A stretch of 64,000 nucleotides of DNA from Terriglobia bacterium (GTDB lineage: Bacteria > Acidobacteriota > Terriglobia > Terriglobales > Acidobacteriaceae), in NCBI GenBank assembly GCA_020073665.1, contig JAIQEU010000007.1, positions 5,001 through 69,000 of the forward strand, in the 5' to 3' direction. Below, in pieces: positions 1 through 64,000 of this stretch; position 1 is the first letter of the stretch, and each line of letters starts with the position of its first letter. Both the position numbers and the translations under genes were made by a program. Below the pieces are notes generated by a model that was not told where the DNA came from, did not search any database, and saw only the letters and a program-made list of their open reading frames with translations.

Positions 1-259
1 AGCTCAGGTAAGCCGCCTCTTCCAGCTTGCGTGCGTGGACGCTCAGGTTGCCGTCAGTGGTCTTCAGCAGGCGCTTGAGATCGTTGAAACTGAGCGACTC
101 GTTCACCGCCAGAGCACTCACGATCCCCAACCGCATGCGTTCGTGGATCATGGGGTCGAGCTGGGATGCCTCCCCAGCGCGGTTGCGACGACGATTCGCA
201 CCGGCCTCCTCGACTGGGCGCGCCGTGCGAGCATTTGCCACTAACTTCGCCCTACCCAC
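1..259 (-). CDS. Winged-helix transcriptional regulator, 3' end cut by the window edge
   Basis: Read on the minus strand from a GTG at 259; 86 codons are visible before the window ends. After a basic N-terminal stretch of about 33 residues comes LDPMIHERMRLGIVSALAV, then SFNDLKRLLKTTDGNLSVH and a KLEEAAYL segment. This is the pattern of small MarR/ArsR-like winged-helix proteins (PF13601-like), in which the second helix pair reads DNA. The GTG overlaps the stop of the upstream membrane-protein gene by 8 nt, so translation is probably coupled. An in-frame ATG at residue 37 is a possible shorter start. The palindrome at 899-914 is the obvious candidate for its operator. The ligand and the targets cannot be read from the sequence. 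Confidence 0.8.
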   Translation of the reverse strand, partial: MGRAKLVANARTARPVEEAGANRRRNRAGEASQLDPMIHERMRLGIVSALAVNESLSFNDLKRLLKTTDGNLSVHARKLEEAAYLS

Positions 260-869
260 CGTGTCTCCTCGCGATCAGAATTCCGAACAACACATGTAAC
301 CCGCCAAAACCCACCGCCATACACACGTTGCCCCAGGCGGGCGCCAGCAGGGCCACCACTCCCGTCAGCATAAAACCTGCTCCCATGACTGGGACGATGG
401 CCACGGAAAACGCTCCGCCAGTCACTACGCCAGCACCGTACAGAAGCAGCCAGGTGCCCGGTAAGGCGTGGGAGAGGCCAGCCCGATACAACACCGAAGT
501 CAGCAGGGCTCCTGCGGCCACCGGAGGAAGGAAGCTGAAAGCGAATTTTCGCCCGGGGCCGCTGGTGAGGGGGACTGCGGTGCGCTGGGCTTTCATCTGC
601 ATTGCGACCAGCGCAATGGCCGCGGCCACCATCGCCTCTCCTATCCAGGCATGGAGCCAAGCCAGCGACGAGGTTTGCCGGGAAGCAATCCACCACGCCG
701 CGAGGGCGGTCCCGCCGATGGCCACCTGTCCCCACCCGGGCACCGCGGTAAACGACGCCGAGCGCGCCATGGTGTCGCGAATGAAACGCAGGTCTTCGAT
801 CGCACCCGAAGGCAGCGATCGGGAGCGCCCGTGAGCACGCCGGATGCGGTGCGGCCCAGGTTCAGTCAT
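252..869 (-). CDS. Small integral membrane protein, partner of the winged-helix regulator
   Basis: 205 residues. A soluble N-terminal part carries IEDLRFIRDTMARSASFTAV and is followed by about five hydrophobic segments (about residues 48-65, 75-90, 112-132, 140-158, 170-198), so it sits in the inner membrane. I know no catalytic motif in it. The tail overlaps the GTG of the regulator gene by 8 nt and the two share one promoter, so the membrane protein is probably the regulator's target, sensor or cargo handler. The ATG at 869 lies only 6 nt from the -10 hexamer, which implies a leaderless message. The internal Met of the DTMARS segment is a less likely start because conserved-looking sequence precedes it. 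Confidence 0.75.
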   Translation of the reverse strand: MTEPGPHRIRRAHGRSRSLPSGAIEDLRFIRDTMARSASFTAVPGWGQVAIGGTALAAWWIASRQTSSLAWLHAWIGEAMVAAAIALVAMQMKAQRTAVPLTSGPGRKFAFSFLPPVAAGALLTSVLYRAGLSHALPGTWLLLYGAGVVTGGAFSVAIVPVMGAGFMLTGVVALLAPAWGNVCMAVGFGGLHVLFGILIARRHGG

Positions 870-875
870 GCGCTC

Positions 876-904
876 AAGGTATGCCCAGCTCGGCTTACTG
901 TCAA
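876..904 (-). promoter_or_regulatory. Sigma-70-type promoter of the regulator/membrane-protein pair
   Basis: On the minus strand TTGACA (904-899), a 17-nt spacer and TACCTT (881-876). The predicted start of transcription falls at or next to the ATG at 869, so no leader is expected. The -35 hexamer is one half of the palindrome at 899-914. Confidence 0.6.
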
Positions 905-914
905 GTACTTTACA
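899..914. promoter_or_regulatory. Palindromic operator candidate TGTCAAGTACTTTACA
   Basis: A 16-bp inverted repeat with one mismatched pair (positions 4 and 13) centred on AGTACT. It covers the -35 hexamer of the regulator operon, so a bound dimer would block RNA polymerase. This fits autorepression by the winged-helix protein; that is inference. Confidence 0.55.
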
Positions 915-962
915 TCATAAAGTTACCAACCTCAGCGTGCCCTCCCGGCCCGCCCTTTGGGC

Positions 963-968
963 TACACT
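963..968 (+). promoter_or_regulatory. -10 element (TACACT) of the DUF2905 gene
   Basis: TACACT lies 6 nt before the GTG at 975, which places the transcription start on the GTG itself. No convincing -35 is seen. This decides the start codon chosen for the gene. Confidence 0.4.
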
Positions 969-974
969 CTGGTC

Positions 975-1199
975 GTGGCCGACCTTGGCAGGCTGCTGTT
1001 GTTCCTCGGCATAATTCTGGCGGTGGCGGGACTGGCCCTCATTCTCCTCGGGCGTACCAGCCTGCCTCTTGGCCGGCTTCCCGGCGACATCATTTATCGC
1101 GGCAAGAACACCACCTTCTACTTTCCCCTCGCCACGTCAATCCTGCTCAGCATCGTGCTTTCGGTATTGCTTTACGTGGTTGGCCGGTTCCGGCACTAG
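975..1199 (+). CDS. DUF2905 family small membrane protein
   Basis: 74 residues. Two transmembrane helices (about 4-22 and 45-66) flank the family signature LPLGRLPGDIIYRGKNTTFY, which is diagnostic for DUF2905. The function of the family is unknown. GTG 975 is preferred over the in-frame TTG at 957 because a TACACT hexamer sits 6 nt upstream of the GTG and would overlap the longer reading. It stands alone before xseA. Confidence 0.85.
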   Translation: MADLGRLLLFLGIILAVAGLALILLGRTSLPLGRLPGDIIYRGKNTTFYFPLATSILLSIVLSVLLYVVGRFRH

Positions 1200-1233
1200 T
1201 TCTCCGGGACAACCGCACCCCAAGCTCCACTGG

Positions 1234-1261
1234 CCACTGACAACCGGCAACTGTAAACTGC
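1234..1261. repeat. Degenerate 7-bp array between the DUF2905 gene and xseA
   Basis: Four steps: ccactga, caaccgg, caactgt, aaactgc. It ends 6 nt before the xseA start, and its last two units contain TAAACT (1254-1259), which is placed like a -10 element for xseA. It is the weakest array of the set. Confidence 0.45.
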
Positions 1262-1267
1262 CTTCCT

Positions 1268-2638
1268 GTGGCTTCCATCGACCAACTTGGCTTCAGCTTC
1301 AAGCCCCAGGATCGCCGTATCTGGAGGGTGGGCGACCTGGTGGCCGCGGTCCGCACTCACATCGAACGCGAATATGGGGACACCTGGGTGGAGGGGGAGA
1401 TCTCCAATTTCCGCGCCCAGGATTCGGGGCATCTTTACTTCACGCTGAAGGACGCGAATGCCCAGATCCGCATCGTGATGTTCCGTTCACAGGCGCGGCT
1501 GCTGCGATTCCGCCCGGAAGCCGGCATGCAGGTGGTGGTTCGCGGCCGGGTCACGATTTACGAGGATCGCGGCGAGCTGCAAATCTCGGCCGAATATCTG
1601 GAACCTAAGGGCGCCGGGGCCCTGCAAGTGGCGTTCGAACAGCTCAAGGCCAAACTGGAAGCCGAAGGGCTGTTCGACTCGGCGCGCAAGAAGCCGATCC
1701 CTTCCTTACCGCGGCGAATCGGGCTCGTCACTTCTCCACAGGCGGCGGCGTTACGCGACATTTTGCAGGTTCTGCATCGCCGGGACCACACCGCCAGTGT
1801 CTTGATTTTCCCGGCGCAGGTGCAGGGAGAGACTGCGCCGGTCGAGGTCACCGGCGGGGTTGCATTCTTCAACCAGGCCCGCAATGTGGACGTGATCATC
1901 GTGGCCCGTGGAGGTGGTTCCGCCGAGGACCTGGCGGCGTTCAATGATGAGGGGCTGGCTCGCGCAGTCGCCGGCTCGAAGATTCCGGTAATCTCCGCAG
2001 TCGGACACGAGACCGACTTCACCATTATTGATTTTGTCGCCGACCTCCGCGCACCCACACCTTCGGCCGCGGCTGAAATCGTGATCCGCTCGCGCCAGGA
2101 TGTGGAAGATCAAACCGAAGGGCTGCGCCAGCGCCTGGTCCGGGCCATGCGCTACCGGCTGCTGATGGGAAGGCAGGCGCTCACCGAACTCGGCCAGCAC
2201 GGCGCCTTCGCCCGCATGATGGATGCCATCAACCAGCGCCAGCAGAAGCTCGACGAGCTGATGCACCGCCAGGAACGAGCCGAGCGCGAGATTATCGAGC
2301 GCAGCCGCCGAGGCTGGGAAGTGGCTTCAGCGGCGGTACGGCACTACGACGTTCGACGGATGCTGGCAGGAATTGGTAAGGAACTCAATGCCCGAGTCGC
2401 CGCCATGACGGTGGCGGCTCGAACTTCTCTGCAGCAGCGGCGCTCCCGCCTCGAGCACCTTTCCGGACAACTGGCAGTGCTCTCCCCGGTCGCCATTCTC
2501 GAGCGCGGATACGCACTGGTTTTCGACTCCTCGGGAAAACTCCTGAAGGACGCCGCCCAGGTGAAGCCGGGCGACGAGATTTCAGCTCGCCTGGCCCACG
2601 GCACGCTGACGGCGAGGGTACAGAGAAAGAAGTCGTGA
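1268..2638 (+). CDS. xseA: Exodeoxyribonuclease VII large subunit
   Basis: 456 residues, normal for the family. It degrades single-stranded DNA from both ends together with the small subunit XseB. The N-terminal OB-fold covers about 18-112 (WVEGEISNFR near 41-50). The catalytic part shows VARGGGSAEDL (213-223), VGHETDF (245-251) and RAPTPSAAAE (261-270), the family's core motifs. A helical coiled region follows, with a closing LERGYALV. Start is GTG 1268. No xseB is found downstream, where it often lies in other bacteria, so the small subunit must be encoded outside this window. Confidence 0.97.
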   Translation: MASIDQLGFSFKPQDRRIWRVGDLVAAVRTHIEREYGDTWVEGEISNFRAQDSGHLYFTLKDANAQIRIVMFRSQARLLRFRPEAGMQVVVRGRVTIYEDRGELQISAEYLEPKGAGALQVAFEQLKAKLEAEGLFDSARKKPIPSLPRRIGLVTSPQAAALRDILQVLHRRDHTASVLIFPAQVQGETAPVEVTGGVAFFNQARNVDVIIVARGGGSAEDLAAFNDEGLARAVAGSKIPVISAVGHETDFTIIDFVADLRAPTPSAAAEIVIRSRQDVEDQTEGLRQRLVRAMRYRLLMGRQALTELGQHGAFARMMDAINQRQQKLDELMHRQERAEREIIERSRRGWEVASAAVRHYDVRRMLAGIGKELNARVAAMTVAARTSLQQRRSRLEHLSGQLAVLSPVAILERGYALVFDSSGKLLKDAAQVKPGDEISARLAHGTLTARVQRKKS

Positions 2639-2742
2639 CCACTGGAGCACAGGCCGATGCGCGGCCGTCCCCACACCAGAATCCTGGATTACAATGGCCG
2701 TAGTCGTCGGGCCAGGGATCATCGTTCTGAAGGGGCTTTGCT

Positions 2743-3633
2743 TTGACACCGTTTTCAGCACCGTGGCCACACGTGTCGATCATCTCGGTGATCGACGTGC
2801 TGCTGGTGGCGGTGATCATTTACGAGTTCCTTGCCCTCATCAAGGGCACGCGGGCCGCACTGATGCTGGTCGGTGTGGCGGCGTTGGGGCTGGCCTTTTA
2901 TTTTTCGCGGCTTGGCGAACTGGCTACCCTGAACTGGCTGATCAGCACCCTGCTCCCGTATGCGGTTTTTGCCCTGATCGTGGTCTTTGCGGCTGAGATT
3001 CGGCAGGCCCTGGCGCGCCTGGGACGCAAGCTGACGTTGAGCCGGGGAAGCGCCTCTGAAGCCGAGGCCTACGACGACATCGTGCTGGCCGCCAATCTGT
3101 TTTCACAGAACCAGACTGGCGCGCTGATTGTGATTGAGCGCGAGGTCGGCCTGCGCACCTACATCGAAAGTGGCGTGCCACTCGAGGCCCATCTTTCATA
3201 CGACCTGCTGGCGACGATTTTCCGACCAAGCGCTCCCCTGCATGACGGCGCCGCCATTATTCAGAGGGACCGGATTGCGGCGGCCGCGTGCTTTCTGCCA
3301 CTGTCGATGAATCCAGTGCTGTCCACGCAGTTGGGAACGCGCCATCGGGCCGGGATCGGCGTCACCGAAGAGACCGATGCCATCGCAGTCATTGTTTCCG
3401 AGGAAACCGGCGCCATCAGTGTGGCAGTGGGAGGCAAGATCGACCGCGATCTGACGGTGGAACAACTGCGCGAGCGCCTGGGCGCACTGCTGAGCCGGCG
3501 TGTGACGGTTTCCACCTTGCCAACCCCAATCCGCAACGGAATTGAATCCGAGCCATCGCTAGAGGAAGGGAACCAGCAAACCTCCCTGCCTCGTGGGTCC
3601 GATTCACGCCTGGACTCGGGGGCCGACGACTAG
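2743..3633 (+). CDS. cdaA: Diadenylate cyclase CdaA (c-di-AMP synthase)
   Basis: 296 residues. It condenses two ATP to cyclic di-AMP at the inner membrane. Three transmembrane helices (about 12-32, 37-55, 63-84) are followed by the DAC domain with both signatures: DGA at 168-170 in APLHDGAAI and RHR at 200-202 in GTRHRAGIG. Start is TTG 2743, preceded by gaagggg as ribosome binding site. The tail after residue 270 is polar and probably unstructured. It lies 2 nt upstream of the YbbR-domain gene and ahead of glmM, the cdaA-cdaR-glmM order known from Firmicutes, where the three proteins interact to control peptidoglycan precursor supply. Confidence 0.96.
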   Translation: MTPFSAPWPHVSIISVIDVLLVAVIIYEFLALIKGTRAALMLVGVAALGLAFYFSRLGELATLNWLISTLLPYAVFALIVVFAAEIRQALARLGRKLTLSRGSASEAEAYDDIVLAANLFSQNQTGALIVIEREVGLRTYIESGVPLEAHLSYDLLATIFRPSAPLHDGAAIIQRDRIAAAACFLPLSMNPVLSTQLGTRHRAGIGVTEETDAIAVIVSEETGAISVAVGGKIDRDLTVEQLRERLGALLSRRVTVSTLPTPIRNGIESEPSLEEGNQQTSLPRGSDSRLDSGADD

Positions 3634-3635
3634 CT

Positions 3636-4307
3636 ATGGGCAACTTCGTTCAGCGCTTCGTTCTGCACGACCTCGGTCTGAAGGTGATCTCTCTGTGCCT
3701 GGCGATTGGCTTGTGGCTCGCGGTCGCGCGTGATCCGATGGCCGAAGTTGCGGTTGAGGTGCCCATCGAATTTCACCACATTCCGGAGAAACTGGAGATC
3801 AGTTCCGAGCACATTCCCCAGGCGCAGGTTCGCGTCCGCGGACCCGAGCAGGTCATCCGCCGGGTGCAGCCCGCCGACCTCCACGCGGAAATCGACCTCA
3901 CCGGGACCAAGCCCGGCGAGCGGACGTTCGACCTCAGCTCTCAACAGGTACGTCCGCCCCACGACCTCGAGGTGGTGCAGGTCGTCCCCAGCCAGCTTCA
4001 TCTCAGTTTTGACGAACGCCTCAGCCGCCAGGTGGAAGTTCGCGCGCGCGTGGTCGGCACTTTCGCTCACGGCTATCGTATCGCCCAGGTGGTGGTAGAT
4101 CCTTCACAGATCGCGATCAGCGGTCCCCGAAAAAGAGTAGAAGCTGTCGAAGCGGCCATCACCGATCCCGTCGATGCCAGCGGGACCATGCTGCGGAACA
4201 CCTTTGTCACCAACGCGTATGTCTCCGACCCTCTGGTTCAAGTTGTGCACCCCGGCCCCGTGCGGGTGACGGTTATTATGGAAAAGGTTCCGGAAGGCGC
4301 GCACTGA
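3636..4307 (+). CDS. cdaR: YbbR-domain protein, CdaR-like regulator of CdaA
   Basis: 223 residues. One N-terminal membrane anchor (about 10-30, ending GLWLAVA) is followed by two to three YbbR beta-domains, with the repeated pattern of V/I-rich strands around RVRGPEQVIRRV and ISGPRKRVEAVE. In Firmicutes the homologue CdaR sits outside the membrane and modulates CdaA. It starts 2 nt after cdaA stops and ends 14 nt before glmM, so the three are one transcription unit. It has fewer YbbR repeats than many CdaR proteins, which often carry four. Confidence 0.88.
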   Translation: MGNFVQRFVLHDLGLKVISLCLAIGLWLAVARDPMAEVAVEVPIEFHHIPEKLEISSEHIPQAQVRVRGPEQVIRRVQPADLHAEIDLTGTKPGERTFDLSSQQVRPPHDLEVVQVVPSQLHLSFDERLSRQVEVRARVVGTFAHGYRIAQVVVDPSQIAISGPRKRVEAVEAAITDPVDASGTMLRNTFVTNAYVSDPLVQVVHPGPVRVTVIMEKVPEGAH

Positions 4308-4321
4308 ACTCATAGATCCAG

Positions 4322-5710
4322 ATGACATCCCAGACTCGACAACTCTTCGGTACCGATGGCATTCGCGGTGTGGCTGGCGAATTCCCCTTGACGCGGGAAA
4401 GCACCTACCTGATTGGCCGGGCCCTGGGCCACGACCTGGTTCGGTCGAATCGCCAGGCACGCGTGGTAATCGGCCAGGACACGCGCGAATCCAGCGCATG
4501 GATTGCCGACCGCGTGGGCCTGGGGCTCACCTCGGTCGGGGTCGAGGTGCACAGCGCCGGCATCATCACGACTCCCGGGGTGGCCTACCTGGCGCGCTCC
4601 CGGGGATACGCAGCGGGCGTGGTCATTTCCGCATCGCACAATCCCTGGACCGACAACGGAATCAAAGTTTTTTCCGGCGACGGCTACAAGTTGCCGGACG
4701 CGCATGAACTGGCCATCGAGCAGGAAATTTTCGCGCTGCTGCAAAATCCGCAAGCACATCCGGAACCCGCACGAGGGCCTGATCCCAGCCTGCCCGGCGA
4801 GGCAGCACTGCGCCATGCCTACATTCAATGGCTCACGCAGAACGTCACAACCGACCTTAGCCGGATGCGAGTGCTGGTGGACTGTGCCCATGGCGCCGCT
4901 ACTGTTGAAGCGCCCGAGTTGTTTCGCGCCTGCCGCATCCAGGCAGTATTTCTGAGCGCCTCGCCCGACGGGCAGAACATCAATGATGGCTGCGGGGCCC
5001 TGCATCCGGCGACCGTAGCCAATGCCGTGGCAGACAAGCCAGGGCAATTCGATCTCGGTGTTACTTTCGACGGCGATGCCGATCGCGCCCTGTTCAGCGA
5101 CGCCCAAGGCCACGTGATCAACGGTGACGCCGTCCTGTTGCTGGCGGCGCGCGATATGCAGTCCCGCGGTGTGCTCGCGGGTTCCACCGTGGTCGCCACC
5201 ACCATGTCGAACATGGGGCTGGAAATTGCCTTGCGCAAGTCCGGAATCCGCATGCTGCGTGCCAACGTGGGCGACAAGTATGTCCTGGAGGAGATGCAGC
5301 GCAGTGGAGCAGTCCTCGGCGGCGAGCAGTCCGGACACATCATTTTTCGCGATGGCGAAGCCACCACCGGCGATGGATTGCTCACCGCCCTGCGGGTGCT
5401 GGACGTTATGTCCCGCACCGGGCGCTCACTCGCTGACGTGATTGCCGATCTGAAGGTATTTCCGCAGACCATCCAGAACATACGGGTGCGCGAGAAAGTT
5501 CCGTTTGCCCGGGTTCCGGAGATTCAGCAGGCGATTGCCTCGGCGGAAAAGGAACTCGACGGCAATGGGCGTGTGGTAGTTCGCTACTCGGGAACCGAAG
5601 CGCTGGCGCGAGTCATGGTAGAAGCCGAGTCGGAAGCACGGATGAAGGCCTTGGCAAACCAAATCGCCGATGCCATCAAAGCCGCTCTGGGAGTGCCCCA
5701 GACCGCGTGA
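4322..5710 (+). CDS. glmM: Phosphoglucosamine mutase
   Basis: 462 residues. It converts glucosamine-6-phosphate to glucosamine-1-phosphate for UDP-GlcNAc, hence peptidoglycan and LPS. N-terminal LFGTDGIRG (8-16), the phosphoserine loop ISASHNP with the active Ser at 105, the Mg2+ loop DGDADR (250-255) and the sugar/phosphate loop RYSGTE near 420 are all present. It closes the cdaA-cdaR-glmM operon. Confidence 0.97.
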   Translation: MTSQTRQLFGTDGIRGVAGEFPLTRESTYLIGRALGHDLVRSNRQARVVIGQDTRESSAWIADRVGLGLTSVGVEVHSAGIITTPGVAYLARSRGYAAGVVISASHNPWTDNGIKVFSGDGYKLPDAHELAIEQEIFALLQNPQAHPEPARGPDPSLPGEAALRHAYIQWLTQNVTTDLSRMRVLVDCAHGAATVEAPELFRACRIQAVFLSASPDGQNINDGCGALHPATVANAVADKPGQFDLGVTFDGDADRALFSDAQGHVINGDAVLLLAARDMQSRGVLAGSTVVATTMSNMGLEIALRKSGIRMLRANVGDKYVLEEMQRSGAVLGGEQSGHIIFRDGEATTGDGLLTALRVLDVMSRTGRSLADVIADLKVFPQTIQNIRVREKVPFARVPEIQQAIASAEKELDGNGRVVVRYSGTEALARVMVEAESEARMKALANQIADAIKAALGVPQTA

Positions 5711-5764
5711 AGGCCACCAGTGGCTTCGTCGACGAAATCCCTGATCTGCATCAACCTGCGGCGA

Positions 5765-5770
5765 TAGAAT
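5765..5770 (+). promoter_or_regulatory. -10 element (TAGAAT) of the sirtuin gene
   Basis: TAGAAT ends 6 nt before the ATG at 5777, so transcription should begin at the start codon. No good -35 is visible. Confidence 0.4.
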
Positions 5771-5776
5771 CAAGCC

Positions 5777-6388
5777 ATGCTCCGCGTGGCCTCCAGCGAC
5801 GAAGTCTTCACTCTGACCGGGGCTGGAGTAAGTGCCGAAAGCGGTGTTCCGACCTTCCGCGGCGCTGGCGGTCTCTGGCGCAACTATCGCATCGAAGAAA
5901 TCGCTTCGCCACGCGCTTGGCAGCGCGCCCCTCGTTTGGTGTGGGAGTTCTACTCCATGCGTCGCCGGGTGGCGGCCGCAGCCAAACCCAACCCCGCGCA
6001 CTTTGCGCTCGCCAGGCTCGAGCAATCCCTTGGGGACCGCCTTTTTCTTTGCACCCAGAACGTGGACAACCTGCACGAGCAGGCAGGCTCGCAGCGGGTT
6101 GTACACATGCACGGCGAGTTATTCAAGAGCCGCTGCGATCGCTGCTCCCGTTCGCCATTCGGTGACACTCGCACGTACGACCCACCGGCGGAGATACCGA
6201 CCTGCCCGTGTGGCGGGCGTATTCGCCCCCGCGCAAGGACGGTCTATGTCGGTCCTGAGGAGCCTGCCAATCGTTCGTCTTTTACCGATTGCTACGTCGG
6301 AAGAGCAGGTGAGCTATTGCCCAGCCTGTTTGAAGTAGAAGGCTTGTCAGCTAAGAGCGATCGGGCCAGCGACCCGTCGCGACTATGA
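5777..6388 (+). CDS. Sir2-family NAD-dependent deacylase with an internal in-frame gap
   Basis: 203 residues; class III sirtuins are usually about 240-250. Present: GAGVSAESGVPTFRG (15-29), TQNVDNLH (93-100), catalytic His 112 in HGEL, zinc cysteines 120, 123, 143 and 145. After GGRIRP (residue 151) the reading jumps directly to ARTVYVGPEEPANRS and AGELLPSLFEV, which match the normal C terminus. Compared with E. coli CobB from memory, about 47 residues are missing between them, including the WFGE strand and the GTS NAD-binding loop. The frame is kept. The enzyme is probably inactive or strongly altered; a collapsed or deleted segment in the assembly is the alternative. The last ~20 residues are not family sequence. 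It overlaps the next gene by 4 nt. Confidence 0.8.
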   Translation: MLRVASSDEVFTLTGAGVSAESGVPTFRGAGGLWRNYRIEEIASPRAWQRAPRLVWEFYSMRRRVAAAAKPNPAHFALARLEQSLGDRLFLCTQNVDNLHEQAGSQRVVHMHGELFKSRCDRCSRSPFGDTRTYDPPAEIPTCPCGGRIRPRARTVYVGPEEPANRSSFTDCYVGRAGELLPSLFEVEGLSAKSDRASDPSRL

Positions 6389-6573
6389 CGAATTTCTTGA
6401 ACGGCTTCGCGGCCGCCTGGAACCTGGCCCTGCTGCTGGTGGCGGTGGCAACCTTGGTATGGTTCCTCTACTGGGTATTTCTGCGAAAGCTGATCCGGGC
6501 CAAGAGGATTAACAGCGCCCACATGAAGCGCCTTCTCCGGGAAAGTGCGCAGCGATCAGAAGATCAACGCTGA
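6385..6573 (+). CDS. Small single-pass membrane protein, unknown
   Basis: 62 residues with one hydrophobic helix (about 13-34, LALLLVAVATLVWFLYWVFL) and a basic, charged C-terminal tail. The ATG overlaps the stop of the sirtuin gene (ATGA), which supports coupled translation. I recognise no family. It ends 9 nt before the end of polA on the other strand. Confidence 0.5.
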   Translation: MTNFLNGFAAAWNLALLLVAVATLVWFLYWVFLRKLIRAKRINSAHMKRLLRESAQRSEDQR

Positions 6574-6581
6574 CTTCCGAT

Positions 6582-9389
6582 CTAGTCGAGATCCCGCCAG
6601 TTCGGCCCTACTCCGATCTCCACCAGCAACGGCACCGACAAGGGATGGGCTTTCTCCATCTGCTCCCGCACCAATGATTTCATGGCATCGAGTTCCGCTT
6701 CGGGCACCTCGAACACCAGTTCGTCGTGTACCTGCAGCGTCATCCGCGACTTCAACCCTCGTTCGCGCAGGGCCGCATCAATCCGGATCATCGCCACTTT
6801 GATCAGGTCGGCCGCGGTCCCCTGCAGCGGAGTATTCACCGCGGTGCGTTCAGCAAATCCGCGCAGATTGAAGTTCTTGCTGTTAATGTCGGGGATGGGC
6901 CGTACCCGTCCGAACAACGTCTTCACTCTCTGCTCGCGGCGTGCTTCTTCTAGCGTCGCGTCAATGAACTTTCTGACTCCGCTGTATTTCTCGAAATAGG
7001 CATCGATGAATTTCTTGGCTTCGCCGGGATCGATGCCGAGTTGCTGCGACAGCCCAAACGCCGAGAGCCCGTACACGATCCCGAAATTCACCACCTTGGC
7101 CTGGCGGCGATGGTCGGCGGTGACCATGAGCGGAGGCACGCCAAATACTTGCGAAGCAGTGAGCGTGTGGATGTCATCGCCGCGGCGGTAGGCTTCGACG
7201 AGCAGCGGGTCCCGGGAAAAATGGGCCAGCAGCCGCAACTCGATCTGCGAATAGTCCGCCGCCAGCAACACGTGTCCGGGTTCAGCAGTAAAGGCAGCGC
7301 GGATCTCCCGGCCCAGCTCGGTGCGGATGGGAATGTTCTGCAGGTTCGGGTTCGCCGACGACAACCGCCCGGTCGCGGTTCCGGTTTGGCCGAAACTGGT
7401 GTGCAGTCGCCCGCTGGTCGCACTCAACATAGCCGGTAACGCGTCGACGTAAGTTGACTTCAGTTTCGTCAGTTGCCGGTATTCCAAGACCAGGCGCGGG
7501 ACTTCATGGGTGGCCGACAGCCCCTCCAGCACATCCACCGCGGTCGAGATCGTTTTGCCCTTACCGTACTTCACCGGCTTCGGCAGGTTGAGCTTGTTGA
7601 AGAGCACGTCCCCGAGTTGCTTGGGCGAACTGATATTGAATACCGAACCCGCCCGCTCATAAATCTCTTTCGCCTTGACCGCGATTTCCCGCTCCAAACG
7701 TGACGACATCTCCGCCAAGGCCTGGCGATCAATTTTGACCCCGGCCTGTTCCATGCGCGCCAGCACCGGAACCAGCGGTAGGTCGATTTCTTCGTATAGC
7801 TTGAGCAGCCCAGCCTGCTCTACATCGTGCCGTAGTGCCGTCGCCAGCCTGCCGGCAATGTCCGCCGACTCGGGCAAGGTTCCACCCAGCTTCAGGTTGA
7901 ACCGCCGCAGTGCGACATCAGCCAAGCGGTGGGAGGAATAGGTCGGGTCGAGCAGATAAGAATAGAGCATGGAATCGTGCTGCACGCCGCGCACGGTGAT
8001 TCCCTGGTCATTTAGAACATGGAGCGCGGACTTGTAGTCGTGAATTGCCTTAGGCAGACTCGCATTGCCCAGCGCAGATACCAGCCGCGCCCTGGCTTCT
8101 TCGTCCTCTGTTGAAATGGTGGCAGCGGTGCCAGGGGCCGCGGAGATTGCGATCTTGTGCGATAGCGCAGGCGGCGAAGCTTCCGCCGACAGCGGCAGCA
8201 TGCCGTCCACGGCTTCAACTTCTTCCGCCTCCTCGTCCGCCGCAGCGGTAGTCTCGGATTCCACGGCCACCGCCAGCGCTCCGCCGGCGGGGACCGCCTG
8301 CAGCACTGCGTCCACATCCGCAGCTGTCTTGGCTTCGGTGTAGTGTGCTTCCGCCACTTCCACCACCGGCAACAATTCCTTCAGCAGCGAGGTGAACTCC
8401 ATTTCCGTAAAGAGCGTGCGCAGAGCCTCGATGTCGGGAGCTCCGGCCTTCATCTGTTCCACGTTCAATTCGATGGGTACGGCGGTATCAATCGTCGCCA
8501 GCTTTTTGCTGAGAAGCACGACCTCACGATTGTTCTGGAGCGATTCGCGATACGTCTTCTTCTCCACTTCCGCCGCGTGATCCAACGCTGCTTCCACGGA
8601 ACCGAAGCGCAGTATCAGTTCGACCGACCCCTTGTCGCCGATTCCGGGCGCGCCCGGGATGTTGTCCACCGAGTCTCCGCGCAGCGCCATCACGTCGACC
8701 ACGCGCTCCGGCAGCACTCCCAGGACCTCCTCCACTTTCGCGGCGTCGCAGATCAGGTTGTCCTTGGGGGGATTTAGCACCAGGACGCGGTCATTCACCA
8801 GTTGCAGCATGTCCTTGTCGCTCGACACCACATACACCAGGTACGACTTCTCCGCCGCCTGGCGTGCCAGGGTCCCAATCACATCGTCGGCCTCGTAGCC
8901 GGCGGACTCGAGGATGGGAATGCGATACGCCTCCAACGCCCGTCGTATATAGGGCAGTTGCTGCACCAATTCGCCGGGCATCTCGGTGCGGTTGGCCTTG
9001 TAGCCGTGGTATTCCACTTCCTGAAACGTCTGGGTCTTCAGATCAAAGCGGCGCACGGCGGGCATGGCCTCGGCTTGCTGATCGCGAAACGTGGGCGCTG
9101 CCACATCAAACACCGCGGCCAGGTATTCGGGCGCGAAGTCGTCGCGCAACTTGCGCAGCATGTTGACGAAGACATAGGTGGCTGCCGTGGGGATGCCGGT
9201 CTTGGTGGACATCCCGCGCTGCCGCGCCATGGCGTGATACGCGCGAAAGATGAACGACATGGAGTCCATCAGGAAAATGCGCGGCTGACCCTTTGGGAGG
9301 GGCGCCAGCTTCTTGGCAGACGTAGACTTCGGCGCGGAGGAATCTGTGCTTTCAGCAGCAACCGGCGAGGATTTTTTCTTTGGGGGCAA
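6582..9389 (-). CDS. polA: DNA polymerase I
   Basis: 935 residues, full length. It fills gaps and removes RNA primers in repair and lagging-strand synthesis. The N-terminal 5' nuclease begins with IFLMDSMSFIFRAYHAM and includes the helix-hairpin-helix GAPGIGDKG. The polymerase domain has SANPNLQNIPIRT, motif A DYSQIELRLLA and motif C QVHDELVFEVP. In the middle 3'-5' exonuclease domain motif I reads AVAVESETT, so the first Asp of the usual DxE is a Glu, and an acidic run (DEEAEEVEAVDG) follows; the later HDYK and HDVEQ acidic positions are present. Start is TTG 9389; a TAAACT hexamer (9401-9396) lies 6 nt before it. Confidence 0.96.
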   Translation of the reverse strand: MPPKKKSSPVAAESTDSSAPKSTSAKKLAPLPKGQPRIFLMDSMSFIFRAYHAMARQRGMSTKTGIPTAATYVFVNMLRKLRDDFAPEYLAAVFDVAAPTFRDQQAEAMPAVRRFDLKTQTFQEVEYHGYKANRTEMPGELVQQLPYIRRALEAYRIPILESAGYEADDVIGTLARQAAEKSYLVYVVSSDKDMLQLVNDRVLVLNPPKDNLICDAAKVEEVLGVLPERVVDVMALRGDSVDNIPGAPGIGDKGSVELILRFGSVEAALDHAAEVEKKTYRESLQNNREVVLLSKKLATIDTAVPIELNVEQMKAGAPDIEALRTLFTEMEFTSLLKELLPVVEVAEAHYTEAKTAADVDAVLQAVPAGGALAVAVESETTAAADEEAEEVEAVDGMLPLSAEASPPALSHKIAISAAPGTAATISTEDEEARARLVSALGNASLPKAIHDYKSALHVLNDQGITVRGVQHDSMLYSYLLDPTYSSHRLADVALRRFNLKLGGTLPESADIAGRLATALRHDVEQAGLLKLYEEIDLPLVPVLARMEQAGVKIDRQALAEMSSRLEREIAVKAKEIYERAGSVFNISSPKQLGDVLFNKLNLPKPVKYGKGKTISTAVDVLEGLSATHEVPRLVLEYRQLTKLKSTYVDALPAMLSATSGRLHTSFGQTGTATGRLSSANPNLQNIPIRTELGREIRAAFTAEPGHVLLAADYSQIELRLLAHFSRDPLLVEAYRRGDDIHTLTASQVFGVPPLMVTADHRRQAKVVNFGIVYGLSAFGLSQQLGIDPGEAKKFIDAYFEKYSGVRKFIDATLEEARREQRVKTLFGRVRPIPDINSKNFNLRGFAERTAVNTPLQGTAADLIKVAMIRIDAALRERGLKSRMTLQVHDELVFEVPEAELDAMKSLVREQMEKAHPLSVPLLVEIGVGPNWRDLD

Positions 9390-9411
9390 GAGGTAAGTTT
9401 AACAGCAGCAT

Positions 9412-9500
9412 TTGGCACTTAGCATTTAGCACTTGGCCAGGGACCGTCGGTGTCGGCAACAGCCCTACGGCCAAATGCTAATTGCCATGTGCTAACGGCT
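9412..9500. repeat. Inverted pair of 7-bp arrays between polA and the dioxygenase gene
   Basis: Left arm 9412-9439: ttggcac, ttagcat, ttagcac, ttggcca. Right arm 9470-9500: gccaaat, gctaatt, gccatgt, gctaacg, gct. The arms are imperfect reverse complements separated by about 30 bp and could form a long hairpin. The right arm supplies the stop codon of the cysteine dioxygenase gene (9492-9494). Confidence 0.7.
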
Positions 9501-10079
9501 GCTCTTCTTCCCGTATTCCGTCGTGTAGTTCAACTTGATCTCGCCACAGGTGCCCTGTTCCGGCGAATACACCACGCAGCTGTCGAATGGCCGGGAATAC
9601 ACATGCAGGCTGACGGCCCTTTCCTGGAACTCGCGCGGATTGAATACCCGGTGCACTGGCTCGAGCGGATCGACTGCGCAGGGATGGCTCGGATTCATCT
9701 CGACCGTGTCCGCCGGCTCGAGGTGGCAGGTGCCTTCGTCCAAGTCTTGCGAAAGCGTACGGTAGTTCTCGACCAGCAAACGTCCTATCGGCACGGCCAT
9801 CCAGCAGTTCTGGTCGCGATGGTTGTGCACCGAACTGGCCTGGCCAACTTCCCAGCAAATCGCGATTAATTCGTAGAGCGGCGTTTTGTCGATCAGGTTC
9901 CGGGTATAGTGCTGCCGGTCCCAGCACAAGTACGGGGTCAGGCTTTCCGGAGCCACCGGCGCAATCCTGAGAAACCGGATGATCTGGTCGGTAGGGCGGA
10001 ACGCCGACTCATTGAATTTCTGCAGTTCGGAAACAAAATCCTGGATGGAGACCGGTCTGGACATCGCTTGCGTGTTCAT
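9492..10079 (-). CDS. Cysteine dioxygenase
   Basis: 195 residues. A non-heme iron cupin that oxidises L-cysteine to cysteine sulfinate with O2. All positions known from the mammalian enzyme line up: Tyr58 and Arg60 in HYTRNL, iron ligands His85 and His87 in SSVHNH, third ligand His143 in PVHRVF, and Tyr161 in HVYSRP. Cys92 in NCWM matches the cysteine that forms the Cys-Tyr crosslink in the eukaryotic protein, a residue that many bacterial homologues lack. Minus-strand TATACT (10107-10102) and GGGAG ahead of the ATG fit a short-leader promoter. The stop codon lies inside a 7-bp array. Confidence 0.93.
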   Translation of the reverse strand: MNTQAMSRPVSIQDFVSELQKFNESAFRPTDQIIRFLRIAPVAPESLTPYLCWDRQHYTRNLIDKTPLYELIAICWEVGQASSVHNHRDQNCWMAVPIGRLLVENYRTLSQDLDEGTCHLEPADTVEMNPSHPCAVDPLEPVHRVFNPREFQERAVSLHVYSRPFDSCVVYSPEQGTCGEIKLNYTTEYGKKSSR

Positions 10080-10123
10080 GTTGTGCTCCCGCGCGGCGGA
10101 TAGTATAGCGGGAAAGGGCAGCG

Positions 10124-10153
10124 GTCAGCACTTGGCAATTAGCGTCTAGCGCA
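10124..10153. repeat. 7-bp array upstream of the dioxygenase gene
   Basis: Four units: gtcagca, cttggca, attagcg, tctagcg. It belongs to the ttagc-type family of 9412-9500. The rest of the interval 10080-10275 shows no gene. Confidence 0.55.
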
Positions 10154-10275
10154 TGGAGGTCATCCGCGGAAAAGAATCCATGAAAAGACATCTCGGCGTG
10201 TGCCGAGGTTGGTGGTGAAATCGCATGTTCTCTACTGTTAGCGCGCATCCGGGCTAGGTGGTGTAGTTTGTAGGT

Positions 10276-10536
10276 ATGCAAGGAGCACTCCCCAGTCGTG
10301 CCGATGCCCCAGCAGCGCTGCTGATGGCAGCGCTCTTCCTTACTTTTGGACTGTTCGCCATCTTGCAGCCCGACAAAGTCAGAAGTGCGATGGACAGGTT
10401 TGCAGGCGCCTGGAAGGAGGACCGTTGGCATCCATATCGAATGACTCTACCGCTCCTGCGATTGATTGTTGGGGCAGTTGGAATTGGGGGTGCAGCCCTG
10501 TTCGTTTACATCGCATACATTGCTCTCAGTCGATAA
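10276..10536 (+). CDS. Small two-helix membrane protein, unknown
   Basis: 86 residues with two hydrophobic helices (about 13-31 and 58-82) joined by a charged loop that contains KVRSAMDRFAGAWKEDRWHP. No family is recognised. It is a single gene between a repeat region and the convergent queA. The coding potential rests on the clean helix-loop-helix layout and the absence of a competing reading; the start could be a few codons later. Confidence 0.55.
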   Translation: MQGALPSRADAPAALLMAALFLTFGLFAILQPDKVRSAMDRFAGAWKEDRWHPYRMTLPLLRLIVGAVGIGGAALFVYIAYIALSR

Positions 10537-10578
10537 CTGTCGAACAATCGCCCTTCACCAAGAGCCGACTGGTGCTTC

Positions 10579-11682
10579 TCACTCCATAAACATGCAATCC
10601 CCATAAGAATAAAACCTGTACCTTTGTTCAACCGCGTGCTGGTACGCCCGCAGCACCACGTCCTTCCCGCCCAACGCGCAAACCAGTATCAGCAGAGTGG
10701 ATTGTGGCAGGTGGAAATTCGTGAGCAGAGCGCCGACCACCCGGAACTCATAGCCTGGATAGATGAAGATATCCGCTTCGCCGCTGCCGGCCTGCAATCG
10801 GCTGGCTTGCACTTGACCGCCCTGGGATGCCGCGTGTTCCAGGGTTCGCACCGTCGTGGTGCCCACAGCCACGACCCGGCGCCCACGATCGAGGGCGCGG
10901 TTGATACTCGCCGCGGCTTCCACCGAGATGTGGTAGGACTCGCGGTGCAGCTTGTGTTCCTCCACGCGCTCGACCCGCACCGGCTGAAACGTTCCCAGCC
11001 CGACATGCAGGGTCACCTCAGCAGTCTCGATTCCGCGCTCGCGAATGCGGGCGAGAACCTCCGGCGTGAAATGCAAGCCGGCGGTGGGCGCCGCCACCGA
11101 ACCTCGCTCCCGAGCGTAGATGGTCTGGTATCGCTCGCGGTCTCCCGGGCGGTCGGTGCGAGCAATGTACGGCGGCAGGGGCACATGTCCGAGTTGCTCG
11201 ATCGAGGCAAAGAAATCCGTGACCGGGCTGAAGCGGATGCGCCGCTCGCCAAAGCTCCCGCGGGCAACGACCTCGGCCTGAAGTTCGGTGTGGTCCCCAA
11301 AGAACAGCTTCTCGCCGACGCCGATCTTCCGCCCCGGCCGAACCAGGCACTCCCACTCATTCGGTTCCTGCGACAACTGCCTGGTGAGCAAGACCTCGAC
11401 CCGCCCAGCGAGGAACCGCCTGGCCGCGGGATTGTGCGGGCTCACGGGCTGTGCCTTGGCGCCGCTCCGCCGACCGTAGAGACGGGCCGGAAACACCCGG
11501 GTGTTGTTAAACACGACCAGATCGTCAGGTCTAAGCAGGTCGGGAAAGTCCCGAAACAGGAGATCTCGCACGCTGCCCGTGGCCCGATCCAGATGGAGCA
11601 TGCGCGAGGCCGCCCGGTCGGCAAGCGGTTCCTGCGCAATCAGTGCGTCGGGTAGTAGATAATAGAAGTCGGAGACTAGCAC
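10579..11682 (-). CDS. queA: S-adenosylmethionine:tRNA ribosyltransferase-isomerase
   Basis: 367 residues. It transfers the ribosyl part of SAM to preQ1 in tRNA anticodons, the penultimate step of queuosine synthesis. Starts with [16 protein letters not shown], contains [10 protein letters not shown], the PPYIARTD segment, [12 protein letters not shown] and [10 protein letters not shown], and closes with [15 protein letters not shown], all typical of QueA. GTG 11682 is the start; TATAAT (11696-11691) lies 8 nt upstream, so the message is almost leaderless. Its tgt partner is not in the window. Confidence 0.97.
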
Positions 11683-11690
11683 GCCGCTCG

Positions 11691-11696
11691 ATTATA
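11691..11696 (-). promoter_or_regulatory. Consensus -10 element (TATAAT) of queA
   Basis: A perfect TATAAT on the minus strand, 8 nt before the GTG at 11682. The predicted leader is about two nucleotides. Confidence 0.5.
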
Positions 11697-11819
11697 GATT
11701 CAGCGGTATCGCAGCCGGACGCAACGTAAGAATTTGTAAACACCGATTGTCGGAAAGCAAGCGCCTGCGGTACCATACCGAAACCGAGCCGGGTCCGCTC
11801 CCCAGCTGTCCCTGATCTC

Positions 11820-12596
11820 ATGCCTAACGAAAGCCAATCTCGGCGCGAAATTGTCTACTACGGCAAGCAGTTGCACGACTGCGGCTACGTAGCTGCCATG
11901 GACGGCAATCTTTCGGTGCGCCTCGACCGCAAACGCATTCTTGCAACTCCGACGGCCATGGGCAAAGGCATGATGCGCCCTTCGGACCTGGTCATTGTCG
12001 ACATGGAAGGCCGGCGACTGGCCGGACGGCGCAACGTGTCCAGCGAAATCGCCATGCACCTGCTGATTTACAAGCTGCGCCCTGATGTCCACGGCATCGT
12101 GCACGGCCATCCCCCAACGTCTACGGGATTTGCGGCGGCAGGAATCGCGCTGAACAAGCCCCTGGTGTGCGAGGTGGTTATCGGCCTCGGTTCAATTCCC
12201 CTGGCCAAGTACGGAACCCCGGGAACTCCGGAACTCACCGACGCGCTGGCGCCGCTCATTCCGCAGTATGACGCCATCCTGATGTCGAACCACGGTGTAG
12301 TCGCGTATGCCGACAGCCTGCAGCACGCCTACATGAAGATGGAAACGGTCGAGCATTTCGCCAAGATTGCGCTCGTCACCCACTTGCTGGGAAGCCAGCA
12401 GCAGCTGAGCGAACAGGAACTGGAGAAGCTGATTGCAGCCCGCAGCAAATACCAGGGCCCGAAGTCGGCTGCGCCTATGCCTTTGGGCGGAGCGGGCGGC
12501 TGCGGCGGCAATCACCACGGCCACCCGCACTCACCCCAATCAGAGTCCGACATGGAAACCACCAAGCCGATCCGCGCAGCCTCCCGCAACCGCTAG
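11820..12596 (+). CDS. Class II aldolase/adducin-family protein with His-rich tail
   Basis: 258 residues. Family members are zinc aldolases such as L-fuculose-phosphate aldolase that cleave phosphorylated ketoses. Zinc-site positions follow FucA closely: catalytic Glu76 (VSSEIA), His95 and His97 (VHGHPP), His158 (SNHGVV). The N-terminal GNLSVRL near 29-35 binds the substrate phosphate in the family. The real sugar is unknown; no sugar kinase or isomerase lies nearby. After residue 210 a low-complexity tail rich in Gly, Cys and His (GGCGGNHHGHPHSP) may bind metal. Divergent from queA across 137 bp. Confidence 0.88.
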   Translation: MPNESQSRREIVYYGKQLHDCGYVAAMDGNLSVRLDRKRILATPTAMGKGMMRPSDLVIVDMEGRRLAGRRNVSSEIAMHLLIYKLRPDVHGIVHGHPPTSTGFAAAGIALNKPLVCEVVIGLGSIPLAKYGTPGTPELTDALAPLIPQYDAILMSNHGVVAYADSLQHAYMKMETVEHFAKIALVTHLLGSQQQLSEQELEKLIAARSKYQGPKSAAPMPLGGAGGCGGNHHGHPHSPQSESDMETTKPIRAASRNR

Positions 12597-12638
12597 CCAA
12601 ATACTTCAGCAGCAGTGGTGGCTGGCGGGACGCCGGCG

Positions 12639-14828
12639 CTACTCCCCTCCCAACCGGAACCGCATTCCGAGTCGAAAGTTTCCCCTCAACGCTGGGTATC
12701 CCACTACCTCGTTGTAGTGCTGGTTGAGCGCGTTCTCGATATTGGCGTAGGCCGTGACACGGGAATTGATTGCGTACCAGCCACCCACATCGACCCGGGC
12801 GTAGCCGGCGGCATGATTGATGTGGAAGCCCGAAAAGTCCGCGTCCGGGCGCCGGCCTACAAAGCTTCCGCCCATGTTTCCTCCCCAGCGGTTACCCAGG
12901 TAGGTGAGCAGCACAGTGCCCGAGTGCTTGGGACGCCGCAGCAACGGCGTGCCCTTGGCGAGCAGGGGATCGCAGAAGTTTTGCGGCGTACACTCGGGTG
13001 CCTCCAAGATCTGGGTGGAAGTGTAGGCGTACGCGGAATTCAGCGAGAGCCGGGACAGGAGCTTTCCGCGGAACTCGAATTCAGCTCCCTGGGCGAAAGA
13101 CTTGTCTACATTGACGTATTGGCCGATGAAGTTGATGGGATCGACGGTTCGGTAGTCGACCCGGTCAAAGAACAGATTGTGGTAGTAGGTTGCGGCCAGC
13201 GCATACTTGCCGCCGAACAGGTTCTGCTGCACTCCGGCTTCGAAACTGCGGCTGCGCTCCGCCCTCAGGTTGGGGTTCACGACGCTGAACGGAGGACCGG
13301 CAAACGCTTCCTCCAGCCGCGGCTCTTTGAACCCGGTGGCGTAAGAAAAGCGCAGCTGCGTCCCGGAAAACGTTTGCCCACCCCGCAGCGCCTGCAGGGT
13401 CAACGAGACCCGGGGCACCCCTTTGTTTCCCGAGCTATCGTTGTGCACGAAGCGCGCGCCCGCGACTATCGAGAGCCGGCCCAGGGTCAGCAGTTCCTGT
13501 CCATACACTGCGTGGTTCAGCCGCAGACCATGGAGTAAAGGTGGAAAATTCAAGTCGCCGACAAATCCGTTTTCATCCTCAAATTCATAGCCTACGGTCG
13601 TTCGCGCCCAGGTGCGCTGCTGGAAGTCGCCCTGATATTCGAACCCGGCTCGATTCACGTTGGTAAAGCCGTGGCTGACAAAATCATCCGTGCGGCGTGG
13701 ATCGGAGAACGTATCCACGTTAGTGCGCTTGTGGTTATATTCATACCCGGTGAAGCGATGTTGCCAGCGCGACGGCCCGCTGACGATAAGCTGCACGCTG
13801 CCCAGGAAGTTGTTTTGCCGGGCCCATTGATCGAAATCCGGCGGCTCCAGCGGCGTCCCGTTGAAGTTCCATTCGCCGGGTACGCCGGTGCGGTTGTTGG
13901 AGTGGCGCACGCGCAGGCGCAATCCCACGTGATCACTTAGGGCAACCCCCAAATTGCCACCCTGCAGAGAATTCGAGTATTCCGCGTTTGGCCCTTGCCC
14001 GTTGGTGTTGAACTGGTCGCCAAAGAGGTTGTAATCGAAACGACCGTGCGCGCCGGCCAGGGAGGCATAGCCATTCGCTGTCTCGAAGGTCCCCCCATCC
14101 GCGCCAAAGCGTAGTTCGGGAACCCGGGTGCTCCCCGTCCCGGTCCAGACCTGGACAACGCTGGTCATCGCGTCAGAGCCATACAGCGTGCTCTGCGCGC
14201 CCCGCACAAACTCCAGGCGATCCGCATCGGTCAGCGGAACCACCCCGAGATCCATGGTTCCCCCCGGTTCGTTGACCGGCACCTCGTCGACGATGACCTT
14301 GTTGTAACGGGAATCGCCGCCGCGCACAAACAGCGATGACAGTCCTCCGCGCTGCCCGGAAGTGTCAATGATCGCGCCCGGTAAGAAACGCACAGCGTCA
14401 TCGAGGGCCACCGGGTTCATCACCTCGATCTGGCTGCCGGTCAGGTTCTCTACGTTTGCGCCGGCGGCCTGGCTGGGAATTGGACTACGGGTGGCGGTCA
14501 CAACCACGGTTTCAGAAACATGCCCCAACCGGAGTTGGACAGTGATCGTCTTCGGCCCACTCGGAGGGGCATCCATGGTTTCCGGCGCAAATCCGGGGGC
14601 TAGTATGCGAAGAACATAGGAAGCTTCCCGTAAGCCGCGAAAGGTCACCACTCCTTCGGCCGAGGTGTTCTGCAGACTGGCCGGAGTCGCGTTGCCTTTC
14701 TCCCGCAGCTCCACCTGCGCACCGGCGACGGCGGCGGATTGAGAATCAACGACCTTGATCTTGAGTTCAGCGGCTGAAGCTGCCGCCAACAGGACAATCA
14801 AACAGGCGAGAACTCGAACGAAACGCAC
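12639..14828 (-). CDS. btuB: TonB-dependent outer-membrane receptor, cobalamin type (BtuB-like)
   Basis: 729 residues from GTG 14828. Signal peptide (VRFVRVLACLIVLLAAASAA), a carboxypeptidase-regulatory-like beta domain (about 20-100), a TonB box region SETVVVTATR, plug domain (with LFVRGGDSRYNKVIVDEVPV and VEFVRGAQSTLYG-type sequence), then a 22-strand barrel ending in RLGMRFRLGG. The reading frame is open back to a GTG at 14894, but that codon lies inside the riboswitch aptamer. GTG 14828 has AGGAGG (14840-14835) 6 nt upstream and begins a proper signal peptide. The cobalamin riboswitch upstream indicates that it imports vitamin B12 or another corrinoid. No BtuCDF genes lie next to it. Confidence 0.93.
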   Translation of the reverse strand: MRFVRVLACLIVLLAAASAAELKIKVVDSQSAAVAGAQVELREKGNATPASLQNTSAEGVVTFRGLREASYVLRILAPGFAPETMDAPPSGPKTITVQLRLGHVSETVVVTATRSPIPSQAAGANVENLTGSQIEVMNPVALDDAVRFLPGAIIDTSGQRGGLSSLFVRGGDSRYNKVIVDEVPVNEPGGTMDLGVVPLTDADRLEFVRGAQSTLYGSDAMTSVVQVWTGTGSTRVPELRFGADGGTFETANGYASLAGAHGRFDYNLFGDQFNTNGQGPNAEYSNSLQGGNLGVALSDHVGLRLRVRHSNNRTGVPGEWNFNGTPLEPPDFDQWARQNNFLGSVQLIVSGPSRWQHRFTGYEYNHKRTNVDTFSDPRRTDDFVSHGFTNVNRAGFEYQGDFQQRTWARTTVGYEFEDENGFVGDLNFPPLLHGLRLNHAVYGQELLTLGRLSIVAGARFVHNDSSGNKGVPRVSLTLQALRGGQTFSGTQLRFSYATGFKEPRLEEAFAGPPFSVVNPNLRAERSRSFEAGVQQNLFGGKYALAATYYHNLFFDRVDYRTVDPINFIGQYVNVDKSFAQGAEFEFRGKLLSRLSLNSAYAYTSTQILEAPECTPQNFCDPLLAKGTPLLRRPKHSGTVLLTYLGNRWGGNMGGSFVGRRPDADFSGFHINHAAGYARVDVGGWYAINSRVTAYANIENALNQHYNEVVGYPALRGNFRLGMRFRLGGE

Positions 14829-14868
14829 GGCACTCCTCCTTTGCACGCGAAAAGGGGTTGGTGTTGGC

Positions 14869-15047
14869 GGTTCGCGCCGGTCTCCTGGCTTCACGAGTCA
14901 GGACAAGTTCTGTCCGACTACCACAACCGGCCTTCCCGGGGCTTCCGCTCCAGTGACCGGCTGCAATTTCCTCGCTTACAGTTGCGCGGCAGCGCGGGAT
15001 TCTCACCCGCTTCCCTCCTCCTCGCTGTCGAGAAGGACGCGCGAACC
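14869..15047 (-). ncRNA. Cobalamin (adenosylcobalamin-type) riboswitch
   Basis: Minus strand, 5' to 3': P1 strand GGTTCGCGC (15047-15039); GGGAAGCGGGTGAGAATCCC; the GCAACTGTAAGCGAGG core; GGAAGCCCCGGGAAGGCCGG; and the B12 box AGCCAGGAGACC (14890-14879). It closes with GCGCGAACC (14877-14869), an exact 9-bp complement of the first strand. The ribosome binding site of btuB (14840-14835) lies 29 nt downstream and no terminator is visible between, so control is probably at translation: corrinoid binding would hide the AGGAGG. Confidence 0.95.
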
Positions 15048-15077
15048 AAAAAAATTGTGAAAGAACGAACAGCGGAA

Positions 15078-15106
15078 AATTTAATCCCCAGGGATGCGGA
15101 TGTCAA
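15078..15106 (-). promoter_or_regulatory. Promoter of the riboswitch-btuB transcript
   Basis: TTGACA (15106-15101), 17-nt spacer, TAAATT (15083-15078). Transcription would start near 15071, about 24 nt before the aptamer. Confidence 0.65.
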
Positions 15107-15156
15107 CGAGTTTGCGAGATGGACGGTCGCAGGTGGCAGGTCGCCGCGGCTGTGGT

Positions 15157-15900
15157 TCAGGACTTTCTTATGTAGATTGGAATCTCGCGCCCCGCCTGGT
15201 GCACATTCTCCTCGGCAAACTCCCGCACACGGTCGAGTGCAGCCTGCAGTTCCTTATGGAAAAGTTCCATTCCGGCGTCGTCCACATCCGCCGGAACCCT
15301 GATATTCCGGGCCACCCGCATCAGGGCGCGCGAAAACGGCTTGGGCACCATGAATCGGTCCCAGGTGTTCAACACCCATGGATTCTCGAGGGCAATGTAA
15401 AACGGAGCGATGGGCACTCCGGTCGACCGCGCCAGCAAAATCGGCCCGGGCTTGGCCACGTAACATGGACCCCGCGGTCCATCGATGGTGAAGACCACGC
15501 TCCACCCTTGCTCTGTTTCTCGTTTCATTTCCAACAGCGCCCGCGCACCGCCCCGGCTGCTCGAACCGCGTACTGCCACAAACCCAAACTTCTCAATGAC
15601 GCGCGCAATGTACTCGCCATCAAAACTCCGACTGGTCATCACTCTGAAATCCAAATGCCGCCACAAATAAGTCGCCGCGAAGACGCAGCGGTGCCAGAAA
15701 GCAAAGATGACAGGGCGCGATTCCAGATTGTCGGGAGCGCCCTCCTCGAACGAGACGGCAAACCGCAGCGTCGGGCCGATCAGCCGTATGGCCAGGAAAG
15801 CTGCCCATGTGATCAGCAACAGCAGGAACCTCTGGCGCAATGTGTAGTGGCGACCCGGCCTGGACGCCTCGCTAGAAACCGGTGTGCTGGTGGCGCTCAC
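15157..15900 (-). CDS. DUF374 lysophospholipid acyltransferase-family protein
   Basis: 247 residues. The DUF374 domain resembles acyltransferases that add acyl chains to lipid A precursors or glycerolipids. Seen: IFAFWHRCVF, SRSFDGEYIARVIEKFGF, AVRGSSSRGG and FTIDGPRGP, the family signatures, after one hydrophobic N-terminal segment (LLLLITWAAFLAIRL). The substrate is unknown. GTG 15900 is chosen over the further upstream start at 15927, because a TACAAT hexamer (15912-15907) ends 6 nt before it. Confidence 0.87.
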   Translation of the reverse strand: MSATSTPVSSEASRPGRHYTLRQRFLLLLITWAAFLAIRLIGPTLRFAVSFEEGAPDNLESRPVIFAFWHRCVFAATYLWRHLDFRVMTSRSFDGEYIARVIEKFGFVAVRGSSSRGGARALLEMKRETEQGWSVVFTIDGPRGPCYVAKPGPILLARSTGVPIAPFYIALENPWVLNTWDRFMVPKPFSRALMRVARNIRVPADVDDAGMELFHKELQAALDRVREFAEENVHQAGREIPIYIRKS

Positions 15901-15906
15901 GCGGTT

Positions 15907-15912
15907 ATTGTA
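15907..15912 (-). promoter_or_regulatory. -10 element (TACAAT) of the DUF374 gene
   Basis: TACAAT, then 6 nt, then GTG 15900: a leaderless arrangement. The hexamer touches the edge of the 7-bp array that starts at 15911. Confidence 0.45.
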
Positions 15913-15978
15913 CCGAGTATCCCGCACCGAGTGCCCTCGGTACCGGGGTTTTGCTCGGTACCAGGTACTGGGTACTCC
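15911..15978. repeat. Inverted pair of 7-bp arrays (tcggtac type)
   Basis: Left arm 15911-15945: taccgag, tatcccg, caccgag, tgccctc, ggtaccg. Right arm 15955-15978: tcggtac, caggtac, tgggtac, tcc. The arms are in inverted orientation. The same unit family recurs at 59277-59306, more than 43 kb away. Confidence 0.65.
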
Positions 15979-16159
15979 ATCATGCTAGGCGCCGGCAAAT
16001 AGAACAACGTTTGCAGTTCTGATGCTCAGCATCCTGGTTGCTCGCGGCCACTGCCTTTTTCTTCGTGGCCGCGAATACCCGTCACATCCCCCGGTTCTGT
16101 TATCCTCGACGTGCTTGGGATGCCCTGCTTCTGGCGGACCCCCAACGCCACTTACACCC

Positions 16160-16615
16160 ATGCCCACAGGACCTGCGCAAGATCAACTCTTGTCGGTGCT
16201 GCAAACTGCGAGCAACCGTCTGGAGTACCTCACCGCCAACGACTGGTCTCTGATCGTGGACCGCACCAAGCGGGTTACCTTTCAGCGGCGTGAAACCCTT
16301 ATTGAGCAGGGCAAACAGGCAAAAGTCGTATACCTGTTGATAAAAGGCAAAGCCAACGTTGAAGTGTCCAAAACCAGGATTGCGCAGATTGGGCCGGGTG
16401 AAATTTGCGGGGAAATGGCGTTCCTAGAAAATGCGCTGGCCAGCGCTACCGTGACCGCAGAAGAAGATGTCGAGGCTTGTGCCCTCGAATGGCCGGTTCT
16501 GTCGGACTTGTTCGAACTGTTTCCCCACCTGGCTTCGCGGTTTTACCGCTCCATCGCGGTAAGCTTGTCGCGCAGGCTTCGCGATCAGATTGCAGACAAG
16601 CGAACCAAGGCCTAG
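16160..16615 (+). CDS. Cyclic nucleotide-binding domain protein
   Basis: 151 residues, essentially one CRP-type sensor domain: beta-roll strands around TFQRRETLIEQG and VYLLIKGKANVE, then IGPGEICGEMAFLENALASATV, which is the phosphate-binding cassette; the Arg that contacts cyclic nucleotide phosphate is replaced by Ala/Ser in this loop, so ligand binding is doubtful. No DNA-binding domain follows. ATG 16160 is chosen because the frame upstream (to 16022) is not domain-like. A stand-alone regulator or sensor next to a PEGA-domain gene. Confidence 0.8.
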   Translation: MPTGPAQDQLLSVLQTASNRLEYLTANDWSLIVDRTKRVTFQRRETLIEQGKQAKVVYLLIKGKANVEVSKTRIAQIGPGEICGEMAFLENALASATVTAEEDVEACALEWPVLSDLFELFPHLASRFYRSIAVSLSRRLRDQIADKRTKA

Positions 16616-16651
16616 CCAGAACCAGCGGTGCTCCGGATTGGATGTGAGTTC

Positions 16652-17389
16652 ATGACGTGTTCCCGAATTATTCTCGTGTGTAGTTTGGCGGCCGTGCTCG
16701 TCTCCGCGACCCCGGAATACCAGAACGGGCGGATCGTAGAGGTGCAGAAAACGGTCAACACCAAGACTCTCTACTGGGTTGTGAACACGCCCATCACCCA
16801 GGACGAGACCACGTTCACTATCTCGGTCCAGGTGAAAGACAAGATCTTTACCGGTTCGTACGAGCTCAGCAAAGTGTACGGCGCTCCGCCCGAGGATTGG
16901 GCAAAAAACCACCCGGTCAAGGTGCAGATTGACGGCGACACCATGTACTTACAGGCAGCGGCGAGCGGCATCTTCAAATTGCATATCGCCAAGCGTAAGG
17001 CCGCTCCCGGGATGCAGCCGCTCACCCCGGAAGAACTGGCAGGACTGGGTGAGCAGCCGTCGGCCCAGCAATCGCTGATCGGGTTCGACAAGCCGGTGGA
17101 GAAGAGCAAGCCGCAGCCCGCCACCCCCCCGGCTCCGGCCCCACCGCAGGAAAGCCCGTCCAAGCCCGCCGAAGGACCGACGGGAAGTGTATCGGTTCGC
17201 TCCACACCGTATCTCGCGGAAATCTATGTGGATGGCAATGACATGGGCTACGCTCCAGCCAAGATCAATCTGTCTCCGGGGAAACACACGGTGCGCCTGG
17301 AGAAGCTGGGTTACAAGTCATGGACGAAAGAAATAACCATGACGGCGGGCTCGGAGTTGAACCTGGACGCGACTTTGGAACGAAAGTGA
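16652..17389 (+). CDS. Secreted or periplasmic PEGA-domain protein
   Basis: 245 residues. Signal peptide (MTCSRIILVCSLAAVLVSA), a beta-rich N-terminal part (about 20-125), a Pro/Lys-rich linker (about 150-180) and a C-terminal PEGA domain (SVSVRSTPYLAEIYVDG through LSPGKHTVRLEKLGYKSW). PEGA domains are beta folds found in surface and cell-wall proteins. The ATG at 16652 begins the signal peptide and is preferred to an upstream in-frame start at 16628. It ends 9 nt before a convergent gene. The specific role is unknown. Confidence 0.85.
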   Translation: MTCSRIILVCSLAAVLVSATPEYQNGRIVEVQKTVNTKTLYWVVNTPITQDETTFTISVQVKDKIFTGSYELSKVYGAPPEDWAKNHPVKVQIDGDTMYLQAAASGIFKLHIAKRKAAPGMQPLTPEELAGLGEQPSAQQSLIGFDKPVEKSKPQPATPPAPAPPQESPSKPAEGPTGSVSVRSTPYLAEIYVDGNDMGYAPAKINLSPGKHTVRLEKLGYKSWTKEITMTAGSELNLDATLERK

Positions 17390-17398
17390 AGCGCGGCC

Positions 17399-17842
17399 TC
17401 ACCCGCGAAGTTGGGCGCGCCGCCAGGCCCAGACCGCGCATAAGGCAAAACAACCCAGAAAAACCACGATTGCTACCGACACAATGATTCTCACCGGCAT
17501 TGGGCCATTCAGCACGTCGGCATCCCTCGCGATGTCACGCCAGTTGTAAATCAACGCACCCAGAAAATCGCCCAGCCAGAACAGGCAGTAGACAATCAGC
17601 AGACGGGCCCCGATCACCCGCGCGCGGAACAAGAAAATGAGCGCGGCCGTCCCCCACAAGGCCGGGACCAGGGTGGCCAACAGCGCCGCCGACCCCATCG
17701 CCTGAATCAATCCCAATCCAACGTGGAAGCCAGGCTGGCGCACAACCGCGACCGCCGTCGACAGCAAAAACACAATGCCGGGAACAATCCAGAGCAGGAC
17801 AAGAACCGTGCTCACCCGTTCCGATATACGCAGCAGCTTCAT
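17399..17842 (-). CDS. Four-helix membrane protein, unknown
   Basis: 147 residues with four hydrophobic segments (about 12-33, 43-70, 76-97, 115-138) and a basic C-terminal end. No conserved catalytic motif is evident. It is 12 nt downstream of the cytochrome c lipoprotein gene on the same strand and may be co-transcribed with it; a role in respiration is only a guess from that neighbour. Confidence 0.7.
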   Translation of the reverse strand: MKLLRISERVSTVLVLLWIVPGIVFLLSTAVAVVRQPGFHVGLGLIQAMGSAALLATLVPALWGTAALIFLFRARVIGARLLIVYCLFWLGDFLGALIYNWRDIARDADVLNGPMPVRIIVSVAIVVFLGCFALCAVWAWRRAQLRG

Positions 17843-17854
17843 CCAACTTCTCTA

Positions 17855-18223
17855 TCAAAGCGTATGCATGTAGACCAGCAGGTCCTGGATCTGCTGCTCG
17901 CTGAGCGCCTGGCCGTAGGCCGGCATTTTGCTGCGGCCGAGACGGATGATCTCGCCGACGCGCTCATCATTCGCGGGCAACCCGCTCAAAGGGAGGTACT
18001 GTCTCTGGAAGACACCCTTCATGCTCGGCCCCTGCCGGCCGCGCGACGAGTACGGGTTGTGGCAGCGGTCGCAGAAGTTGTCGTAAACCTGGCGTCCGGC
18101 CACCTGCTGGGGATTGAGCCCGAGTTCGGCGTCGCTCTTGCGCCGCTCAGCATCGCACGCCGCCAGCAGCAGCAGATTTAACAAAGAGGCACACAGGCAC
18201 AGCGAAGAGAGCTTGTGATTCAT
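17855..18223 (-). CDS. Cytochrome c lipoprotein
   Basis: 122 residues. A lipoprotein signal peptide ends LLLLAAC with Cys23 as lipidation site. A single c-type haem site CDRCH lies at 51-55 and the distal ligand is probably Met100 in SKMPAYG. It is a monohaem class I cytochrome, membrane-tethered in the periplasm, an electron carrier of unknown partner. ATG 18223 is the start; the frame continues upstream to 18316 without sensible sequence. The signal peptide stretch SLCLCASLL is the translation of an 8-bp repeat array (18182-18205). Confidence 0.88.
   Translation of the reverse strand: MNHKLSSLCLCASLLNLLLLAACDAERRKSDAELGLNPQQVAGRQVYDNFCDRCHNPYSSRGRQGPSMKGVFQRQYLPLSGLPANDERVGEIIRLGRSKMPAYGQALSEQQIQDLLVYMHTL
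18182..18205. repeat. 8-bp array inside the cytochrome c signal peptide
   Basis: Plus-strand units caaagagg, cacacagg, cacagcga. The same octamer family occurs at 39782-39805 and 23681-23704. Read on the minus strand it encodes LCLCASLL of the lipoprotein signal. Confidence 0.55.
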
Positions 18224-18331
18224 AACTTGCGACTTTCGATTGCGCGATGCATTCGATTCCATTGATGAGCTTGGACCTGGCTCCTTCCAGCACAAACCCA
18301 GCATCCGGACGTACAATAACAGAGCAACGCC

Positions 18332-18766
18332 ATGCCTGTCGCAGTGAAACGAGTGTACGAAAAGCCGGCCCGAGCCGATGGGGCAAGGGTCCTGGTGGAC
18401 CGCCTTTGGCCGCGTGGTCTGACCAAGGAGCGCGCCGCCTTGGACGCGTGGCTGCGTGACCTGGCTCCTTCCGATGGGCTACGCCACTGGCTGCACGCGC
18501 GGCCCGAGGCATGGCAGGGCTTTCGCCGGCGCTATCTGAAAGAACTGGCGCGTCCGGAGGCAGCCGATGCGCTCGATGAGCTTTACCGCCTGGCGAACCG
18601 GCGACGACGGTTGACCCTGTTATTTGCGTCGAGGAACGAAGAGCACAACAATGCCGTGGTGCTCAGAGATTTGCTGGAAGGAATGCGCAAACCGCCCACA
18701 GGCACCGGGCCTGCCGGAGTGAGAGCCACGCGCGAGCGCCAGGCCAAGCGGATTTCACGGCGGTAA
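18332..18766 (+). CDS. DUF488 (YeaO-like) protein
   Basis: 144 residues. Family signatures VDRLWPRGLTKERA (22-35), the WLRDLAPSDGLRHWLH stretch, and TLLFASRNEEHNNA near 94-107. Function of the family is unknown. A TACAAT hexamer (18312-18317) stands 14 nt before the ATG, giving a short leader. The basic C-terminal tail (RATRERQAKRISRR) is not part of the domain. Confidence 0.88.
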   Translation: MPVAVKRVYEKPARADGARVLVDRLWPRGLTKERAALDAWLRDLAPSDGLRHWLHARPEAWQGFRRRYLKELARPEAADALDELYRLANRRRRLTLLFASRNEEHNNAVVLRDLLEGMRKPPTGTGPAGVRATRERQAKRISRR

Positions 18767-18813
18767 GAAGCAGCAACTCGCAGGTAGCCTCTTGGCCTCA
18801 CCGGCTGTCACTA

Positions 18814-19605
18814 ATGATCCTTTACCCTCTGAATTCGGTTGCTGACGCCACCTCTCCCGGACACGGGCCAGACCATGACGCGATTTCTGCGTGGGAGGCT
18901 ATCGAGTGCTCGCAGAGGCAGCCGGCGACTGCCTGGTGGCTGATCGCGCAACCCGATCACGCTGCCTTGGCCGGAGATTTGGCTGGCTATGCCTCCTCGC
19001 CCTGTCTTCCCACGCTTGACGAAGATGTGTTGCAGGCCATCCGCCTTCACGATGAGGGATGGAACTTGTTCGACCGCGGCACTCCGGAGGCGGATTACCG
19101 GGGGCGTCCACTCTCATTTTTCGATGTCACGCCGCCCGATTTTGTGCGCGCCTGGCTCGGTTCCATTGAGCGGGCGCAGCAGGTCGCGCCGATTAGCGGA
19201 ATCATGGTAAGCGAGCACTTCTGCCGCATCGCCCAGTTCCGCCTGCAAACGAAACCCGACACACCCGAATACCTACGGATCATTCACGAGTTTCTGGTCA
19301 CTGAATCCGAGCGGCAACGGCAGCTATCGCAGCAACAACGCCGTTCTCCGGAAGAAATTCGGGTGCTGGTGGACGTGCTCCAGCTTTGCGATCTGATTTC
19401 TCTGTACCTGTGCTGTGGTTCTCCGGCAGCCGTGGCGTTCCCTCAACAGTTCCATGGCCAAAGCTTCCGGGCTCATCGTGAAGGAGAACTGTGCCGGACG
19501 GAACCGCCGTTATTCGGGCGAGGCGCGAGCTTGTCTGTGGCAGCACGCAGATTTCCGGCATCGCCGGAAACGGGCGCGGCCAATCTTCCTTTCCTGATTG
19601 TTTGA
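18814..19605 (+). CDS. DUF3891 family protein
   Basis: 263 residues. The conserved family features are present: AQPDHAALAGDLA (45-57) and LHDEGW (78-83), a His/Asp set that suggests a metal-dependent HD-like fold, although no function has been shown as far as I know. The middle (HEFLVTESERQRQL) is helical; the last ~60 residues are less conserved. It lies 47 nt after the DUF488 gene on the same strand and ends just before dacB from the other side. Confidence 0.8.
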   Translation: MILYPLNSVADATSPGHGPDHDAISAWEAIECSQRQPATAWWLIAQPDHAALAGDLAGYASSPCLPTLDEDVLQAIRLHDEGWNLFDRGTPEADYRGRPLSFFDVTPPDFVRAWLGSIERAQQVAPISGIMVSEHFCRIAQFRLQTKPDTPEYLRIIHEFLVTESERQRQLSQQQRRSPEEIRVLVDVLQLCDLISLYLCCGSPAAVAFPQQFHGQSFRAHREGELCRTEPPLFGRGASLSVAARRFPASPETGAANLPFLIV

Positions 19606-19608
19606 GAC

Positions 19609-21171
19609 TTACTTCCTGGACGAGCCATCGTCCAGAATTGCTCCTACAATGCTGTCGATCGTGTCGTTCACGCGATTGCCGGGCAGATTGAAGTTGTTGG
19701 AGAGGATAGAGAAGGCCACCTGCTCGCCACGGCTGGTGATGGCATAGCCGGAGAGCGTCTTCACGCCGCCCAGCGACCCGGTCTTTCCATATACTCGGCC
19801 CTGCGCCGGCAGGTTCTTGAAACGGTCGGAGAGTGAGCCATCCACTCCGGCGATGGGCAGCGTGTCGCGGAAGTTTGTGCCCCAGGGCTGGGCAGCAGCG
19901 TAGCGGAGTAACTGCACCACGGCATGGGGTGTCACCAGATTTTGCCGCGACAAGCCTGAGCCATCATAAAAAGCATACTGGTCGTTGGGTATTTCGACCT
20001 TGTTCAGGAAGCCACGCAACACCTCCAGGCCACCCTCGACCGTCCCGGCCGTGCCCTTCTCCCGCCCTAACAGGCGCAGCAGAATTTCAGCATGCAGATT
20101 CTGGCTGACTTTGTTGATGACCCGCACGTCTTCCATCAGCGACTTCGACTGGTAGCTGGCCAACACCAGGGGCTGATTGGGCAGGTTCCGCGGCGACTCG
20201 TCGCCTCCCCGGGCGGGTGCGGTCGCCACCACCGTAAGCGTGGATAGACTGGCCAGCTCGGTGTGGCGCGTGCGCTGCTTGCCATAGATGGCGATACCGC
20301 GTGCTTCCAGCAATTCGCGAAACAGCGACGCCGCAAACTCAGCTGGGTCCTCGATAGCAAGCGCCTCGTTGGCCCCGGCGTCGTCAAGCGGCATGTTGCC
20401 CCAAAGGGTCAGAACGGTGGCGCCGGGTTCGCGGTTGATGTAGATCTTGCGCCCCGTGCCCGAGGGGGTGGTGATGATGCGGTTGTCGATGTGGAAATAA
20501 TCCGCGAAGGGAGTGATGCTGACGAAGGCCCGCTCTCCGGCATGGTCGGCGGGCAGAATGTTGACGAAGACCACATTGTCATTGATGGTCAGCGCCGAGA
20601 CCGGGGCGCCGTCGGCCCACACCAGGTCATCCTGGCTCCAGCCTTCGCCGTAGCGCTCGAAAGCGAAATAGGAATCATCGGCGATGATGTCGCCGTCAAC
20701 GTACTTCACGCCCTTCTGCACCAGCACGTCCGCCAGCTGCTCGAGCACCTGGATGGGATGGTCATTGCGTTCGGTGCGCAAGTTGTAAGGCAGCTGCCGT
20801 CCCGAGAGGTTGGGATCGCCACGTCCCACCAGCACCAGGTCGCCAGTCAGGCGCCCGTACTTATCCAGCGCTCCGGTGGTTTCGACGGTGGTACGGAAGT
20901 TGTAGTCCGGGCCGATTAGCGCCAGCGCAGCAGCCGTGGTGAAGAGCTTGGTATTGGAAGCAGGCGTGAAAAGTTTGTCAGGGTTCTGCGAATACAGGAC
21001 CTTGCCGGAAGCAACCGAAGCAACTTCGATCCCCCAGAAACCGCGGTCCATATCCGGCTGGGCAAGAATGGCAGCAATGCGCTCGGGGAGCGCCTTCTGC
21101 TTGGCGGCGTGCAGCTGGGTTGCCAGCAGGAAACAGAGGATGACTGCGAAATGCGCCGGTCTGCGAGCCAT
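19609..21171 (-). CDS. dacB: D-alanyl-D-alanine carboxypeptidase/endopeptidase (PBP4 type, S13)
   Basis: 520 residues. A periplasmic low-molecular-mass penicillin-binding protein that trims or cleaves peptidoglycan crosslinks. Signal peptide (MARRPAHFAVILCFLLATQL), Ser72-x-x-Lys75 in ASNTKLFTT, YDGSGLSRQNLVTP as second active-site element, and KTGSLGG as the KTG box. The large insert between motifs 1 and 2 is typical for class C PBP4. ATG 21171 starts a clean signal peptide; a TACAAT (21187-21182) lies 10 nt before it. Divergent from folP. Confidence 0.94.
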   Translation of the reverse strand: MARRPAHFAVILCFLLATQLHAAKQKALPERIAAILAQPDMDRGFWGIEVASVASGKVLYSQNPDKLFTPASNTKLFTTAAALALIGPDYNFRTTVETTGALDKYGRLTGDLVLVGRGDPNLSGRQLPYNLRTERNDHPIQVLEQLADVLVQKGVKYVDGDIIADDSYFAFERYGEGWSQDDLVWADGAPVSALTINDNVVFVNILPADHAGERAFVSITPFADYFHIDNRIITTPSGTGRKIYINREPGATVLTLWGNMPLDDAGANEALAIEDPAEFAASLFRELLEARGIAIYGKQRTRHTELASLSTLTVVATAPARGGDESPRNLPNQPLVLASYQSKSLMEDVRVINKVSQNLHAEILLRLLGREKGTAGTVEGGLEVLRGFLNKVEIPNDQYAFYDGSGLSRQNLVTPHAVVQLLRYAAAQPWGTNFRDTLPIAGVDGSLSDRFKNLPAQGRVYGKTGSLGGVKTLSGYAITSRGEQVAFSILSNNFNLPGNRVNDTIDSIVGAILDDGSSRK

Positions 21172-21181
21172 GGATAGGCCG

Positions 21182-21187
21182 ATTGTA
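21182..21187 (-). promoter_or_regulatory. -10 element (TACAAT) of dacB
   Basis: TACAAT, 10 nt, then ATG 21171; predicted leader about three nucleotides. Confidence 0.4.
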
Positions 21188-21270
21188 GCACTGGGAAATG
21201 GAAGGGCTTCGGCGAAGTCGCCGGGGCGGGACCGGCGAGAAGGCCGCCTGCAAGGGTGCATCGCAGGGTT

Positions 21271-21276
21271 TAGAAT
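21271..21276 (+). promoter_or_regulatory. -10 element (TAGAAT) of folP
   Basis: TAGAAT, 9 nt, then ATG 21286; predicted leader two to three nucleotides. No clear -35. Confidence 0.4.
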
Positions 21277-21285
21277 CCTCCAGAC

Positions 21286-22209
21286 ATGCGGCCCGTCTTT
21301 GAATGGAACCTAGGCTCCCGCTCATTGCTGTTGGGAAAACGTACGCTAATCATGGGCGTCGTTAACGTAACTCCTGACTCGTTTTCCGACGGCGGGCTGC
21401 ACTTCGAGCGTGACCGAGCGGTCGAGCACGCTCTGAAGCTCCTGCGGGATGGTGCCGACATCATTGATGTAGGCGGTGAGTCCACCCGGCCCGGGGCCAA
21501 GGTACTGGCTCCTACGGAACCATCCAGCGGCGCCGCGGCCGCAACTGAACCGCAGGCGAAAACCGCCATCACGGAAAAGGAAGAACTGGAGCGCGTCATC
21601 CCGGTTATCACTTCGCTCAAGCAGAAACATCCGGATGCCGTCATCTCGGTCGACACTTACAAAGCCAAAGTAGCCCAGGCCGCCATCCAGGCTGGCGCTG
21701 AAATCGTGAATGATGTCAGCGGTTTCCGCTGGGACCGGCAGATGCCCAAGACACTGGCACAGCTGAAATGCGGGGCGGTGCTGATGCACATGCGGGGACG
21801 TCCGGAAGAATGGCGCACCTTGCCGCCGGTCTCCGACATTGTCACCCTGGTGAAGCGTGAACTTCGGGAATGGGCAGACGTCGCCGTCATGGCAGGAGTC
21901 AAACGCGAACGCCTGGTGCTGGATCCCGGATTCGGATTCGGCAAGAACTTTGAGCAGAATTATCCGCTGCTGAAACGTTTTGAGGAGTTCCACCAGTTGC
22001 GCTATCCGCTGCTGGCAGCCGTTTCTCGGAAATCGTTTATCGGTCGCGCCCTGGCCCGCGAGGGAAAAGATGCCGCCGTCGCCGACCGGCTGTACGGCAC
22101 CGTGGCAGCGGAAACCGCAGCCATCCTGCGCGGGGCGCACATCATTCGTACTCACGACGTACGTGCCTGCGCTGACGCAGTTCGCATCGCAGATGTGGTA
22201 GTGAGTTGA
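21286..22209 (+). CDS. folP: Dihydropteroate synthase
   Basis: 307 residues. It joins para-aminobenzoate to the pterin pyrophosphate in folate synthesis and is the sulfonamide target. MGVVNVTPDSFSDGG, IIDVGGESTRPG, then ISVDTYKAKVA, ILNDVSGF-type sequence (EIVNDVSGFRWD), DPGFGFGKN and SRKSFIG are in order. An insert of about 25 residues after STRPGA (rich in Ala/Glu, EPSSGAAAATEPQAK) makes it a little longer than usual. It stands before the photolyase gene with a 65-nt gap. Confidence 0.96.
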   Translation: MRPVFEWNLGSRSLLLGKRTLIMGVVNVTPDSFSDGGLHFERDRAVEHALKLLRDGADIIDVGGESTRPGAKVLAPTEPSSGAAAATEPQAKTAITEKEELERVIPVITSLKQKHPDAVISVDTYKAKVAQAAIQAGAEIVNDVSGFRWDRQMPKTLAQLKCGAVLMHMRGRPEEWRTLPPVSDIVTLVKRELREWADVAVMAGVKRERLVLDPGFGFGKNFEQNYPLLKRFEEFHQLRYPLLAAVSRKSFIGRALAREGKDAAVADRLYGTVAAETAAILRGAHIIRTHDVRACADAVRIADVVVS

Positions 22210-22274
22210 GAGCCGCTCAAGCTGGGGACGAGTTTCGGCAAAGTCTTCTCCGCATGTTTTCGACCTGACTGGGC

Positions 22275-23696
22275 ATGAACACGATTGAACAACTTGCAGC
22301 CGCCCCACGCGTAACCGTCCGTCGCGGCGGAGCCCCGGATAACCTCGGCCACTGCGTGGTCTACTGGATGCAGCGTGCCCAACGCGGCATGGACAATCCC
22401 GCGCTGGATGTCGCGGTTGAAGCCGCAAACGCACTCAGCCAGCCGGTGGTCGTATTCTTCGCTCCCGTCCCTCTCTATCCTCACGCTAACCTACGCCACT
22501 ACCGCTTCCTGGTCGAGGGCATCCCCGATATCGCGGACGCGCTGCAGAAGCGCAATGTCGGATTTGTACTGCGCCGCTTCCCCGATCACAGCCTGATCCA
22601 CTTCTGCGAGCAGGTGCGACCGTCGCTGGTGGTGGGAGATGAGAATCCTCTGCGCGAGACCGAACGCTGGCGGCAGATCGCTACCCGCGAGCTAAAAGTC
22701 CCGCTGTGGACGGTAGATGCCGACGTGATCGTGCCCTCGAAACTGCTGGAGAAAGCCCAGTACGCCGCCCACTTCATTCGGCCCCGGCTGCAGCGTCAAC
22801 TTGGTCGTTTCCTGGTTCAGCCCGGGAATCCGAAGGCCAAGGTTTCCTGGAAACAACCGCCGGAACTGCAGTCGCTTCCGCCGCAGTTTGACATGACAGA
22901 AGGATGGAAAATCGACCGCTCGGTTCAGCCAGTCTCAGGTTCCCGTGGTGGCACCCGAGAAGGAGTGCGGCGCCTGCACGAATTTGTGAGCACAAGGCTG
23001 AGACATTACTCAAAACTGCGCAATCATCCGGAAACCGATGGGACCAGCAATCTGTCGCCGTACCTGCATTTTGGCCATATCGGGCCGCTCACCGTCGCAC
23101 TGGCGGTAGAAAAGGCTGATACCCCGAAGGTCGAGAACGAGCGTTTCCTCGACCAGTTGATCACCTGGCGCGAGTTAGCTAACAACCTGGTGCATTTCAA
23201 TCCGAATTACGACAACTTCGAGTGTGGAGAACCCTGGGCGCACCGCACACTTGCCGAGCACGCCAAGGATCCCCGGCCCGTGCTCTATAGCGCCCGGCAG
23301 TTGGAGAATGCCGAGACCCATGATCCACTGTGGAACGCGGCGCAAATGCAGATGGCAAACCAGGGCTGGATGCACAACTACGCACGCATGTATTGGGCGA
23401 AGAAAATACTGGAGTGGAATCGCTCCCCAGCCGAGGCGTACCAGGTTGCCGTCGGTCTGAATGACAAGTATTTCCTGGACGGCCGCGATCCTAATGGCTA
23501 CGCGGGAATTGCCTGGTCGATCGTCGGCAAGTTTGATCGGCCATGGTTCGATCGGCCTATTTTCGGGCTGATTCGCTACATGTCGGGACAAAGCACCGGG
23601 AAGAAATTCGACAGCAAGAAATACATCGAACAACAGAACCAACCACGCCTGTTCGAGGAGGAGCGCAAAGAACAACATCCACCACGGAGACACTGA
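22275..23696 (+). CDS. Class II CPD photolyase
   Basis: 473 residues. It uses reduced FAD and light to split cyclobutane pyrimidine dimers. The N-terminal Rossmann half binds the antenna cofactor; the FAD-binding C-terminal half shows TSNLSPYLHFGHIGPL, LITWRELANN, ARMYWAKKILEW and RDPNGYAGIAWSI, which mark class II rather than class I enzymes. The last residues (about EQHPPRRH) come from an 8-bp array that also supplies the stop codon, so the ancestral C terminus was probably a little different. Confidence 0.94.
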   Translation: MNTIEQLAAAPRVTVRRGGAPDNLGHCVVYWMQRAQRGMDNPALDVAVEAANALSQPVVVFFAPVPLYPHANLRHYRFLVEGIPDIADALQKRNVGFVLRRFPDHSLIHFCEQVRPSLVVGDENPLRETERWRQIATRELKVPLWTVDADVIVPSKLLEKAQYAAHFIRPRLQRQLGRFLVQPGNPKAKVSWKQPPELQSLPPQFDMTEGWKIDRSVQPVSGSRGGTREGVRRLHEFVSTRLRHYSKLRNHPETDGTSNLSPYLHFGHIGPLTVALAVEKADTPKVENERFLDQLITWRELANNLVHFNPNYDNFECGEPWAHRTLAEHAKDPRPVLYSARQLENAETHDPLWNAAQMQMANQGWMHNYARMYWAKKILEWNRSPAEAYQVAVGLNDKYFLDGRDPNGYAGIAWSIVGKFDRPWFDRPIFGLIRYMSGQSTGKKFDSKKYIEQQNQPRLFEEERKEQHPPRRH

Positions 23697-23708
23697 GGCG
23701 CGGAGAAG
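23681..23708. repeat. 8-bp array at the end of the photolyase gene
   Basis: Units accacgga, gacactga, ggcgcgga. The TGA at 23694-23696 is part of the second unit. A short inverted repeat GAAGAAA/TTTCTTC follows (about 23704-23724) and may end transcription. Confidence 0.55.
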
Positions 23709-23731
23709 AAAAATCGATTTCTTCGTAGTTC

Positions 23732-24181
23732 CTAAAATGTTTTCGTGGAATCGAGCAGAATCGTTACCGGGCCGTCGTTGACCAGCTGCACCTGCATCAT
23801 CTCCTGAAAACGCCCGGTCTCGCAGGTTAGACCCATGCTGCGAATCTTCTCGACGAAATACTCGTAGAGCCGGCGGGCGGTTTGCGGGGGAGCGGCCGCA
23901 TCAAACGACGGCCGCTTGCCTCGGCGGACGTCGCCGTAGAGCGTGAACTGCGAGACCGCCAGGACAGCTCCGCCGACATCGCCCAACCCCAGATTCATCT
24001 TTCCATCCGCGTCTTCAAATATACGGAGGCCGACGATCTTTTCTGCGAGGTAGTCGGCGTCAGAGTCGGTATCTGCCTGTCCTACGCCCAGCAGGACCAG
24101 CAGACCGCGGCCAATCTTGCCCGTGACCTCCTGGCCCACGCTGACTTGGGCTTGGCTTACGCGTTGGACGACGGCACGCAT
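23732..24181 (-). CDS. dtd: D-aminoacyl-tRNA deacylase
   Basis: 149 residues. It hydrolyses D-amino acids (and glycine on tRNA-Ala) from mischarged t[16 protein letters not shown] start, VSQFTLYGD (the S/T-Q-F-T-L-x-G motif) and NDGPVTI with the cross-subunit Gly-cisPro are all present. ATG 24181 gives the normal length; an upstream in-frame start would add 25 unrelated residues. Confidence 0.97.
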
Positions 24182-24204
24182 GGGGCAGTTTCTAGTTTCT
24201 GGAT

Positions 24205-24648
24205 CTATTTCGTCGTTTCCGGCAGCATCGATTCGTGCGCCGCAAGGGCAACCCACCGCCCCTCGCGGTATACGTAAATATCGGTGAAACGCACTCTGGC
24301 GACGGTTTTGCCCTGCGGATCGACCAGCGTAGCTAACCCGCGAATGTAGCCGAAGTCTCCGTACACATGGGCATGCATTTCGCTCAACTGGTTGCTGCCC
24401 GGCCTGCGGTGAGGAATGCCGGCAAGCGTCTCCGCACGGTCGTGCAGTTGCCCGCTGGGATCGGCATCCTGGAATTCCTCGGCCAGAAGGCAGCCGACGG
24501 CATGCGCGTCATGGCGCTCCAAGGCCTGCGCCCAGGTCTGCTCGTTCTGCACCAGGGCAGACTCATTTTTCGCCTGCCCGCTGGGACAAGTCTCCGCCCC
24601 AACCAGGGGGCAGACCGCCAGAAACGCTAACAATAACGTCACTCGCAC
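24205..24648 (-). CDS. Secreted SnoaL/DUF4440-like (NTF2-fold) protein
   Basis: 147 residues. Signal peptide ([18 protein letters not shown]) followed by one NTF2-like cone domain: helix with [17 protein letters not shown], then [20 protein letters not shown], and strands [14 protein letters not shown] and [15 protein letters not shown]. Such domains bind small molecules or serve as scaffolds; the ligand is unknown. GTG 24648 has GAGGAA 6 nt upstream and directly begins the signal peptide; a TTG at 24666 is the alternative. It lies 23 nt upstream of dtd on the same strand. Confidence 0.8.
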
Positions 24649-24710
24649 GTCATATTCCTCGGACAAGTAGATTGAAGAAAGACATCATACGCTTTCGTAG
24701 CGATTGTGCA

Positions 24711-24739
24711 TTGACCTCCCCATGGTTCACTCCTACAAT
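24711..24739 (+). promoter_or_regulatory. Promoter of the amidohydrolase pair
   Basis: TTGACC (24711-24716), 17-nt spacer, TACAAT (24734-24739). Predicted leader about 40 nt with gagga before ATG 24784. Confidence 0.65.
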
Positions 24740-24783
24740 CCCGGTCTCTGCTGCCTGCCGAAATTCGTAGAGGACAAAACGCA

Positions 24784-26079
24784 ATGAATCGCATCGCGAT
24801 ACGTACAGGTCTTATCGCTCTAGGGCTGTTTCTGACTACTTTCGCCGGGGCCCAACAGGCCCCACCCCTTCCTCATCACGACGTTCTGATCAAGAATGCC
24901 GTGGTGATGACGGTCACGCACGGAAACATCCAGAACGGCAGCGTCTACATCAAGGACGGCAAGATCGCCGCGGTGGGGCAGGACATAACGGCCCCGGCGA
25001 GCGCCACCGTGATTGATGCAGGCGGGAAGTACCTGACACCGGGCATCATCGACTCCCACTCCCACATTGCGCTGGGCGACGACATCAATGAGGCCACCAG
25101 CCCGATCACACCGCAGATGATGATGATCGATGCCTTCAATTACCAGGACAAGGCGATCTATCGCGGGCTGGCCGGGGGGGTAACTACCTCGCTGCTGCTG
25201 CACGGTTCCGCCAACATGATCGGCGGACAGGCGATAGTGATCAAGCACAAGTATGGTTTAGGGCGGGACGCCATGCTGTTTCCTAATGCACCGCGCTCCA
25301 TCAAGTTCGCCAGCGGCGAGAACCCAAAGCGAGTGTATGGCGGCCGCGAGCAACTGCCCTCAACCCGCATGGGAAATTTCGCGGTACAGCGGGACGCTCT
25401 GGTGCAGGCGCAGGAATATCTGCGCGACTGGAACGATTACGACGCCAAGGTCAAGAAAGGTGACAAAGACGCCAAGCCTCCCAAGCGCGACCTGAAGCTG
25501 GAAGCGCTGGCCGATGTATTACGCGGCAAGCTGCTGGTGCAGATCCATTGCTACCGCGCAGACGAGTTTCTGACCGAGATGGCAATGGCGAAGGAATTCG
25601 GTTACAAGGTGCGGGCCTTTCACCACGCGCTTGAGGCTTATAAGGTCGCTGACCAGCTAGCCGCGGAGGGCGTGGCGATTGCCACCTTTTCGGACTGGTG
25701 GGGTTTCAAGCAGGAAGCGTGGGACGCAATTCCCTGGAACCCGGTGATGGCCATGCGCAAAGGGGTTCGAGTCGCCATCAAGAGCGATTCTTCGGATTTC
25801 TCCCGCCGCCTGAACCAGGAAGCGGCCAAAACCATGCGCTACGGTGGAGCCACCGAGGAGGAGGCTCTGAAGATGATCACGCTGAATCCGGCCTGGATTA
25901 TCGGCGTGGACGACCGCGTGGGATCGATTGACGTGGGCAAGGATGCGGACCTGGTGATTTGGGATGGGTATCCGCTCTCCAGCTACGGCGTGCCGAACCG
26001 GGTTTTCATCGATGGCGATGTGTACTTCGACCGATCCCTGCCAGGCCTGGGAATGCCGAACTACAAGGAGGGGGAATGA
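24784..26079 (+). CDS. Secreted amidohydrolase-superfamily protein A
   Basis: 431 residues. Signal peptide MNRIAIRTGLIALGLFLTTF...GAQQ, then the composite beta domain (VLIKNAVVMTVTHGNIQNGS) and TIM barrel. The metal site HxH is in IIDSHSHIAL (about 95-104); further His in VRAFHHALEAYK and Asp in IKSDSSDF; closing DVGKDADLVIWDG. Related proteins are imidazolonepropionase/dihydroorotase-like hydrolases with unknown substrates. Its partner gene B starts by overlapping its stop codon. The insertion DAKVKKGDKDAKPPKRDLKLEALADVL resembles a matching insert in B, so the two are paralogues that probably work together. Confidence 0.88.
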   Translation: MNRIAIRTGLIALGLFLTTFAGAQQAPPLPHHDVLIKNAVVMTVTHGNIQNGSVYIKDGKIAAVGQDITAPASATVIDAGGKYLTPGIIDSHSHIALGDDINEATSPITPQMMMIDAFNYQDKAIYRGLAGGVTTSLLLHGSANMIGGQAIVIKHKYGLGRDAMLFPNAPRSIKFASGENPKRVYGGREQLPSTRMGNFAVQRDALVQAQEYLRDWNDYDAKVKKGDKDAKPPKRDLKLEALADVLRGKLLVQIHCYRADEFLTEMAMAKEFGYKVRAFHHALEAYKVADQLAAEGVAIATFSDWWGFKQEAWDAIPWNPVMAMRKGVRVAIKSDSSDFSRRLNQEAAKTMRYGGATEEEALKMITLNPAWIIGVDDRVGSIDVGKDADLVIWDGYPLSSYGVPNRVFIDGDVYFDRSLPGLGMPNYKEGE

Positions 26080-27467
26080 TGCCTCAGTCTTCGGTCGTCC
26101 GTCATCAGTCGCCAGGAACACCCAGGTCCCTCGCTTCGCTGGGGATGACAATGCTTTTTTTTGCAACGCTCGTGGGCGTCGCGGCGGCTCAGCAGACGCC
26201 GGTCGTCCTCAAAGGCGGCAAGCTGCTGACCATCACCCACGGAGTCGTGGATAACGGTGTGGTGGTGATGCAAAACGGCAAGATCACTTCGGTGGGTCCA
26301 GCCGCCTCGGCGACCGTCCCCCAGGGTGCGCGGGTGCTCGACGTCAGTGGCATGACGGTGTATCCCGGGTTGATCGATTCCGAAACCTATCTCGGGTTGA
26401 CCGAGATTTCGGCGGAGCAGAGCACCAATGATCTGATCGAGCTTAGTGACGAGATCATGCCGCACATGCATGTCTATGACGCCTTTCATGCTGAGAGCGA
26501 ATTGATTCCGGTGGCGCGCCTGAACGGCATCACCAACGCTATCGTGGCACCCGACAGCAGTGACACGCTGCCCGGGCAGGATTCTTTCATTCAGTTGGCG
26601 GGCCCGTCCGCGCGGGAAATGCTCCTGGTGCGTGACATCGCCATGCCGTTGAATTTCACTGGCGACCAGAGACGCAACGAGTCTTTTGAGAAATCCAAGT
26701 TCCCGTCCACCCGCATGGGCATGGCGGCCCAGTTGCGCCAGGCATTCCTGGATGCGCAGGATTACGCCCAGCGCTGGTCCGACTACGAAAGCAAGAAAGC
26801 CGATTACGAGAAAAATCCGCCCGAATCCGCTAAGAAGACGGACGACAAGAGCAAGAAACAGCCGCCGGTCCCGCCCAAACGCGACCTGAAGCTGGAAGCA
26901 CTGTTGCCCTACCTGCAGGGCAAGAAACCGATCGTGCTTGCAGCCGAGGGACCGAGCGACCTGGAAACCGCCGTGGGCCTGGCGAAAGAGTTCAACCTGA
27001 AGTTTGTGCTGGATCACATCAGCCACTCGCAACCGGTCCTCGACTACGTGGGTAACCTCAAAGTGCCGGTCATTGTCGGGCCAATTTACGAAGAACCAAA
27101 GCCGGAAGAACGCTACGACGCGGTCTACCGCTTGCCGGCACAGCTGTACAAACGCGGGGTCAAAATCGCGTTCGCATCGTTCGACGCCCACGGTGTACGC
27201 AGCCTGCCGTACCAAGCTGGCTATGCCGTGGCTTTCGGGCTCCCTTACGACGAGGCCTTGAAGGCGATCACCCTGAACCCAGCGGAAATCTGGGGCATGG
27301 CCGACCAATTGGGTTCGCTCGACGTGGGCAAAGCCGCGAATCTGGTGGTGGCCAACGGCGATCCGCTGGACGTCACCACTGACGTGAAGCAGGTGTTCAT
27401 CGCCGGCCAGGAAATTCCCATGACCAGCCGGCAAACGCGGCTGCGGGACCAGTACTCGGGGAAGTAG
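26076..27467 (+). CDS. Secreted amidohydrolase-superfamily protein B lacking the HxH metal motif
   Basis: 463 residues from ATG 26076, which overlaps the stop of gene A and has GGAGG about 5 nt upstream. The first 24 or so residues (MMPQSSVVRHQSPGT...) are the translation of a 7-bp array plus another short repeat; a normal signal peptide starts after them (MTMLFFATLVGVAAAQ), so ATG 26145 is an alternative start. The amidohydrolase fold is clear (VLKGGKLLTITHGV, PPKRDLKLEALLPYLQGK, LDVGKAANLVVANGDPL), but the position of the metal motif reads IDSETYLGL instead of DxHxH. Probably a non-catalytic partner of A, or an enzyme with another metal site. Confidence 0.85.
   Translation: MMPQSSVVRHQSPGTPRSLASLGMTMLFFATLVGVAAAQQTPVVLKGGKLLTITHGVVDNGVVVMQNGKITSVGPAASATVPQGARVLDVSGMTVYPGLIDSETYLGLTEISAEQSTNDLIELSDEIMPHMHVYDAFHAESELIPVARLNGITNAIVAPDSSDTLPGQDSFIQLAGPSAREMLLVRDIAMPLNFTGDQRRNESFEKSKFPSTRMGMAAQLRQAFLDAQDYAQRWSDYESKKADYEKNPPESAKKTDDKSKKQPPVPPKRDLKLEALLPYLQGKKPIVLAAEGPSDLETAVGLAKEFNLKFVLDHISHSQPVLDYVGNLKVPVIVGPIYEEPKPEERYDAVYRLPAQLYKRGVKIAFASFDAHGVRSLPYQAGYAVAFGLPYDEALKAITLNPAEIWGMADQLGSLDVGKAANLVVANGDPLDVTTDVKQVFIAGQEIPMTSRQTRLRDQYSGK
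26084..26111. repeat. 7-bp array inside the 5' end of amidohydrolase B
   Basis: Units tcagtct, tcggtcg, tccgtca, tcagtcg. It lies between the start codon and the signal peptide of the gene. It is followed at 26127-26150 by gtccctcgcttcgctgggga..., another repeat-like segment. Confidence 0.6.
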
Positions 27468-27487
27468 CGGCGGGCCGGGGCACCGCG

Positions 27488-27516
27488 TTGACCCCGTCCC
27501 AGCCAGCGGTTAGGAT
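27488..27516 (+). promoter_or_regulatory. Promoter of the acpP-acpP2-fabF operon
   Basis: TTGACC (27488-27493), 17-nt spacer, TAGGAT (27511-27516). Predicted leader about 117 nt. Confidence 0.5.
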
Positions 27517-27639
27517 CGACGTGGGTCACCTCACAGCAGGCGGCGGTCCTGTCCGGCGCGGCCGGCTCTTCCTTTACACCAATTCGTGCCTCCCGGTACA
27601 CTACTCGTTCCCTTTTTTTCGTTTTGCGGGAGGTTCATC

Positions 27640-27900
27640 ATGGCTACGGATGGAAAGAAAGAATCTATGGAAAAGGTAAAGCAGATCATCTCCGAGCAGC
27701 TTGGCGTGGACGAAAGCGAAGTCACTCCCAGCGCTTCGTTCGTCGACGACTTGGGAGCCGATTCCCTGGACCAGGTAGAACTCGTCATGGCGCTGGAAGA
27801 AGCCTTTGATCTGGAAATCCCGGATGAGGACGCGGAGAAGATCCGCACCGTACAGGACGCCATCGACTACATCGGCAAACACGCAAAAGTCAGCAAGTAG
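27640..27900 (+). CDS. acpP: Acyl carrier protein (first copy)
   Basis: 86 residues. It carries fatty acyl chains on 4'-phosphopantetheine attached to Ser in [21 protein letters not shown] lies ahead of the ATG at 27640; the frame is open to 27586 but upstream sequence is not ACP. Eight extra N-terminal residues (MATDGKKE) distinguish it from the second copy. The acpS gene that loads the cofactor is at 39366-39743. Confidence 0.96.
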
Positions 27901-27974
27901 GCTCTGGTCGAGAATTGCGCTCGGCAACGCGGGCGAGGGCGCCTGCGCTTACAAAAGCAGATAGAGGAGAATTC

Positions 27975-28220
27975 ATGGCCGCCGTTGAAGAAAAAGTGAA
28001 GCAGATCATCGTAGAGCAGTTGGGCGTGGATGAGGGTGAAGTGACCAACAGTGCCTCGTTCGTCGACGATTTGGGCGCCGACTCGCTGGATACGGTGGAA
28101 CTGGTGATGGCCTTCGAAGAGGCCTTCGAAATCGAAATTCCCGACGAGGACGCGGAGAAGATTCGCACCGTGCAGGACGCGGTCGACTACATCGGCAAGC
28201 ACTCGAAAGGCGGGAAGTAG
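27975..28220 (+). CDS. acpP: Acyl carrier protein (second, tandem copy)
   Basis: 81 residues, about 80 percent identical by eye to the first copy ([33 protein letters not shown]...). Both keep the DSL phosphopantetheine site. GAGGAG precedes the ATG. It ends 2 nt before fabF. The presence of two nearly equal ACP genes in front of fabF points to a recent duplication rather than to a divergent, pathway-specific carrier. Confidence 0.96.
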
Positions 28221-28222
28221 TT

Positions 28223-29461
28223 TTGCGTCGTCGGGTCGTAATCACTGGGATTGGCCTGATCTGCGGGCTCGGCCACACCACGCCCGAGGTTTGGCAGAAC
28301 CTGCAGAAGGGCAAAAGCGGCGTCGGCCGCATCACCCAATTCGACGCTTCCCAGTTCGCCTGCCAGATCGCGGCGGAAGTCAGGGGTTTCGACCCCCTGC
28401 AATTCATCGAGAAAAAAGAAGTCAAGAAGATGGGCCGCTTCATTCATCTGGCCCTGGCCGCCGCCGAAGAAGCGGTCAAGATGTCGGGCCTGGAGGTCAC
28501 GCCGGAGAACGGGGAGCGGGTCGGAGTACACATCGGCTCGGGCATAGGCGGGTTCGACGTCATTGAGCGCGAGCACAACAACCTGATCGGCGGAGGTCCG
28601 CGGAAGATTTCGCCTTTTTTCATTCCCGCGGCGATCGTGAACCTGGCCGCAGGCCATGTCTCCATGCGTTTTGGCGCCAAGGGCCCCAATGAAGCCACGG
28701 CCACCGCTTGCACCACCAGCGCCCACTCTATCGGCGACTCTTACCGCATCATCCAGCATTGCGACGCTGACGTCATGATTGCCGGCGGCAGCGAAGCGGC
28801 TATCACCCCCATGGGCGTGGGCGGGTTCGCCGCCATGCGTGCCCTCTCCACCCGCAACGACGAACCCGAGAAGGCCAGCCGCCCCTGGGACGCGGCCCGC
28901 GATGGCTTTGTGATGGGAGAAGGGGCCGGCATCCTGGTCCTGGAGGAACTGGAGTTTGCGAAGAGCCGGGGCGCGGCCATCCTGGCCGAGATCGTCGGCT
29001 ACGGCATGAGCGGCGACGCTTACCACATCACCCAGCCCGCGCCCGAGCACGAGGGTGGCTTGCGCGTCATGCGCAACGCTCTGCGCGATGCCCAACTGGA
29101 TGCGAGAGAAGTCGGCTATGTAAACGCCCACGGCACTTCCACTCCCATCGGCGACACCCTGGAGGCCCACGCCATCCGCAATTGCTTCGGCGACCGCCAA
29201 CTGCCGGTCAGTTCCACCAAGTCCATGACCGGGCATTTGCTGGGAGGGGCCGGCGGGCTGGAAGCCGGTATTACGGTGCTGGCGCTTCGCGACCAGATTC
29301 TTCCCCCTACCATTAACCTGGACAACCAGGATCCTGGAACCGCCGGCATGGATTTTGTGCCCAACGTAGCCCGCCGGGTGAGCGTCAACTACGCCATGTC
29401 AAACTCATTCGGTTTTGGGGGAACCAACGGGGCGCTGCTGTTCAAGCGCTGGACGGAATAG
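28223..29461 (+). CDS. fabF: Beta-ketoacyl-ACP synthase II
   Basis: 412 residues. It extends acyl-ACP by condensation with malonyl-ACP. Catalytic triad Cys163 (TACTTSAH), His303 (NAHGTSTP) and His338 (MTGHLLGG), and the C-terminal NSFGFGGTNG are in place. TTG 28223 starts the gene 2 nt after the second ACP gene. Some of the usual N-terminal residues are shortened but the core is complete. Confidence 0.97.
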   Translation: MRRRVVITGIGLICGLGHTTPEVWQNLQKGKSGVGRITQFDASQFACQIAAEVRGFDPLQFIEKKEVKKMGRFIHLALAAAEEAVKMSGLEVTPENGERVGVHIGSGIGGFDVIEREHNNLIGGGPRKISPFFIPAAIVNLAAGHVSMRFGAKGPNEATATACTTSAHSIGDSYRIIQHCDADVMIAGGSEAAITPMGVGGFAAMRALSTRNDEPEKASRPWDAARDGFVMGEGAGILVLEELEFAKSRGAAILAEIVGYGMSGDAYHITQPAPEHEGGLRVMRNALRDAQLDAREVGYVNAHGTSTPIGDTLEAHAIRNCFGDRQLPVSSTKSMTGHLLGGAGGLEAGITVLALRDQILPPTINLDNQDPGTAGMDFVPNVARRVSVNYAMSNSFGFGGTNGALLFKRWTE

Positions 29462-29667
29462 CTTCGAGAGATCCGGCTCGTTCCGCTGTTTCTTAAGGTC
29501 CCTTCACCCGCGGAATCACAGGACGATCAGCCCCGCAAGGACCCTCAGTAACTCCGCAGTGCATTGCAGGTAATGGTACTTTTGTACCCCGGCATTGTCC
29601 TTCTAAGCCTTTGCCAAGGCGGGGAAATACGCCAGAATAGGGGTTCACGGTAACGCTGACCACGGTT

Positions 29668-30375
29668 ATGGACAAAGCCCTAGGAACCGCCCTTTCTCCC
29701 ATCCCGGCCACCAAGAAAGTTACCGCCCGGGCGGCTTTTGTGGATGTCAAACCAGCGACTCAGACCCTGCTTTCCGATTGTTTCCGGCAATTCGGGGTCG
29801 AAAGCGTGGTTATGACAGGAGATGTGGCGGACCGTCTGAAGCGGGAAAAGTTCGAAGCCTGCGTAATCAAGCTGGGGCCCGAAGCGCAGGCGATCATGGA
29901 GTCAGCGCGCACCTCGCCCTCCAACAGCCGGATGATCATTTATGGCCTCGGCGGCAGCGCCCAGGACGCCATGCGCTATTCCAAGTACGGCATTAATGCG
30001 GTCTTCCACGAACCCCTAGAAAGGCAGGCCGCGCTGAAACTGGTGCGGGCTACGCAGATGCTGGTGTTGCACGAGTTTCGCCGCTATGTGCGCGTCCCGG
30101 TGATCACCGAGGTTGGCGTCGTCACTGGCGACAGCCGCCGCTTCAACGCCACCAGCCACGAAATCAGTGCCGGCGGGATGTCCATGCACACCGCCGAAGA
30201 CGTTTCTCCAGGAAATTCCGTGGAAATATCCTTTGCTCTGCTGACCCTGCCCCGCATCTGGGTCCGCGGCACCGTGACCTGGCGCAAGGGAAAGAACTTC
30301 GGAATCCGCTTCGACATGCAGGATGATCGCCGCATGCGCATCAAAGAATGGATCGACGCCTACCTGGAGAGCTAG
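29668..30375 (+). CDS. PilZ-domain protein with a receiver-like N-terminal part
   Basis: 235 residues. The C-terminal PilZ domain (about 135-230) starts with RRYVR (Arg138, Arg142) and has SHEISAGGM (163-171) in place of the (D/N)xSxxG motif, with Glu for Asp. This is compatible with c-di-GMP binding. The first 125 residues look like a degenerate response-regulator fold (AAFVDVKPATQTLLSDCFRQ..., FHEPLERQAALKLV) without the phosphoacceptor Asp. Probably a c-di-GMP effector. The 206-bp interval before it holds no gene. Confidence 0.85.
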   Translation: MDKALGTALSPIPATKKVTARAAFVDVKPATQTLLSDCFRQFGVESVVMTGDVADRLKREKFEACVIKLGPEAQAIMESARTSPSNSRMIIYGLGGSAQDAMRYSKYGINAVFHEPLERQAALKLVRATQMLVLHEFRRYVRVPVITEVGVVTGDSRRFNATSHEISAGGMSMHTAEDVSPGNSVEISFALLTLPRIWVRGTVTWRKGKNFGIRFDMQDDRRMRIKEWIDAYLES

Positions 30376-30583
30376 CAGCCGTTCCACCGACGGACTCTGA
30401 CTTGCCCATCCTCTTACCGGGATTGTTCATCAACGTTTTCCGCGGCTCTTGAGCGTTTCCGAAGGGACACGGCTCAGCTGCCTTGTTGCGGTAAGGCGAT
30501 GTACACCAACATCCACGTGGGTCCGAGTTGCCGACCATCCGTCCAGAATCGCCGGATTCCAATGTTAGGTGATTCCTTAGGAA

Positions 30584-30589
30584 TATAAT
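30584..30589 (+). promoter_or_regulatory. Consensus -10 element (TATAAT) of the kinase-STAND gene
   Basis: TATAAT stands 12 nt before ATG 30602, directly after the palindrome ATTCCTTAGGAAT (30572-30584). The leader would be about six nucleotides. The palindrome may be an operator. Confidence 0.45.
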
Positions 30590-30601
30590 GCCGGGACACG
30601 G

Positions 30602-33600
30602 ATGGCCCTCAATCCTGGCAGCAAGCTCGGCCCGTATGAGATCGTCGGCCCCCTGGGCGCCGGCGGGATGGGCGAGGTGTATCGGGCGCGGGATACGCGC
30701 CTGGGCCGCAGTGTTGCGATCAAGATTCTGCCCTCCGAATTTTCCGCAGACAGGGGTCGGTTGCGCCGCTTCGAGCAGGAAGCTCGCTCGGCATCTGCCC
30801 TCAACCACCCCAATATCGTGACGATCTACGAACGCGGACATGCCGGTTCCACGCACTATATTGCGATGGAGTTGGTAGAGGGGAAGATGTTGCGTGAGCT
30901 GCTTGTCCCCGGCTTGTTACCCATCCGAAAAATAATTGAAATCGCGGCGCAGGTTGCGGAGGGGCTGGCAAAGGCGCATGAAGCGGGCATCACACACAGG
31001 GACTTAAAGCCCGAGAACCTGATGGTCTCTGACGATGGATTCGTCAAAATCCTCGACTTTGGTCTGGCAAAGCTCGCCTCGCCCGGCGGAGAGTTGCCGG
31101 AGATGCACACCATGTCCGCGGGGCAGACTCGACCGGGACTGGTTCTAGGAACGGCGCAATACATGTCACCGGAGCAGGCCAGCGGCGGTCGGCTGGATTT
31201 CCGGTCGGACCAGTTCTCGTTCGGCTTGGTGCTCTACGAGATGGTGACCGGAAAACCCGCCTTTCGGAGAAGCACCGCAGCGGAGACACTGGTGGCCATT
31301 CTCCGCGAACAAGCCGAACCGATCGCAGTGCAGAACCCCGACGTTCCGGCTCCGCTGTGTTGGGGTATCGAGAGATGCCTGGCGAAAGAGCCCGATAAGC
31401 GCTATGTCTCCACACGGGACCTCGCACGGGAACTTGCAACCATACGCGACCGCTTCGCGGAGAACCCGGTTAAGCAAGTGGAGACCCGCCCGACGAATCT
31501 TCCGGTACAGCGGACCGGGTTTGTGGGGCGGGAGAAGGAAGTAGTTGCCGCCAAAGAACTGCTGCTGCGTCAGGATGTGCGCCTGGTCACGGTCACGGGT
31601 CCAGGCGGGATCGGCAAAACCCGTCTCGCGTTAGAAGTGGCGAATGGCCTCGTCGACCGCTTTCCAGGTGGGATCCATTTTGTACCGCTGTCCTCGCTAA
31701 GCGATCCGGGCCTGATCGCCTCGGCGATCGTTCAGACGGTGGGGATCCGGGAGGCGAGAGGCCAGTCGCAGTTCGAACTACTCAAGGAGGCTCTACAAGA
31801 TTCATTGCGCGCACCAGTGCTGCTCCTGCTGGACAATTTCGAGCACCTGGTGCAGGCGGCACCTACCGTGGCAGAGCTCCTGGCCATGGGTCCCAACCTT
31901 AAAATCATGGTAACGAGTCGCGCAGCGCTGCACGTGTACGGGGAACATGAGTTTCCGGTGCCGCCGCTGGCGATGCCGGATTCGCTGGCCATGCCTCCGG
32001 TTGAAGCCCTGTCGCAGTACCCTGCGGTCGCGTTGTTCGTGCAGCGCGCCGTTGCGGTGAAGCCAGATTTTGAACTTAACCGGGAAAACGCAGCCGCAGT
32101 CACCGAGATTTGCGCCCGGTTGGATGGTCTGCCGCTCGCGATCGAGCTCGCAGCCGCCCGGGTCAAAGTTCTTTCGCCCTCTTCCATGCAGGCACGCCTG
32201 ACCAGCCGGTTGCAGCTATTGACGGGCGGTGCGAGGGACATGCCGCAGCGGCAGCAGACGCTTCGCGCTGCCATTGATTGGAGCTACGATCTGCTGAGCG
32301 CTGCCGAGCAGAAACTTTTCCGAAGAATGTCGGCGTTCGTGGGCGGGTGCAATCTGGAAGGCGCGGAAGCGGTGTGCGACACCAAAGGCGATCTCGATTT
32401 GGACCTGCTCGACGGTATGGCATCTATGGTGGACAAAAGCCTGGCGCAGCAGGTTGAGCCAGCGGAGGGGGAATCGCGGTTCGTGATGCTGGAAACGATT
32501 CGCGAGTACGCTCTGGAAAAACTGGAGGCAAGCGGGGAGGAGGCCTTGACCAGGCGCGCCCATGCCGCCTACTGCCTGGTGCTGGCAGAAGAGGAGGCTA
32601 AGGAGCAGAGTGGCGCGGAAGGGGCGGAATGGCTGGAACGCTTCGCGCTCGAACATGACAATTTTCGCGCCGGCCTTGAGTGGCTGACAGAAACCGGGGA
32701 TGCGGCGTGGGGACTGCGACTGGGCACAGCCCTGTTTCGCTTTTGGGAGATGCGCGAGTATCTCGCCGAAGGAAGGGCCCGGCTGGACAAGCTGCTGAAA
32801 CTCGCAGGAGCCGCATCTCCCACGAAGGTGCGCGCGCGCGCGCTTTTTGCAGCCGGCGTGCTCGCAGGCGAGCAGAGAGATTACGCCTCGGCGGATGCAC
32901 TCATCAGCGAGAGTCTAGACATCGCGCGCCAGTTGGGTGACATGCAGGGTGCGGCTGTCTCTCTAAACGCGTTGGCGGTCCATGCTCGGGACCGGGGTGA
33001 CGTCCCAGTTGCGCGCTCTCTGTTCGAAGAAAGCCTGGTGCTGTGGAGAGCATTGAGTGACCAGAAGGCGGTCGCTCGTTCTCTCAGTAACCTGGCGAGT
33101 ATCGTCAAATTGCAGGGTGACAATGCCCGTGCGTGCTCCCTATACGCGGAGTGTCTCTCCATCTTCCAAGGACTGGGAGATCAGACAGGCGTCGCCTGGT
33201 CCATGAACCACCAGGGGGATGTCGCTCGCGATCAGGGTGACTCCCCTGCTGCGCAGACATTGTACGAGCAGGGCCTGGCAATTTTTCGCGAACTCGGTGA
33301 CCGCTGGGGCATTGCTGGCACACTCGCTGATCTGGGAAACTTGGCGAGAGAACAGCAGAACTATCCTATCGCTCTCACTCTGTATCGGGAGAGCATAAGA
33401 CTTTTCCAGGAACTGAACCATAAACGCGGAATTGCGCGCCTGCTGGAGTGTTTCGCGTGCTCAGCGGCGGTTCAACTCGAAGCCGCGCGCGCGTTGCGGC
33501 TGGCGGGCGCAGCGGCTGCGCTGCGCCAAAATATTGGCGCGCCGCTCACCCCCGGAGAACAAGCCAAATTGGAAGCAAGTCTGCACCCGGCACGGCAGGC

Positions 33601-33709
33601 ATTGACCAACACGGCAGGCGTGACGGCCTGGTTAGAAGGCTGGGCCTTGCCGGTGGAGAAGGCTATTGAAGAGGTGCTGATGCCTGAGGCTGCATCGCCC
33701 TCGTGTTAG
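30602..33709 (+). CDS. Ser/Thr protein kinase fused to a STAND (NB-ARC-like) ATPase and TPR repeats
   Basis: 1035 residues, soluble. Kinase domain 1-270 with glycine loop GPLGAGGMGEVYRA (17-30), Lys41, HRDLKPEN (Asp134) and DFG (152-154), all intact. Then a signalling ATPase: Walker A GPGGIGKT (333-340), Walker B LLLLDNFEH (407-415), an MTSRAALHVYGE-type sensor, LPLAIELAAARV (GLPL motif), a winged-helix-like segment, and from about 740 a series of TPR-like repeats (GDMQGAAVSLNALAV..., GDVPVARSLFEESL..., GDNARACSLYAECL...). The TPR repeats likely bind the trigger; ATP-driven oligomerisation would turn on the kinase. No partner gene lies next to it, so the substrate is unknown. Confidence 0.9.
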   Translation: MALNPGSKLGPYEIVGPLGAGGMGEVYRARDTRLGRSVAIKILPSEFSADRGRLRRFEQEARSASALNHPNIVTIYERGHAGSTHYIAMELVEGKMLRELLVPGLLPIRKIIEIAAQVAEGLAKAHEAGITHRDLKPENLMVSDDGFVKILDFGLAKLASPGGELPEMHTMSAGQTRPGLVLGTAQYMSPEQASGGRLDFRSDQFSFGLVLYEMVTGKPAFRRSTAAETLVAILREQAEPIAVQNPDVPAPLCWGIERCLAKEPDKRYVSTRDLARELATIRDRFAENPVKQVETRPTNLPVQRTGFVGREKEVVAAKELLLRQDVRLVTVTGPGGIGKTRLALEVANGLVDRFPGGIHFVPLSSLSDPGLIASAIVQTVGIREARGQSQFELLKEALQDSLRAPVLLLLDNFEHLVQAAPTVAELLAMGPNLKIMVTSRAALHVYGEHEFPVPPLAMPDSLAMPPVEALSQYPAVALFVQRAVAVKPDFELNRENAAAVTEICARLDGLPLAIELAAARVKVLSPSSMQARLTSRLQLLTGGARDMPQRQQTLRAAIDWSYDLLSAAEQKLFRRMSAFVGGCNLEGAEAVCDTKGDLDLDLLDGMASMVDKSLAQQVEPAEGESRFVMLETIREYALEKLEASGEEALTRRAHAAYCLVLAEEEAKEQSGAEGAEWLERFALEHDNFRAGLEWLTETGDAAWGLRLGTALFRFWEMREYLAEGRARLDKLLKLAGAASPTKVRARALFAAGVLAGEQRDYASADALISESLDIARQLGDMQGAAVSLNALAVHARDRGDVPVARSLFEESLVLWRALSDQKAVARSLSNLASIVKLQGDNARACSLYAECLSIFQGLGDQTGVAWSMNHQGDVARDQGDSPAAQTLYEQGLAIFRELGDRWGIAGTLADLGNLAREQQNYPIALTLYRESIRLFQELNHKRGIARLLECFACSAAVQLEAARALRLAGAAAALRQNIGAPLTPGEQAKLEASLHPARQALTNTAGVTAWLEGWALPVEKAIEEVLMPEAASPSC

Positions 33710-33782
33710 CGCACGGGAACCCAGACGGGCTGATGCGAATGGCGAAGGAAATCTGGACGCTTCCGGCGGGGTCAGCCAGCGC

Positions 33783-34055
33783 TTATTCCGCGCTCTCCGG
33801 GTCGATGAGTCGGCGCACCGCGGAGACGCGATTGGCAGGGAGGCCTACGCGCCTGGCGTGTTCCTGGATGGTCGCCTCGTCCGGGGCGAGGTAGACGCAG
33901 TACACCTTGTCGCCGGTTATGTAGCTATGGAGCCACTGGATCTCGGGACCCATTCCCTTCAGAACGTTGACCGACTTTTGAGAGACTTCCCGCAATTGGG
34001 CGTCGGATAGATTTCCCGCTCCTGGGATTTCGCGTTCGATGACGAACTTGGGCAT
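33783..34055 (-). CDS. DUF4242 (small nickel-binding-like) protein
   Basis: 90 residues, single ferredoxin-like domain: MPKFVIEREIPGAGNLSD, SYITGDKVYCVYLAPDEATIQEHARRVG, NRVSAVRRLIDP. The family includes a nickel-binding protein of Streptomyces; its cellular role is unknown. GAGAGG stands before the ATG at 34055. Confidence 0.82.
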   Translation of the reverse strand: MPKFVIEREIPGAGNLSDAQLREVSQKSVNVLKGMGPEIQWLHSYITGDKVYCVYLAPDEATIQEHARRVGLPANRVSAVRRLIDPESAE

Positions 34056-34171
34056 GGGCATCCTCTCGATGTGGACAGATGCTAGCATGCGGGTGGAGCG
34101 GCTTCAAGACGCTTGGCCGAAGCTGTCCCGGTCAGCGAGAATTGGCGAAGAATAAAAGAACGAGGTTTGCC

Positions 34172-34678
34172 ATGGATATTCGATCGCTCCAGAAGCCGCT
34201 GAAAGAGCAATACCGCAATGACCCGAATGCCTCGCAAATCACCATCCGGGCGAAAGGCGGGCAGACGGATGTTCCGGTGGCATGCTCGGTCGACATCGGA
34301 CGGGCCATCTACCAAGCCGAGGCCCACAAGGGAGTTGGGGGCGCCGGCGCCGGTGCCTGTTCCGGCGACCTTTTGCTTGGGGCTCTGGCGGCTTGCGCTC
34401 AAATCACCTGCCAGATGGTGGCTGCGGCCATGGGCATCCCGACCGAACGCATTGAGGTCACGGTGGAGGGAGACTTGGATCTCCGAGGTACCCTTGGCAT
34501 ATCAAAAGACGTGCCCGTCGGATTTGAGAGCATCCATCTTCATTTTGATGTTGCTGCGCCTAAGGCAACAGCAGAACAACTGCGCGGATTGCGCGAGAGA
34601 ACAGAACAGTATTGCGTGGTGATGCAGACCCTGATGCGGCCGCCGGAGCTGCAGTCCGAGTGGGTTGGTCAGGACTAA
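34172..34678 (+). CDS. OsmC/Ohr family protein
   Basis: 168 residues. OsmC-fold proteins reduce organic hydroperoxides through two cysteines. Here Cys75 in ALAACAQITC and a C-terminal Cys in TEQYCVVMQTL are at the expected sites. N-terminal GRAIYQAEAHKGVGGAGAGACSGD precedes them. The start at ATG 34172 has gagg before it; the open frame continues upstream without sense. Divergent from the DUF4242 gene. Confidence 0.88.
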   Translation: MDIRSLQKPLKEQYRNDPNASQITIRAKGGQTDVPVACSVDIGRAIYQAEAHKGVGGAGAGACSGDLLLGALAACAQITCQMVAAAMGIPTERIEVTVEGDLDLRGTLGISKDVPVGFESIHLHFDVAAPKATAEQLRGLRERTEQYCVVMQTLMRPPELQSEWVGQD

Positions 34679-34751
34679 ACGCCCGGCCGCGAAAGGCTCT
34701 CAACGTGAGCTTGCGAAGCCAGCTCGCTTCGCGAATCGGCACGCCAGCATA

Positions 34752-34757
34752 TAGAAT
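34752..34757 (+). promoter_or_regulatory. -10 element (TAGAAT) of lipA
   Basis: TAGAAT, 11 nt, then ATG 34769; predicted leader about five nucleotides. Confidence 0.4.
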
Positions 34758-34768
34758 CAAATATTCGG

Positions 34769-35737
34769 ATGGCCGGATCCCCTCAACTCGTGCAGATTGA
34801 ACTGGGCCCCCCGCTCCGGCAACCCAAGCCGGAGTGGTTGAGAGCCAAGGCTCCTGTAGGTGAGAACTTCCACCAGCTCAAACAGCTGGCTCGCGGCCTC
34901 GGGCTGCATACGGTTTGCGAATCGGCACAGTGTCCGAACATCGGGGAGTGCTGGAACCACCGCACCGCCACCTTCATGCTGCTGGGCGACATCTGCACCC
35001 GGCGCTGCGGGTTCTGTGCTGTCCCCAAAGGCCGGCCCGGACCCATCGACTGGGACGAACCGCGCCGCGTGGCCGACGCCGTCGCTACGCTAGGCATCAA
35101 ACACGCAGTCGTGACCAGCGTAAATCGCGACGATGACAACCTGGGCGGCGCCCGCATCTTTGCGGAAACCATCCGTCAGATCCGTGTACTGGCGCCCGAC
35201 TGCCGCGTCGAAGTCCTCATCCCCGATTTCCAGGGCATGGACGAGGCCCTGCGCATCGTGCTGGAAGCCCGCCCCGACGTACTCAATCACAATACCGAGA
35301 CCGTTCCGCGCTTGTACCGGGTGGTTCGCTCCGGTGCACGCTACGAACGCACCTTGCAGCTTCTGGACAATGCCAGAAAGATTTCGCCCGCCATCGTGAC
35401 CAAGTCCGGGGTCATGGTTGGCCTGGGGGAAACCACCGAGGAATTGGTGGAGGTGTTCCGCGACCTCGGCTCCCGCGGCGTCGGCATCCTGACTGTGGGC
35501 CAGTACCTCAGGCCCTCGCGCGACCATTTGCCCATCGCCCGTTTCTACGCTCCGGAGGAATTCCAATACCTGAAGCAGCAGGCGTTGCGATTCGGCTTTC
35601 GCCATGTCGAGTCGGGACCGCTGGTGCGCTCCAGCTATCACGCGCACGAGCAGGCCGACCGGACGTCAGACCTCGGACTTCGGACTCCAGGCTCTGAAAG
35701 CGGTGACGGAATCAAGCCCCTGAGGTCTGAGATCTGA
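34769..35737 (+). CDS. lipA: Lipoyl synthase
   Basis: 322 residues. A radical-SAM enzyme that inserts two sulfurs into octanoyl groups on E2 and GcvH proteins. Auxiliary cluster Cys50, Cys55, Cys61; radical-SAM cluster CTRRCGFC (Cys76, 80, 83); closing sequence HVESGPLVRSSYHA. The last ~25 residues (from about RTSDLGLRTPG) are the translation of a 7-bp array, not part of the family. The partner lipB is not in the window. Confidence 0.97.
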   Translation: MAGSPQLVQIELGPPLRQPKPEWLRAKAPVGENFHQLKQLARGLGLHTVCESAQCPNIGECWNHRTATFMLLGDICTRRCGFCAVPKGRPGPIDWDEPRRVADAVATLGIKHAVVTSVNRDDDNLGGARIFAETIRQIRVLAPDCRVEVLIPDFQGMDEALRIVLEARPDVLNHNTETVPRLYRVVRSGARYERTLQLLDNARKISPAIVTKSGVMVGLGETTEELVEVFRDLGSRGVGILTVGQYLRPSRDHLPIARFYAPEEFQYLKQQALRFGFRHVESGPLVRSSYHAHEQADRTSDLGLRTPGSESGDGIKPLRSEI

Positions 35738-35748
35738 AGCCCGACGTC
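35665..35748. repeat. Inverted pair of 7-bp arrays at the lipA/MCE convergent junction
   Basis: Left arm gtcagac, ctcggac, ttcggac, tccaggc (35665-35692). Right arm tgaggtc, tgagatc, tgaagcc, cgacgtc (35721-35748). tcagacctc and gaggtctga are exact complements, so the pair can fold into a hairpin and may act as terminator for both genes. It encodes the lipA C terminus and stop (35735-35737). Confidence 0.7.
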
Positions 35749-36826
35749 AAAATACTTTGAAGTGAATGGTCAGGTACTTCTTGGGGTTCTCGCGTATCGA
35801 CTTGACCAGTTCGCGGCTTTCCACCAGCATCTGGTCGGCGTTGTTGAAGAGCGACGGATCGCGCAACATCTTACCCACTGTCCCCTCGCCAGCTTCCAGC
35901 CGGTCCGAAATCGCGGACAACTTGTTCATGGTGTTCTGCAGCTTGTCGGCAAACTCCTGGTCCTTGGCGAACTTGCCCAAAGCTCCCTTGCCTGCGTTTA
36001 CGTCGTCGGTGAGTTTCTTGACGTTCGTAATCGTGTCGTTGGCATTGTTGTACAGCGTCGGATCTTTCAGTAACTTGCCGGCCGTCCCCTTGCCCGCATT
36101 CAAGTCGTCAATGATGGTATTCAGCTTGTCCACCGTGGCGTTGGCCTTGCGGTAGAGTTCGTCATCCGAAATCAGCTTGCCGATGGTGCCATTGCCCTGG
36201 CTCACCTGGTTGACCAGGTCCTGAAACTCGCTCACCGTGGAAGCCAAACGGTTGTAGAGGGTGGCATCGTAGATCAACTTGCCAACTGAGCCCTGCCCGC
36301 TTTCGATGAACGCGATGATGCGATCGGTTCGTTTCAGCAGAGCATCCAGATTTTGCAGGGTACCCTGGCTGGCGCGTACCACGTCCTGAATGTCAGGATG
36401 GTCGCGAATGGGCAGCTCATCTCCATTCACGGCCGGCGGCTTCACAGCCAGGGAACTGTCGATATCGACATAGGTTTCGCCCAGCACCCCCGCCGTCGAG
36501 AGGGAAGCCATGGAATCCTTGCGCAGGTTTTCCCTGTAGGTGGTGCTGACCTTCATGGTGACTTCCACCGGGGTCTGTTTCCTGTCCGCTGCCGACACCA
36601 CCTGGATCCTGGTCACGTTGCCGATGTCCACTCCATCCAGGCGCACCGGGGCCCCCACTCGCAAGCCGCCGGCATTGTCGAAATAGGATCTGACCACGAT
36701 TTTCGGCGTGAGCCACCCGCCAGTGCCACTCATGAGGAAAATCAGGACAGCCAGAGTGATGCTCGCCACCAGCACCGTCAGCCCCACCTTCAGTTGTGAC
36801 CACTTCAACTGCTTCTGGCTAGGCAC
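35747..36826 (-). CDS. MCE/MlaD-family lipid-transport protein with GxGxxGKL repeats
   Basis: 359 residues. N-terminal membrane anchor (about 13-33), one MCE domain (about 40-115; YFDNAGGLRVGAPVRLDGVDIG), then a long helical region in which GxG(T/S)xGKL/M...D occurs five times (GQGSVGKLIYD, GNGTIGKLISD, GKGTAGKLLKD, GKGALGKFAKD, GEGTVGKMLRD), at about 40-residue steps. MCE proteins ferry phospholipids between inner and outer membrane. No MlaE permease or MlaF ATPase gene lies next to it. GTG 36826 with GGGAGA upstream. Confidence 0.9.
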   Translation of the reverse strand: MPSQKQLKWSQLKVGLTVLVASITLAVLIFLMSGTGGWLTPKIVVRSYFDNAGGLRVGAPVRLDGVDIGNVTRIQVVSAADRKQTPVEVTMKVSTTYRENLRKDSMASLSTAGVLGETYVDIDSSLAVKPPAVNGDELPIRDHPDIQDVVRASQGTLQNLDALLKRTDRIIAFIESGQGSVGKLIYDATLYNRLASTVSEFQDLVNQVSQGNGTIGKLISDDELYRKANATVDKLNTIIDDLNAGKGTAGKLLKDPTLYNNANDTITNVKKLTDDVNAGKGALGKFAKDQEFADKLQNTMNKLSAISDRLEAGEGTVGKMLRDPSLFNNADQMLVESRELVKSIRENPKKYLTIHFKVF

Positions 36827-36923
36827 AAGTTCTCTCCCGCAGCTTCATGGCAGACCACGCCGGGTCGAAATCGAAGAACCACGAATTTTGGCATGATAGC
36901 AGACCGCTCGCCCAAGCTTCATC

Positions 36924-39326
36924 TCAGGCACGGCGCAAGCCCAGAGTCCCGGTCAGCAGCATGGCAGCCAGGTACGCCAGGGCGCCAACCGCCAGGGTCG
37001 CGTTCAGTCCAAACTGGATGGCAATCACCATGGCCAGCACCGACCCCAGCACACTGGAGGCCGCATTCATGGCCCAGGCCCACTCCACCGCGTTCTGGTT
37101 GGTTTCGCTGCCTGTGGCGACAGGAAACTCCGGCACCGGAATACTGGCCAGCGCTCGCAGACCGGTGGGAAATGGCATCCCCATCACGAATCCCAGCGGG
37201 ACCAGGATCACCGCGCTCACCAGCAACTTGGCCACGAAAGGCCAGCCCACCAGCGCGTTCAGCATTCCCGGCAAAAGGAAAACGTAAAGCAGCAGTGCGG
37301 CCACAATCAGCGCCAGGGGCAGCCAGCCCCGCGAAGTCTCGCCCAGCCACCGTCGCGAGGCCAGGCTGCCGGCACCGCTCGAAAGCAGCAGCAGAAACAC
37401 CACCACCGTGAGCGCGTAGGTAGGGTGCCCCAGAAAAAGAACGAAACGCTGGATGAACGAGATCTCGACCAGGATATAGCCCAGCCCCACCGCCACAAAA
37501 TACAGCAGGCGCGTGGCGCTTTCTTGCCGCCTCCCGCCCCGTACCGCCAGCGGCACAACCAGAAACGCGAACACTGCGACCAGGGAAATAATCAGCACTG
37601 TGCCCAGCACCGCCACACCCAGATTCACTTTCCAGTCGATGCCTTGCTGCAGCGACTCCTGGTGCAGCATCTGGTCAAGCTTCAGGGTAAAGAAGAAGAA
37701 AGGAGAGTTGTCGTTCACTGGCGCGACGTTGTAGGCATATTGCCGGGCAAAGGCGTAAGGATCGTTGCGCTCGATAAGCGCAGAGAAAGGGTTGTCCTGG
37801 TGTTCAGAGGGCAGGTAGATCGCGGCCAGGTCGGGATTGTTCTCCAGGTGGGCGCGCACGGCTTGCTCTTCTTCCGGGGTGAATGCGCTCTTTTTCGCCA
37901 GCACCGCGACCGGGATCCCGTCCTCGTTCAGAGCTCCTTCCGACACCACGATGAAGTTGCCCGCGGTGTTCTCCACCCCCAAGCGGTGCAGGGCCTCCAT
38001 GGCCACCGAGACCACGCGCAGCGCTTCCCGCGGCTGGCGGAATTCCCAGCGGGTGATGGCAACCATCCCGTCCGGCTTCAAGTGCTCGAAGTACTCCTGG
38101 AAAGCTTCCACCGTGTAGAGGCTGTTTTCGCTCAGGGCAAAAGCGCCCGCAGCGGTCGAGGCCCAGGTATCAACCAAGGTCATCTGCACCACGTCGAACT
38201 GCTGGCTGGCATTGCGCACGAACGAACGTCCATCGGTGACGTGGATATGCACCTCGGGCCGCTCGTACAGGTGGTAAGCATAATCCGCATAGCGGCCGCG
38301 CATGACGGTGTCAGCGATGATGGGATTGATCTCGATCCCGGTAACGTTGGGGCTGCCATTGGCCACGGCACGCAGCACGTCCACGCCACCGCCCGGCCCA
38401 ATGATGGCGTAGTCACCGTGCGGCCGCAGCACGTTGGCCAGCGCCGGCGGCGCCGACATCAGGTTGGTTTCCCAAACTGTCCCATGCCAATGCTTGGGAT
38501 CGGCGTTCATGATGTAGGTGGAAGCATCGGCGTCAATCACGATCGCCTTCGCTCCCCCCTGGCGGTCTACTTCCACGCGGGAGATCGCGTTCCAGCGCGC
38601 GAACTCAACCCAGGAACGGTCGCGAAACAGTCCCTTGGCATAAATGACGTCAATCAGATTTCCCGAATAGTTTGCCGCAATAACTCCCAGCAGGACGACG
38701 GCCAAGCCGATGACTACCTTCCGCGCACCACTACTCACTGCCCATACCGCGCCAGCAACCGCTGCCATCACCGCAGCGAAGAGGATGGTATTGGGCCCTC
38801 CCAGCCAGTTGAGCAGCGGCACGATACCCAGGCATGCCGCGGCCCCGCCGACCAGGTCGGCTCCGTACAGCCGCGGGATGTGTCCCGATTCGCGCGCAAA
38901 AATGATCGAGAACTCCAGCCCCGTCACGAAAAAAGGCACGGCCGACGCCAGGTAGATGGCGGTGAGCCGCAGGAAGTTGATCCGCGAAACCTCGAGCGAA
39001 ACCGGAACGTGCAGCACGATCTCGAGCACGATCGGTACGACGATGGCGTTCACCGTGCAGAGTAAAGTGAGCAGTCCGCGGGTCCGGAACCGCGCCAGCC
39101 ACCTCTTCCCCAGGTAGGCAAACACTCCGCCAGCACCCAGTCCGAGCAGCGCAATGGAGATGGCCAGGAACGCGAAGTGATAGAACAGCACCACGGAAAA
39201 AACCCGGGTTAGCGCCAGTTCCAGCAGTAGCGCCGCAAAGCTACTAAGCGCAATACCCGCCATCAAGGCGCGATCGTGGCGCTTGGTGGAAGCGGTCATT
39301 GGATCTAAGGCGGAGGTCTGACTCAT
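36924..39326 (-). CDS. Multi-pass membrane protein with spermidine-synthase-like domain
   Basis: 800 residues. About seven helices (1-240), a central Rossmann methyltransferase/spermidine-synthase domain (about 290-560; IIGPGGGVDVLRAVANG, VTGIEINPIIADTVMRG, VHIHVTDGRSFVRN, EYFEHLKPDGMVAITRWE), then seven further helices. The fold is that of membrane-embedded spermidine-synthase-like proteins. The substrate is unknown; polyamine synthesis is not proven, because the acidic residue that binds the amine cannot be assigned safely. It stands alone between the MCE gene and acpS. Confidence 0.85.
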   Translation of the reverse strand: MSQTSALDPMTASTKRHDRALMAGIALSSFAALLLELALTRVFSVVLFYHFAFLAISIALLGLGAGGVFAYLGKRWLARFRTRGLLTLLCTVNAIVVPIVLEIVLHVPVSLEVSRINFLRLTAIYLASAVPFFVTGLEFSIIFARESGHIPRLYGADLVGGAAACLGIVPLLNWLGGPNTILFAAVMAAVAGAVWAVSSGARKVVIGLAVVLLGVIAANYSGNLIDVIYAKGLFRDRSWVEFARWNAISRVEVDRQGGAKAIVIDADASTYIMNADPKHWHGTVWETNLMSAPPALANVLRPHGDYAIIGPGGGVDVLRAVANGSPNVTGIEINPIIADTVMRGRYADYAYHLYERPEVHIHVTDGRSFVRNASQQFDVVQMTLVDTWASTAAGAFALSENSLYTVEAFQEYFEHLKPDGMVAITRWEFRQPREALRVVSVAMEALHRLGVENTAGNFIVVSEGALNEDGIPVAVLAKKSAFTPEEEQAVRAHLENNPDLAAIYLPSEHQDNPFSALIERNDPYAFARQYAYNVAPVNDNSPFFFFTLKLDQMLHQESLQQGIDWKVNLGVAVLGTVLIISLVAVFAFLVVPLAVRGGRRQESATRLLYFVAVGLGYILVEISFIQRFVLFLGHPTYALTVVVFLLLLSSGAGSLASRRWLGETSRGWLPLALIVAALLLYVFLLPGMLNALVGWPFVAKLLVSAVILVPLGFVMGMPFPTGLRALASIPVPEFPVATGSETNQNAVEWAWAMNAASSVLGSVLAMVIAIQFGLNATLAVGALAYLAAMLLTGTLGLRRA

Positions 39327-39365
39327 GGTTGGCTTGGAGGCGACAGTCTAACAGACGACAGGAAC

Positions 39366-39743
39366 TCAGCTCTCGAGAATAACCTGCGCGATGGCCTGCT
39401 CGGCGGTGTGAGAGAGTGACAGCGCGACGTGAACCGCCCCCAGCTGGGCTGCGAACTCAGCCGCTTTCCCGTGAAACGCAATCGTGGGCCGGCCGCCGGG
39501 TTGGCGGCACACTTCGATATCGCGAAAACGCACGCCATGGTTCCAGCCCGTGCCCAGGGCCTTCATGCCAGCCTCTTTGGCGGCAAAGCGGGCGGCATAG
39601 CGTTCGATGCGGTTGGCCTTAGTGTCACAGTACTCGATTTCGCCTTCGGTGAAGACGCGTCGCAGAAAGCGATCGCCGAAGCGGGCGATGGCCTCCGCGA
39701 TGCGCGGTACTTCCGCAATGTCAATCCCGGTTCCGACGATCAT
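39366..39743 (-). CDS. acpS: Holo-[acyl-carrier-protein] synthase
   Basis: 125 residues. It transfers 4'-phosphopantetheine from CoA to ACP. MIVGTGIDIAEV (Asp8), YAARFAAKEAGMKALGTG with the metal-binding Glu, and ALSLSHTAEQAIA are the family motifs. It serves the two ACPs at 27640-28220. Confidence 0.96.
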   Translation of the reverse strand: MIVGTGIDIAEVPRIAEAIARFGDRFLRRVFTEGEIEYCDTKANRIERYAARFAAKEAGMKALGTGWNHGVRFRDIEVCRQPGGRPTIAFHGKAAEFAAQLGAVHVALSLSHTAEQAIAQVILES

Positions 39744-39781
39744 GCCCGCATCATTTCAATTTGCTGAATGTCTTATTTCAC

Positions 39782-39880
39782 CATAGAGGCACAGAGGCAC
39801 AAAGAAATACAAATCCGGCTCTCCAAAAGCGGAGACTGGGCGGAAAGAATCCGAAACGAACTCTCCGTGTCTCCGTGGTC
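39782..39880. repeat. Inverted pair of 8-bp arrays between acpS and selA
   Basis: Left arm catagagg, cacagagg, cacaaaga (39782-39805). Right arm ctctccgt, gtctccgt, g (39861-39880). The right arm is of inverted orientation. The 144-bp interval has no gene. Confidence 0.6.
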
Positions 39881-39887
39881 GATGTTC

Positions 39888-41321
39888 TTATCCTGCCACC
39901 TGCACAAGCGCCTGCGCCACCGCATCGTCTTGCTCCGGAAAGACCGTGCGTAGATCGAGCAGCACTCGTCCGTCCTCAACGCGAGCAACCACCGGCGGAT
40001 CGCAGGCACGCAAGCGGACGGCGATTTCATTCGCACTCAAACCGTCGCCGGTCACAGCCAGCAAGCGGGTAGGCAGCACGGCAGATGGTGCTGAGCCGCC
40101 GCCGATCACGGACTCTCCATCGATCACCTCAATCGCCAGCCTGGGCAACTGGCCCCTGGCAGCAATGGCGTCCGCCCGTTTTCCGATCTCCTCTTTTGAC
40201 AAGCGCATCATGCGCAGGGCCGGGATGGAATCGTGATCGCGTTTCACGTAGGCCAGCAGCGTGGCTTCGAGCGCCGCGTAGGTCAGCTTGTCCACGCGCA
40301 GCGCGCGGAACAGCGAGTTGGCGCGCATGCGGGCGACGAGATCGGCGCGCCCGCTGAGCAAGCCTGCCTGAGGGCCACCCAGCAGCTTGTCACCGCTGTA
40401 GGTGACCACATCCACACCAGAGCGCAAACTGTCCAGGACGCCCGGTTCGCCGCTCACGCCCACCGAGCCCAGATCCAATAGCGCCCCGCTTCCCAGATCC
40501 TCCAGCAGTGGAACATTGCGCTTCCGAGCCAGTCCAACCAGTTCCTCGATGCTTGCCTGCTCGGTGAATCCGGTGATCTCGAAATTGGAGCGGTGGACGC
40601 GCAGCAGCAACCTGGTTCGGTCGTTGATAGCGCGCTCGTAGTCGGCGATGCGGGTGCGGTTGGTTGTCCCCACCTCGCGCAGGATGGCGTTTGACTTCGA
40701 CATAACATCGGGGATTCGGAACGAGCCACCGATCTCTACCAGTTCCCCGCGAGAAACGATGACCTCACCGCCGTCGGCCAGCGTATTAAGCGCCAGCAGA
40801 ACCGCCGCGGCGTTGTTGTTGACCACGATGGTGGAGATGACCGGCGTCGCGCGGACGCCCCCGCCCGCTAGTTCTTCACTCAGCAACTTGCGAAAGAGCC
40901 GGTCCACATGGACGTCGCGCTTGCCGCGCTCGCCGGTAGTGATGTCGAATTCAAGATTTGAGTAGGTCGCAGCGCTCTCGCGGATGTGTTCAAGAGCCGA
41001 AGAGGACAGCGGGGCACGACCGAGGTTGGTGTGCAGAATTACGCCTGTGGCGTTGATGACCGTGAGCAGCGAGTAGCCCAGCGCCTGGCGGAGCTGGCGT
41101 TCGACTGCGGCACCGAGTCCAGAGAGAGCGATATCCACCCCATGGGCGTCGAGCCGCCCGGCAGCAATCTCTTCCCGCAGGCGCGCCAGAACCGCGCGGG
41201 CCGCATCGTTCACTGCGACCTGTCCCTCCTGAGAGACCAGCGCGGCCACTTCAGGCGCACGTACCAGTTCATCCACCGAGGGCAGTTTGCGGTAGAGGTC
41301 GGACTTGGAAGCGGTTTTCAC
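39888..41321 (-). CDS. selA: L-seryl-tRNA(Sec) selenium transferase
   Basis: 477 residues. A PLP enzyme that turns Ser-tRNA(Sec) into Sec-tRNA(Sec). INATGVILHTNLGRAPLS, VVNNNAAAVLLAL, HRSNFEITGF and YSGDKLLGGPQAG with the PLP Lys312 are clear. Its presence implies that the organism makes selenoproteins. selB, selC (tRNA-Sec) and selD are not in the window. GTG is the start. Confidence 0.96.
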   Translation of the reverse strand: MKTASKSDLYRKLPSVDELVRAPEVAALVSQEGQVAVNDAARAVLARLREEIAAGRLDAHGVDIALSGLGAAVERQLRQALGYSLLTVINATGVILHTNLGRAPLSSSALEHIRESAATYSNLEFDITTGERGKRDVHVDRLFRKLLSEELAGGGVRATPVISTIVVNNNAAAVLLALNTLADGGEVIVSRGELVEIGGSFRIPDVMSKSNAILREVGTTNRTRIADYERAINDRTRLLLRVHRSNFEITGFTEQASIEELVGLARKRNVPLLEDLGSGALLDLGSVGVSGEPGVLDSLRSGVDVVTYSGDKLLGGPQAGLLSGRADLVARMRANSLFRALRVDKLTYAALEATLLAYVKRDHDSIPALRMMRLSKEEIGKRADAIAARGQLPRLAIEVIDGESVIGGGSAPSAVLPTRLLAVTGDGLSANEIAVRLRACDPPVVARVEDGRVLLDLRTVFPEQDDAVAQALVQVAG

Positions 41322-41361
41322 AGAATGCGATTATCCCACAGGGAAATCAATGCGCGCCGGA

Positions 41362-43539
41362 CTAACCCACTTCCACCAGGCCGTAAGTACGTTGCCAGCG
41401 GGTACGCATTTGCCGCAATGCCCGGTTGATTTCTTCCTGCGAAATCTCCGCATTCGGGCCGGCCAACACTGACGCGGCCTCACGTTTGGCGGCTTCCAGC
41501 AGTTCGCGATCGCGGATCAGGTTCGCCACCTGGAAACTGGGCAGGCCGGCCTGACGGGTGCCGAAGAATTCCCCAGGCCCGCGCAGCTCGAGGTCCAACT
41601 CCGCAATCTGGAAACCGTCGGTGGTGCGGACCATGGCGTCGAGCCGGCGCTCGCCGTCTTCCGAAATTTTCCCGCCGGTCATCAGCACACAATAGGACTT
41701 GGCAGCGCCGCGGCCAATTCGTCCGCGAAGTTGGTGCAGTTGGGCGAGGCCGAAGCGCTCAGCATGCTCGATGACCATCACGTTGGCGTTGGCCACATCC
41801 ACACCCACTTCAATGACCGTCGTGGACACTAGGATGTCGAGATCACCCTTCTGGAACATGCGCATGACCTGCTCTTTCAGGTCAGGCTCCATACGGCCGT
41901 GCAGCAAGCCCACGCGAAGGTCAGGAAAGACTTTCTTGTCCAGTTCCTTGTACATCTTCATGGCCGCCTTCAACTCGGTCTCTTCGCTTTCCTCGATGAC
42001 CGGGTACACGACGTAGGTCTGGTGGCCCGCGGCGACCTGTTTGCGCACGAAATCCCAGACTTCGTCGCAGCGGTCGTCAGAGATGCGGCGGGTAACGATG
42101 GGAGTGCGGCCGGGCGGCATCTCGTCGAGAACACTAATGTCCAAGTCTCCGTAGAGGGTAAGGGCAAGGGTGCGCGGGATGGGAGTGGCGGTCATCACCA
42201 GCACGTCGGGCTCTCCCAGGGCAGGGCCCACGGGTCCTTTACTGCCTGCGTCGCCTGACTTCTTCATCAGCTTGAAGCGCTGCAGCACCCCGAAGCGGTG
42301 CTGCTCGTCCACCACCACCAGGCCCAGCCTGGCAAACTCGACTCTCTGCTCGATCAGGGCATGGGTCCCGATCACCAGTTGTGCGTTGCCTTGGGCGATG
42401 TGGCGGCGAATCTCGCGCTTGCGATCGTCCTCCAACGAACCGGTCAGCAAAACAACGCGGTAGCCGGCATTTTCCAGGATGCGGCGCGCGGAAAAATAAT
42501 GCTGCTGAGCCAGGATTTCCGTGGGCGCCATGAGCGCGACCTGGTATCCGTTCTCGATCGCAATCACAGCCGCTTCGAAAGCTACGATGGTCTTGCCTGA
42601 GCCGACATCGCCCTGGAGAAGGCGGCGCATGGGAGAGGGCTTTTCCATGTCAGCGGCAATCTCTTTGAGCACACGCTTCTGCGCGGCGGTCGGGTGAAAA
42701 GGCAAGATTTTCTTGATCGCTTCGCGAGCGCGGTCATCCAGCCGGAAGGCAATCCCCGTCTGCGCCTTCTGCTCCCGGCGTTTGAGTTCCAGACCCAGCT
42801 CAATAAAGAACAGCTCCTCGAAGATCAGGCGGATATGGGCGGGAGCGCGAAACGCCTGAAGGTCGCTGAAACTTTCTCCCGGGTCAGGCCAATGCACGTC
42901 CTCCAGGGCCTGCCGGGGCGCGATCAAGCCCAGGCGACGGCGCACTGCGGACGGGATGGTCTCCGGCAAGTCCGGCGTCAGATTGTCGAGAGCAGTGCGG
43001 ATGATGCGGCGGAACCAACGCGAGGTCAGCCGGCCGTTGCCAGCCGACTCGTAGATGGGGACGATGCGCCCGATTTCGAGCGAGGCCGCTAGTTTCTGTT
43101 CGGGACCATCCGCCGATCCTTCTTCGTTCGACTCCCCCAGAATCTCAAACTGGGGTTGGATAATTTCCAGCTCGCCGTTGCGGCCGGCTTCCACCTTGCC
43201 GTACAGGGCAACCATCTGGCCGGGCTTAAATTTGTCCTGAAGGTAGGTGCCATGGAACCATAGACATTTCAGGCGGGCCCGGCCCTGCCCGGCCGTCATC
43301 TGGAAAATGGGCATGCGCCGTGTACGGAAGAGCCCGGAGTTGCGGACTTCGGCAATCACCGTGGCCATTTCACCGGCACGAAGTTCTGCAATCCCTCTAG
43401 GATTCAGGCGGTCTTCGTAGCGAAAAGGGAGATAATGCAACAGGTCGTCAACCGTGTGGATGCCCTTCGCCGCCAGCACTTCGGCGAGACGGGGACCGAT
43501 GCCCTTTACGTATTGAATGGATGTGGCCGGCTCCAGCAT
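41362..43539 (-). CDS. recG: ATP-dependent DNA helicase RecG
   Basis: 725 residues. It remodels stalled forks and branched DNA. N-terminal wedge/OB domain (LHYLPFRYEDR), then helicase motifs: LLQGDVGSGKTIVA (Walker A), DEQHRFGVLQR (DExH box), LVMTATPIPRTLAL, and C-terminal HGRMEPDLKEQVMRMF, TTVIEVGVDVPNA-type (VDVANANVMVIE) and QLHQLRGRIGRG. ATG 43539 is preferred to an upstream start at 43566, which adds nine unrelated residues. Confidence 0.97.
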   Translation of the reverse strand: MLEPATSIQYVKGIGPRLAEVLAAKGIHTVDDLLHYLPFRYEDRLNPRGIAELRAGEMATVIAEVRNSGLFRTRRMPIFQMTAGQGRARLKCLWFHGTYLQDKFKPGQMVALYGKVEAGRNGELEIIQPQFEILGESNEEGSADGPEQKLAASLEIGRIVPIYESAGNGRLTSRWFRRIIRTALDNLTPDLPETIPSAVRRRLGLIAPRQALEDVHWPDPGESFSDLQAFRAPAHIRLIFEELFFIELGLELKRREQKAQTGIAFRLDDRAREAIKKILPFHPTAAQKRVLKEIAADMEKPSPMRRLLQGDVGSGKTIVAFEAAVIAIENGYQVALMAPTEILAQQHYFSARRILENAGYRVVLLTGSLEDDRKREIRRHIAQGNAQLVIGTHALIEQRVEFARLGLVVVDEQHRFGVLQRFKLMKKSGDAGSKGPVGPALGEPDVLVMTATPIPRTLALTLYGDLDISVLDEMPPGRTPIVTRRISDDRCDEVWDFVRKQVAAGHQTYVVYPVIEESEETELKAAMKMYKELDKKVFPDLRVGLLHGRMEPDLKEQVMRMFQKGDLDILVSTTVIEVGVDVANANVMVIEHAERFGLAQLHQLRGRIGRGAAKSYCVLMTGGKISEDGERRLDAMVRTTDGFQIAELDLELRGPGEFFGTRQAGLPSFQVANLIRDRELLEAAKREAASVLAGPNAEISQEEINRALRQMRTRWQRTYGLVEVG

Positions 43540-43566
43540 CTCAAGCGATGGTAGCAAAACCAGCAA

Positions 43567-43660
43567 CTAGCCATTAGCGCTTAGCATCTAGCTTGGGAGG
43601 CTGTAGAAACCCAGCACAAGCATTTGACGGCTAAATGCCAAGTGCTAATTGCTAATGGCT
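43567..43660. repeat. Inverted pair of 7-bp arrays between recG and a small membrane-protein gene
   Basis: Left arm ctagcca, ttagcgc, ttagcat, ctagctt (43567-43594). Right arm gctaaat, gccaagt, gctaatt, gctaatg, gct (43630-43660). The same unit family as 9412-9500. Here the flanking genes are divergent, so a pure terminator role would not explain it. Confidence 0.7.
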
Positions 43661-43676
43661 GGTTTCGGTGTTTCCG

Positions 43677-43901
43677 GTGTCTAAAACAGCAGTGGCTAAC
43701 TTCATACACGCCTTGGTCGCGGTCCTGGCGGGAAACGCGGCGTATTTCCTGGTCATGCCCTACCTGCCCCCGCTGGCCCAGCATGTGGCACCCCGGCTGG
43801 ACCTGGGACTGGTTGTGGATTTCTGGTTCTGCCTGGTAGCCCTTGCCATCGTCAAGACTGCGGCGTGGCTCACACGGCGACCCCGGCCCAAAACCCAGTA
43901 A
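43677..43901 (+). CDS. Small membrane protein, unknown
   Basis: 74 residues, two hydrophobic helices (about 6-27 and 42-64) with a basic C-terminal end (RRPRPKTQ). Start GTG 43677 or GTG 43668, three codons earlier. No family is recognised. It is followed by the GGDEF gene. Confidence 0.55.
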   Translation: MSKTAVANFIHALVAVLAGNAAYFLVMPYLPPLAQHVAPRLDLGLVVDFWFCLVALAIVKTAAWLTRRPRPKTQ

Positions 43902-43986
43902 ACCCGCGAAATTCGACACCCCGTGGTCCAGTTACTTTCGGAACCTCGGTAACCTGTCCGAAAAAGACTAGAATTTGGCAAAACCA

Positions 43987-45483
43987 ATGCAGAAGATCGC
44001 CATCCTGTATGACGCGAGCCAGGCCGTCCTGTCCACCTTTGACTTGGACGAGGTGCTGCAACAGATCCTGACTATCGCGCGGGACTATTTTCACCTGCAG
44101 AACGTCGCTATCTTGTTGTTGGACAAGGAGACAAACGAACTCTATCCTCGCCGCCAGATCGGCTGGGACGAGGGGAATGACAACATTCGCTTGTCCGTAG
44201 GACACGGAGTCACGGGCGCCGCCGCCAAGCAGAAGCGCCCCATCTACGTACCCAACGTCAGCAAAGATTCACGGTACGTGTCGTCGGCTGCGAAAACGCG
44301 CTCCGAACTGGCCGTCCCGTTGATGGTGCGCGACGAGGTCGTGGGTGTACTGGACTGCCAGAGCGAGAAACTCGATTTCTTTGACAACGAGACCATTGAC
44401 TTGTTGACACTGTTTTCCACCCAGGCCTCGATGGCTCTGCAGAACGCGCGACTGTACTCGCTGGAGCGGCAGCGCGCCTCCCAACTGGAAGCCATCAATG
44501 CCATCGCTCAGCAGACTACCGCGGTGCTGGACCTGAAGGAATTGCTCTTGAAAGTGTGTTCGCTTATTCAGCAGGCCTTCCACGTGTCGCATGTTTCCGT
44601 GCTGTTGAAGGAGGACGAAGACCTGGTGCTGCGTGCCCATAACGGCAGTCTCACGCTTCGCGTTCCTGAAGGCGGCCGCCTGCCGGCCGGGGTGGGCTTG
44701 TGGGGACGAGCTCTGGCCACGGCCAGAACGGTGATCGAGGATGACGTGAAATTGGCTCCTGACTATATCGGGTTCTACGCCGAAACCCGATCCCGCATGT
44801 GCATCCCCCTGGTTTCGTTCGGACAGACGCTGGGGGTGCTGGTGCTCGACAGCGCCGAAATGGGCGCGTTCCGCAGCGGTGATACGCAGCCGCTGGAATC
44901 TGTGGCTGACATCTGCGCCACCGCCATCCAGAACGCCCATTACGTAGAGCGGGTAAAGCAACTGGCCTATATTGACGGTCTCACCGGTATCTTCAACCGG
45001 CGCTTCTTTGAGTTACGAATTGCGGAAGAGATCGAGCGCTCGCGGCGGTTTGGCGTAGGCATGGCCCTGATCATGATTGATATTGATCAGTTCAAGCGGC
45101 TGAACGACGAATTCGGGCACTTGCTGGGAGATGAAGTGCTGCGCCAGGTATCCTCCATCTTCCACCAGCAACTCCGGAAGATCGACGTAGTGTGCCGCTA
45201 CGGAGGAGAGGAATTCGCTATCCTGCTGTCGCAGACCAATCCCCAGCACGCTCTGGGAGTGGCGGAAAAACTGCGGCGGCTGGTCGAGACCTGGCAATTC
45301 CCGGGAGTCCCGCGGCCGGTAACCATCAGCGTCGGAACCGCAACCTACCCGGATCATGGCAGCACACGAGACGATCTGGTTAGGGCCGCCGATGCCGGGA
45401 TGTACGCCGCCAAGCAGGCTGGGAGAAACCGTGCTGTTCTGGCCCCTGACCCACAGAAAAGCGCCGCGCACGCCGGCACTTAA
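43987..45483 (+). CDS. Diguanylate cyclase with two GAF domains
   Basis: 498 residues, no membrane segment. GAF domain 1 (about 10-155), GAF domain 2 (about 170-320), then GGDEF (about 325-485) with DGLTGIFNRR and active-site GGEEF at 406-410. RKID (397-400) five residues before it is a complete RxxD product-inhibition site. It makes c-di-GMP in response to ligands of the GAF domains, which remain unknown. TAGAAT (43969-43974) is 12 nt before ATG 43987, which supports this start rather than the TTG at 43975. A PilZ effector candidate is encoded at 29668-30375. Confidence 0.93.
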   Translation: MQKIAILYDASQAVLSTFDLDEVLQQILTIARDYFHLQNVAILLLDKETNELYPRRQIGWDEGNDNIRLSVGHGVTGAAAKQKRPIYVPNVSKDSRYVSSAAKTRSELAVPLMVRDEVVGVLDCQSEKLDFFDNETIDLLTLFSTQASMALQNARLYSLERQRASQLEAINAIAQQTTAVLDLKELLLKVCSLIQQAFHVSHVSVLLKEDEDLVLRAHNGSLTLRVPEGGRLPAGVGLWGRALATARTVIEDDVKLAPDYIGFYAETRSRMCIPLVSFGQTLGVLVLDSAEMGAFRSGDTQPLESVADICATAIQNAHYVERVKQLAYIDGLTGIFNRRFFELRIAEEIERSRRFGVGMALIMIDIDQFKRLNDEFGHLLGDEVLRQVSSIFHQQLRKIDVVCRYGGEEFAILLSQTNPQHALGVAEKLRRLVETWQFPGVPRPVTISVGTATYPDHGSTRDDLVRAADAGMYAAKQAGRNRAVLAPDPQKSAAHAGT

Positions 45484-45512
45484 GCCAGCCGTATACCTGA
45501 GACGCGGAGAAC

Positions 45513-46673
45513 CTAGATGTCGGCTCCGCCCTGCACCGCACGTCCCAGTCTCTCCTGCAATTCCTGTTGCTGCTCTCGCAGTTCGTTCTGTATTTCCTGC
45601 GAGTCGTCCTGCATTTGTACGCGTTCCCGGCACAGTTCACGGGCCATGCGCTCCATTTCCGGCTTCATGCGCTCCATCTCCCGTGCGGCGCGCTCCATTT
45701 CCGGTTTAGCCCGCTCCAGCTCGCGGTTTACGATCGCCAGCTGCGGTTTCACTCGCGCCATTTCTGTTTGCGCCTCGCGCATCTCAATGCGGGTCTCGGC
45801 GTCGATCTCCGGGGCCTCAGAGTTCTCTTCCAGCGATCCCGACTGCCTGCGCTCCGGCAATGTCAAGGTGAGCGTCTGCTCCTTCTTGTCGCGGATAATC
45901 CCCACATTGACGGTATTTTCCTTGCGACCACGCAGTTCGTGGCTGAAGTCGCCGCTATCATTGATCGGTTCGCCGTTGACCTTGACGATCACGTCACCAG
46001 CGCGGAAGCCTGCCTTTTCGGCGCGGCTGCCCTTCTCTACCGAGCGGACTAGTACGCCTCGCCCGTCCTTGGAGCCAAAGAAATCACCCAACTGCGGGGT
46101 GAGGTTCTCCACCATGAGTCCACTCCGCATGGACGAATGGACTACCACCACCGACATGGGTACGTCGATGTCTGGAAGCTCCGGAATGTTGGGCATGACG
46201 AACTTGAAATTCTCCGCGTTAGGCGGATTGGGCGCAAAAACAAAGGCCTTCTTGCGGTCTGCCAGCTGGGCTTTGACGGTCACCGGTTGTCCGTTGCGGC
46301 TGAGGCCGAGGGTGACGGTCCGTCCCGGTGGCACTTCCCGAATCATGCGGCGCAATTGTTCGACGCTCTCCACTGCCGTTCCGTTCAAGGTGAGGATAAC
46401 GTCGTGCTCCTTGATGCCGGCTTTTCCGGCGGGAGCATCCTGGTCCACCATGGTCACTTCAACCCCGTGCTCCTCCTTCAGGTTGAGCGCGCCAAGCCGG
46501 TCCGAGGTGACGTCGCGGGTGTCCACTCCCAGATACGACCCGCCACCGAACATTTCATCGCTCGAGTAACCAAAAGATTCCTCGAACGGCGCGAAGGAAA
46601 GACACTCCGCTGCGTAGGCGGCTGCCGCCATTACCAGCAGAACCAAAATTGTAATGAGAATCGATTTGCGCAT
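45513..46673 (-). CDS. Secreted double-PDZ protein with Met/Glu-rich coiled coil
   Basis: 386 residues. Signal peptide (MRKSILITILVLLVMAAAAYA), PDZ 1 (about 45-135; YLGVDTRDV, KAGIKEHDVILTLNG), PDZ 2 (about 175-270; FGSKDGRGVLVRSV, AGFRAGDVIVKVNGEPI), then a long coiled coil built of repeated MERAA/MERMKPE-type heptads (about 290-375). No protease domain. Last gene of the sigma/anti-sigma operon, 33 nt after the DUF4097 gene. Probably a periplasmic adaptor or sensor. Confidence 0.9.
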   Translation of the reverse strand: MRKSILITILVLLVMAAAAYAAECLSFAPFEESFGYSSDEMFGGGSYLGVDTRDVTSDRLGALNLKEEHGVEVTMVDQDAPAGKAGIKEHDVILTLNGTAVESVEQLRRMIREVPPGRTVTLGLSRNGQPVTVKAQLADRKKAFVFAPNPPNAENFKFVMPNIPELPDIDVPMSVVVVHSSMRSGLMVENLTPQLGDFFGSKDGRGVLVRSVEKGSRAEKAGFRAGDVIVKVNGEPINDSGDFSHELRGRKENTVNVGIIRDKKEQTLTLTLPERRQSGSLEENSEAPEIDAETRIEMREAQTEMARVKPQLAIVNRELERAKPEMERAAREMERMKPEMERMARELCRERVQMQDDSQEIQNELREQQQELQERLGRAVQGGADI

Positions 46674-46706
46674 GTTCGCCCCCTTCCCTCGCGGGAGAAT
46701 TCACCT

Positions 46707-47891
46707 TTAGTGGCTGCGGCGGATCGAGATGTCCCCGGTGGTCGTGCGCACCTTCAGGACTGGGCCGCCGCCGTTCAAGCTGCCCTCCGCGGTGATGGTC
46801 CTGGGACCATACTCACCGCCTTCCGTCGTAACCCTGATTTCGGAAAAATCCGAGCGTATGTTGTGGCCGTTGGCCAGTTCAATCGCCGCCCGGACCGTGA
46901 TGTTCACATTCGACGAGAGATAAACAACAATGTCACCAGCCGAGGTCTCCAACAAAGAATCGACGTGCTCCCCAGTGGCGGGAATGAACTTGGCCACGAT
47001 TCCGCCCGCGCCGGTCTCGGCCCGCGCCGAAGGCACTCCATTCAGTTCAATGCTGCCACCCCCGGTTTCGGCGCGCACCGGCCCGGAAGCCGAACTCAGG
47101 CGGATGCTGCCGCCACCGGTCTCCAGCTCCGCCGGACCAACGATGTCCCCCAAGTCGATGCTGCCGCCGCCGGTCGTCGCTTTCAGGCGTCCGCTGCAGC
47201 GCTGCACCTGGATGTTGCCACCCCCGGTCTCGAGCACGGCGCCTTGCAAACCGGACATCAGCACCACGCTACCGCCGCCGCTTTCCGCCGAGATCTTTCC
47301 CTTGGCAGACGTAATCTTGATGCTGCCCCCGCCGGTATGCAGGCTGACATCACCGCCAACGGAGCCTACGTCGATGCTGCCACCACCGGTCTCGGCATTG
47401 ATCGCACCGCCAATATCTTCAAAATGAATGCTACCGCCGCCGCTTCCGGCATCTACTCGTCCGGCGATCCCGGAGCTGCTGACATTGCCACCGTCGGTTT
47501 CCAGCTTGACCCATTCCATGTCCTTGGGCACAGTCACCGCAAAGTCGCCGGAAAACTTATGCGGGCTTTTGCCCTGCCAGTCGGCCACGATCCATGCCGT
47601 ATCACCCTTAACGTAAGCGCTGATCTTGTACGCGTCGAACTCTTGGCGGGCTTTCTCTTCAGACGAGGAATAAGAACGATTATGAATTACGTAGCTGATG
47701 CCTTGCTGCGAACCGCCTTCCACGCGTACCGAGCCAACGTCCACCTTCACCCGCAGGTTCTTGGCCGCCGCCAGCGTGCCAGTAATTTCCCGGGCCCAAT
47801 TTCCACCCTCCCGGTAGACGCGGCCTTCCTGGGCGCTGGCCAACGGCACCAGTACCAGGAGCACCGCAACGAATTTGGAGAATTTTTTCAA
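46707..47891 (-). CDS. Secreted DUF4097 beta-helix protein with GGGSI repeats
   Basis: 394 residues. Signal peptide (MKKFSKFVAVLLVLVPLASA), about 80 residues of globular sequence, then DUF4097-type strands in which a TGGGSI-like turn recurs at least nine times at about 18-21-residue steps (GGGSIDV, GGGSIKI, GGGSVVL, GGGNIQV, GGGSIRL ...). The fold should be a right-handed beta-solenoid. The repeats at protein and DNA level probably arose by internal duplication. Role unknown; gene context suggests an envelope function under the ECF sigma factor. Confidence 0.88.
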   Translation of the reverse strand: MKKFSKFVAVLLVLVPLASAQEGRVYREGGNWAREITGTLAAAKNLRVKVDVGSVRVEGGSQQGISYVIHNRSYSSSEEKARQEFDAYKISAYVKGDTAWIVADWQGKSPHKFSGDFAVTVPKDMEWVKLETDGGNVSSSGIAGRVDAGSGGGSIHFEDIGGAINAETGGGSIDVGSVGGDVSLHTGGGSIKITSAKGKISAESGGGSVVLMSGLQGAVLETGGGNIQVQRCSGRLKATTGGGSIDLGDIVGPAELETGGGSIRLSSASGPVRAETGGGSIELNGVPSARAETGAGGIVAKFIPATGEHVDSLLETSAGDIVVYLSSNVNITVRAAIELANGHNIRSDFSEIRVTTEGGEYGPRTITAEGSLNGGGPVLKVRTTTGDISIRRSH

Positions 47892-47927
47892 TTAATAACC
47901 TCCCGCTCTGTCCTCTTCACTGCCACT

Positions 47928-48857
47928 TCAGTCAATCTCGGTGAGCTGCGCTAACACCGAGCGCGCTTCCGAGCGAATGTATTGGTTCTGATCGCTTTCC
48001 GCCAGTTTCTGCAGAACTACCCGCACGCTGCTGTCCGCCTTAACTGGCTCCAGCAGGTGCAGAGCCTGGGTGCGTAGGCCAGGGTTGGAATCATTCATCA
48101 GCGCTTCCAGCACCACGTCGCGGACTCGAACGTCGTCCTTCACGTACGGACCCAGCCCTTCCAGCGCTTTCAAGCGCACCCCGGGATTCGAGTCGTAACG
48201 CAAAGCGTAGATCAGGGCCTCGCGAACGTGGATGTCGTTGGGCTTTTGGGTCAGGAGATCGACCGAATCCATGCGCACGCCCGAGTTGTAGTTGTTGCGC
48301 GCGGCAAACAGCAGCAACTGCTGGATGCGCTGGTCGTTCAGCGAACCTTGCGCTTCCTGCGTGGATACGGTGTCGTACTTGATGCTGATCTGGTTGGAGC
48401 CAGCCTGCTGCGAGATGGAGCGAATACCGCTGATGGAGGACTCAGTTGCAACCGCAGGCAAACCTTCGATGCTTGGGCTTCCGTTGTGAAGCACCGAGTA
48501 AGTTGTCCCCACCCCGCCGGCAAATCCAACCATGAGAATCGCGGCAGTGAGCGCCGGGGCCAGACGAACCTGCTGCAACCAATTGAGCGGTTCAAACACC
48601 AGGCGATGCCACCAGCCGCCCTGCTCAGCGGTTTCCAGCGCCTCTTGCAGCCGCATGCGCGAAGCAGTCACCAAATTGGGGGAGGGCTCATCCACCGGAA
48701 ACTGCGACAGCGTGGTATGCAGTTTGCGCGCTGCCTTCAACTCAGCGGTGCAATCGCTGCAGCGCGCCAGGTGCTGCTCCAGTTCGTAACGAGCGTCGTC
48801 GGCCAGCTCGTTGTAGACGTACAGCAGAACGTTTTCTTTGACCCACTCACATTTCAT
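47928..48857 (-). CDS. Anti-sigma factor: zf-HC2 domain, membrane helix and HEAT repeats
   Basis: 309 residues. N-terminal zinc anti-sigma domain with Cys3, His29, Cys33 and Cys36 (EQHLARCSDC), one transmembrane helix (about 100-122), then a C-terminal HEAT-repeat array (about 180-305; NSGVRMDSVDLL, NPGVRLKALEGLG, NPGLRTQALHLL). The zinc domain faces the cytoplasm and should bind the sigma factor encoded upstream; the HEAT part lies in the periplasm and may sense a protein. Starts 33 nt after the sigma gene. Confidence 0.92.
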   Translation of the reverse strand: MKCEWVKENVLLYVYNELADDARYELEQHLARCSDCTAELKAARKLHTTLSQFPVDEPSPNLVTASRMRLQEALETAEQGGWWHRLVFEPLNWLQQVRLAPALTAAILMVGFAGGVGTTYSVLHNGSPSIEGLPAVATESSISGIRSISQQAGSNQISIKYDTVSTQEAQGSLNDQRIQQLLLFAARNNYNSGVRMDSVDLLTQKPNDIHVREALIYALRYDSNPGVRLKALEGLGPYVKDDVRVRDVVLEALMNDSNPGLRTQALHLLEPVKADSSVRVVLQKLAESDQNQYIRSEARSVLAQLTEID

Positions 48858-48890
48858 AATTGCACCCCTTCAATGGGGAGAAGGTACAGG

Positions 48891-49637
48891 TCATCGCATA
48901 TCCGCCAGAGCGCCGCGCAATTTCTGCGTGGCGCGGAATAAAGTATTCTTGGCCGTTTCTTCTGTGGTGTGCAGGATGTCGCCCACCGTCCGTAACTTGA
49001 GCCCGTGATAATGCTTCAGCTCGAAAACCATGCGTTCGCGGGGAGTCAGCTTTTCCAGAGCACAGCTGATGCGATTGCCCAGTTCCCGGCTCATCAGATC
49101 GCGTTCCGGGTTCGCCCCGGCGCGGCCGTCCGGTACCTGCTCGAGAAAATCGTACTCCTGGCCCTGCCCGTCAACCGCAACCGGCCCACCTTCCTTGCGT
49201 ACCTGCCGCTTGCGCAGGTGATCGAGGCAGAGATTGGTAACGATGCGATAGATCCAGGTGTAGAAGGAGCATTCGAAGCGGAAATTGCCCACGCTCTTGT
49301 ACGCCTTCAGAAACGCTTCCTGGTATATGTCCTGGGCTTCGTGTTCAGAACCGGTGAGATGCATCGCCAGCCGGAGCACCGCCTGGTCGTAGTGCCGCAC
49401 CAGTTCCTCGAAGGCGGCGCGGTTACCGCGCTGCGCCTCGCGAACCAGCTGTGTGTCGTCGATGCGGCCTAGACTTTGCCCAGCCATTTGGCCCCGCCAT
49501 GTGGGGTCCTGGGATTCGCTGCTGCCCTTGTCCACCTGGCCGCGTTTTGCGCCCCGATGGGAACACTCGCCAACCGCAAAAGGTACCGCCAACGCATCGG
49601 CCGGCATGGTTTTTCGTCCTTGACAACCGGGTGCCAT
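48891..49637 (-). CDS. ECF RNA polymerase sigma factor (RpoE-like)
   Basis: 248 residues from ATG 49637. Sigma-70 region 2 (DDTQLVREAQRGNRAAFEELV, DIYQEAFLKAYKSVGNF) and region 4 (LTPRERMVFELKHYHGLKLRTVGDIL, TKNTLFRATQKLR) without region 3 are typical of ECF factors. ATG 49637 has GGGAGA 5 nt upstream and adds a 50-residue N-terminal extension; ATG 49487 (MAGQSLGRIDD) gives the usual length of 198 and is a serious alternative. First gene of the operon with the anti-sigma, DUF4097 and PDZ genes. Confidence 0.93.
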   Translation of the reverse strand: MAPGCQGRKTMPADALAVPFAVGECSHRGAKRGQVDKGSSESQDPTWRGQMAGQSLGRIDDTQLVREAQRGNRAAFEELVRHYDQAVLRLAMHLTGSEHEAQDIYQEAFLKAYKSVGNFRFECSFYTWIYRIVTNLCLDHLRKRQVRKEGGPVAVDGQGQEYDFLEQVPDGRAGANPERDLMSRELGNRISCALEKLTPRERMVFELKHYHGLKLRTVGDILHTTEETAKNTLFRATQKLRGALADMR

Positions 49638-49693
49638 GCGTTCTCCCGGCTTGCACTGCTATGGACGTGGCAGCAGTTGTTCCGTGAGCAGGA

Positions 49694-49699
49694 ATTATA
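49694..49699 (-). promoter_or_regulatory. -10 element (TATAAT) of the sigma-factor operon
   Basis: A consensus TATAAT on the minus strand; the start would be near 49687, giving about 50 nt of leader to ATG 49637. No ECF-type -35 is obvious. Confidence 0.4.
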
Positions 49700-49743
49700 G
49701 GAGTTTGGCAGGAAATTTGCTGGAGGAAGGTCTCCGTAAGAGA

Positions 49744-49770
49744 CTGCACCCGAAGGGGTTTCGGATGCAG
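49744..49770 (-). terminator. Hairpin after the ribosomal-protein genes
   Basis: On the minus strand CTGCATCCGAA, a 5-nt loop, TTCGGGTGCAG: 11 pairs including one G-T. It lies 85 nt downstream of the rplI stop, followed by a weak U-rich stretch (TCTCTTACGG). Confidence 0.55.
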
Positions 49771-49832
49771 CTTTGTCGCAGTTACGAAAGGGGCGAGATC
49801 CACTTGCGCGGGATTCCCCACCCCGTTTTTCC

Positions 49833-49858
49833 TGACGACGGACGACTGATGACGGCTA
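49833..49858. repeat. 7-bp array at the rplI stop codon
   Basis: Units tgacgac, ggacgac, tgatgac, then ggcta, where cta is the rplI stop on the minus strand (49858-49856). Confidence 0.5.
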
Positions 49859-50308
49859 CTCCGCGGCTTCCTTCTCAATCACCACTTTGAAATGCGTGGT
49901 CACGTCCTTGTGCAGCTTGAGCGGGACGGTGAACTCGCCCAGAGTCTTCAAGGGTTCGTGCAACTGGATCTTGCGGCGATCTACGTCGAAGCCCTTCTTG
50001 GCCAGGGCGTCGGCGATGTCACTGGAGGTGACCGAACCGAACAGCTGATCGTGCTCGCCAGTCCGGCGCTGGAACGATACCGACACGCCCTCGAACTGCT
50101 TGGCCAGTTCTTCCGCCTGCGACTTTTCCTTGGCGGAGCGGCGCACCGAGGCCGCCTTCATCTGCTCGATCACCGACTTGTTGCCGGTCGTAGCTTCAAT
50201 GGCCAGTTTCCGCGGCAGCAGGTAGTTGCGGCCGTAGCCTTCAGCAACCTTGACCACGTCCCCGCGGGAACCCAGTTTGGCTACGTCTTCTTTCAGTATG
50301 ACTTCCAT
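49856..50308 (-). CDS. rplI: 50S ribosomal protein L9
   Basis: 150 residues. MEVILKEDVAKLGSRGDVVKVAEGYGRN...NYLLPRKLA is the conserved N domain, followed by the long helix and the C domain. Third of the rpsF-rpsR-rplI set. Confidence 0.98.
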   Translation of the reverse strand: MEVILKEDVAKLGSRGDVVKVAEGYGRNYLLPRKLAIEATTGNKSVIEQMKAASVRRSAKEKSQAEELAKQFEGVSVSFQRRTGEHDQLFGSVTSSDIADALAKKGFDVDRRKIQLHEPLKTLGEFTVPLKLHKDVTTHFKVVIEKEAAE

Positions 50309-50418
50309 AGATGACTCCGTTTCAAATGTCGTTGGGCCGCGGTGTCACGAAGTTTCAACGGATGATTTCTTGCAACGATTGATCCGTGAAGATCCGTGCG
50401 AATCCGTGGCTGCTTTTA

Positions 50419-50817
50419 CTACGAAGCCCGTCCGGCAAACGGCAGCAGGGCGATGTTGCGGGCCTGCTTGATAGCCGAGGACAAGCGGCGCTGGTGCGGA
50501 GTACAAACCCCCGTCAGCCGCCGGGGAACAATCTTGCCGCTCTCGGCGACAAACTGCGCCAGCAGCCGGACGTCCTTGTAGTTGATGGCTTCAATCTTTT
50601 CGACGCAGAACTTGCAGACTTTCTTGCGCCGGAAATACTTGCGGCCGCCTTCACGGCCTCCCGGGCCTCCGGGCCCACCCGGCCGGGGAGGACGACGCTC
50701 ACGATCGGGACGCTCGCCGCCACTGGGACGGTCGCCGCCACTGGGGCGGTCGCCACCACTGGGGCGGTCGCCGGAAGACGCTTCGGCACTTGCGGTTGCT
50801 CTGATTTCGTCAGCCAT
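50419..50817 (-). CDS. rpsR: 30S ribosomal protein S18 with repeat-rich N-terminal extension
   Basis: 132 residues; S18 is usually 70-90. The S18 core ([19 protein letters not shown] to [11 protein letters not shown]) follows an extension of about 55 residues made of GGDRPS repeats and [15 protein letters not shown]. The repeats are encoded by 18-bp tandem units (50706-50778). Cys in VCKFC and GVCTPH suggest the zinc-binding form. No extra function is known for such extensions. Confidence 0.96.
50706..50778 (-). repeat. 18-bp tandem repeats inside rpsR
   Basis: About four imperfect copies encoding [12 protein letters not shown], plus-strand unit ggtcgccgccactggggc. In frame, so length changes would keep the S18 core. 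Confidence 0.65.
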
Positions 50818-50835
50818 GATGCTCCTTAGAATTAG

Positions 50836-50856
50836 TCGTCCGTCATCCGTCGTCAG
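50836..50856. repeat. 7-bp array between rpsF and rpsR
   Basis: Units tcgtccg, tcatccg, tcgtcag. It resembles the array at 26084-26111 in amidohydrolase B and, inverted, the one at 49833-49858. Confidence 0.5.
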
Positions 50857-50883
50857 CCAATCGCCCGTACCTGGCGACTGCTC

Positions 50884-51282
50884 TTACGCCGTGACCGCGG
50901 CGGGGTCGCCACCGCTACTTTCTGCGGCCGGAGCGGGTGCCGGCTTGCGGCGCGCTTCCTTGATGCTCTTAATCTTGTCCAGTCGTTTCTGCTCTTCGTC
51001 GATGCGCACGGTGATGAATTTGATCACCGGTTCGGTGACCCGCAGACGACGCTCCAGTTCATGGATAAGCCCCCCGCCGCCCTCCACCGTCAGCAGCATG
51101 TAGAGGCCTTCATGAAAGCGGCGCACCATGTAGGCCAGGCGGCGCTTGCCCATGCGCTCCACGCTCTTCACCGTGCCGCCCGACGTAGTCACGGCGGATT
51201 CCAGGGTCGAAATCAGCTTGTCCTGGTCTTCCTCCAGCATGTCGGGGCGAACGATGAACATCAGTTCATAAGTACGATTCAT
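50884..51282 (-). CDS. rpsF: 30S ribosomal protein S6
   Basis: 132 residues. MNRTYELMFIVRPDM, GKRRLAYMVRRFHEGLYML and a C-terminal Ala/Pro-rich tail of about 20 residues (APAPAAESSGG) that goes beyond the S6 domain. It is 15 nt after pth. Confidence 0.97.
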   Translation of the reverse strand: MNRTYELMFIVRPDMLEEDQDKLISTLESAVTTSGGTVKSVERMGKRRLAYMVRRFHEGLYMLLTVEGGGGLIHELERRLRVTEPVIKFITVRIDEEQKRLDKIKSIKEARRKPAPAPAAESSGGDPAAVTA

Positions 51283-51297
51283 TGAGTATCTCCAAAT

Positions 51298-51879
51298 CTA
51301 ATCTTCTGGTTCGGCCTTGCGATTGAAGCGGTTCATCGCTGCAGCCGGGCCCTCTTTCAAGATCACGTTTACGGCCTCGGCGGCAGTATCGAGGACCGCG
51401 TCCACCGCTTTGAGCTGGGCCTTACGAAACGGCGTCAGCACATACTTCACTCCGTCGGTCACCTTCCGGTCGGGCGCAATGCCCAGCCGGATGCGCATGA
51501 ACTCTTGCGTTCCCAGCGCACCGATGATCGATTCCATCCCGTTGTGCCCCGCCGAACTGCCCCGCTGGCGGATACGAATCGTCCCCAACGGCAAATCCAG
51601 TTCGTCGTAAATCACGATCAGGTCAGCCTCTGGCCTGACCTCATGCTTCGCCACCAGGTCCCGCACCGACATCCCGCTCAGGTTCATGTAGGTCTCCGGC
51701 TTGGCCAGGAGAACCGGCTCTGAACCGACCACCGCCCGGGCAGTCAGCGCATGGCAATTGCGGTTTCTCACTTCCACCTTGCATTGTTCGGCAAGGCGAT
51801 CGATGGTGAGGAATCCCAAATTGTGGGGCGTGAACTGGTACTCAATACCGGGATTGCCCAGCCCGACGATCAGTTTCAC
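51298..51879 (-). CDS. pth: Peptidyl-tRNA hydrolase
   Basis: 193 residues. It frees tRNA from stalled peptidyl-tRNA. MKLIVGLGNPGIEYQFTPHNLGF (catalytic His in PHN), PETYMNLSG, VIYDELDLPLG and GSSAGHNGMESII are all present. Confidence 0.97.
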   Translation of the reverse strand: MKLIVGLGNPGIEYQFTPHNLGFLTIDRLAEQCKVEVRNRNCHALTARAVVGSEPVLLAKPETYMNLSGMSVRDLVAKHEVRPEADLIVIYDELDLPLGTIRIRQRGSSAGHNGMESIIGALGTQEFMRIRLGIAPDRKVTDGVKYVLTPFRKAQLKAVDAVLDTAAEAVNVILKEGPAAAMNRFNRKAEPED

Positions 51880-51883
51880 GCAA

Positions 51884-51962
51884 TCAGCTCTCAGCCCTCA
51901 GCTTTCAGCCCTCAGCAACCCGCGACTTGAAGGGCCAAAGGCCAACGACGAACAACCAACAA
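51884..51962. repeat. Two 7-bp arrays between rplY and pth
   Basis: First array tcagctc, tcagccc, tcagctt, tcagccc, tcagcaa (51884-51918). Second array ggccaaa, ggccaac, gacgaac, aaccaac (51933-51960), which reaches the rplY stop (51965-51963). The two have different units but the same step. Confidence 0.7.
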
Positions 51963-52691
51963 CTATTTCTTTTCTTTCTTCTCGGGCTTCTCCGGCTTCT
52001 CGGGAGCGGCCTCGGCACCTTCCGCACCCTCGACCTCCTGCTTGCCCTTCTTGATGACTTCGGGTTCGGCAGGAGCTGCGCCTGCTTCCGCAGCCACCGC
52101 TTCCGGCGTAGCCACCACTTCTTCCTTCACGGAGACCACGTGGGCCACCGGCTGGTTGGCATCGGTCAGGAACCTGAGTTTCTCGCTGCGCGGCAGGTCC
52201 GACACCCGCAGCACCTTGCCGTGCACCAGGTGACTGACATCGGCCTCGATCGAGCTGGGAATATCGGCCGGCAAGCACTCGATTTCCACTTCCCGCAGGA
52301 TCTGCTCCAGAATGCCGCCTTCTTGCTTCACGCCCGCCGCTTCGCCCTTCAGCACAATGGGCACGCCGACCGTGAGTTTCTGGTCCATGGCGATGCGCTT
52401 GAGGTCGATGTGCAGCAGCGATCCCTTGATCGGCTCATACTGCCAGTCCACGATCATGGCCTTGCTGCGCTCGCCTGCCAGGGTGAGGTCGCAAATCGTG
52501 TTGTACCCGGTCTTGGAATGCAGAATGCGCGAAACCTGGCGCGGATCAAGGCTCACCGGGGTCGCCTGTTTGCCGGCTCCATAAACCACGGCGGGAATCT
52601 TGCCGCCACTGCGCACCCGGCGGGCATCGTTCTTGCTGCCCGGTGTCCGCGGTTGCGCTTCCAGAATGTTGCTTTCGGTTGCAGTTGCCAT
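51963..52691 (-). CDS. rplY: 50S ribosomal protein L25 (CTC/TL5 type)
   Basis: 242 residues. N-terminal 5S-rRNA-binding L25 domain (ILEAQPRTPGSKNDARRVR, GGKIPAVVYGAGK), C-terminal TL5 beta domain (KRIAMDQKLTVGVPIVLKG), then a charged tail rich in Glu/Lys/Pro. It lies 15 nt downstream of prs. Confidence 0.95.
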   Translation of the reverse strand: MATATESNILEAQPRTPGSKNDARRVRSGGKIPAVVYGAGKQATPVSLDPRQVSRILHSKTGYNTICDLTLAGERSKAMIVDWQYEPIKGSLLHIDLKRIAMDQKLTVGVPIVLKGEAAGVKQEGGILEQILREVEIECLPADIPSSIEADVSHLVHGKVLRVSDLPRSEKLRFLTDANQPVAHVVSVKEEVVATPEAVAAEAGAAPAEPEVIKKGKQEVEGAEGAEAAPEKPEKPEKKEKK

Positions 52692-52706
52692 AATTTTGAT
52701 TCCTGT

Positions 52707-53732
52707 TTACAAAAACAATTTGCTGACGGACGTTTCTTCGTGAATCGACTGGATCGCCCGTCCGATCAAACCAGCGATAGAAAGCACTTTAATCTTCGGT
52801 TCCTGCCGGGCCGCTTCTGACAAGGGGATGGTATTGGTTACCACCACTTCGGCAATGCAGGACTTGGCAATGTTCTCGACCGCCGGGCCGGACAGCACAG
52901 CGTGCGAGGCGCAGGCATAAACCTCGCGCGCGCCATTTTCCAGCAGCGCACTGGCCGTCTTCACCAGCGTGCCGGCCGTGTCGATCAGATCGTCGATCAC
53001 GAGGCAAGTACGGCCGTGGACGTCTCCGATCACGTGCATGACTTCGGCGACATTCATTTCCACGCGGCGCTTGTCGACGATGGCCAGCGCGGCATCCATC
53101 TTCTTGGCAAAAAACCGGGCGCGTTCCACGCCGCCCGCATCCGGTGAAACCACCGTGAGGTTGGGCAGGTTCAGCCGCTTGAAGTGGTCCACCAGCACCG
53201 GGGAAGCGAACAGGTGGTCCACCGGAATATTGAAAAAACCTTGCAACTGCGGCGCGTGCAGGTCTACGACCAGGGCCCGGTCCGCGCCCGCGGTGGTCAG
53301 CAGGTCGGCGACCAGCTTGGACGAAATCGGAACCCGCGGCTTGTCTTTGCGGTCCTGGCGCGCGTAACCGTAGTACGGAATCACCGCGGTGATGCGCCGG
53401 GCCGAAGCCCGCTTCAGCGCGTCCATCATCAGCAGCAACTCCATCAGGTGCTGATCGACGGGCTGGCAGGTCGGCTGCATCAGGAATACATCGCAGCCGC
53501 GGACGTTCTCCTGGATCTGCACGTAGGCTTCGCCATCCCGGAAGCGCGTGACCAGGGCCTGCCCGCGCGTCAGCCCCAGGAAGGCGCAGACCTCGTCGCA
53601 CAGCGGCTCGTTGGCCGTGCCGCAGAAGATCTTGAACTTATCGTCCACGCGGGCACGCTGGGGCTTGCGCTCCGGTTTTTCGTCGGCGCTCATCTGGCCC
53701 TTCTTCTCCGTCGCTGTCGCAAGAGTTGCCAT
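52707..53732 (-). CDS. prs: Ribose-phosphate pyrophosphokinase
   Basis: 341 residues. It makes PRPP from ribose-5-phosphate and ATP for nucleotides, His and Trp. DGEAYVQIQENVRGCDVF, YYGYARQDRK, VVDLHAPQLQGFF, VVSPDAGGVERA and the PRPP loop LVIDDLIDTAGT are clear. A non-conserved N-terminal extension of about 30 residues precedes KFKIFCGTANEPL; a start at Met14 is possible. Confidence 0.97.
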   Translation of the reverse strand: MATLATATEKKGQMSADEKPERKPQRARVDDKFKIFCGTANEPLCDEVCAFLGLTRGQALVTRFRDGEAYVQIQENVRGCDVFLMQPTCQPVDQHLMELLLMMDALKRASARRITAVIPYYGYARQDRKDKPRVPISSKLVADLLTTAGADRALVVDLHAPQLQGFFNIPVDHLFASPVLVDHFKRLNLPNLTVVSPDAGGVERARFFAKKMDAALAIVDKRRVEMNVAEVMHVIGDVHGRTCLVIDDLIDTAGTLVKTASALLENGAREVYACASHAVLSGPAVENIAKSCIAEVVVTNTIPLSEAARQEPKIKVLSIAGLIGRAIQSIHEETSVSKLFL

Positions 53733-53736
53733 CGAT

Positions 53737-53832
53737 TTTAGCCTTTAGCTTTTGGCTCTTAGCCTCTAGCCCAACCCTGCAGCCGCTAGCTCCCGTGCCA
53801 AGCTACGAGCTAAGGGCTAACGGCTAAGAGCT
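53737..53832. repeat. Inverted pair of 7-bp arrays between tRNA-Gln and prs
   Basis: Left arm tttagcc, tttagct, tttggct, cttagcc, tctagcc (53737-53771). Right arm gctacga, gctaagg, gctaacg, gctaaga, gct (53802-53832). The arms are reverse complements; this is the clearest example in the window. Confidence 0.75.
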
Positions 53833-53837
53833 GATTC

Positions 53838-53911
53838 TGGCTGGGCCGCTAGGATTCGAACCTAGACAAAGTGCTCCAAAGGCACTTGACCTACCATTAG
53901 TCGACGGCCCA
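53838..53911 (-). tRNA. tRNA-Gln (anticodon UUG)
   Basis: 74 nt including an encoded CCA. Acceptor TGGGCCG/CGGCCCA (7 bp, U1-A72 typical for tRNA-Gln), anticodon stem AGTGC/GCACT with loop CTTTGGA (anticodon TTG), T-arm TAGGTTCGAATCCTA. It lies between ispE and prs and is flanked on both sides by inverted 7-bp arrays. Confidence 0.96.
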
Positions 53912-53918
53912 AAACCCG

Positions 53919-54007
53919 GTTTCCAGTTTCCGGTTTCCAGTTGCGAGAAAAAACTGTATGAGAGACCACCAGTTTACTCGAAACTAGAAACCGGAAACTA
54001 GAAACTT
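53919..54007. repeat. Inverted pair of 7-bp arrays between ispE and tRNA-Gln
   Basis: Left arm gtttcca, gtttccg, gtttcca (53919-53939). Right arm gaaacta, gaaaccg, gaaacta, gaaactt (53980-54007). Perfect or near-perfect inverted units. The right arm provides the last codons and stop of ispE. Confidence 0.75.
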
Positions 54008-55006
54008 CTTCCAGTACTGCGGCCGAGTCAGAGTGGTCGAAACCACCGCTGGGATGCCGTCGCTGCGCAACCGGGCCGCAGCCTTCGCCGCTGCCGCCCG
54101 CGATCTGAACAACCCGTAAGTCGCCGAACCGGAGCCGGACAGCGAAGCATAAGAAGCGCCGCCGCGCCCGAGCACACGCTTGACCCCACGCAATTCGGGA
54201 TATTGAGGAAAGACGACTTGTTCGAAGTCGTTTTCGATCCCGGTACGGACGAGGTCGAGAAGCGGGGTCTCGGCCCGGCCCCTGCCTTTGCTCACAGGGA
54301 CACCGGATAAAGCCCTCCCAGACTTGGCGTTGCTCTGGGACTGACCGCTCAGCCACGCAGATACGGTGCGGCCGAACAACAACATTCTATCGGAGGGGGA
54401 GAAAGGCGTCAATTTTCCGGATGCCGAGCCGTCCGCGCCATTCAACCTCCGGTCCCAGTCGGCGAATGCTTTCGGCGTCGAAACCCCGATGTCTGGCGTG
54501 GCCACCACACACACCGTCTGAGGCAGGTCCGGCAGGGGATAGACCTCTTCGCCGCGGCCAACTCCCAGAACCGTTCCCCCGACCAGGAACAAAGGCAGAT
54601 CGGAGCCCACCTCGGCCGCGATCCGCAACCGCTCGGGAGCCGGCATGGTCTTCTGCAACACACGTTCCACCGCGACCAGTGCCGCCACTGCGTTGGCAGA
54701 AGCTCCCCCGAGCCCACCTTGTACCGGCAGGCGCTTCTCGATTTCGATGATCACCCGGCCGCGCGCCTTGAGCACCGCCAGCGCCCGCGCCACCAGCCGA
54801 TAGCAAGTATTGGATTCATCGGTCGGCACCCGCGGGTCGTCGCAGCGGATCTCAATTCCACTGCCCCGCGCGAGGTGTACCCGGACCACGTCATGCAATG
54901 CGATGGTCTGGTACACCGTGCGCAGTTCGTGGAAACCGTCTGGACGCAGCGCGCCAATGTGCAAGCCGAGGTTGATCTTGGCGAAAGATCGTACGGTTAC
55001 GGGCAT
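53984..55006 (-). CDS. ispE: 4-diphosphocytidyl-2-C-methyl-D-erythritol kinase
   Basis: 340 residues. A GHMP kinase of the MEP pathway. SFAKINLGLHIGALRPDGFHEL at the start, the ATP loop PVQGGLGGASANA, and SGSGSATYGLF near the end. An insert of about 45 low-complexity residues (SGKLTPFSPSDRM... to RGRAETPLL) lies before the last third. ATG 55006; the frame is open to 55102. The C-terminal residues LVSGF and the stop are translated from a 7-bp array. Confidence 0.95.
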   Translation of the reverse strand: MPVTVRSFAKINLGLHIGALRPDGFHELRTVYQTIALHDVVRVHLARGSGIEIRCDDPRVPTDESNTCYRLVARALAVLKARGRVIIEIEKRLPVQGGLGGASANAVAALVAVERVLQKTMPAPERLRIAAEVGSDLPLFLVGGTVLGVGRGEEVYPLPDLPQTVCVVATPDIGVSTPKAFADWDRRLNGADGSASGKLTPFSPSDRMLLFGRTVSAWLSGQSQSNAKSGRALSGVPVSKGRGRAETPLLDLVRTGIENDFEQVVFPQYPELRGVKRVLGRGGASYASLSGSGSATYGLFRSRAAAAKAAARLRSDGIPAVVSTTLTRPQYWKKFLVSGF

Positions 55007-55178
55007 GGAGGAATGATTGTAAACACAAAGGACGCAGAAGTGACACGGGCCCCGACTGGAGCGTGCGGTTCGTGGATTCGCCAGGCCGGATGAGGAGACC
55101 ATCTGACCCTGTTTGACCTCTTGTGCAAGGCAGATTCTTATAAGAAGCTAAGCTTTGCTTTCCCTTAGAAAAGGTCTC

Positions 55179-55955
55179 GTGCTGTCGATCGCGAGCGGCT
55201 TTGGCCTCGCCCTTATTGCTTTGTTGCTGCCCCGCATCCCGCAGCCGCAGGCCTACCACAACTTCGCCGACCACCGGGGCTGGCTGGGCGTCCCGAATTT
55301 CGGCGATGTGATGTCCAATCTGCCTTTTGCCATCGTGGGAGCTTGGGGGCTGGCATGGCTGCTCCGATCAAGTTCTGCGGATTTCCTGGATGCCCGCGAA
55401 CGCTGGCCTTACGTCATGGTGTTTGCCGGATTGCTGCTGACCGCGTTCGGTTCGTCGTACTACCATCTCGCTCCTGACAATGCCCGCCTGGTTTGGGACC
55501 GCTTACCGATCACAATGGTATTCACGGCTCTGGTCTCGGCGATGATCGTCGAGCGGTTCAGCGTCCGCGCCGGAATCTGGCTGATGCCATTCCTGGTCGC
55601 GCTGGGCATGGCCAGCGTCGTCCAGTGGTATGTGAGCGAGTTGCACGGCGCAGGCGATTTGCGGCTATACGCGGCGGTGCAGGTGTACTCGGCGCTGGTG
55701 CTGCTGATTGCTTTACTGTTCCCGCCACGGTACGAGCGTGGGTCGGACCTGGCCGCGGTAGTGGGCTTTTATGCGTTGGCGAAGGTATTTGAGACTCTGG
55801 ATCGGCCAATCTTGACCCTGCTGGGAGGCGCGGTGAGTGGGCACACGTTGAAACACCTGGCAGCCGCCACAGCCGGCTACTGGATTCTCCGCATGCTTCA
55901 AAAACGGGTGCCGATAAGAACTAAATTGGACCAGCCAATGACCCAGGTGAGATGA
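55179..55955 (+). CDS. Alkaline-ceramidase-like (CREST superfamily) membrane protein
   Basis: 258 residues with about seven helices. YHNFADHRGWLGVPNFGDVMSNLPF near the N terminus, SSYYHLAPDNARLVWDRLP in the second-third helix region and GHTLKHLAAA near the end carry the Asp, Ser and His residues that form the zinc site in this hydrolase superfamily. Substrate unknown; bacterial members are little studied. GTG 55179 has AAAAGG upstream; a TTG at 55155 is less likely. Confidence 0.8.
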   Translation: MLSIASGFGLALIALLLPRIPQPQAYHNFADHRGWLGVPNFGDVMSNLPFAIVGAWGLAWLLRSSSADFLDARERWPYVMVFAGLLLTAFGSSYYHLAPDNARLVWDRLPITMVFTALVSAMIVERFSVRAGIWLMPFLVALGMASVVQWYVSELHGAGDLRLYAAVQVYSALVLLIALLFPPRYERGSDLAAVVGFYALAKVFETLDRPILTLLGGAVSGHTLKHLAAATAGYWILRMLQKRVPIRTKLDQPMTQVR

Positions 55956-55979
55956 ACGGCGCGCCGTAATCCCGAACCC

Positions 55980-56717
55980 CTACGTCCGCCGCTTGTAGTA
56001 AATGGCGAACTCATATCCCGGATTCGCCGGAAACAATTCCGCCACTTTCCGCAGCCGTTCGGCCATTTGCGCGGGAGCAAGCAAGGGATAGTCGCGCTCG
56101 CGCAGGTCGTAGTAGTCCACGTCAATAAACAACGAGAGCAGGTAGATCGAAATGGCGTCGGCGAATGTAGCCGCGAAATATTCGTTCTTGTACCGTTCAG
56201 CCTCCGGTCCGGAACTGGTCGCCAGTTTGCGCGACTCCCAGGCGTCGAGCGAAGTTTCGCCACGCACTCCGGCTTCCACCTGCTTCCACACCAAGTCGGC
56301 GAAGGCTTGCGATACTCCAGCGAGTTCCACCACCGCGTGACCTACGTTGATGTAGAACTCAAAGGCGACGGAGAACTTGTCGTCCATCAGCCGAGTGGAA
56401 ATGAAGACGCACTGCGAGTCGCCCAGGTCGAGGTTCCGGTGGCAGACCGCGTTGTCGCTAAGCGCTACGTCGTAGCGATCGGCAATTACGGTTTCGTCCC
56501 CCTGATTGACCGTGAGCGGAACGAAATAGTACGCCTTGCGTTTCAGGGCCGCCGCCGCCGGGTCAGGCACAGCCGCCACCATCCGCTCCAGATCGGCTTC
56601 CGCGATCGTGATCTCGCCAGAGACAGCGAAGCAGATACCATTCGGCGCTTGCGAGACCGGAGTCTGACGGACTACCTCCGCCGGGGGGCGCGTGATTGCA
56701 GGCGCAGCCTGAGACAT
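55980..56717 (-). CDS. Conserved-looking protein of unknown function
   Basis: 245 residues, no signal peptide and no transmembrane helix. The N-terminal 25 residues are Pro/Ala-rich and probably disordered. The rest is a single mixed domain with KAYYFVPLTVNQGDETVIADRY, CVFISTRLMDDKF, FADLVWKQVEAGVRGE, and IYLLSLFIDVDYYDLRERDYPL. I recognise no family. Amino-acid composition and codon use look like a real gene. It is convergent with the ceramidase-like gene. Confidence 0.7.
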   Translation of the reverse strand: MSQAAPAITRPPAEVVRQTPVSQAPNGICFAVSGEITIAEADLERMVAAVPDPAAAALKRKAYYFVPLTVNQGDETVIADRYDVALSDNAVCHRNLDLGDSQCVFISTRLMDDKFSVAFEFYINVGHAVVELAGVSQAFADLVWKQVEAGVRGETSLDAWESRKLATSSGPEAERYKNEYFAATFADAISIYLLSLFIDVDYYDLRERDYPLLAPAQMAERLRKVAELFPANPGYEFAIYYKRRT

Positions 56718-56809
56718 GCTGGGTATTCTAACCCATCATGCGCAGGGGCAGCCGCCCCCGCGGTCCAGAGAAGCAAAGGTCGGGTGAGCAAAGCTCGCCG
56801 GAAAGCGGC

Positions 56810-56815
56810 TACAAT
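56810..56815 (+). promoter_or_regulatory. -10 element (TACAAT) of the small membrane-protein gene
   Basis: TACAAT, 7 nt, then ATG 56823: a leaderless layout. It serves as the start evidence for that gene. Confidence 0.4.
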
Positions 56816-56822
56816 CTGGGTG

Positions 56823-57125
56823 ATGTCCCCAGCCAGAAAGCCCGCCCGCTCCCCGCGCTGGTTCTGGATTCCAGCCCGGGTGGTGGTGTTTACCTTCATA
56901 TGTACGCTGCTGGCCTTTGCGATGAGCCTCCTGTTAGGGATTCTCGGCGTGATGGCCGGGGCCAAAATGCGCGGCGGAACACCGAATATGACCATCGCCT
57001 ACCGGGAAGTGGCTCTACCCGCAGCCCTCGCGGTCGGCGCCATCGTCTTGGTTTCGGTAGCCTTCATGGAAATCCGTCACTATCGCCAAGCCAAGGCACT
57101 GGCAGCGATCGAAAGGGCCGGTTGA
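56823..57125 (+). CDS. Small two-helix membrane protein, unknown
   Basis: 100 residues with two hydrophobic helices (about 18-45 and 62-82) and short charged ends. The same frame is open back to 56067, antisense to the gene on the other strand; ATG 56823 is chosen because it begins the membrane protein and follows TACAAT at leaderless distance. It stops 4 nt before the amidotransferase gene, so they are likely co-transcribed. Confidence 0.65.
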   Translation: MSPARKPARSPRWFWIPARVVVFTFICTLLAFAMSLLLGILGVMAGAKMRGGTPNMTIAYREVALPAALAVGAIVLVSVAFMEIRHYRQAKALAAIERAG

Positions 57126-57129
57126 AAGC

Positions 57130-57891
57130 ATGCGTCCCCGCATAGCCATCCCCATACCCCATTCGGGCGATCTCGCCTACGCCGAACGTGCGTTGCCGCA
57201 ATACGAGCGCGCAGTTGAAATGGCCGGGGGGGAGCCGGTTCGGATCCCGGTGGACCGCGCCCCGGCTGAAGTGATGAAACTGATCGAGCGCTGTGACGCG
57301 GTGCTGCTGCCGGGCAGCAAAGCCGACGTGGATCCGGAAAAGTATGGAGCGACGCGACACCCAGAGACTGCCGCCGCCGATGCCAGGCGCGACACCGTTG
57401 ACGAACTACTGCTGCAAGATGCCTACAACATGCGCAAGCCGGTGCTGGGGATCTGCTACGGATTGCAGATCCTGAATGTCTACCGCTCGGGGACGCTGCG
57501 GCAGCACATCGAGTCGCCGGTAAACCATGATGCTGGACGAAAGGTGCCCTTGGCTCACTCCGTCGAAGTGGATCGGCAATCAAAGCTGGCGGAGATCGTT
57601 GGCGGGGCTGAATCCCCTGCGGAGCAGGCTCTCGTCCTGCCGGTGAATTCCAGTCATCGCCAGTCCGCGGAAGTGATCGGTGACGGGTTGCGTGCGGTAG
57701 CACGCTCTCCGCAGGATGGAATCATTGAAGCCGTGGAAGGCACATCTCCTGACCACTTTGTGCTGGCGGTGCAGTGGCACCCGGAGCGTTCCGTGGATGA
57801 CGACGAGCCCTCACGGGCGATTTTTCGGGCGCTGGTGAAAGCAGCCCAGGCTCGGCACGCCAAGCTGGTAGGGGAGTTCGAAGCGCTATGA
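57130..57891 (+). CDS. Class I glutamine amidotransferase-like hydrolase (peptidase C26)
   Basis: 253 residues. Members such as PuuD hydrolyse gamma-glutamyl bonds. Catalytic Cys109 in GICYGLQ, His in VQWHPERS (about 217) and Glu two residues on form the triad. N-terminal RIAIPIPHSG and VLLPGSKADVDPEKY are the family features. The normal folate or gamma-glutamyl-GABA substrate cannot be told apart here. Confidence 0.9.
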   Translation: MRPRIAIPIPHSGDLAYAERALPQYERAVEMAGGEPVRIPVDRAPAEVMKLIERCDAVLLPGSKADVDPEKYGATRHPETAAADARRDTVDELLLQDAYNMRKPVLGICYGLQILNVYRSGTLRQHIESPVNHDAGRKVPLAHSVEVDRQSKLAEIVGGAESPAEQALVLPVNSSHRQSAEVIGDGLRAVARSPQDGIIEAVEGTSPDHFVLAVQWHPERSVDDDEPSRAIFRALVKAAQARHAKLVGEFEAL

Positions 57892-57947
57892 GAAATTCCC
57901 GATTGGCACTTTTCGATTGAGGATTTGAAAACGGCCTGCGCTGTCGC

Positions 57948-58448
57948 CTACTTTGCAGTCTTCCGTCTTGCCGGCGCTTTTTTCTGAACTTTCTCCAGCA
58001 ACACGGCCACATGCGCAATTGCCGCGTTGTCCGTTCCCATGCCTTCCGGAGTTTTCGCCTTGATGCCCACGCAATCGGGAGACAGGTCCATCAGGGCGCA
58101 AACACTCGCGCGGATGGCGGCCGCATGCGGGCCAATCTTGGGCGCCAGAAGAATCAAGGTGGAGTCCAGGTTGACCACGGCGTAGCCCGCCTGCGCCACT
58201 CGTTTCAGGGCCTCCCGCAGAAACACGGCAGAGTCGGCCCCTTTCCATTGCGGATCGGAAGGAGGAAACAGCGACCCAATATCAGGCCCGGCCATCGCCC
58301 CCAGCAGAGCGTCGGTGATGGCGTGCAGAAGTACGTCCCCATCGGAGTGTCCCCCCAGTCCCTTGGGGTAGGGCAACGTGACGCCGCCTATTCTGAGCGG
58401 AATGCCGCGCTTGAATTCGTGAGAGTCCCAGCCGTAGCCGATGCGCAT
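57948..58448 (-). CDS. ispF: 2-C-methyl-D-erythritol 2,4-cyclodiphosphate synthase
   Basis: 166 residues. It forms the cyclic diphosphate of the MEP pathway. The N-terminal motif reads GYGWDSHEF (zinc ligands Asp and His kept, Ser and Glu instead of the usual Val and Arg), then GGHSDGDVLLHAITDALLGA, DIGSLFPP and AKTPEGMG. It lies 33 nt downstream of ispD. The Lys/Ala-rich C-terminal tail is extra. Confidence 0.95.
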   Translation of the reverse strand: MRIGYGWDSHEFKRGIPLRIGGVTLPYPKGLGGHSDGDVLLHAITDALLGAMAGPDIGSLFPPSDPQWKGADSAVFLREALKRVAQAGYAVVNLDSTLILLAPKIGPHAAAIRASVCALMDLSPDCVGIKAKTPEGMGTDNAAIAHVAVLLEKVQKKAPARRKTAK

Positions 58449-58473
58449 TTCAGGTCTCAAGGTGGTTTGCCTG

Positions 58474-58501
58474 GCTACTAGCTACTCGCCACTAGCCTTC
58501 A
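58474..58501. repeat. 7-bp array at the ispD stop codon
   Basis: Units gctacta, gctactc, gccacta, gccttca. It encodes the last residues LKASGE and the stop of ispD (58484-58482). Confidence 0.65.
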
Positions 58502-59219
58502 GATAGAATTCTGCCAACTCCATATCCGCCGGCGTGGTGATCTTGATGTTCCTGGGTGATCCCATCACCACCGCCACTTCATGTCCCGAGCGCTCCACCA
58601 GCGAGGCTTCGTCCGTCCCCATAAAACCATCGGCGGTGGCTTCGTCGAAGGCTTTCTTCAGGACGTCGTAGCGAAAGCCCTGCGGAGTCTGCGCCATCAC
58701 CACGCGTTCGCGCGGAACCGTGGCGGTGATCAGGGCGCCGGCGGCCGTGCGCTCCACTTGCTTGACGGTATCGACGGCCGGCATTCCTGCGATGGCGGCC
58801 CCGTATTTTTGCGCGGCCTGGATCACATCCTTGATGATTTCCTCGGTCACAAAGGGCCGCACTGCGTCATGAACCAGGACAACGTCGTCCGCCGCGGCCG
58901 ACACCACAGCCAGGGCGTTGGCCACCGACTGTTGGCGATGCTCGCCACCCTCCACCAGCTGAACCTTCTTCTTCAGGATGTCATTGCCCTCTTTTTCCAG
59001 GCGGGCGCGAAAGCTGCCGATTTCATTCTTTCGCAGAGCAATGCAGATCTCCGAGACCTCAGGACTGGCGGCAAATTTGCGCAACGTGTGGACAAGAATC
59101 GGAGTACCACGCAGTTCGGTGAATTGCTTGGACGGCGCCGCCTTCTTACTTTTGGCACTGGGCATCGGAGCCATGCGCGTGCCCAACCCCGCCGCCGGGA
59201 TTATGACCACCACCTTCAT
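58482..59219 (-). CDS. ispD: 2-C-methyl-D-erythritol 4-phosphate cytidylyltransferase
   Basis: 245 residues. It links CTP to MEP. VVIIPAAGLGTRMA (nucleotide loop), GTPILVHTLRKF, VLVHDAVRPFV, RVVMAQTPQGFRY and GSPRNIKITTPADMELAE are present. Promoter TTGAAC-17-TATACT sits just upstream. The last residues come from a 7-bp array. Confidence 0.96.
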   Translation of the reverse strand: MKVVVIIPAAGLGTRMAPMPSAKSKKAAPSKQFTELRGTPILVHTLRKFAASPEVSEICIALRKNEIGSFRARLEKEGNDILKKKVQLVEGGEHRQQSVANALAVVSAAADDVVLVHDAVRPFVTEEIIKDVIQAAQKYGAAIAGMPAVDTVKQVERTAAGALITATVPRERVVMAQTPQGFRYDVLKKAFDEATADGFMGTDEASLVERSGHEVAVVMGSPRNIKITTPADMELAEFYLKASGE

Positions 59220-59230
59220 AGAGGGCGATC

Positions 59231-59259
59231 AGTATACGAGCGCAGCCACCGGAGTTCAA
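59231..59259 (-). promoter_or_regulatory. Promoter of ispD-ispF
   Basis: TTGAAC (59259-59254), 17-nt spacer, TATACT (59236-59231). The start is near 59224, giving a leader of about five nucleotides. Confidence 0.65.
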
Positions 59260-59276
59260 ATCACGAGACGTTTTGC

Positions 59277-59306
59277 TCGGTACTCGGCGCTAGGTACCCG
59301 GTACTG
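59277..59306. repeat. 7-bp array at the glyoxalase-like gene stop (tcggtac type)
   Basis: Units tcggtac, tcggcgc, taggtac, ccggtac. Same family as 15955-15978. It encodes the C-terminal VPGT and stop of the VOC gene (59292-59290). Confidence 0.65.
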
Positions 59307-59688
59307 TTTTTGGAGGTTCCCACAACTCGATGCGGTTGCCGTCGGGATCCATGATCCAGGCGAAGCGTCCGTAATCGTAATCTTCGCGGTGCGGATCAAT
59401 CTCCACGCCTTCTTCCTGCAGCGCTTTCAACAAAGCATCCAAATCGTCCACGCGGTAGTTGATCATGAAGCTGGAGCGGCCGGGATCAAAGTACTTGGTG
59501 GTATGAGGAAAGATCGACCACACCGTCATGCCCTTTTCCTGGCCGCTCTCGGCGTCACGCCATTCAAACATGGCTCCGCCGCCATCGGGTGTCCGCTGTA
59601 TCCCGAGGTGCTTTTTGTACCAGTGATAAAGGTGGTCCGGGTTTTCCGACTTGAAGAAAATGCCGCCGATGCCGGTTACGCGTTTCAT
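59290..59688 (-). CDS. Glyoxalase/VOC-family protein
   Basis: 132 residues. Two beta-alpha-beta-beta-beta halves: MKRVTGIGGIFFKSENPDHLYHWYKKHLG and FMINYRVDDLDALLKALQEEG...RFAWIMDPDGNRIELWEPP. The closing Glu in IELWEP is a usual metal ligand. Substrate unknown. ATG 59688 starts it; the frame is open back to 59901. It is upstream of ispD on the same strand. Confidence 0.88.
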   Translation of the reverse strand: MKRVTGIGGIFFKSENPDHLYHWYKKHLGIQRTPDGGGAMFEWRDAESGQEKGMTVWSIFPHTTKYFDPGRSSFMINYRVDDLDALLKALQEEGVEIDPHREDYDYGRFAWIMDPDGNRIELWEPPKTVPGT

Positions 59689-59912
59689 TAAGTCTTCTCC
59701 TGTCTGCTCCGGAATTCGAAAATGTCCCGCCCCATTTTGCCCGCTTCGGGAACTTCTTGCCAGAACGACGTGGTGCCCGGTTGACGATTCCTCCCAGACG
59801 TCCACACGCAAACCAATTGTCAAGAAGAACTTGACGTGTGGGCAGTCACGCAACCTCTGTGGCAAGCCAGTTGCAATGTCAGTACGCGTGGCCTTGTGCA
59901 AAGGGCCGGTCT

Positions 59913-60344
59913 ATGGAGGGAATGGTGCAGACGCAGAACCGCCCGTGGCTCGCACTCATAACCTACTGCACCTTGGCGGGCGCGGTCGCCGCGTTCGCGC
60001 TTGCCCTCTTGTTTGCCAGTGCCACCCTGGCGTTCGCGGTTGCACAGTCCGCGCGATCGGAAAGCAGAAACCCGGTGAATGCTGTCTCCTCACGCACCAG
60101 GACATTTTCTGGAATGATCACCGACTCGCATTGCGGTGCGAAACACAGGATGTCCGACAAGAGCCCGGCGGAATGTGCTCGCGCCTGCTTGCGAAACGGC
60201 GCACAGTACAGACTGGTTGACGGCGACAAGGTTTATGCTCTGCATGGCAACGAGCAGGAACTCGCCAGGCGGGCAGGCCAGCGGGCCACTGTCGCCGGAA
60301 CACTCGACGGCAATGCCATCCGGGTGAGCGCAGTCAACAACTAG
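59913..60344 (+). CDS. Membrane-anchored small Cys-containing protein (DUF5818-like)
   Basis: 143 residues. One N-terminal helix (about 15-45) followed by a small periplasmic domain: FSGMITDSHCGAKHRMSDKSP, ECARACLRNGAQYRLVDGDK, VYALHGNEQEL and AGQRATVAGTLDGNAIRVS. The pattern is that of small exported Acidobacteria proteins with conserved Cys and His (DUF5818-like); function unknown. ATG 59922 is an alternative start. Convergent with the PIN/TRAM gene. Confidence 0.7.
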   Translation: MEGMVQTQNRPWLALITYCTLAGAVAAFALALLFASATLAFAVAQSARSESRNPVNAVSSRTRTFSGMITDSHCGAKHRMSDKSPAECARACLRNGAQYRLVDGDKVYALHGNEQELARRAGQRATVAGTLDGNAIRVSAVNN

Positions 60345-60367
60345 AAGTGCCGGTCAACATAGAAGAA

Positions 60368-60387
60368 GGCGGGAGATAAGTCCCGCC
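60368..60387. terminator. Bidirectional hairpin terminator
   Basis: GGCGGGA, loop gataag, TCCCGCC, followed on the plus strand by tgtttct. It lies between two convergent genes and can serve both. Confidence 0.6.
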
Positions 60388-60421
60388 CTGTTTCTGGCAC
60401 CCGGTGCGAGTCCGGCCGCGC

Positions 60422-61510
60422 TTACTCGTTCGGCCGATCCGCCATGATGGGCTGCGGTTTCTTGATCTCGGCACTGGGGATGGGTGCGGCGCTGATCGGC
60501 GCGCGCGACTCGGTTCTCGCCGCGGCGCGTTCGTCCCATTTGCCGAAAATCATCTTGCCTGCCGTGGTCTGCAACACCGACGTCACCGAGATGTCGATGG
60601 TCTTGCCGATCATCTTGCGCGCGTTGTCGACCACCACCATGGTGCCGTCGTCGAGATACGCCACTCCCTGGTTGTACTCTTTGCCTTCTTTCAGGATGAA
60701 GACCTTCATGGTCTCGCCCGGCAGCACGATGGGCTTCAGCGAGTTGGCCAGTTCGTTGATGTTCAGCACTTCGACTCCCTGAAGCTGGGCGACTTTGTTC
60801 AGATTGAAGTCGTTGGTGATGATCTTGCCTTCGTAGAGCTTGGCCAATTCGATCAGCTTCATGTCCACTTCGCGCACCGTGGGGAAATCGTCCTCGACGA
60901 TCTGAATCTGCAGCGTGGCAACCTTCTGCAGGCGTTGCAGGATGTCAAGACCGCGACGTCCCCGGTTGCGCTTGAGCGAGTCTGCGGAATCAGCGACCAA
61001 CTGCAGTTCGCGTAACACAAACTGGGGGATGACGATGATGCCGTCGAGAAAGCCGGTTTCCGCAATATCTGAAATGCGGCCGTCGATAATGACGCTGGTG
61101 TCCAGGATCTTGTAGCTTTTCTTGCCCTGCTTCTCACCGCCGAAGATCCCGCCCAGCGCCGAGAGGTTGAGCAGGTCGCCCTTGGCTGCGCCCACGGCCA
61201 GACCGACGTAGGCCATCAGCAGCATCACCATGATCTGCAGGAAGCTCTTGGTGGGGCCGTCCGGAAGGCTGCTGTGGATAACCAGGGCAAACAGGTATGC
61301 CCCGATGATGCCGAGTACGCTGCCGATCGCGGCGCCGATCAGGCGCTTCAGGCTGATCAACCGCAGACGCCACTCGAACAGCACGATGGCGACGCCGATA
61401 AGCACGCCGACGCCCGCGTCCAGGTTGGATGGCAAACCAAAGGGTTGAATACGAAAGCAAGCAAATCCAACAAAAAGAACAAATAAGAGACGAATCAGGA
61501 ATGCGTCCAC
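60422..61510 (-). CDS. PIN/TRAM-domain membrane protein (YacL-like)
   Basis: 362 residues. Three to four N-terminal helices (about 5-110), a PIN ribonuclease domain (about 133-265) with acidic residues Asp137 and Asp143 in ILDTSVIIDGR and TNDFNLNK, and a C-terminal TRAM domain (GETMKVFILKEGKEYNQGVAYLDDGTMVVVDNA). YacL of Bacillus has this order and sits in the yacL-ispD-ispF cluster; here ispD-ispF are 1.2 kb downstream with two genes between. AGGAGG precedes GTG 61510. A poorly conserved Pro/Ala tail ends the protein. Confidence 0.93.
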   Translation of the reverse strand: MDAFLIRLLFVLFVGFACFRIQPFGLPSNLDAGVGVLIGVAIVLFEWRLRLISLKRLIGAAIGSVLGIIGAYLFALVIHSSLPDGPTKSFLQIMVMLLMAYVGLAVGAAKGDLLNLSALGGIFGGEKQGKKSYKILDTSVIIDGRISDIAETGFLDGIIVIPQFVLRELQLVADSADSLKRNRGRRGLDILQRLQKVATLQIQIVEDDFPTVREVDMKLIELAKLYEGKIITNDFNLNKVAQLQGVEVLNINELANSLKPIVLPGETMKVFILKEGKEYNQGVAYLDDGTMVVVDNARKMIGKTIDISVTSVLQTTAGKMIFGKWDERAAARTESRAPISAAPIPSAEIKKPQPIMADRPNE

Positions 61511-61788
61511 TTACAGGACCTCCTCGGAACCCGCATGCCGCAGAAACCACGGCGTACAGTTTCCGCACTGGCCACCCACGTGCCGAATGGTCGGCAGCCA
61601 GTGATCTGATTAAGCGGAGCCTATGATCAAAATGAATTTGGCGCCGCACCGTCCCGCCAAACCGGGCCGGCAAAGCAGCAATATTTCACTCGAAGTATAT
61701 ACCCGCAACCTAATTCGGACTGCCGCTTCCTCCAGGCCGAGGCAAGAGCGGAGTCCGTTTTGGGACTTCCACCCCGCCAACCGGCTGC

Positions 61789-61794
61789 TACACT
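61789..61794 (+). promoter_or_regulatory. -10 element (TACACT) of the MDR oxidoreductase gene
   Basis: TACACT, 7 nt, then ATG 61802: a leaderless layout. Confidence 0.4.
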
Positions 61795-61801
61795 GGCCTG
61801 C

Positions 61802-62761
61802 ATGAAAGCCATTGTCATCAGCCGCTTAGGCGGTCCCGAGGTGCTGGAGCTGCGAGACGTGCCCACGCCGGTTCCCGGGGCGGGAGAAGTGCTGGTTCGC
61901 GTGGAAGCGGTGGGCATTAACTTCGCCGACATCATTACGGCTCACGGCGGCTATCCCGGATCCCCGAAGCCTCCTCTGGTCGCCGGACGCGAGTTCTGCG
62001 GCGTAGTCGAGAGCAGCGGACAGCGGGTCATGGGCTATGCCCAGTGGGGAGCGTTCGCGGATTACATCGCCATCCGGCCCGAGTTGCTGTGGGCGGCGCC
62101 GGCGGGCTGGAGCGCGGAGCAGGGCGCAGCTTTCCCGGTCAATTACTTCACCGCGTACTTCGCATACTGGAAGGCGGGCTTGCTCGATGGCAACAGCGGA
62201 CCCGCTCCTCGCGTATTAATTCACGCGGTGGCTGGTGGCGTGGGAACCGCGGCCGTCGAGATTGGCAAGCTGCTGGGCGCAGAAATGTACGGAACCTCTT
62301 CGTCGGAAGAAAAGCTGGCACGGGTGAAAGAGCTGGGGCTGCAGTACGGCATCAACTACAAGCAGCGTGATTACGAAGAAGCCATCAAGGACTTGACTCA
62401 CGGCGAAGGCGTGGACGTGGTGTTTGAAATGTTGGGCGGTGAACACACCGCCAAGAGCGTCCGCTGCCTGCGTGATTTCGGGCGGGTAATCGTCTACGGC
62501 TCCGCCACAGGACAGCGCTCTGAAGTCGATACTCGTTCGCTGTACGCCAAGGGCGCGAGCGTACACGGACTGTGGCTCACCTATCTATCCGCGAAACGCG
62601 ATCTGATGCAGGCAGCGTGGAAACAACTCTCTGCCTGGGCTGCACTGGGGAAATTGAATCCGGTCGTAGGGCACGTGCTGCCGCTGGAGCAGGCCTCCGA
62701 AGCCTATCGTCTGCTGCTCGAGCGAAAGAACTTCGGCAAAGTGGTGATGACGCTCGCGTAG
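61802..62761 (+). CDS. Quinone oxidoreductase-like MDR dehydrogenase
   Basis: 319 residues. Zinc-free medium-chain dehydrogenase: MKAIVISRLGGPEVLELRDV, PLVAGREFCGVVES, and the NADPH fold with LIHAVAGGVGTAAVEIGKLLGA. No zinc-site cysteines are visible, as in quinone oxidoreductases. The probable reaction is reduction of a quinone or enone by NADPH; the substrate is unknown. Confidence 0.9.
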   Translation: MKAIVISRLGGPEVLELRDVPTPVPGAGEVLVRVEAVGINFADIITAHGGYPGSPKPPLVAGREFCGVVESSGQRVMGYAQWGAFADYIAIRPELLWAAPAGWSAEQGAAFPVNYFTAYFAYWKAGLLDGNSGPAPRVLIHAVAGGVGTAAVEIGKLLGAEMYGTSSSEEKLARVKELGLQYGINYKQRDYEEAIKDLTHGEGVDVVFEMLGGEHTAKSVRCLRDFGRVIVYGSATGQRSEVDTRSLYAKGASVHGLWLTYLSAKRDLMQAAWKQLSAWAALGKLNPVVGHVLPLEQASEAYRLLLERKNFGKVVMTLA

Positions 62762-62793
62762 CCCAGTGGCCCCGGCTGCCTCGCCGGCCCAGG

Positions 62794-62830
62794 TGTCCGC
62801 TTCCGAACGTCACCGTTCCACGAGCGGACA
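62794..62830. repeat. Inverted repeat TGTCCGCT/AGCGGACA
   Basis: 8-bp perfect arms at 62794-62801 and 62823-62830 with a 21-bp spacer. It may be a terminator-like hairpin after the MDR gene or an operator; no T-tract follows. Confidence 0.45.
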
Positions 62831-63140
62831 TCGCCTCCGTCTGCATGCCGCCGCACATCATTTGGAATCAATCGATTTCACCCGGCGCAGAAGGCCGTTC
62901 ACATGCATCACCTCAAACCGCAGGAGGCCGCGTGCAGTCGCGCGCGATGGCCCGCTTACACAATACAGACGGGCGTTGTGGCCCGCGGGTGCTTGCTAAC
63001 GACGCCGCGGGGAGAGCGTCCAAAAGAGTGATCGCAAGAAAAAATCGCAACGGAACTTTTGCAGCACGAGTAGCGTATCTGGAAGCGATGAGTGGGAACC
63101 GGGAGGAGAACCAGCCGCCCCGGTAGCTTAAAAGAATTCA

Positions 63141-63245
63141 GGGGTCAAAGGGACTGTCTCAATCTCGGTTTGGCGGCCCAGGTGAGAACAAATCCCTTCG
63201 CAGCGAGCACGCGGCCTTGCGGCCATTTGCTTCTACTTGACCCCG
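63141..63245. mobile_element. Possible 105-bp MITE-like segment with 8-bp terminal inverted repeats
   Basis: GGGGTCAA (63141-63148) and TTGACCCC (63238-63245) bound 89 bp without coding sequence. No target-site duplication is visible, so the call is weak. Confidence 0.25.
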
Positions 63246-63355
63246 CCGCAGCATTGTAGGCCTTTCGCGGACAAACGCAAGTTTCTTCGTGAAGGGAAGT
63301 CCAGGCCGCCCAGAAACCGGTTCCCGACGTTTTCGGGAAAGAAAAAAGGAGTGGT

Positions 63356-63736
63356 ATGAAAGCATTGAAGATTTCCAAGGGCTTGCTGCTGGGACTGGCA
63401 CTGCTGCTGGCAACGAGCGCGTTCGCAGCCAACAAGGGTTCATTGAAGGTAGACGAACCCGTCAACGTCAACGGAAAGCAGCTGACTGCCGGCGACTATA
63501 AGGTGAGCTGGGAAGGCAACGGCCCCAGCGTGGAGCTGCACATCATGCAGGGCAAGAACGTCGTAGCCACGGTACCGGCCAAGATGGTCGACCTGCCGCG
63601 CGCGGCCTCGGATGACGGCGCGGTCGTCAACACCAACGGTGACGGCAGCCGAACCCTGTCGCAGATCCGTTTCTCCGGCAAGAAGTATGCCTTGGCTATC
63701 GGCGGTGATACTGCCAGTGCTGACATGAACAAGTAA
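63356..63736 (+). CDS. Small secreted protein of unknown function
   Basis: 126 residues. Signal peptide (MKALKISKGLLLGLALLLATSAFA), then a beta-rich domain with SLKVDEPVNVNGKQLTAGDYKVSWEG and VELHIMQGKNVVATVPAKMV. Similar small exported proteins are frequent in Acidobacteria; no function is known to me. AAAGGAG stands upstream of the ATG. Confidence 0.75.
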   Translation: MKALKISKGLLLGLALLLATSAFAANKGSLKVDEPVNVNGKQLTAGDYKVSWEGNGPSVELHIMQGKNVVATVPAKMVDLPRAASDDGAVVNTNGDGSRTLSQIRFSGKKYALAIGGDTASADMNK

Positions 63737-63752
63737 GTTTCCTGCAAACAAG

Positions 63753-63777
63753 AACGGGGAGCTTTGTGCTCCCCGTT
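63753..63777. terminator. Hairpin between convergent genes
   Basis: AACGGGGAGC, loop tttgt, GCTCCCCGTT: a 10-bp stem. It lies 16 nt after the secreted-protein gene and serves the convergent gene at 63799 from the other side. The T-tract is weak. Confidence 0.65.
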
Positions 63778-63798
63778 ACTCTTGCTGCTTATCCGTTG

Positions 63799-64000
63799 CT
63801 AGTTAGACGCCAGCACGTCGGCGTTATGGTTGATCATGGCGCGGTGAGGCGGGTCCTTCAATCCCTTCAGCGGAACTTTCTGGTCGATCGTAGCGTTGCC
63901 TTGCATCCGCGCCCTTCCCATGAACACCGTGCGCCCATCCGCCAGTTCCAGGTAAATCGGAACCAGCATGAGGAAGTGATCGTCGACGTTCGACTGTGTG
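63799..64000 (-). CDS. C-terminal fragment of a probable M1-family aminopeptidase
   Basis: Minus strand, entering from the right edge; 66 codons plus stop (63801-63799) are visible. The sequence LMLVPIYLELADGRTVFMGR, KVPLKGLKDPPHRAMINHN and DVLASN resembles the all-beta end domain of M1 metallopeptidases of Acidobacteria, but the zinc motif lies outside the window, so the assignment is tentative. Confidence 0.55.
   Translation of the reverse strand, partial: TQSNVDDHFLMLVPIYLELADGRTVFMGRARMQGNATIDQKVPLKGLKDPPHRAMINHNADVLASN

Follow-up and report, generated by a model that had tools for sequence, protein, structure and literature searches.

Inverted heptanucleotide arrays flanking a tRNA-Gln gene belong to a dispersed class of intergenic hairpins in an Acidobacteriaceae genome

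Two pairs of inverted 7-bp arrays enclose a single tRNA-Gln gene in a Terriglobia bacterium (Acidobacteriaceae), and the two pairs are built of different words. Is this arrangement a property of the tRNA, and what keeps the arms complementary when their words change? The locus lies in a 64,000-nt stretch of DNA, referred to here as the window, from a genome of 5.42 Mb. The minus strand carries ispE, tRNA-Gln(TTG), prs, rplY (encoding L25) and pth in this order, as assigned with ARAGORN and NCBIfam models. Among the matches listed, a set from which records of the same genome may be absent, the closest named relatives of prs come from an Acidobacteriaceae assembly (86% identity) and an Acidobacteriales assembly (84%).

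The tRNA gene (anticodon TTG; 53838–53911, minus strand) scores 61.7 bits with the Rfam tRNA model. It is preceded by ispE (CDP-ME kinase; 53984–55006, minus strand, with the start taken from a simple gene-calling script and the longest open reading frame reaching 55102) and followed by prs (ribose-phosphate diphosphokinase; 52707–53732, minus strand). Tandem Repeats Finder (TRF) places period-7 arrays at 53737–53771, 53809–53832, 53919–53942 and 53976–54006. On each side of the tRNA the two arrays are inverted repeats of one another, and the word differs between the sides; the initial annotation had described the locus in these terms, and TRF, ARAGORN and NCBIfam bear it out. We refer to the ispE–tRNA gap as gap 1, containing hairpin A, and to the tRNA–prs gap as gap 2, containing hairpin B, so that the order on the transcribed strand is ispE, hairpin A, tRNA-Gln, hairpin B, prs.

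Hairpin A is of the GTTTCYA word class. As delimited by TRF and folding, its 5′ arm on the transcribed strand (GTTTCYA-type heptads; 53976–54006, minus strand) overlaps the 3′ terminus of ispE, with the TAG stop codon of that gene (53984–53986) inside the heptad array. The 3′ arm (GGAAACY-type; 53916–53945, minus strand) ends 4–7 nt ahead of the tRNA. Hairpin B is of the YTAGCYY class. Its 5′ arm (TTAGCYY-type; 53802–53832, minus strand) starts about 5 nt past the tRNA 3′ end, and the array of its 3′ arm (RRGCTAA-type; 53737–53772, minus strand) extends to 4 nt from the prs ATG, with its outermost units outside the main stem in the predicted fold. Both pairs fold on themselves, as had been proposed. 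Hairpin A has a predicted energy of −51.0 kcal/mol on the transcribed strand (z −10.0) and −41.4 kcal/mol on the other strand (z −8.7), with none of 200 shuffles as good in either case. For hairpin B the values are −50.3 kcal/mol (z −3.95, matched by none of 200 shuffles) and −39.8 kcal/mol (z −2.1, matched by 6 of 200). An Rfam search of window positions 51800–54300 (E up to 1) returns the tRNA as the sole match above the gathering score; miRNA-model matches fall far under it, and no intron family or group I intron is found there. A promoter consensus scan of 53600–54200 finds no promoter. The hairpin A loop is at most a candidate site for a tRNA promoter, since words resembling a −10 element are only mildly enriched between −70 and −50.

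The census of such hairpins covered 1.124 Mb of the same genome (704 gaps), 140 kb of a relative, G028 (99 gaps), and 20 loci from 20 genomes of the family (307 gaps), with genes called throughout by the simple script trained on the first genome and with gaps from 40 bp to about 1,200 bp counted. Heptad-built arms are present in 54 of the 99 intergenic inverted repeats of the own genome, in 4/16 of those in the relative and in 41/66 of those in the family loci. The combined count is 99 heptad hairpins in 1,110 gaps, found with an ungapped detector that misses hairpins with bulges; because the family loci centre on prs, the prs-flanking hairpins among these 99, and among the 77 considered below, are orthologues and do not count as independent. 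When all 1,110 gaps were dinucleotide-shuffled three times, 37 hairpins resulted, one of them with lag 7. Among the 80 periodic inverted-repeat arms of the own genome, 54 have lag 7 and the runner-up lag accounts for 7. Across 464 kb of the own genome, intergenic DNA has 4.86 lag-7 self-matches per kb; lag 14 gives 1.29 per kb and no other lag between 4 and 25 exceeds 0.29 per kb. The lag-7 density of coding DNA in the same 464 kb is 0.17 per kb.

Three further heptad hairpins from the census lie in the window, none assigned to a strand: a TTAGC-type hairpin at 43557–43665 and a GTACCGA-type hairpin at 15910–15975, both in divergent gaps, and a TTAGCAY-type hairpin at 9401–9506. Hairpins A and B are members of a dispersed, genome-wide class of inverted heptad arrays and no peculiarity of tRNA-Gln. 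Elsewhere in the genome a 3.5-kb segment (G000:C16:212896-216396) holds a run of five heptad hairpins in which the first three share one word class and the last two share a second. A different repeat, 3.7 tandem copies of an 18-bp unit with 91% matches (TRF), occupies 50707–50773 of the window within a called open reading frame (50419–50817).

Heptad hairpins are concentrated at gene 3′ ends. They occur in 69/730 co-directional, 16/159 convergent and 6/221 divergent gaps, and with stratification by gap length the odds ratio for gaps holding a gene 3′ end over divergent gaps is 4.2 (p 0.0009). Of the 77 hairpins in co-directional gaps, 65 either overlap the upstream stop codon or start no more than 30 nt from it (median 6 nt). 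Ten of the remaining 12 start no more than 30 nt past tRNA-Gln in the prs gap, each in a different genome. Because many gaps are short, the next start codon also lies within 30 nt of the hairpin end in 42 of the 77. The arm that is read first is pyrimidine-richer in 71 hairpins, poorer in 21 and equal in 7. The arms contain slightly more stop codons than shuffled sequence (1.01 and 1.31 frames versus 0.70 and 0.81), and several word classes contain none. A tRNA-specific element was rejected: a heptad hairpin lies within 40 nt of 11 of the 31 tRNAs in the examined sequence, all 11 being the tRNA-Gln(TTG) beside prs, which contributes 21 copies to the 31, and most heptad hairpins lie away from tRNAs.

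The two arms of one hairpin use nearly the same word. In the first census of 60 hairpins, arm words differ by at most one of seven letters in 51 (mean difference 0.82), compared with a mean of 3.11 between hairpins and 3.40 for random words. Words spreading between neighbouring hairpins were considered and rejected, the 19 pairs within 5 kb being as alike as expected (permutation p 0.20). Among 59 strict arrays, 27 have an inverted partner that lies no more than 120 bp away and exceeds the 95th percentile of controls; a direct partner exceeds that percentile in 0/59, a count to be read with the detector's fusion of directly adjacent arrays in mind. For the other 32 arrays no inverted partner rises above controls. 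Array pairing is thus strongly inverted, yet not obligatory.

The two prs gaps were followed through relatives. prs was found in 58 of the 60 family genomes searched, and 30 loci were compared, one per genus and including the own locus; in two of them (L033 and L038) the prs start pattern failed and a fixed length was substituted. tRNA-Gln adjoins prs in 30/30. A strict heptad hairpin is present in 12/30 genera in gap 1 and in 12/30 in gap 2, and is absent from 18/30 for each gap; with the gaps cut otherwise the counts are 12/30 and 11/29. Gap-1 words are of GTTTCYA, GATTGTT or GTCGTTG types and gap-2 words of TTAGCYY, TCAGCYY, CAGTTCT, CAGGTCT, GTCGTTG or GTACCGA types, so that the same gap carries different words in different relatives, matched in both arms. 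Within one genus of 24 genomes (22 with prs, of which 20 gave usable new loci in addition to the reference), 17/20 loci have a strict heptad hairpin in gap 2 and 5/20 in gap 1. Words differ even between sisters: L024 and L030 (node support 100/98) carry GATTTTC and GTTTCTA in gap 1, and L176 and L177 (100/100) carry CAGGTCT and CAGTTCT in gap 2, each paired in both arms. In gap 1 of L034 the stem is 8-periodic.

Compensatory changes between the arms, which the initial annotation had named as the observation to seek in relatives, are present. In a 21-row alignment of gap 2, 83.4% of cells are paired versus 80.3% after shuffling (0/500 as high), and at most 47.9% are paired when the alignment is slid by 1–3 columns, the reference structure being folded from a single row and hence biased towards the unslid alignment. 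Both sides have changed in 22 cells versus a shuffled mean of 12.1 (0/500). The RNAalifold consensus of the same alignment is weak (−5.2 kcal/mol, with both sides changed in 5 of 15 pairs). The main compensatory change is CAGTTCT to CAGGTCT in both arms, which converts T-A to G-C at several equivalent columns together. L168 and L169 differ by the loss of exactly one unit from one arm only.

The four rows with CAGGTCT fall at four places on the prs tree, and at one of these the sister row, with support 100/100, carries CAGTTCT. Among the rows assigned to word classes, this tree implies at least 14 word changes in gap 1 and at least 9 in gap 2; the tree is of prs alone with unsettled bootstrap, and the history may include transfer or assembly mixing. 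The classes are our own regular-expression bins, which leave 16/50 gap-1 rows and 14/50 gap-2 rows unclassed and misjudge some, such as L020, unclassed in gap 1 despite a detected heptad hairpin. Gap-1 labels are somewhat clustered on the tree (21 changes versus a shuffled mean of 26.8, as low in 1/200 shuffles). One locus assigned to the genus of G028 (L178) is placed outside that genus.

Functional RNA stems are usually demonstrated by compensatory change. Selection on an RNA hairpin, which would end, process or protect the ispE, tRNA-Gln and prs transcripts and keep its arms complementary by compensatory selection, is a possible account that we consider rather unlikely. The anchoring behind stop codons and the tRNA, the scarcity of hairpins in divergent gaps, the covariation above controls and the recurrence of hairpins in the same gap across many genera all speak for it. 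If compensation proceeded stepwise by way of G·U pairs, G·T mismatches should outnumber A·C mismatches on the transcript. The 77 co-directional heptad hairpins have 74 G·T and 66 A·C (fraction 0.53, CI 0.44–0.61), in a comparison that has no positive control, non-heptad hairpins being equally unbiased: an early G·T excess in the co-directional members of that group (34 versus 17) vanished in a larger set (53 versus 46). Taken by itself, gap 1 has more G·T than A·C (20 versus 9, p 0.06), which favours this account, and hairpin A may accordingly exert an RNA effect; in gap 2 A·C is the commoner (31 versus 22 G·T). The 18 of 30 genera without a strict hairpin in each gap and the 32 of 59 unpartnered arrays also weigh against RNA selection, as does the lack of a U-tract. 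Downstream of the 77 hairpins the T fraction is 0.26 and TTTT follows 12, and an intrinsic terminator was rejected on these grounds; a scan limited to loops of 3–8 nt finds no terminator-like site at hairpin A or B. Some RNA role of the heptad hairpins is nonetheless possible.

A further observation against RNA selection comes from the same gene row. In the L25–pth gap (51884–51967, minus strand) TRF identifies two facing heptad arrays whose words differ, one of GTTGTTGG type and the other of GCTGAGG type, and the ungapped detector finds no good pairing between them. This counter-example may be a half-switched hairpin. The same gap is similarly mixed in three relatives (L140, L145 and L153) and has matched arms in three others (L148, L157 and L158); the remaining loci have other repeats or none. 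In L144 the gap contains a long near-perfect inverted repeat of CACAGAG-like units.

Generation and homogenization at the DNA level fit the data better than maintenance of an RNA structure. The best explanation, in which we place about even confidence, is 7-bp slippage combined with template switching between the arms and retention at gene 3′ ends. Arms would grow and shrink by one 7-bp unit through slippage. The replicating strand may fold back and the polymerase switch template, one arm being rewritten from the other, and new words would thereby enter both arms together. Owing to the periodicity of the arrays, a register shift could accommodate a unit gained or lost in one arm. Hairpins would be retained behind stop codons or RNA 3′ ends because promoters are undisturbed there. 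We infer this combination from the concerted T-A to G-C changes at several columns, for which there is no simple G·U intermediate, and from the equality of G·T and A·C together with the one-unit loss in one arm between L168 and L169. After excision of the tRNA, the anatomy of the locus would leave, as a guess, an ispE mRNA with a 3′ hairpin and a prs mRNA with a 5′ hairpin.

Loop inversion is a rare hallmark of local template switching. No such footprint emerged (0/231 pairs in gap 1 and 1/465 in gap 2), which counts against template switching, and we also count against the favoured explanation the prs-only tree with its unsettled bootstrap and the weak RNAalifold consensus. The earlier proposal, that the hairpin or the inverted order rather than the letters is maintained or generated, thus stands in part. 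Words change yet match across the arms, and inverted partners outnumber direct ones (27 versus 0 of 59). Maintenance of an RNA structure does not follow, given the lack of a G·U preference and the 32 of 59 arrays without a partner, nor does any special tie to one tRNA, hairpins being genome-wide. Template switching has been proposed to create RNA hairpins and also to keep them, the evidence for maintenance being called “circumstantial” by the authors in the part of their paper used here (PMC8794818).

Slippage with template switching does not explain why loci share a lexicon or why one word returns in parallel; copying that is purely local would predict neither a small lexicon at unrelated loci and in many genera nor the four separate appearances of CAGGTCT. 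A bolder reading, which we regard as unlikely, is that paired heptad arrays behind gene ends form a genome-wide, multi-phylum class with a limited 7-letter lexicon exchanged between loci, both arms being rewritten together by an unrecognized copying process while their position stays constant.

The lexicon could also belong to small REP/RAYT-like or MITE-like mobile elements that would insert themselves behind genes and displace each other, an account that we find quite improbable. Unit words are common to unrelated loci and genera, with 153 pairs within one letter, whereas 200 sets of shuffled units average 29.9 such pairs and never exceed 44; parallel word switches are repeated, and the own genome has five Y1_Tnp matches. 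These points favour mobility. In BLAST comparisons of the 54 own-genome hairpins, however, 101 of 1,431 hairpin pairs cross-match in their arms, but among the 44 loops of at least 15 nt a single pair matches, over 12 bp. Conservation of the whole element between copies, as in a MITE or transposon, is therefore not seen among these 54 hairpins. A REP/RAYT element was rejected, as none of the five Y1_Tnp loci (2.8–3.3 kb each) has a heptad hairpin. Near some Y1_Tnp genes of this genome lies a separate, non-heptad palindrome, CCCACTCAAGCC plus its complement, found at L241 601–637, which is the same copy as L243 1970–2006 in an overlapping locus, and twice in L244 (1085–1115 and 1762–1792). The palindrome and these genes are a candidate for the true REP/RAYT set.

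Ordinary heptamer slippage repeats, paired by chance and through shared words, are a most improbable and already disfavoured explanation: heptamers are reported to be the commonest class of long simple repeats in most surveyed genomes, with polymerase slippage proposed (as cited in the consulted parts of PMC4692102 and PMC4679880), and unpaired and mismatched arrays do exist, but the preference for inverted over direct partners and the far greater likeness of arm words within than between hairpins argue against it.

The closest known case to these heptad hairpins is the P6b stem of the Nostoc tRNA-Leu intron. As far as the excerpted reports describe it, degenerate heptanucleotide repeats pair into a hairpin (PMC3488679), and the stem always belongs to one of two heptad classes, with repeated whole-stem replacement of one class by the other inferred, with one-sided loss or gain of a 7-nt unit (PMC4476775). 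The hairpins described here likewise have complementary arms of degenerate 7-nt repeats and alternative word classes at the same site with repeated switching, the latter judged on a one-gene tree and our own word bins, and the loss between L168 and L169 matches the one-sided change. Unlike P6b, a single stem in one cyanobacterial intron, they comprise many intergenic stems per genome with more words, at gene 3′ ends and in Acidobacteriota, and the Rfam search of 51800–54300 gives no group I intron.

Other heptamer repeats are less similar. The heptanucleotide tandem repeats of cyanobacteria are known as STRRs. Heptamers are over-represented among bacterial simple repeats, for which polymerase slippage has been proposed (as cited in PMC4692102 and PMC4679880, in the parts consulted). 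Intergenic heptamer arrays, including the GGGNATC-type of Xanthomonas and Nostoc, vary in length between relatives and, as far as the available part of PMC4692102 goes, are tandem with a G-rich main word, whereas the arrays here form inverted pairs of many words with no direct partner arrays. The TAACTGA heptamers of Beggiatoaceae are also intergenic, with many sets per genome; unlike the heptad hairpins, they are described in the sections of PMC4679880 drawn on as one fixed word in direct orientation, mostly upstream of start codons, with a single inverted case.

Dispersed extragenic palindromes are also formed by REP/BIME elements with RAYT transposases. The heptad hairpins resemble these in being dispersed and extragenic, and differ in their many words, their unrelated loops and their absence from the five Y1_Tnp loci. 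Among the literature matches listed, in a search whose coverage leaves out most subscription journals, no account treats paired inverted heptads as a genome-wide class, and within that same coverage we found no Acidobacteria-specific literature on such repeats.

Because the arms covary at many sites per genome without an RNA-type strand bias, the published idea that template switching makes and keeps hairpins becomes testable on a large natural sample. Methods that search for RNA structures may call such stems functional from covariation alone. The oddity of the Nostoc P6b stem also gains a wider bacterial context.

With a common detector, heptad hairpins are found in 12 of 20 loci of the family and in 4 of 20 loci of other families in the phylum. 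Among loci retrieved as prs relatives they occur in 7 of 32 with acidobacterial titles or grouping and in 6 of 48 others, from other phyla or unassigned; one Nitrospirae contig supplies 6 of the 11 hairpins in these 48, and a few are doubtful. Granulicella is represented among the loci that carry a heptad hairpin (L042). An Acidobacteriaceae contig (L047) has GGGAACA-type heptad arrays at 1983–2037, 6226–6284 and 12637–12687, with no hairpin detected. Long inverted heptad pairs of quite different words are present in five further loci (L062, L072, L104, L061 and L060), from Nitrospirae, a deltaproteobacterium and other Acidobacteria.
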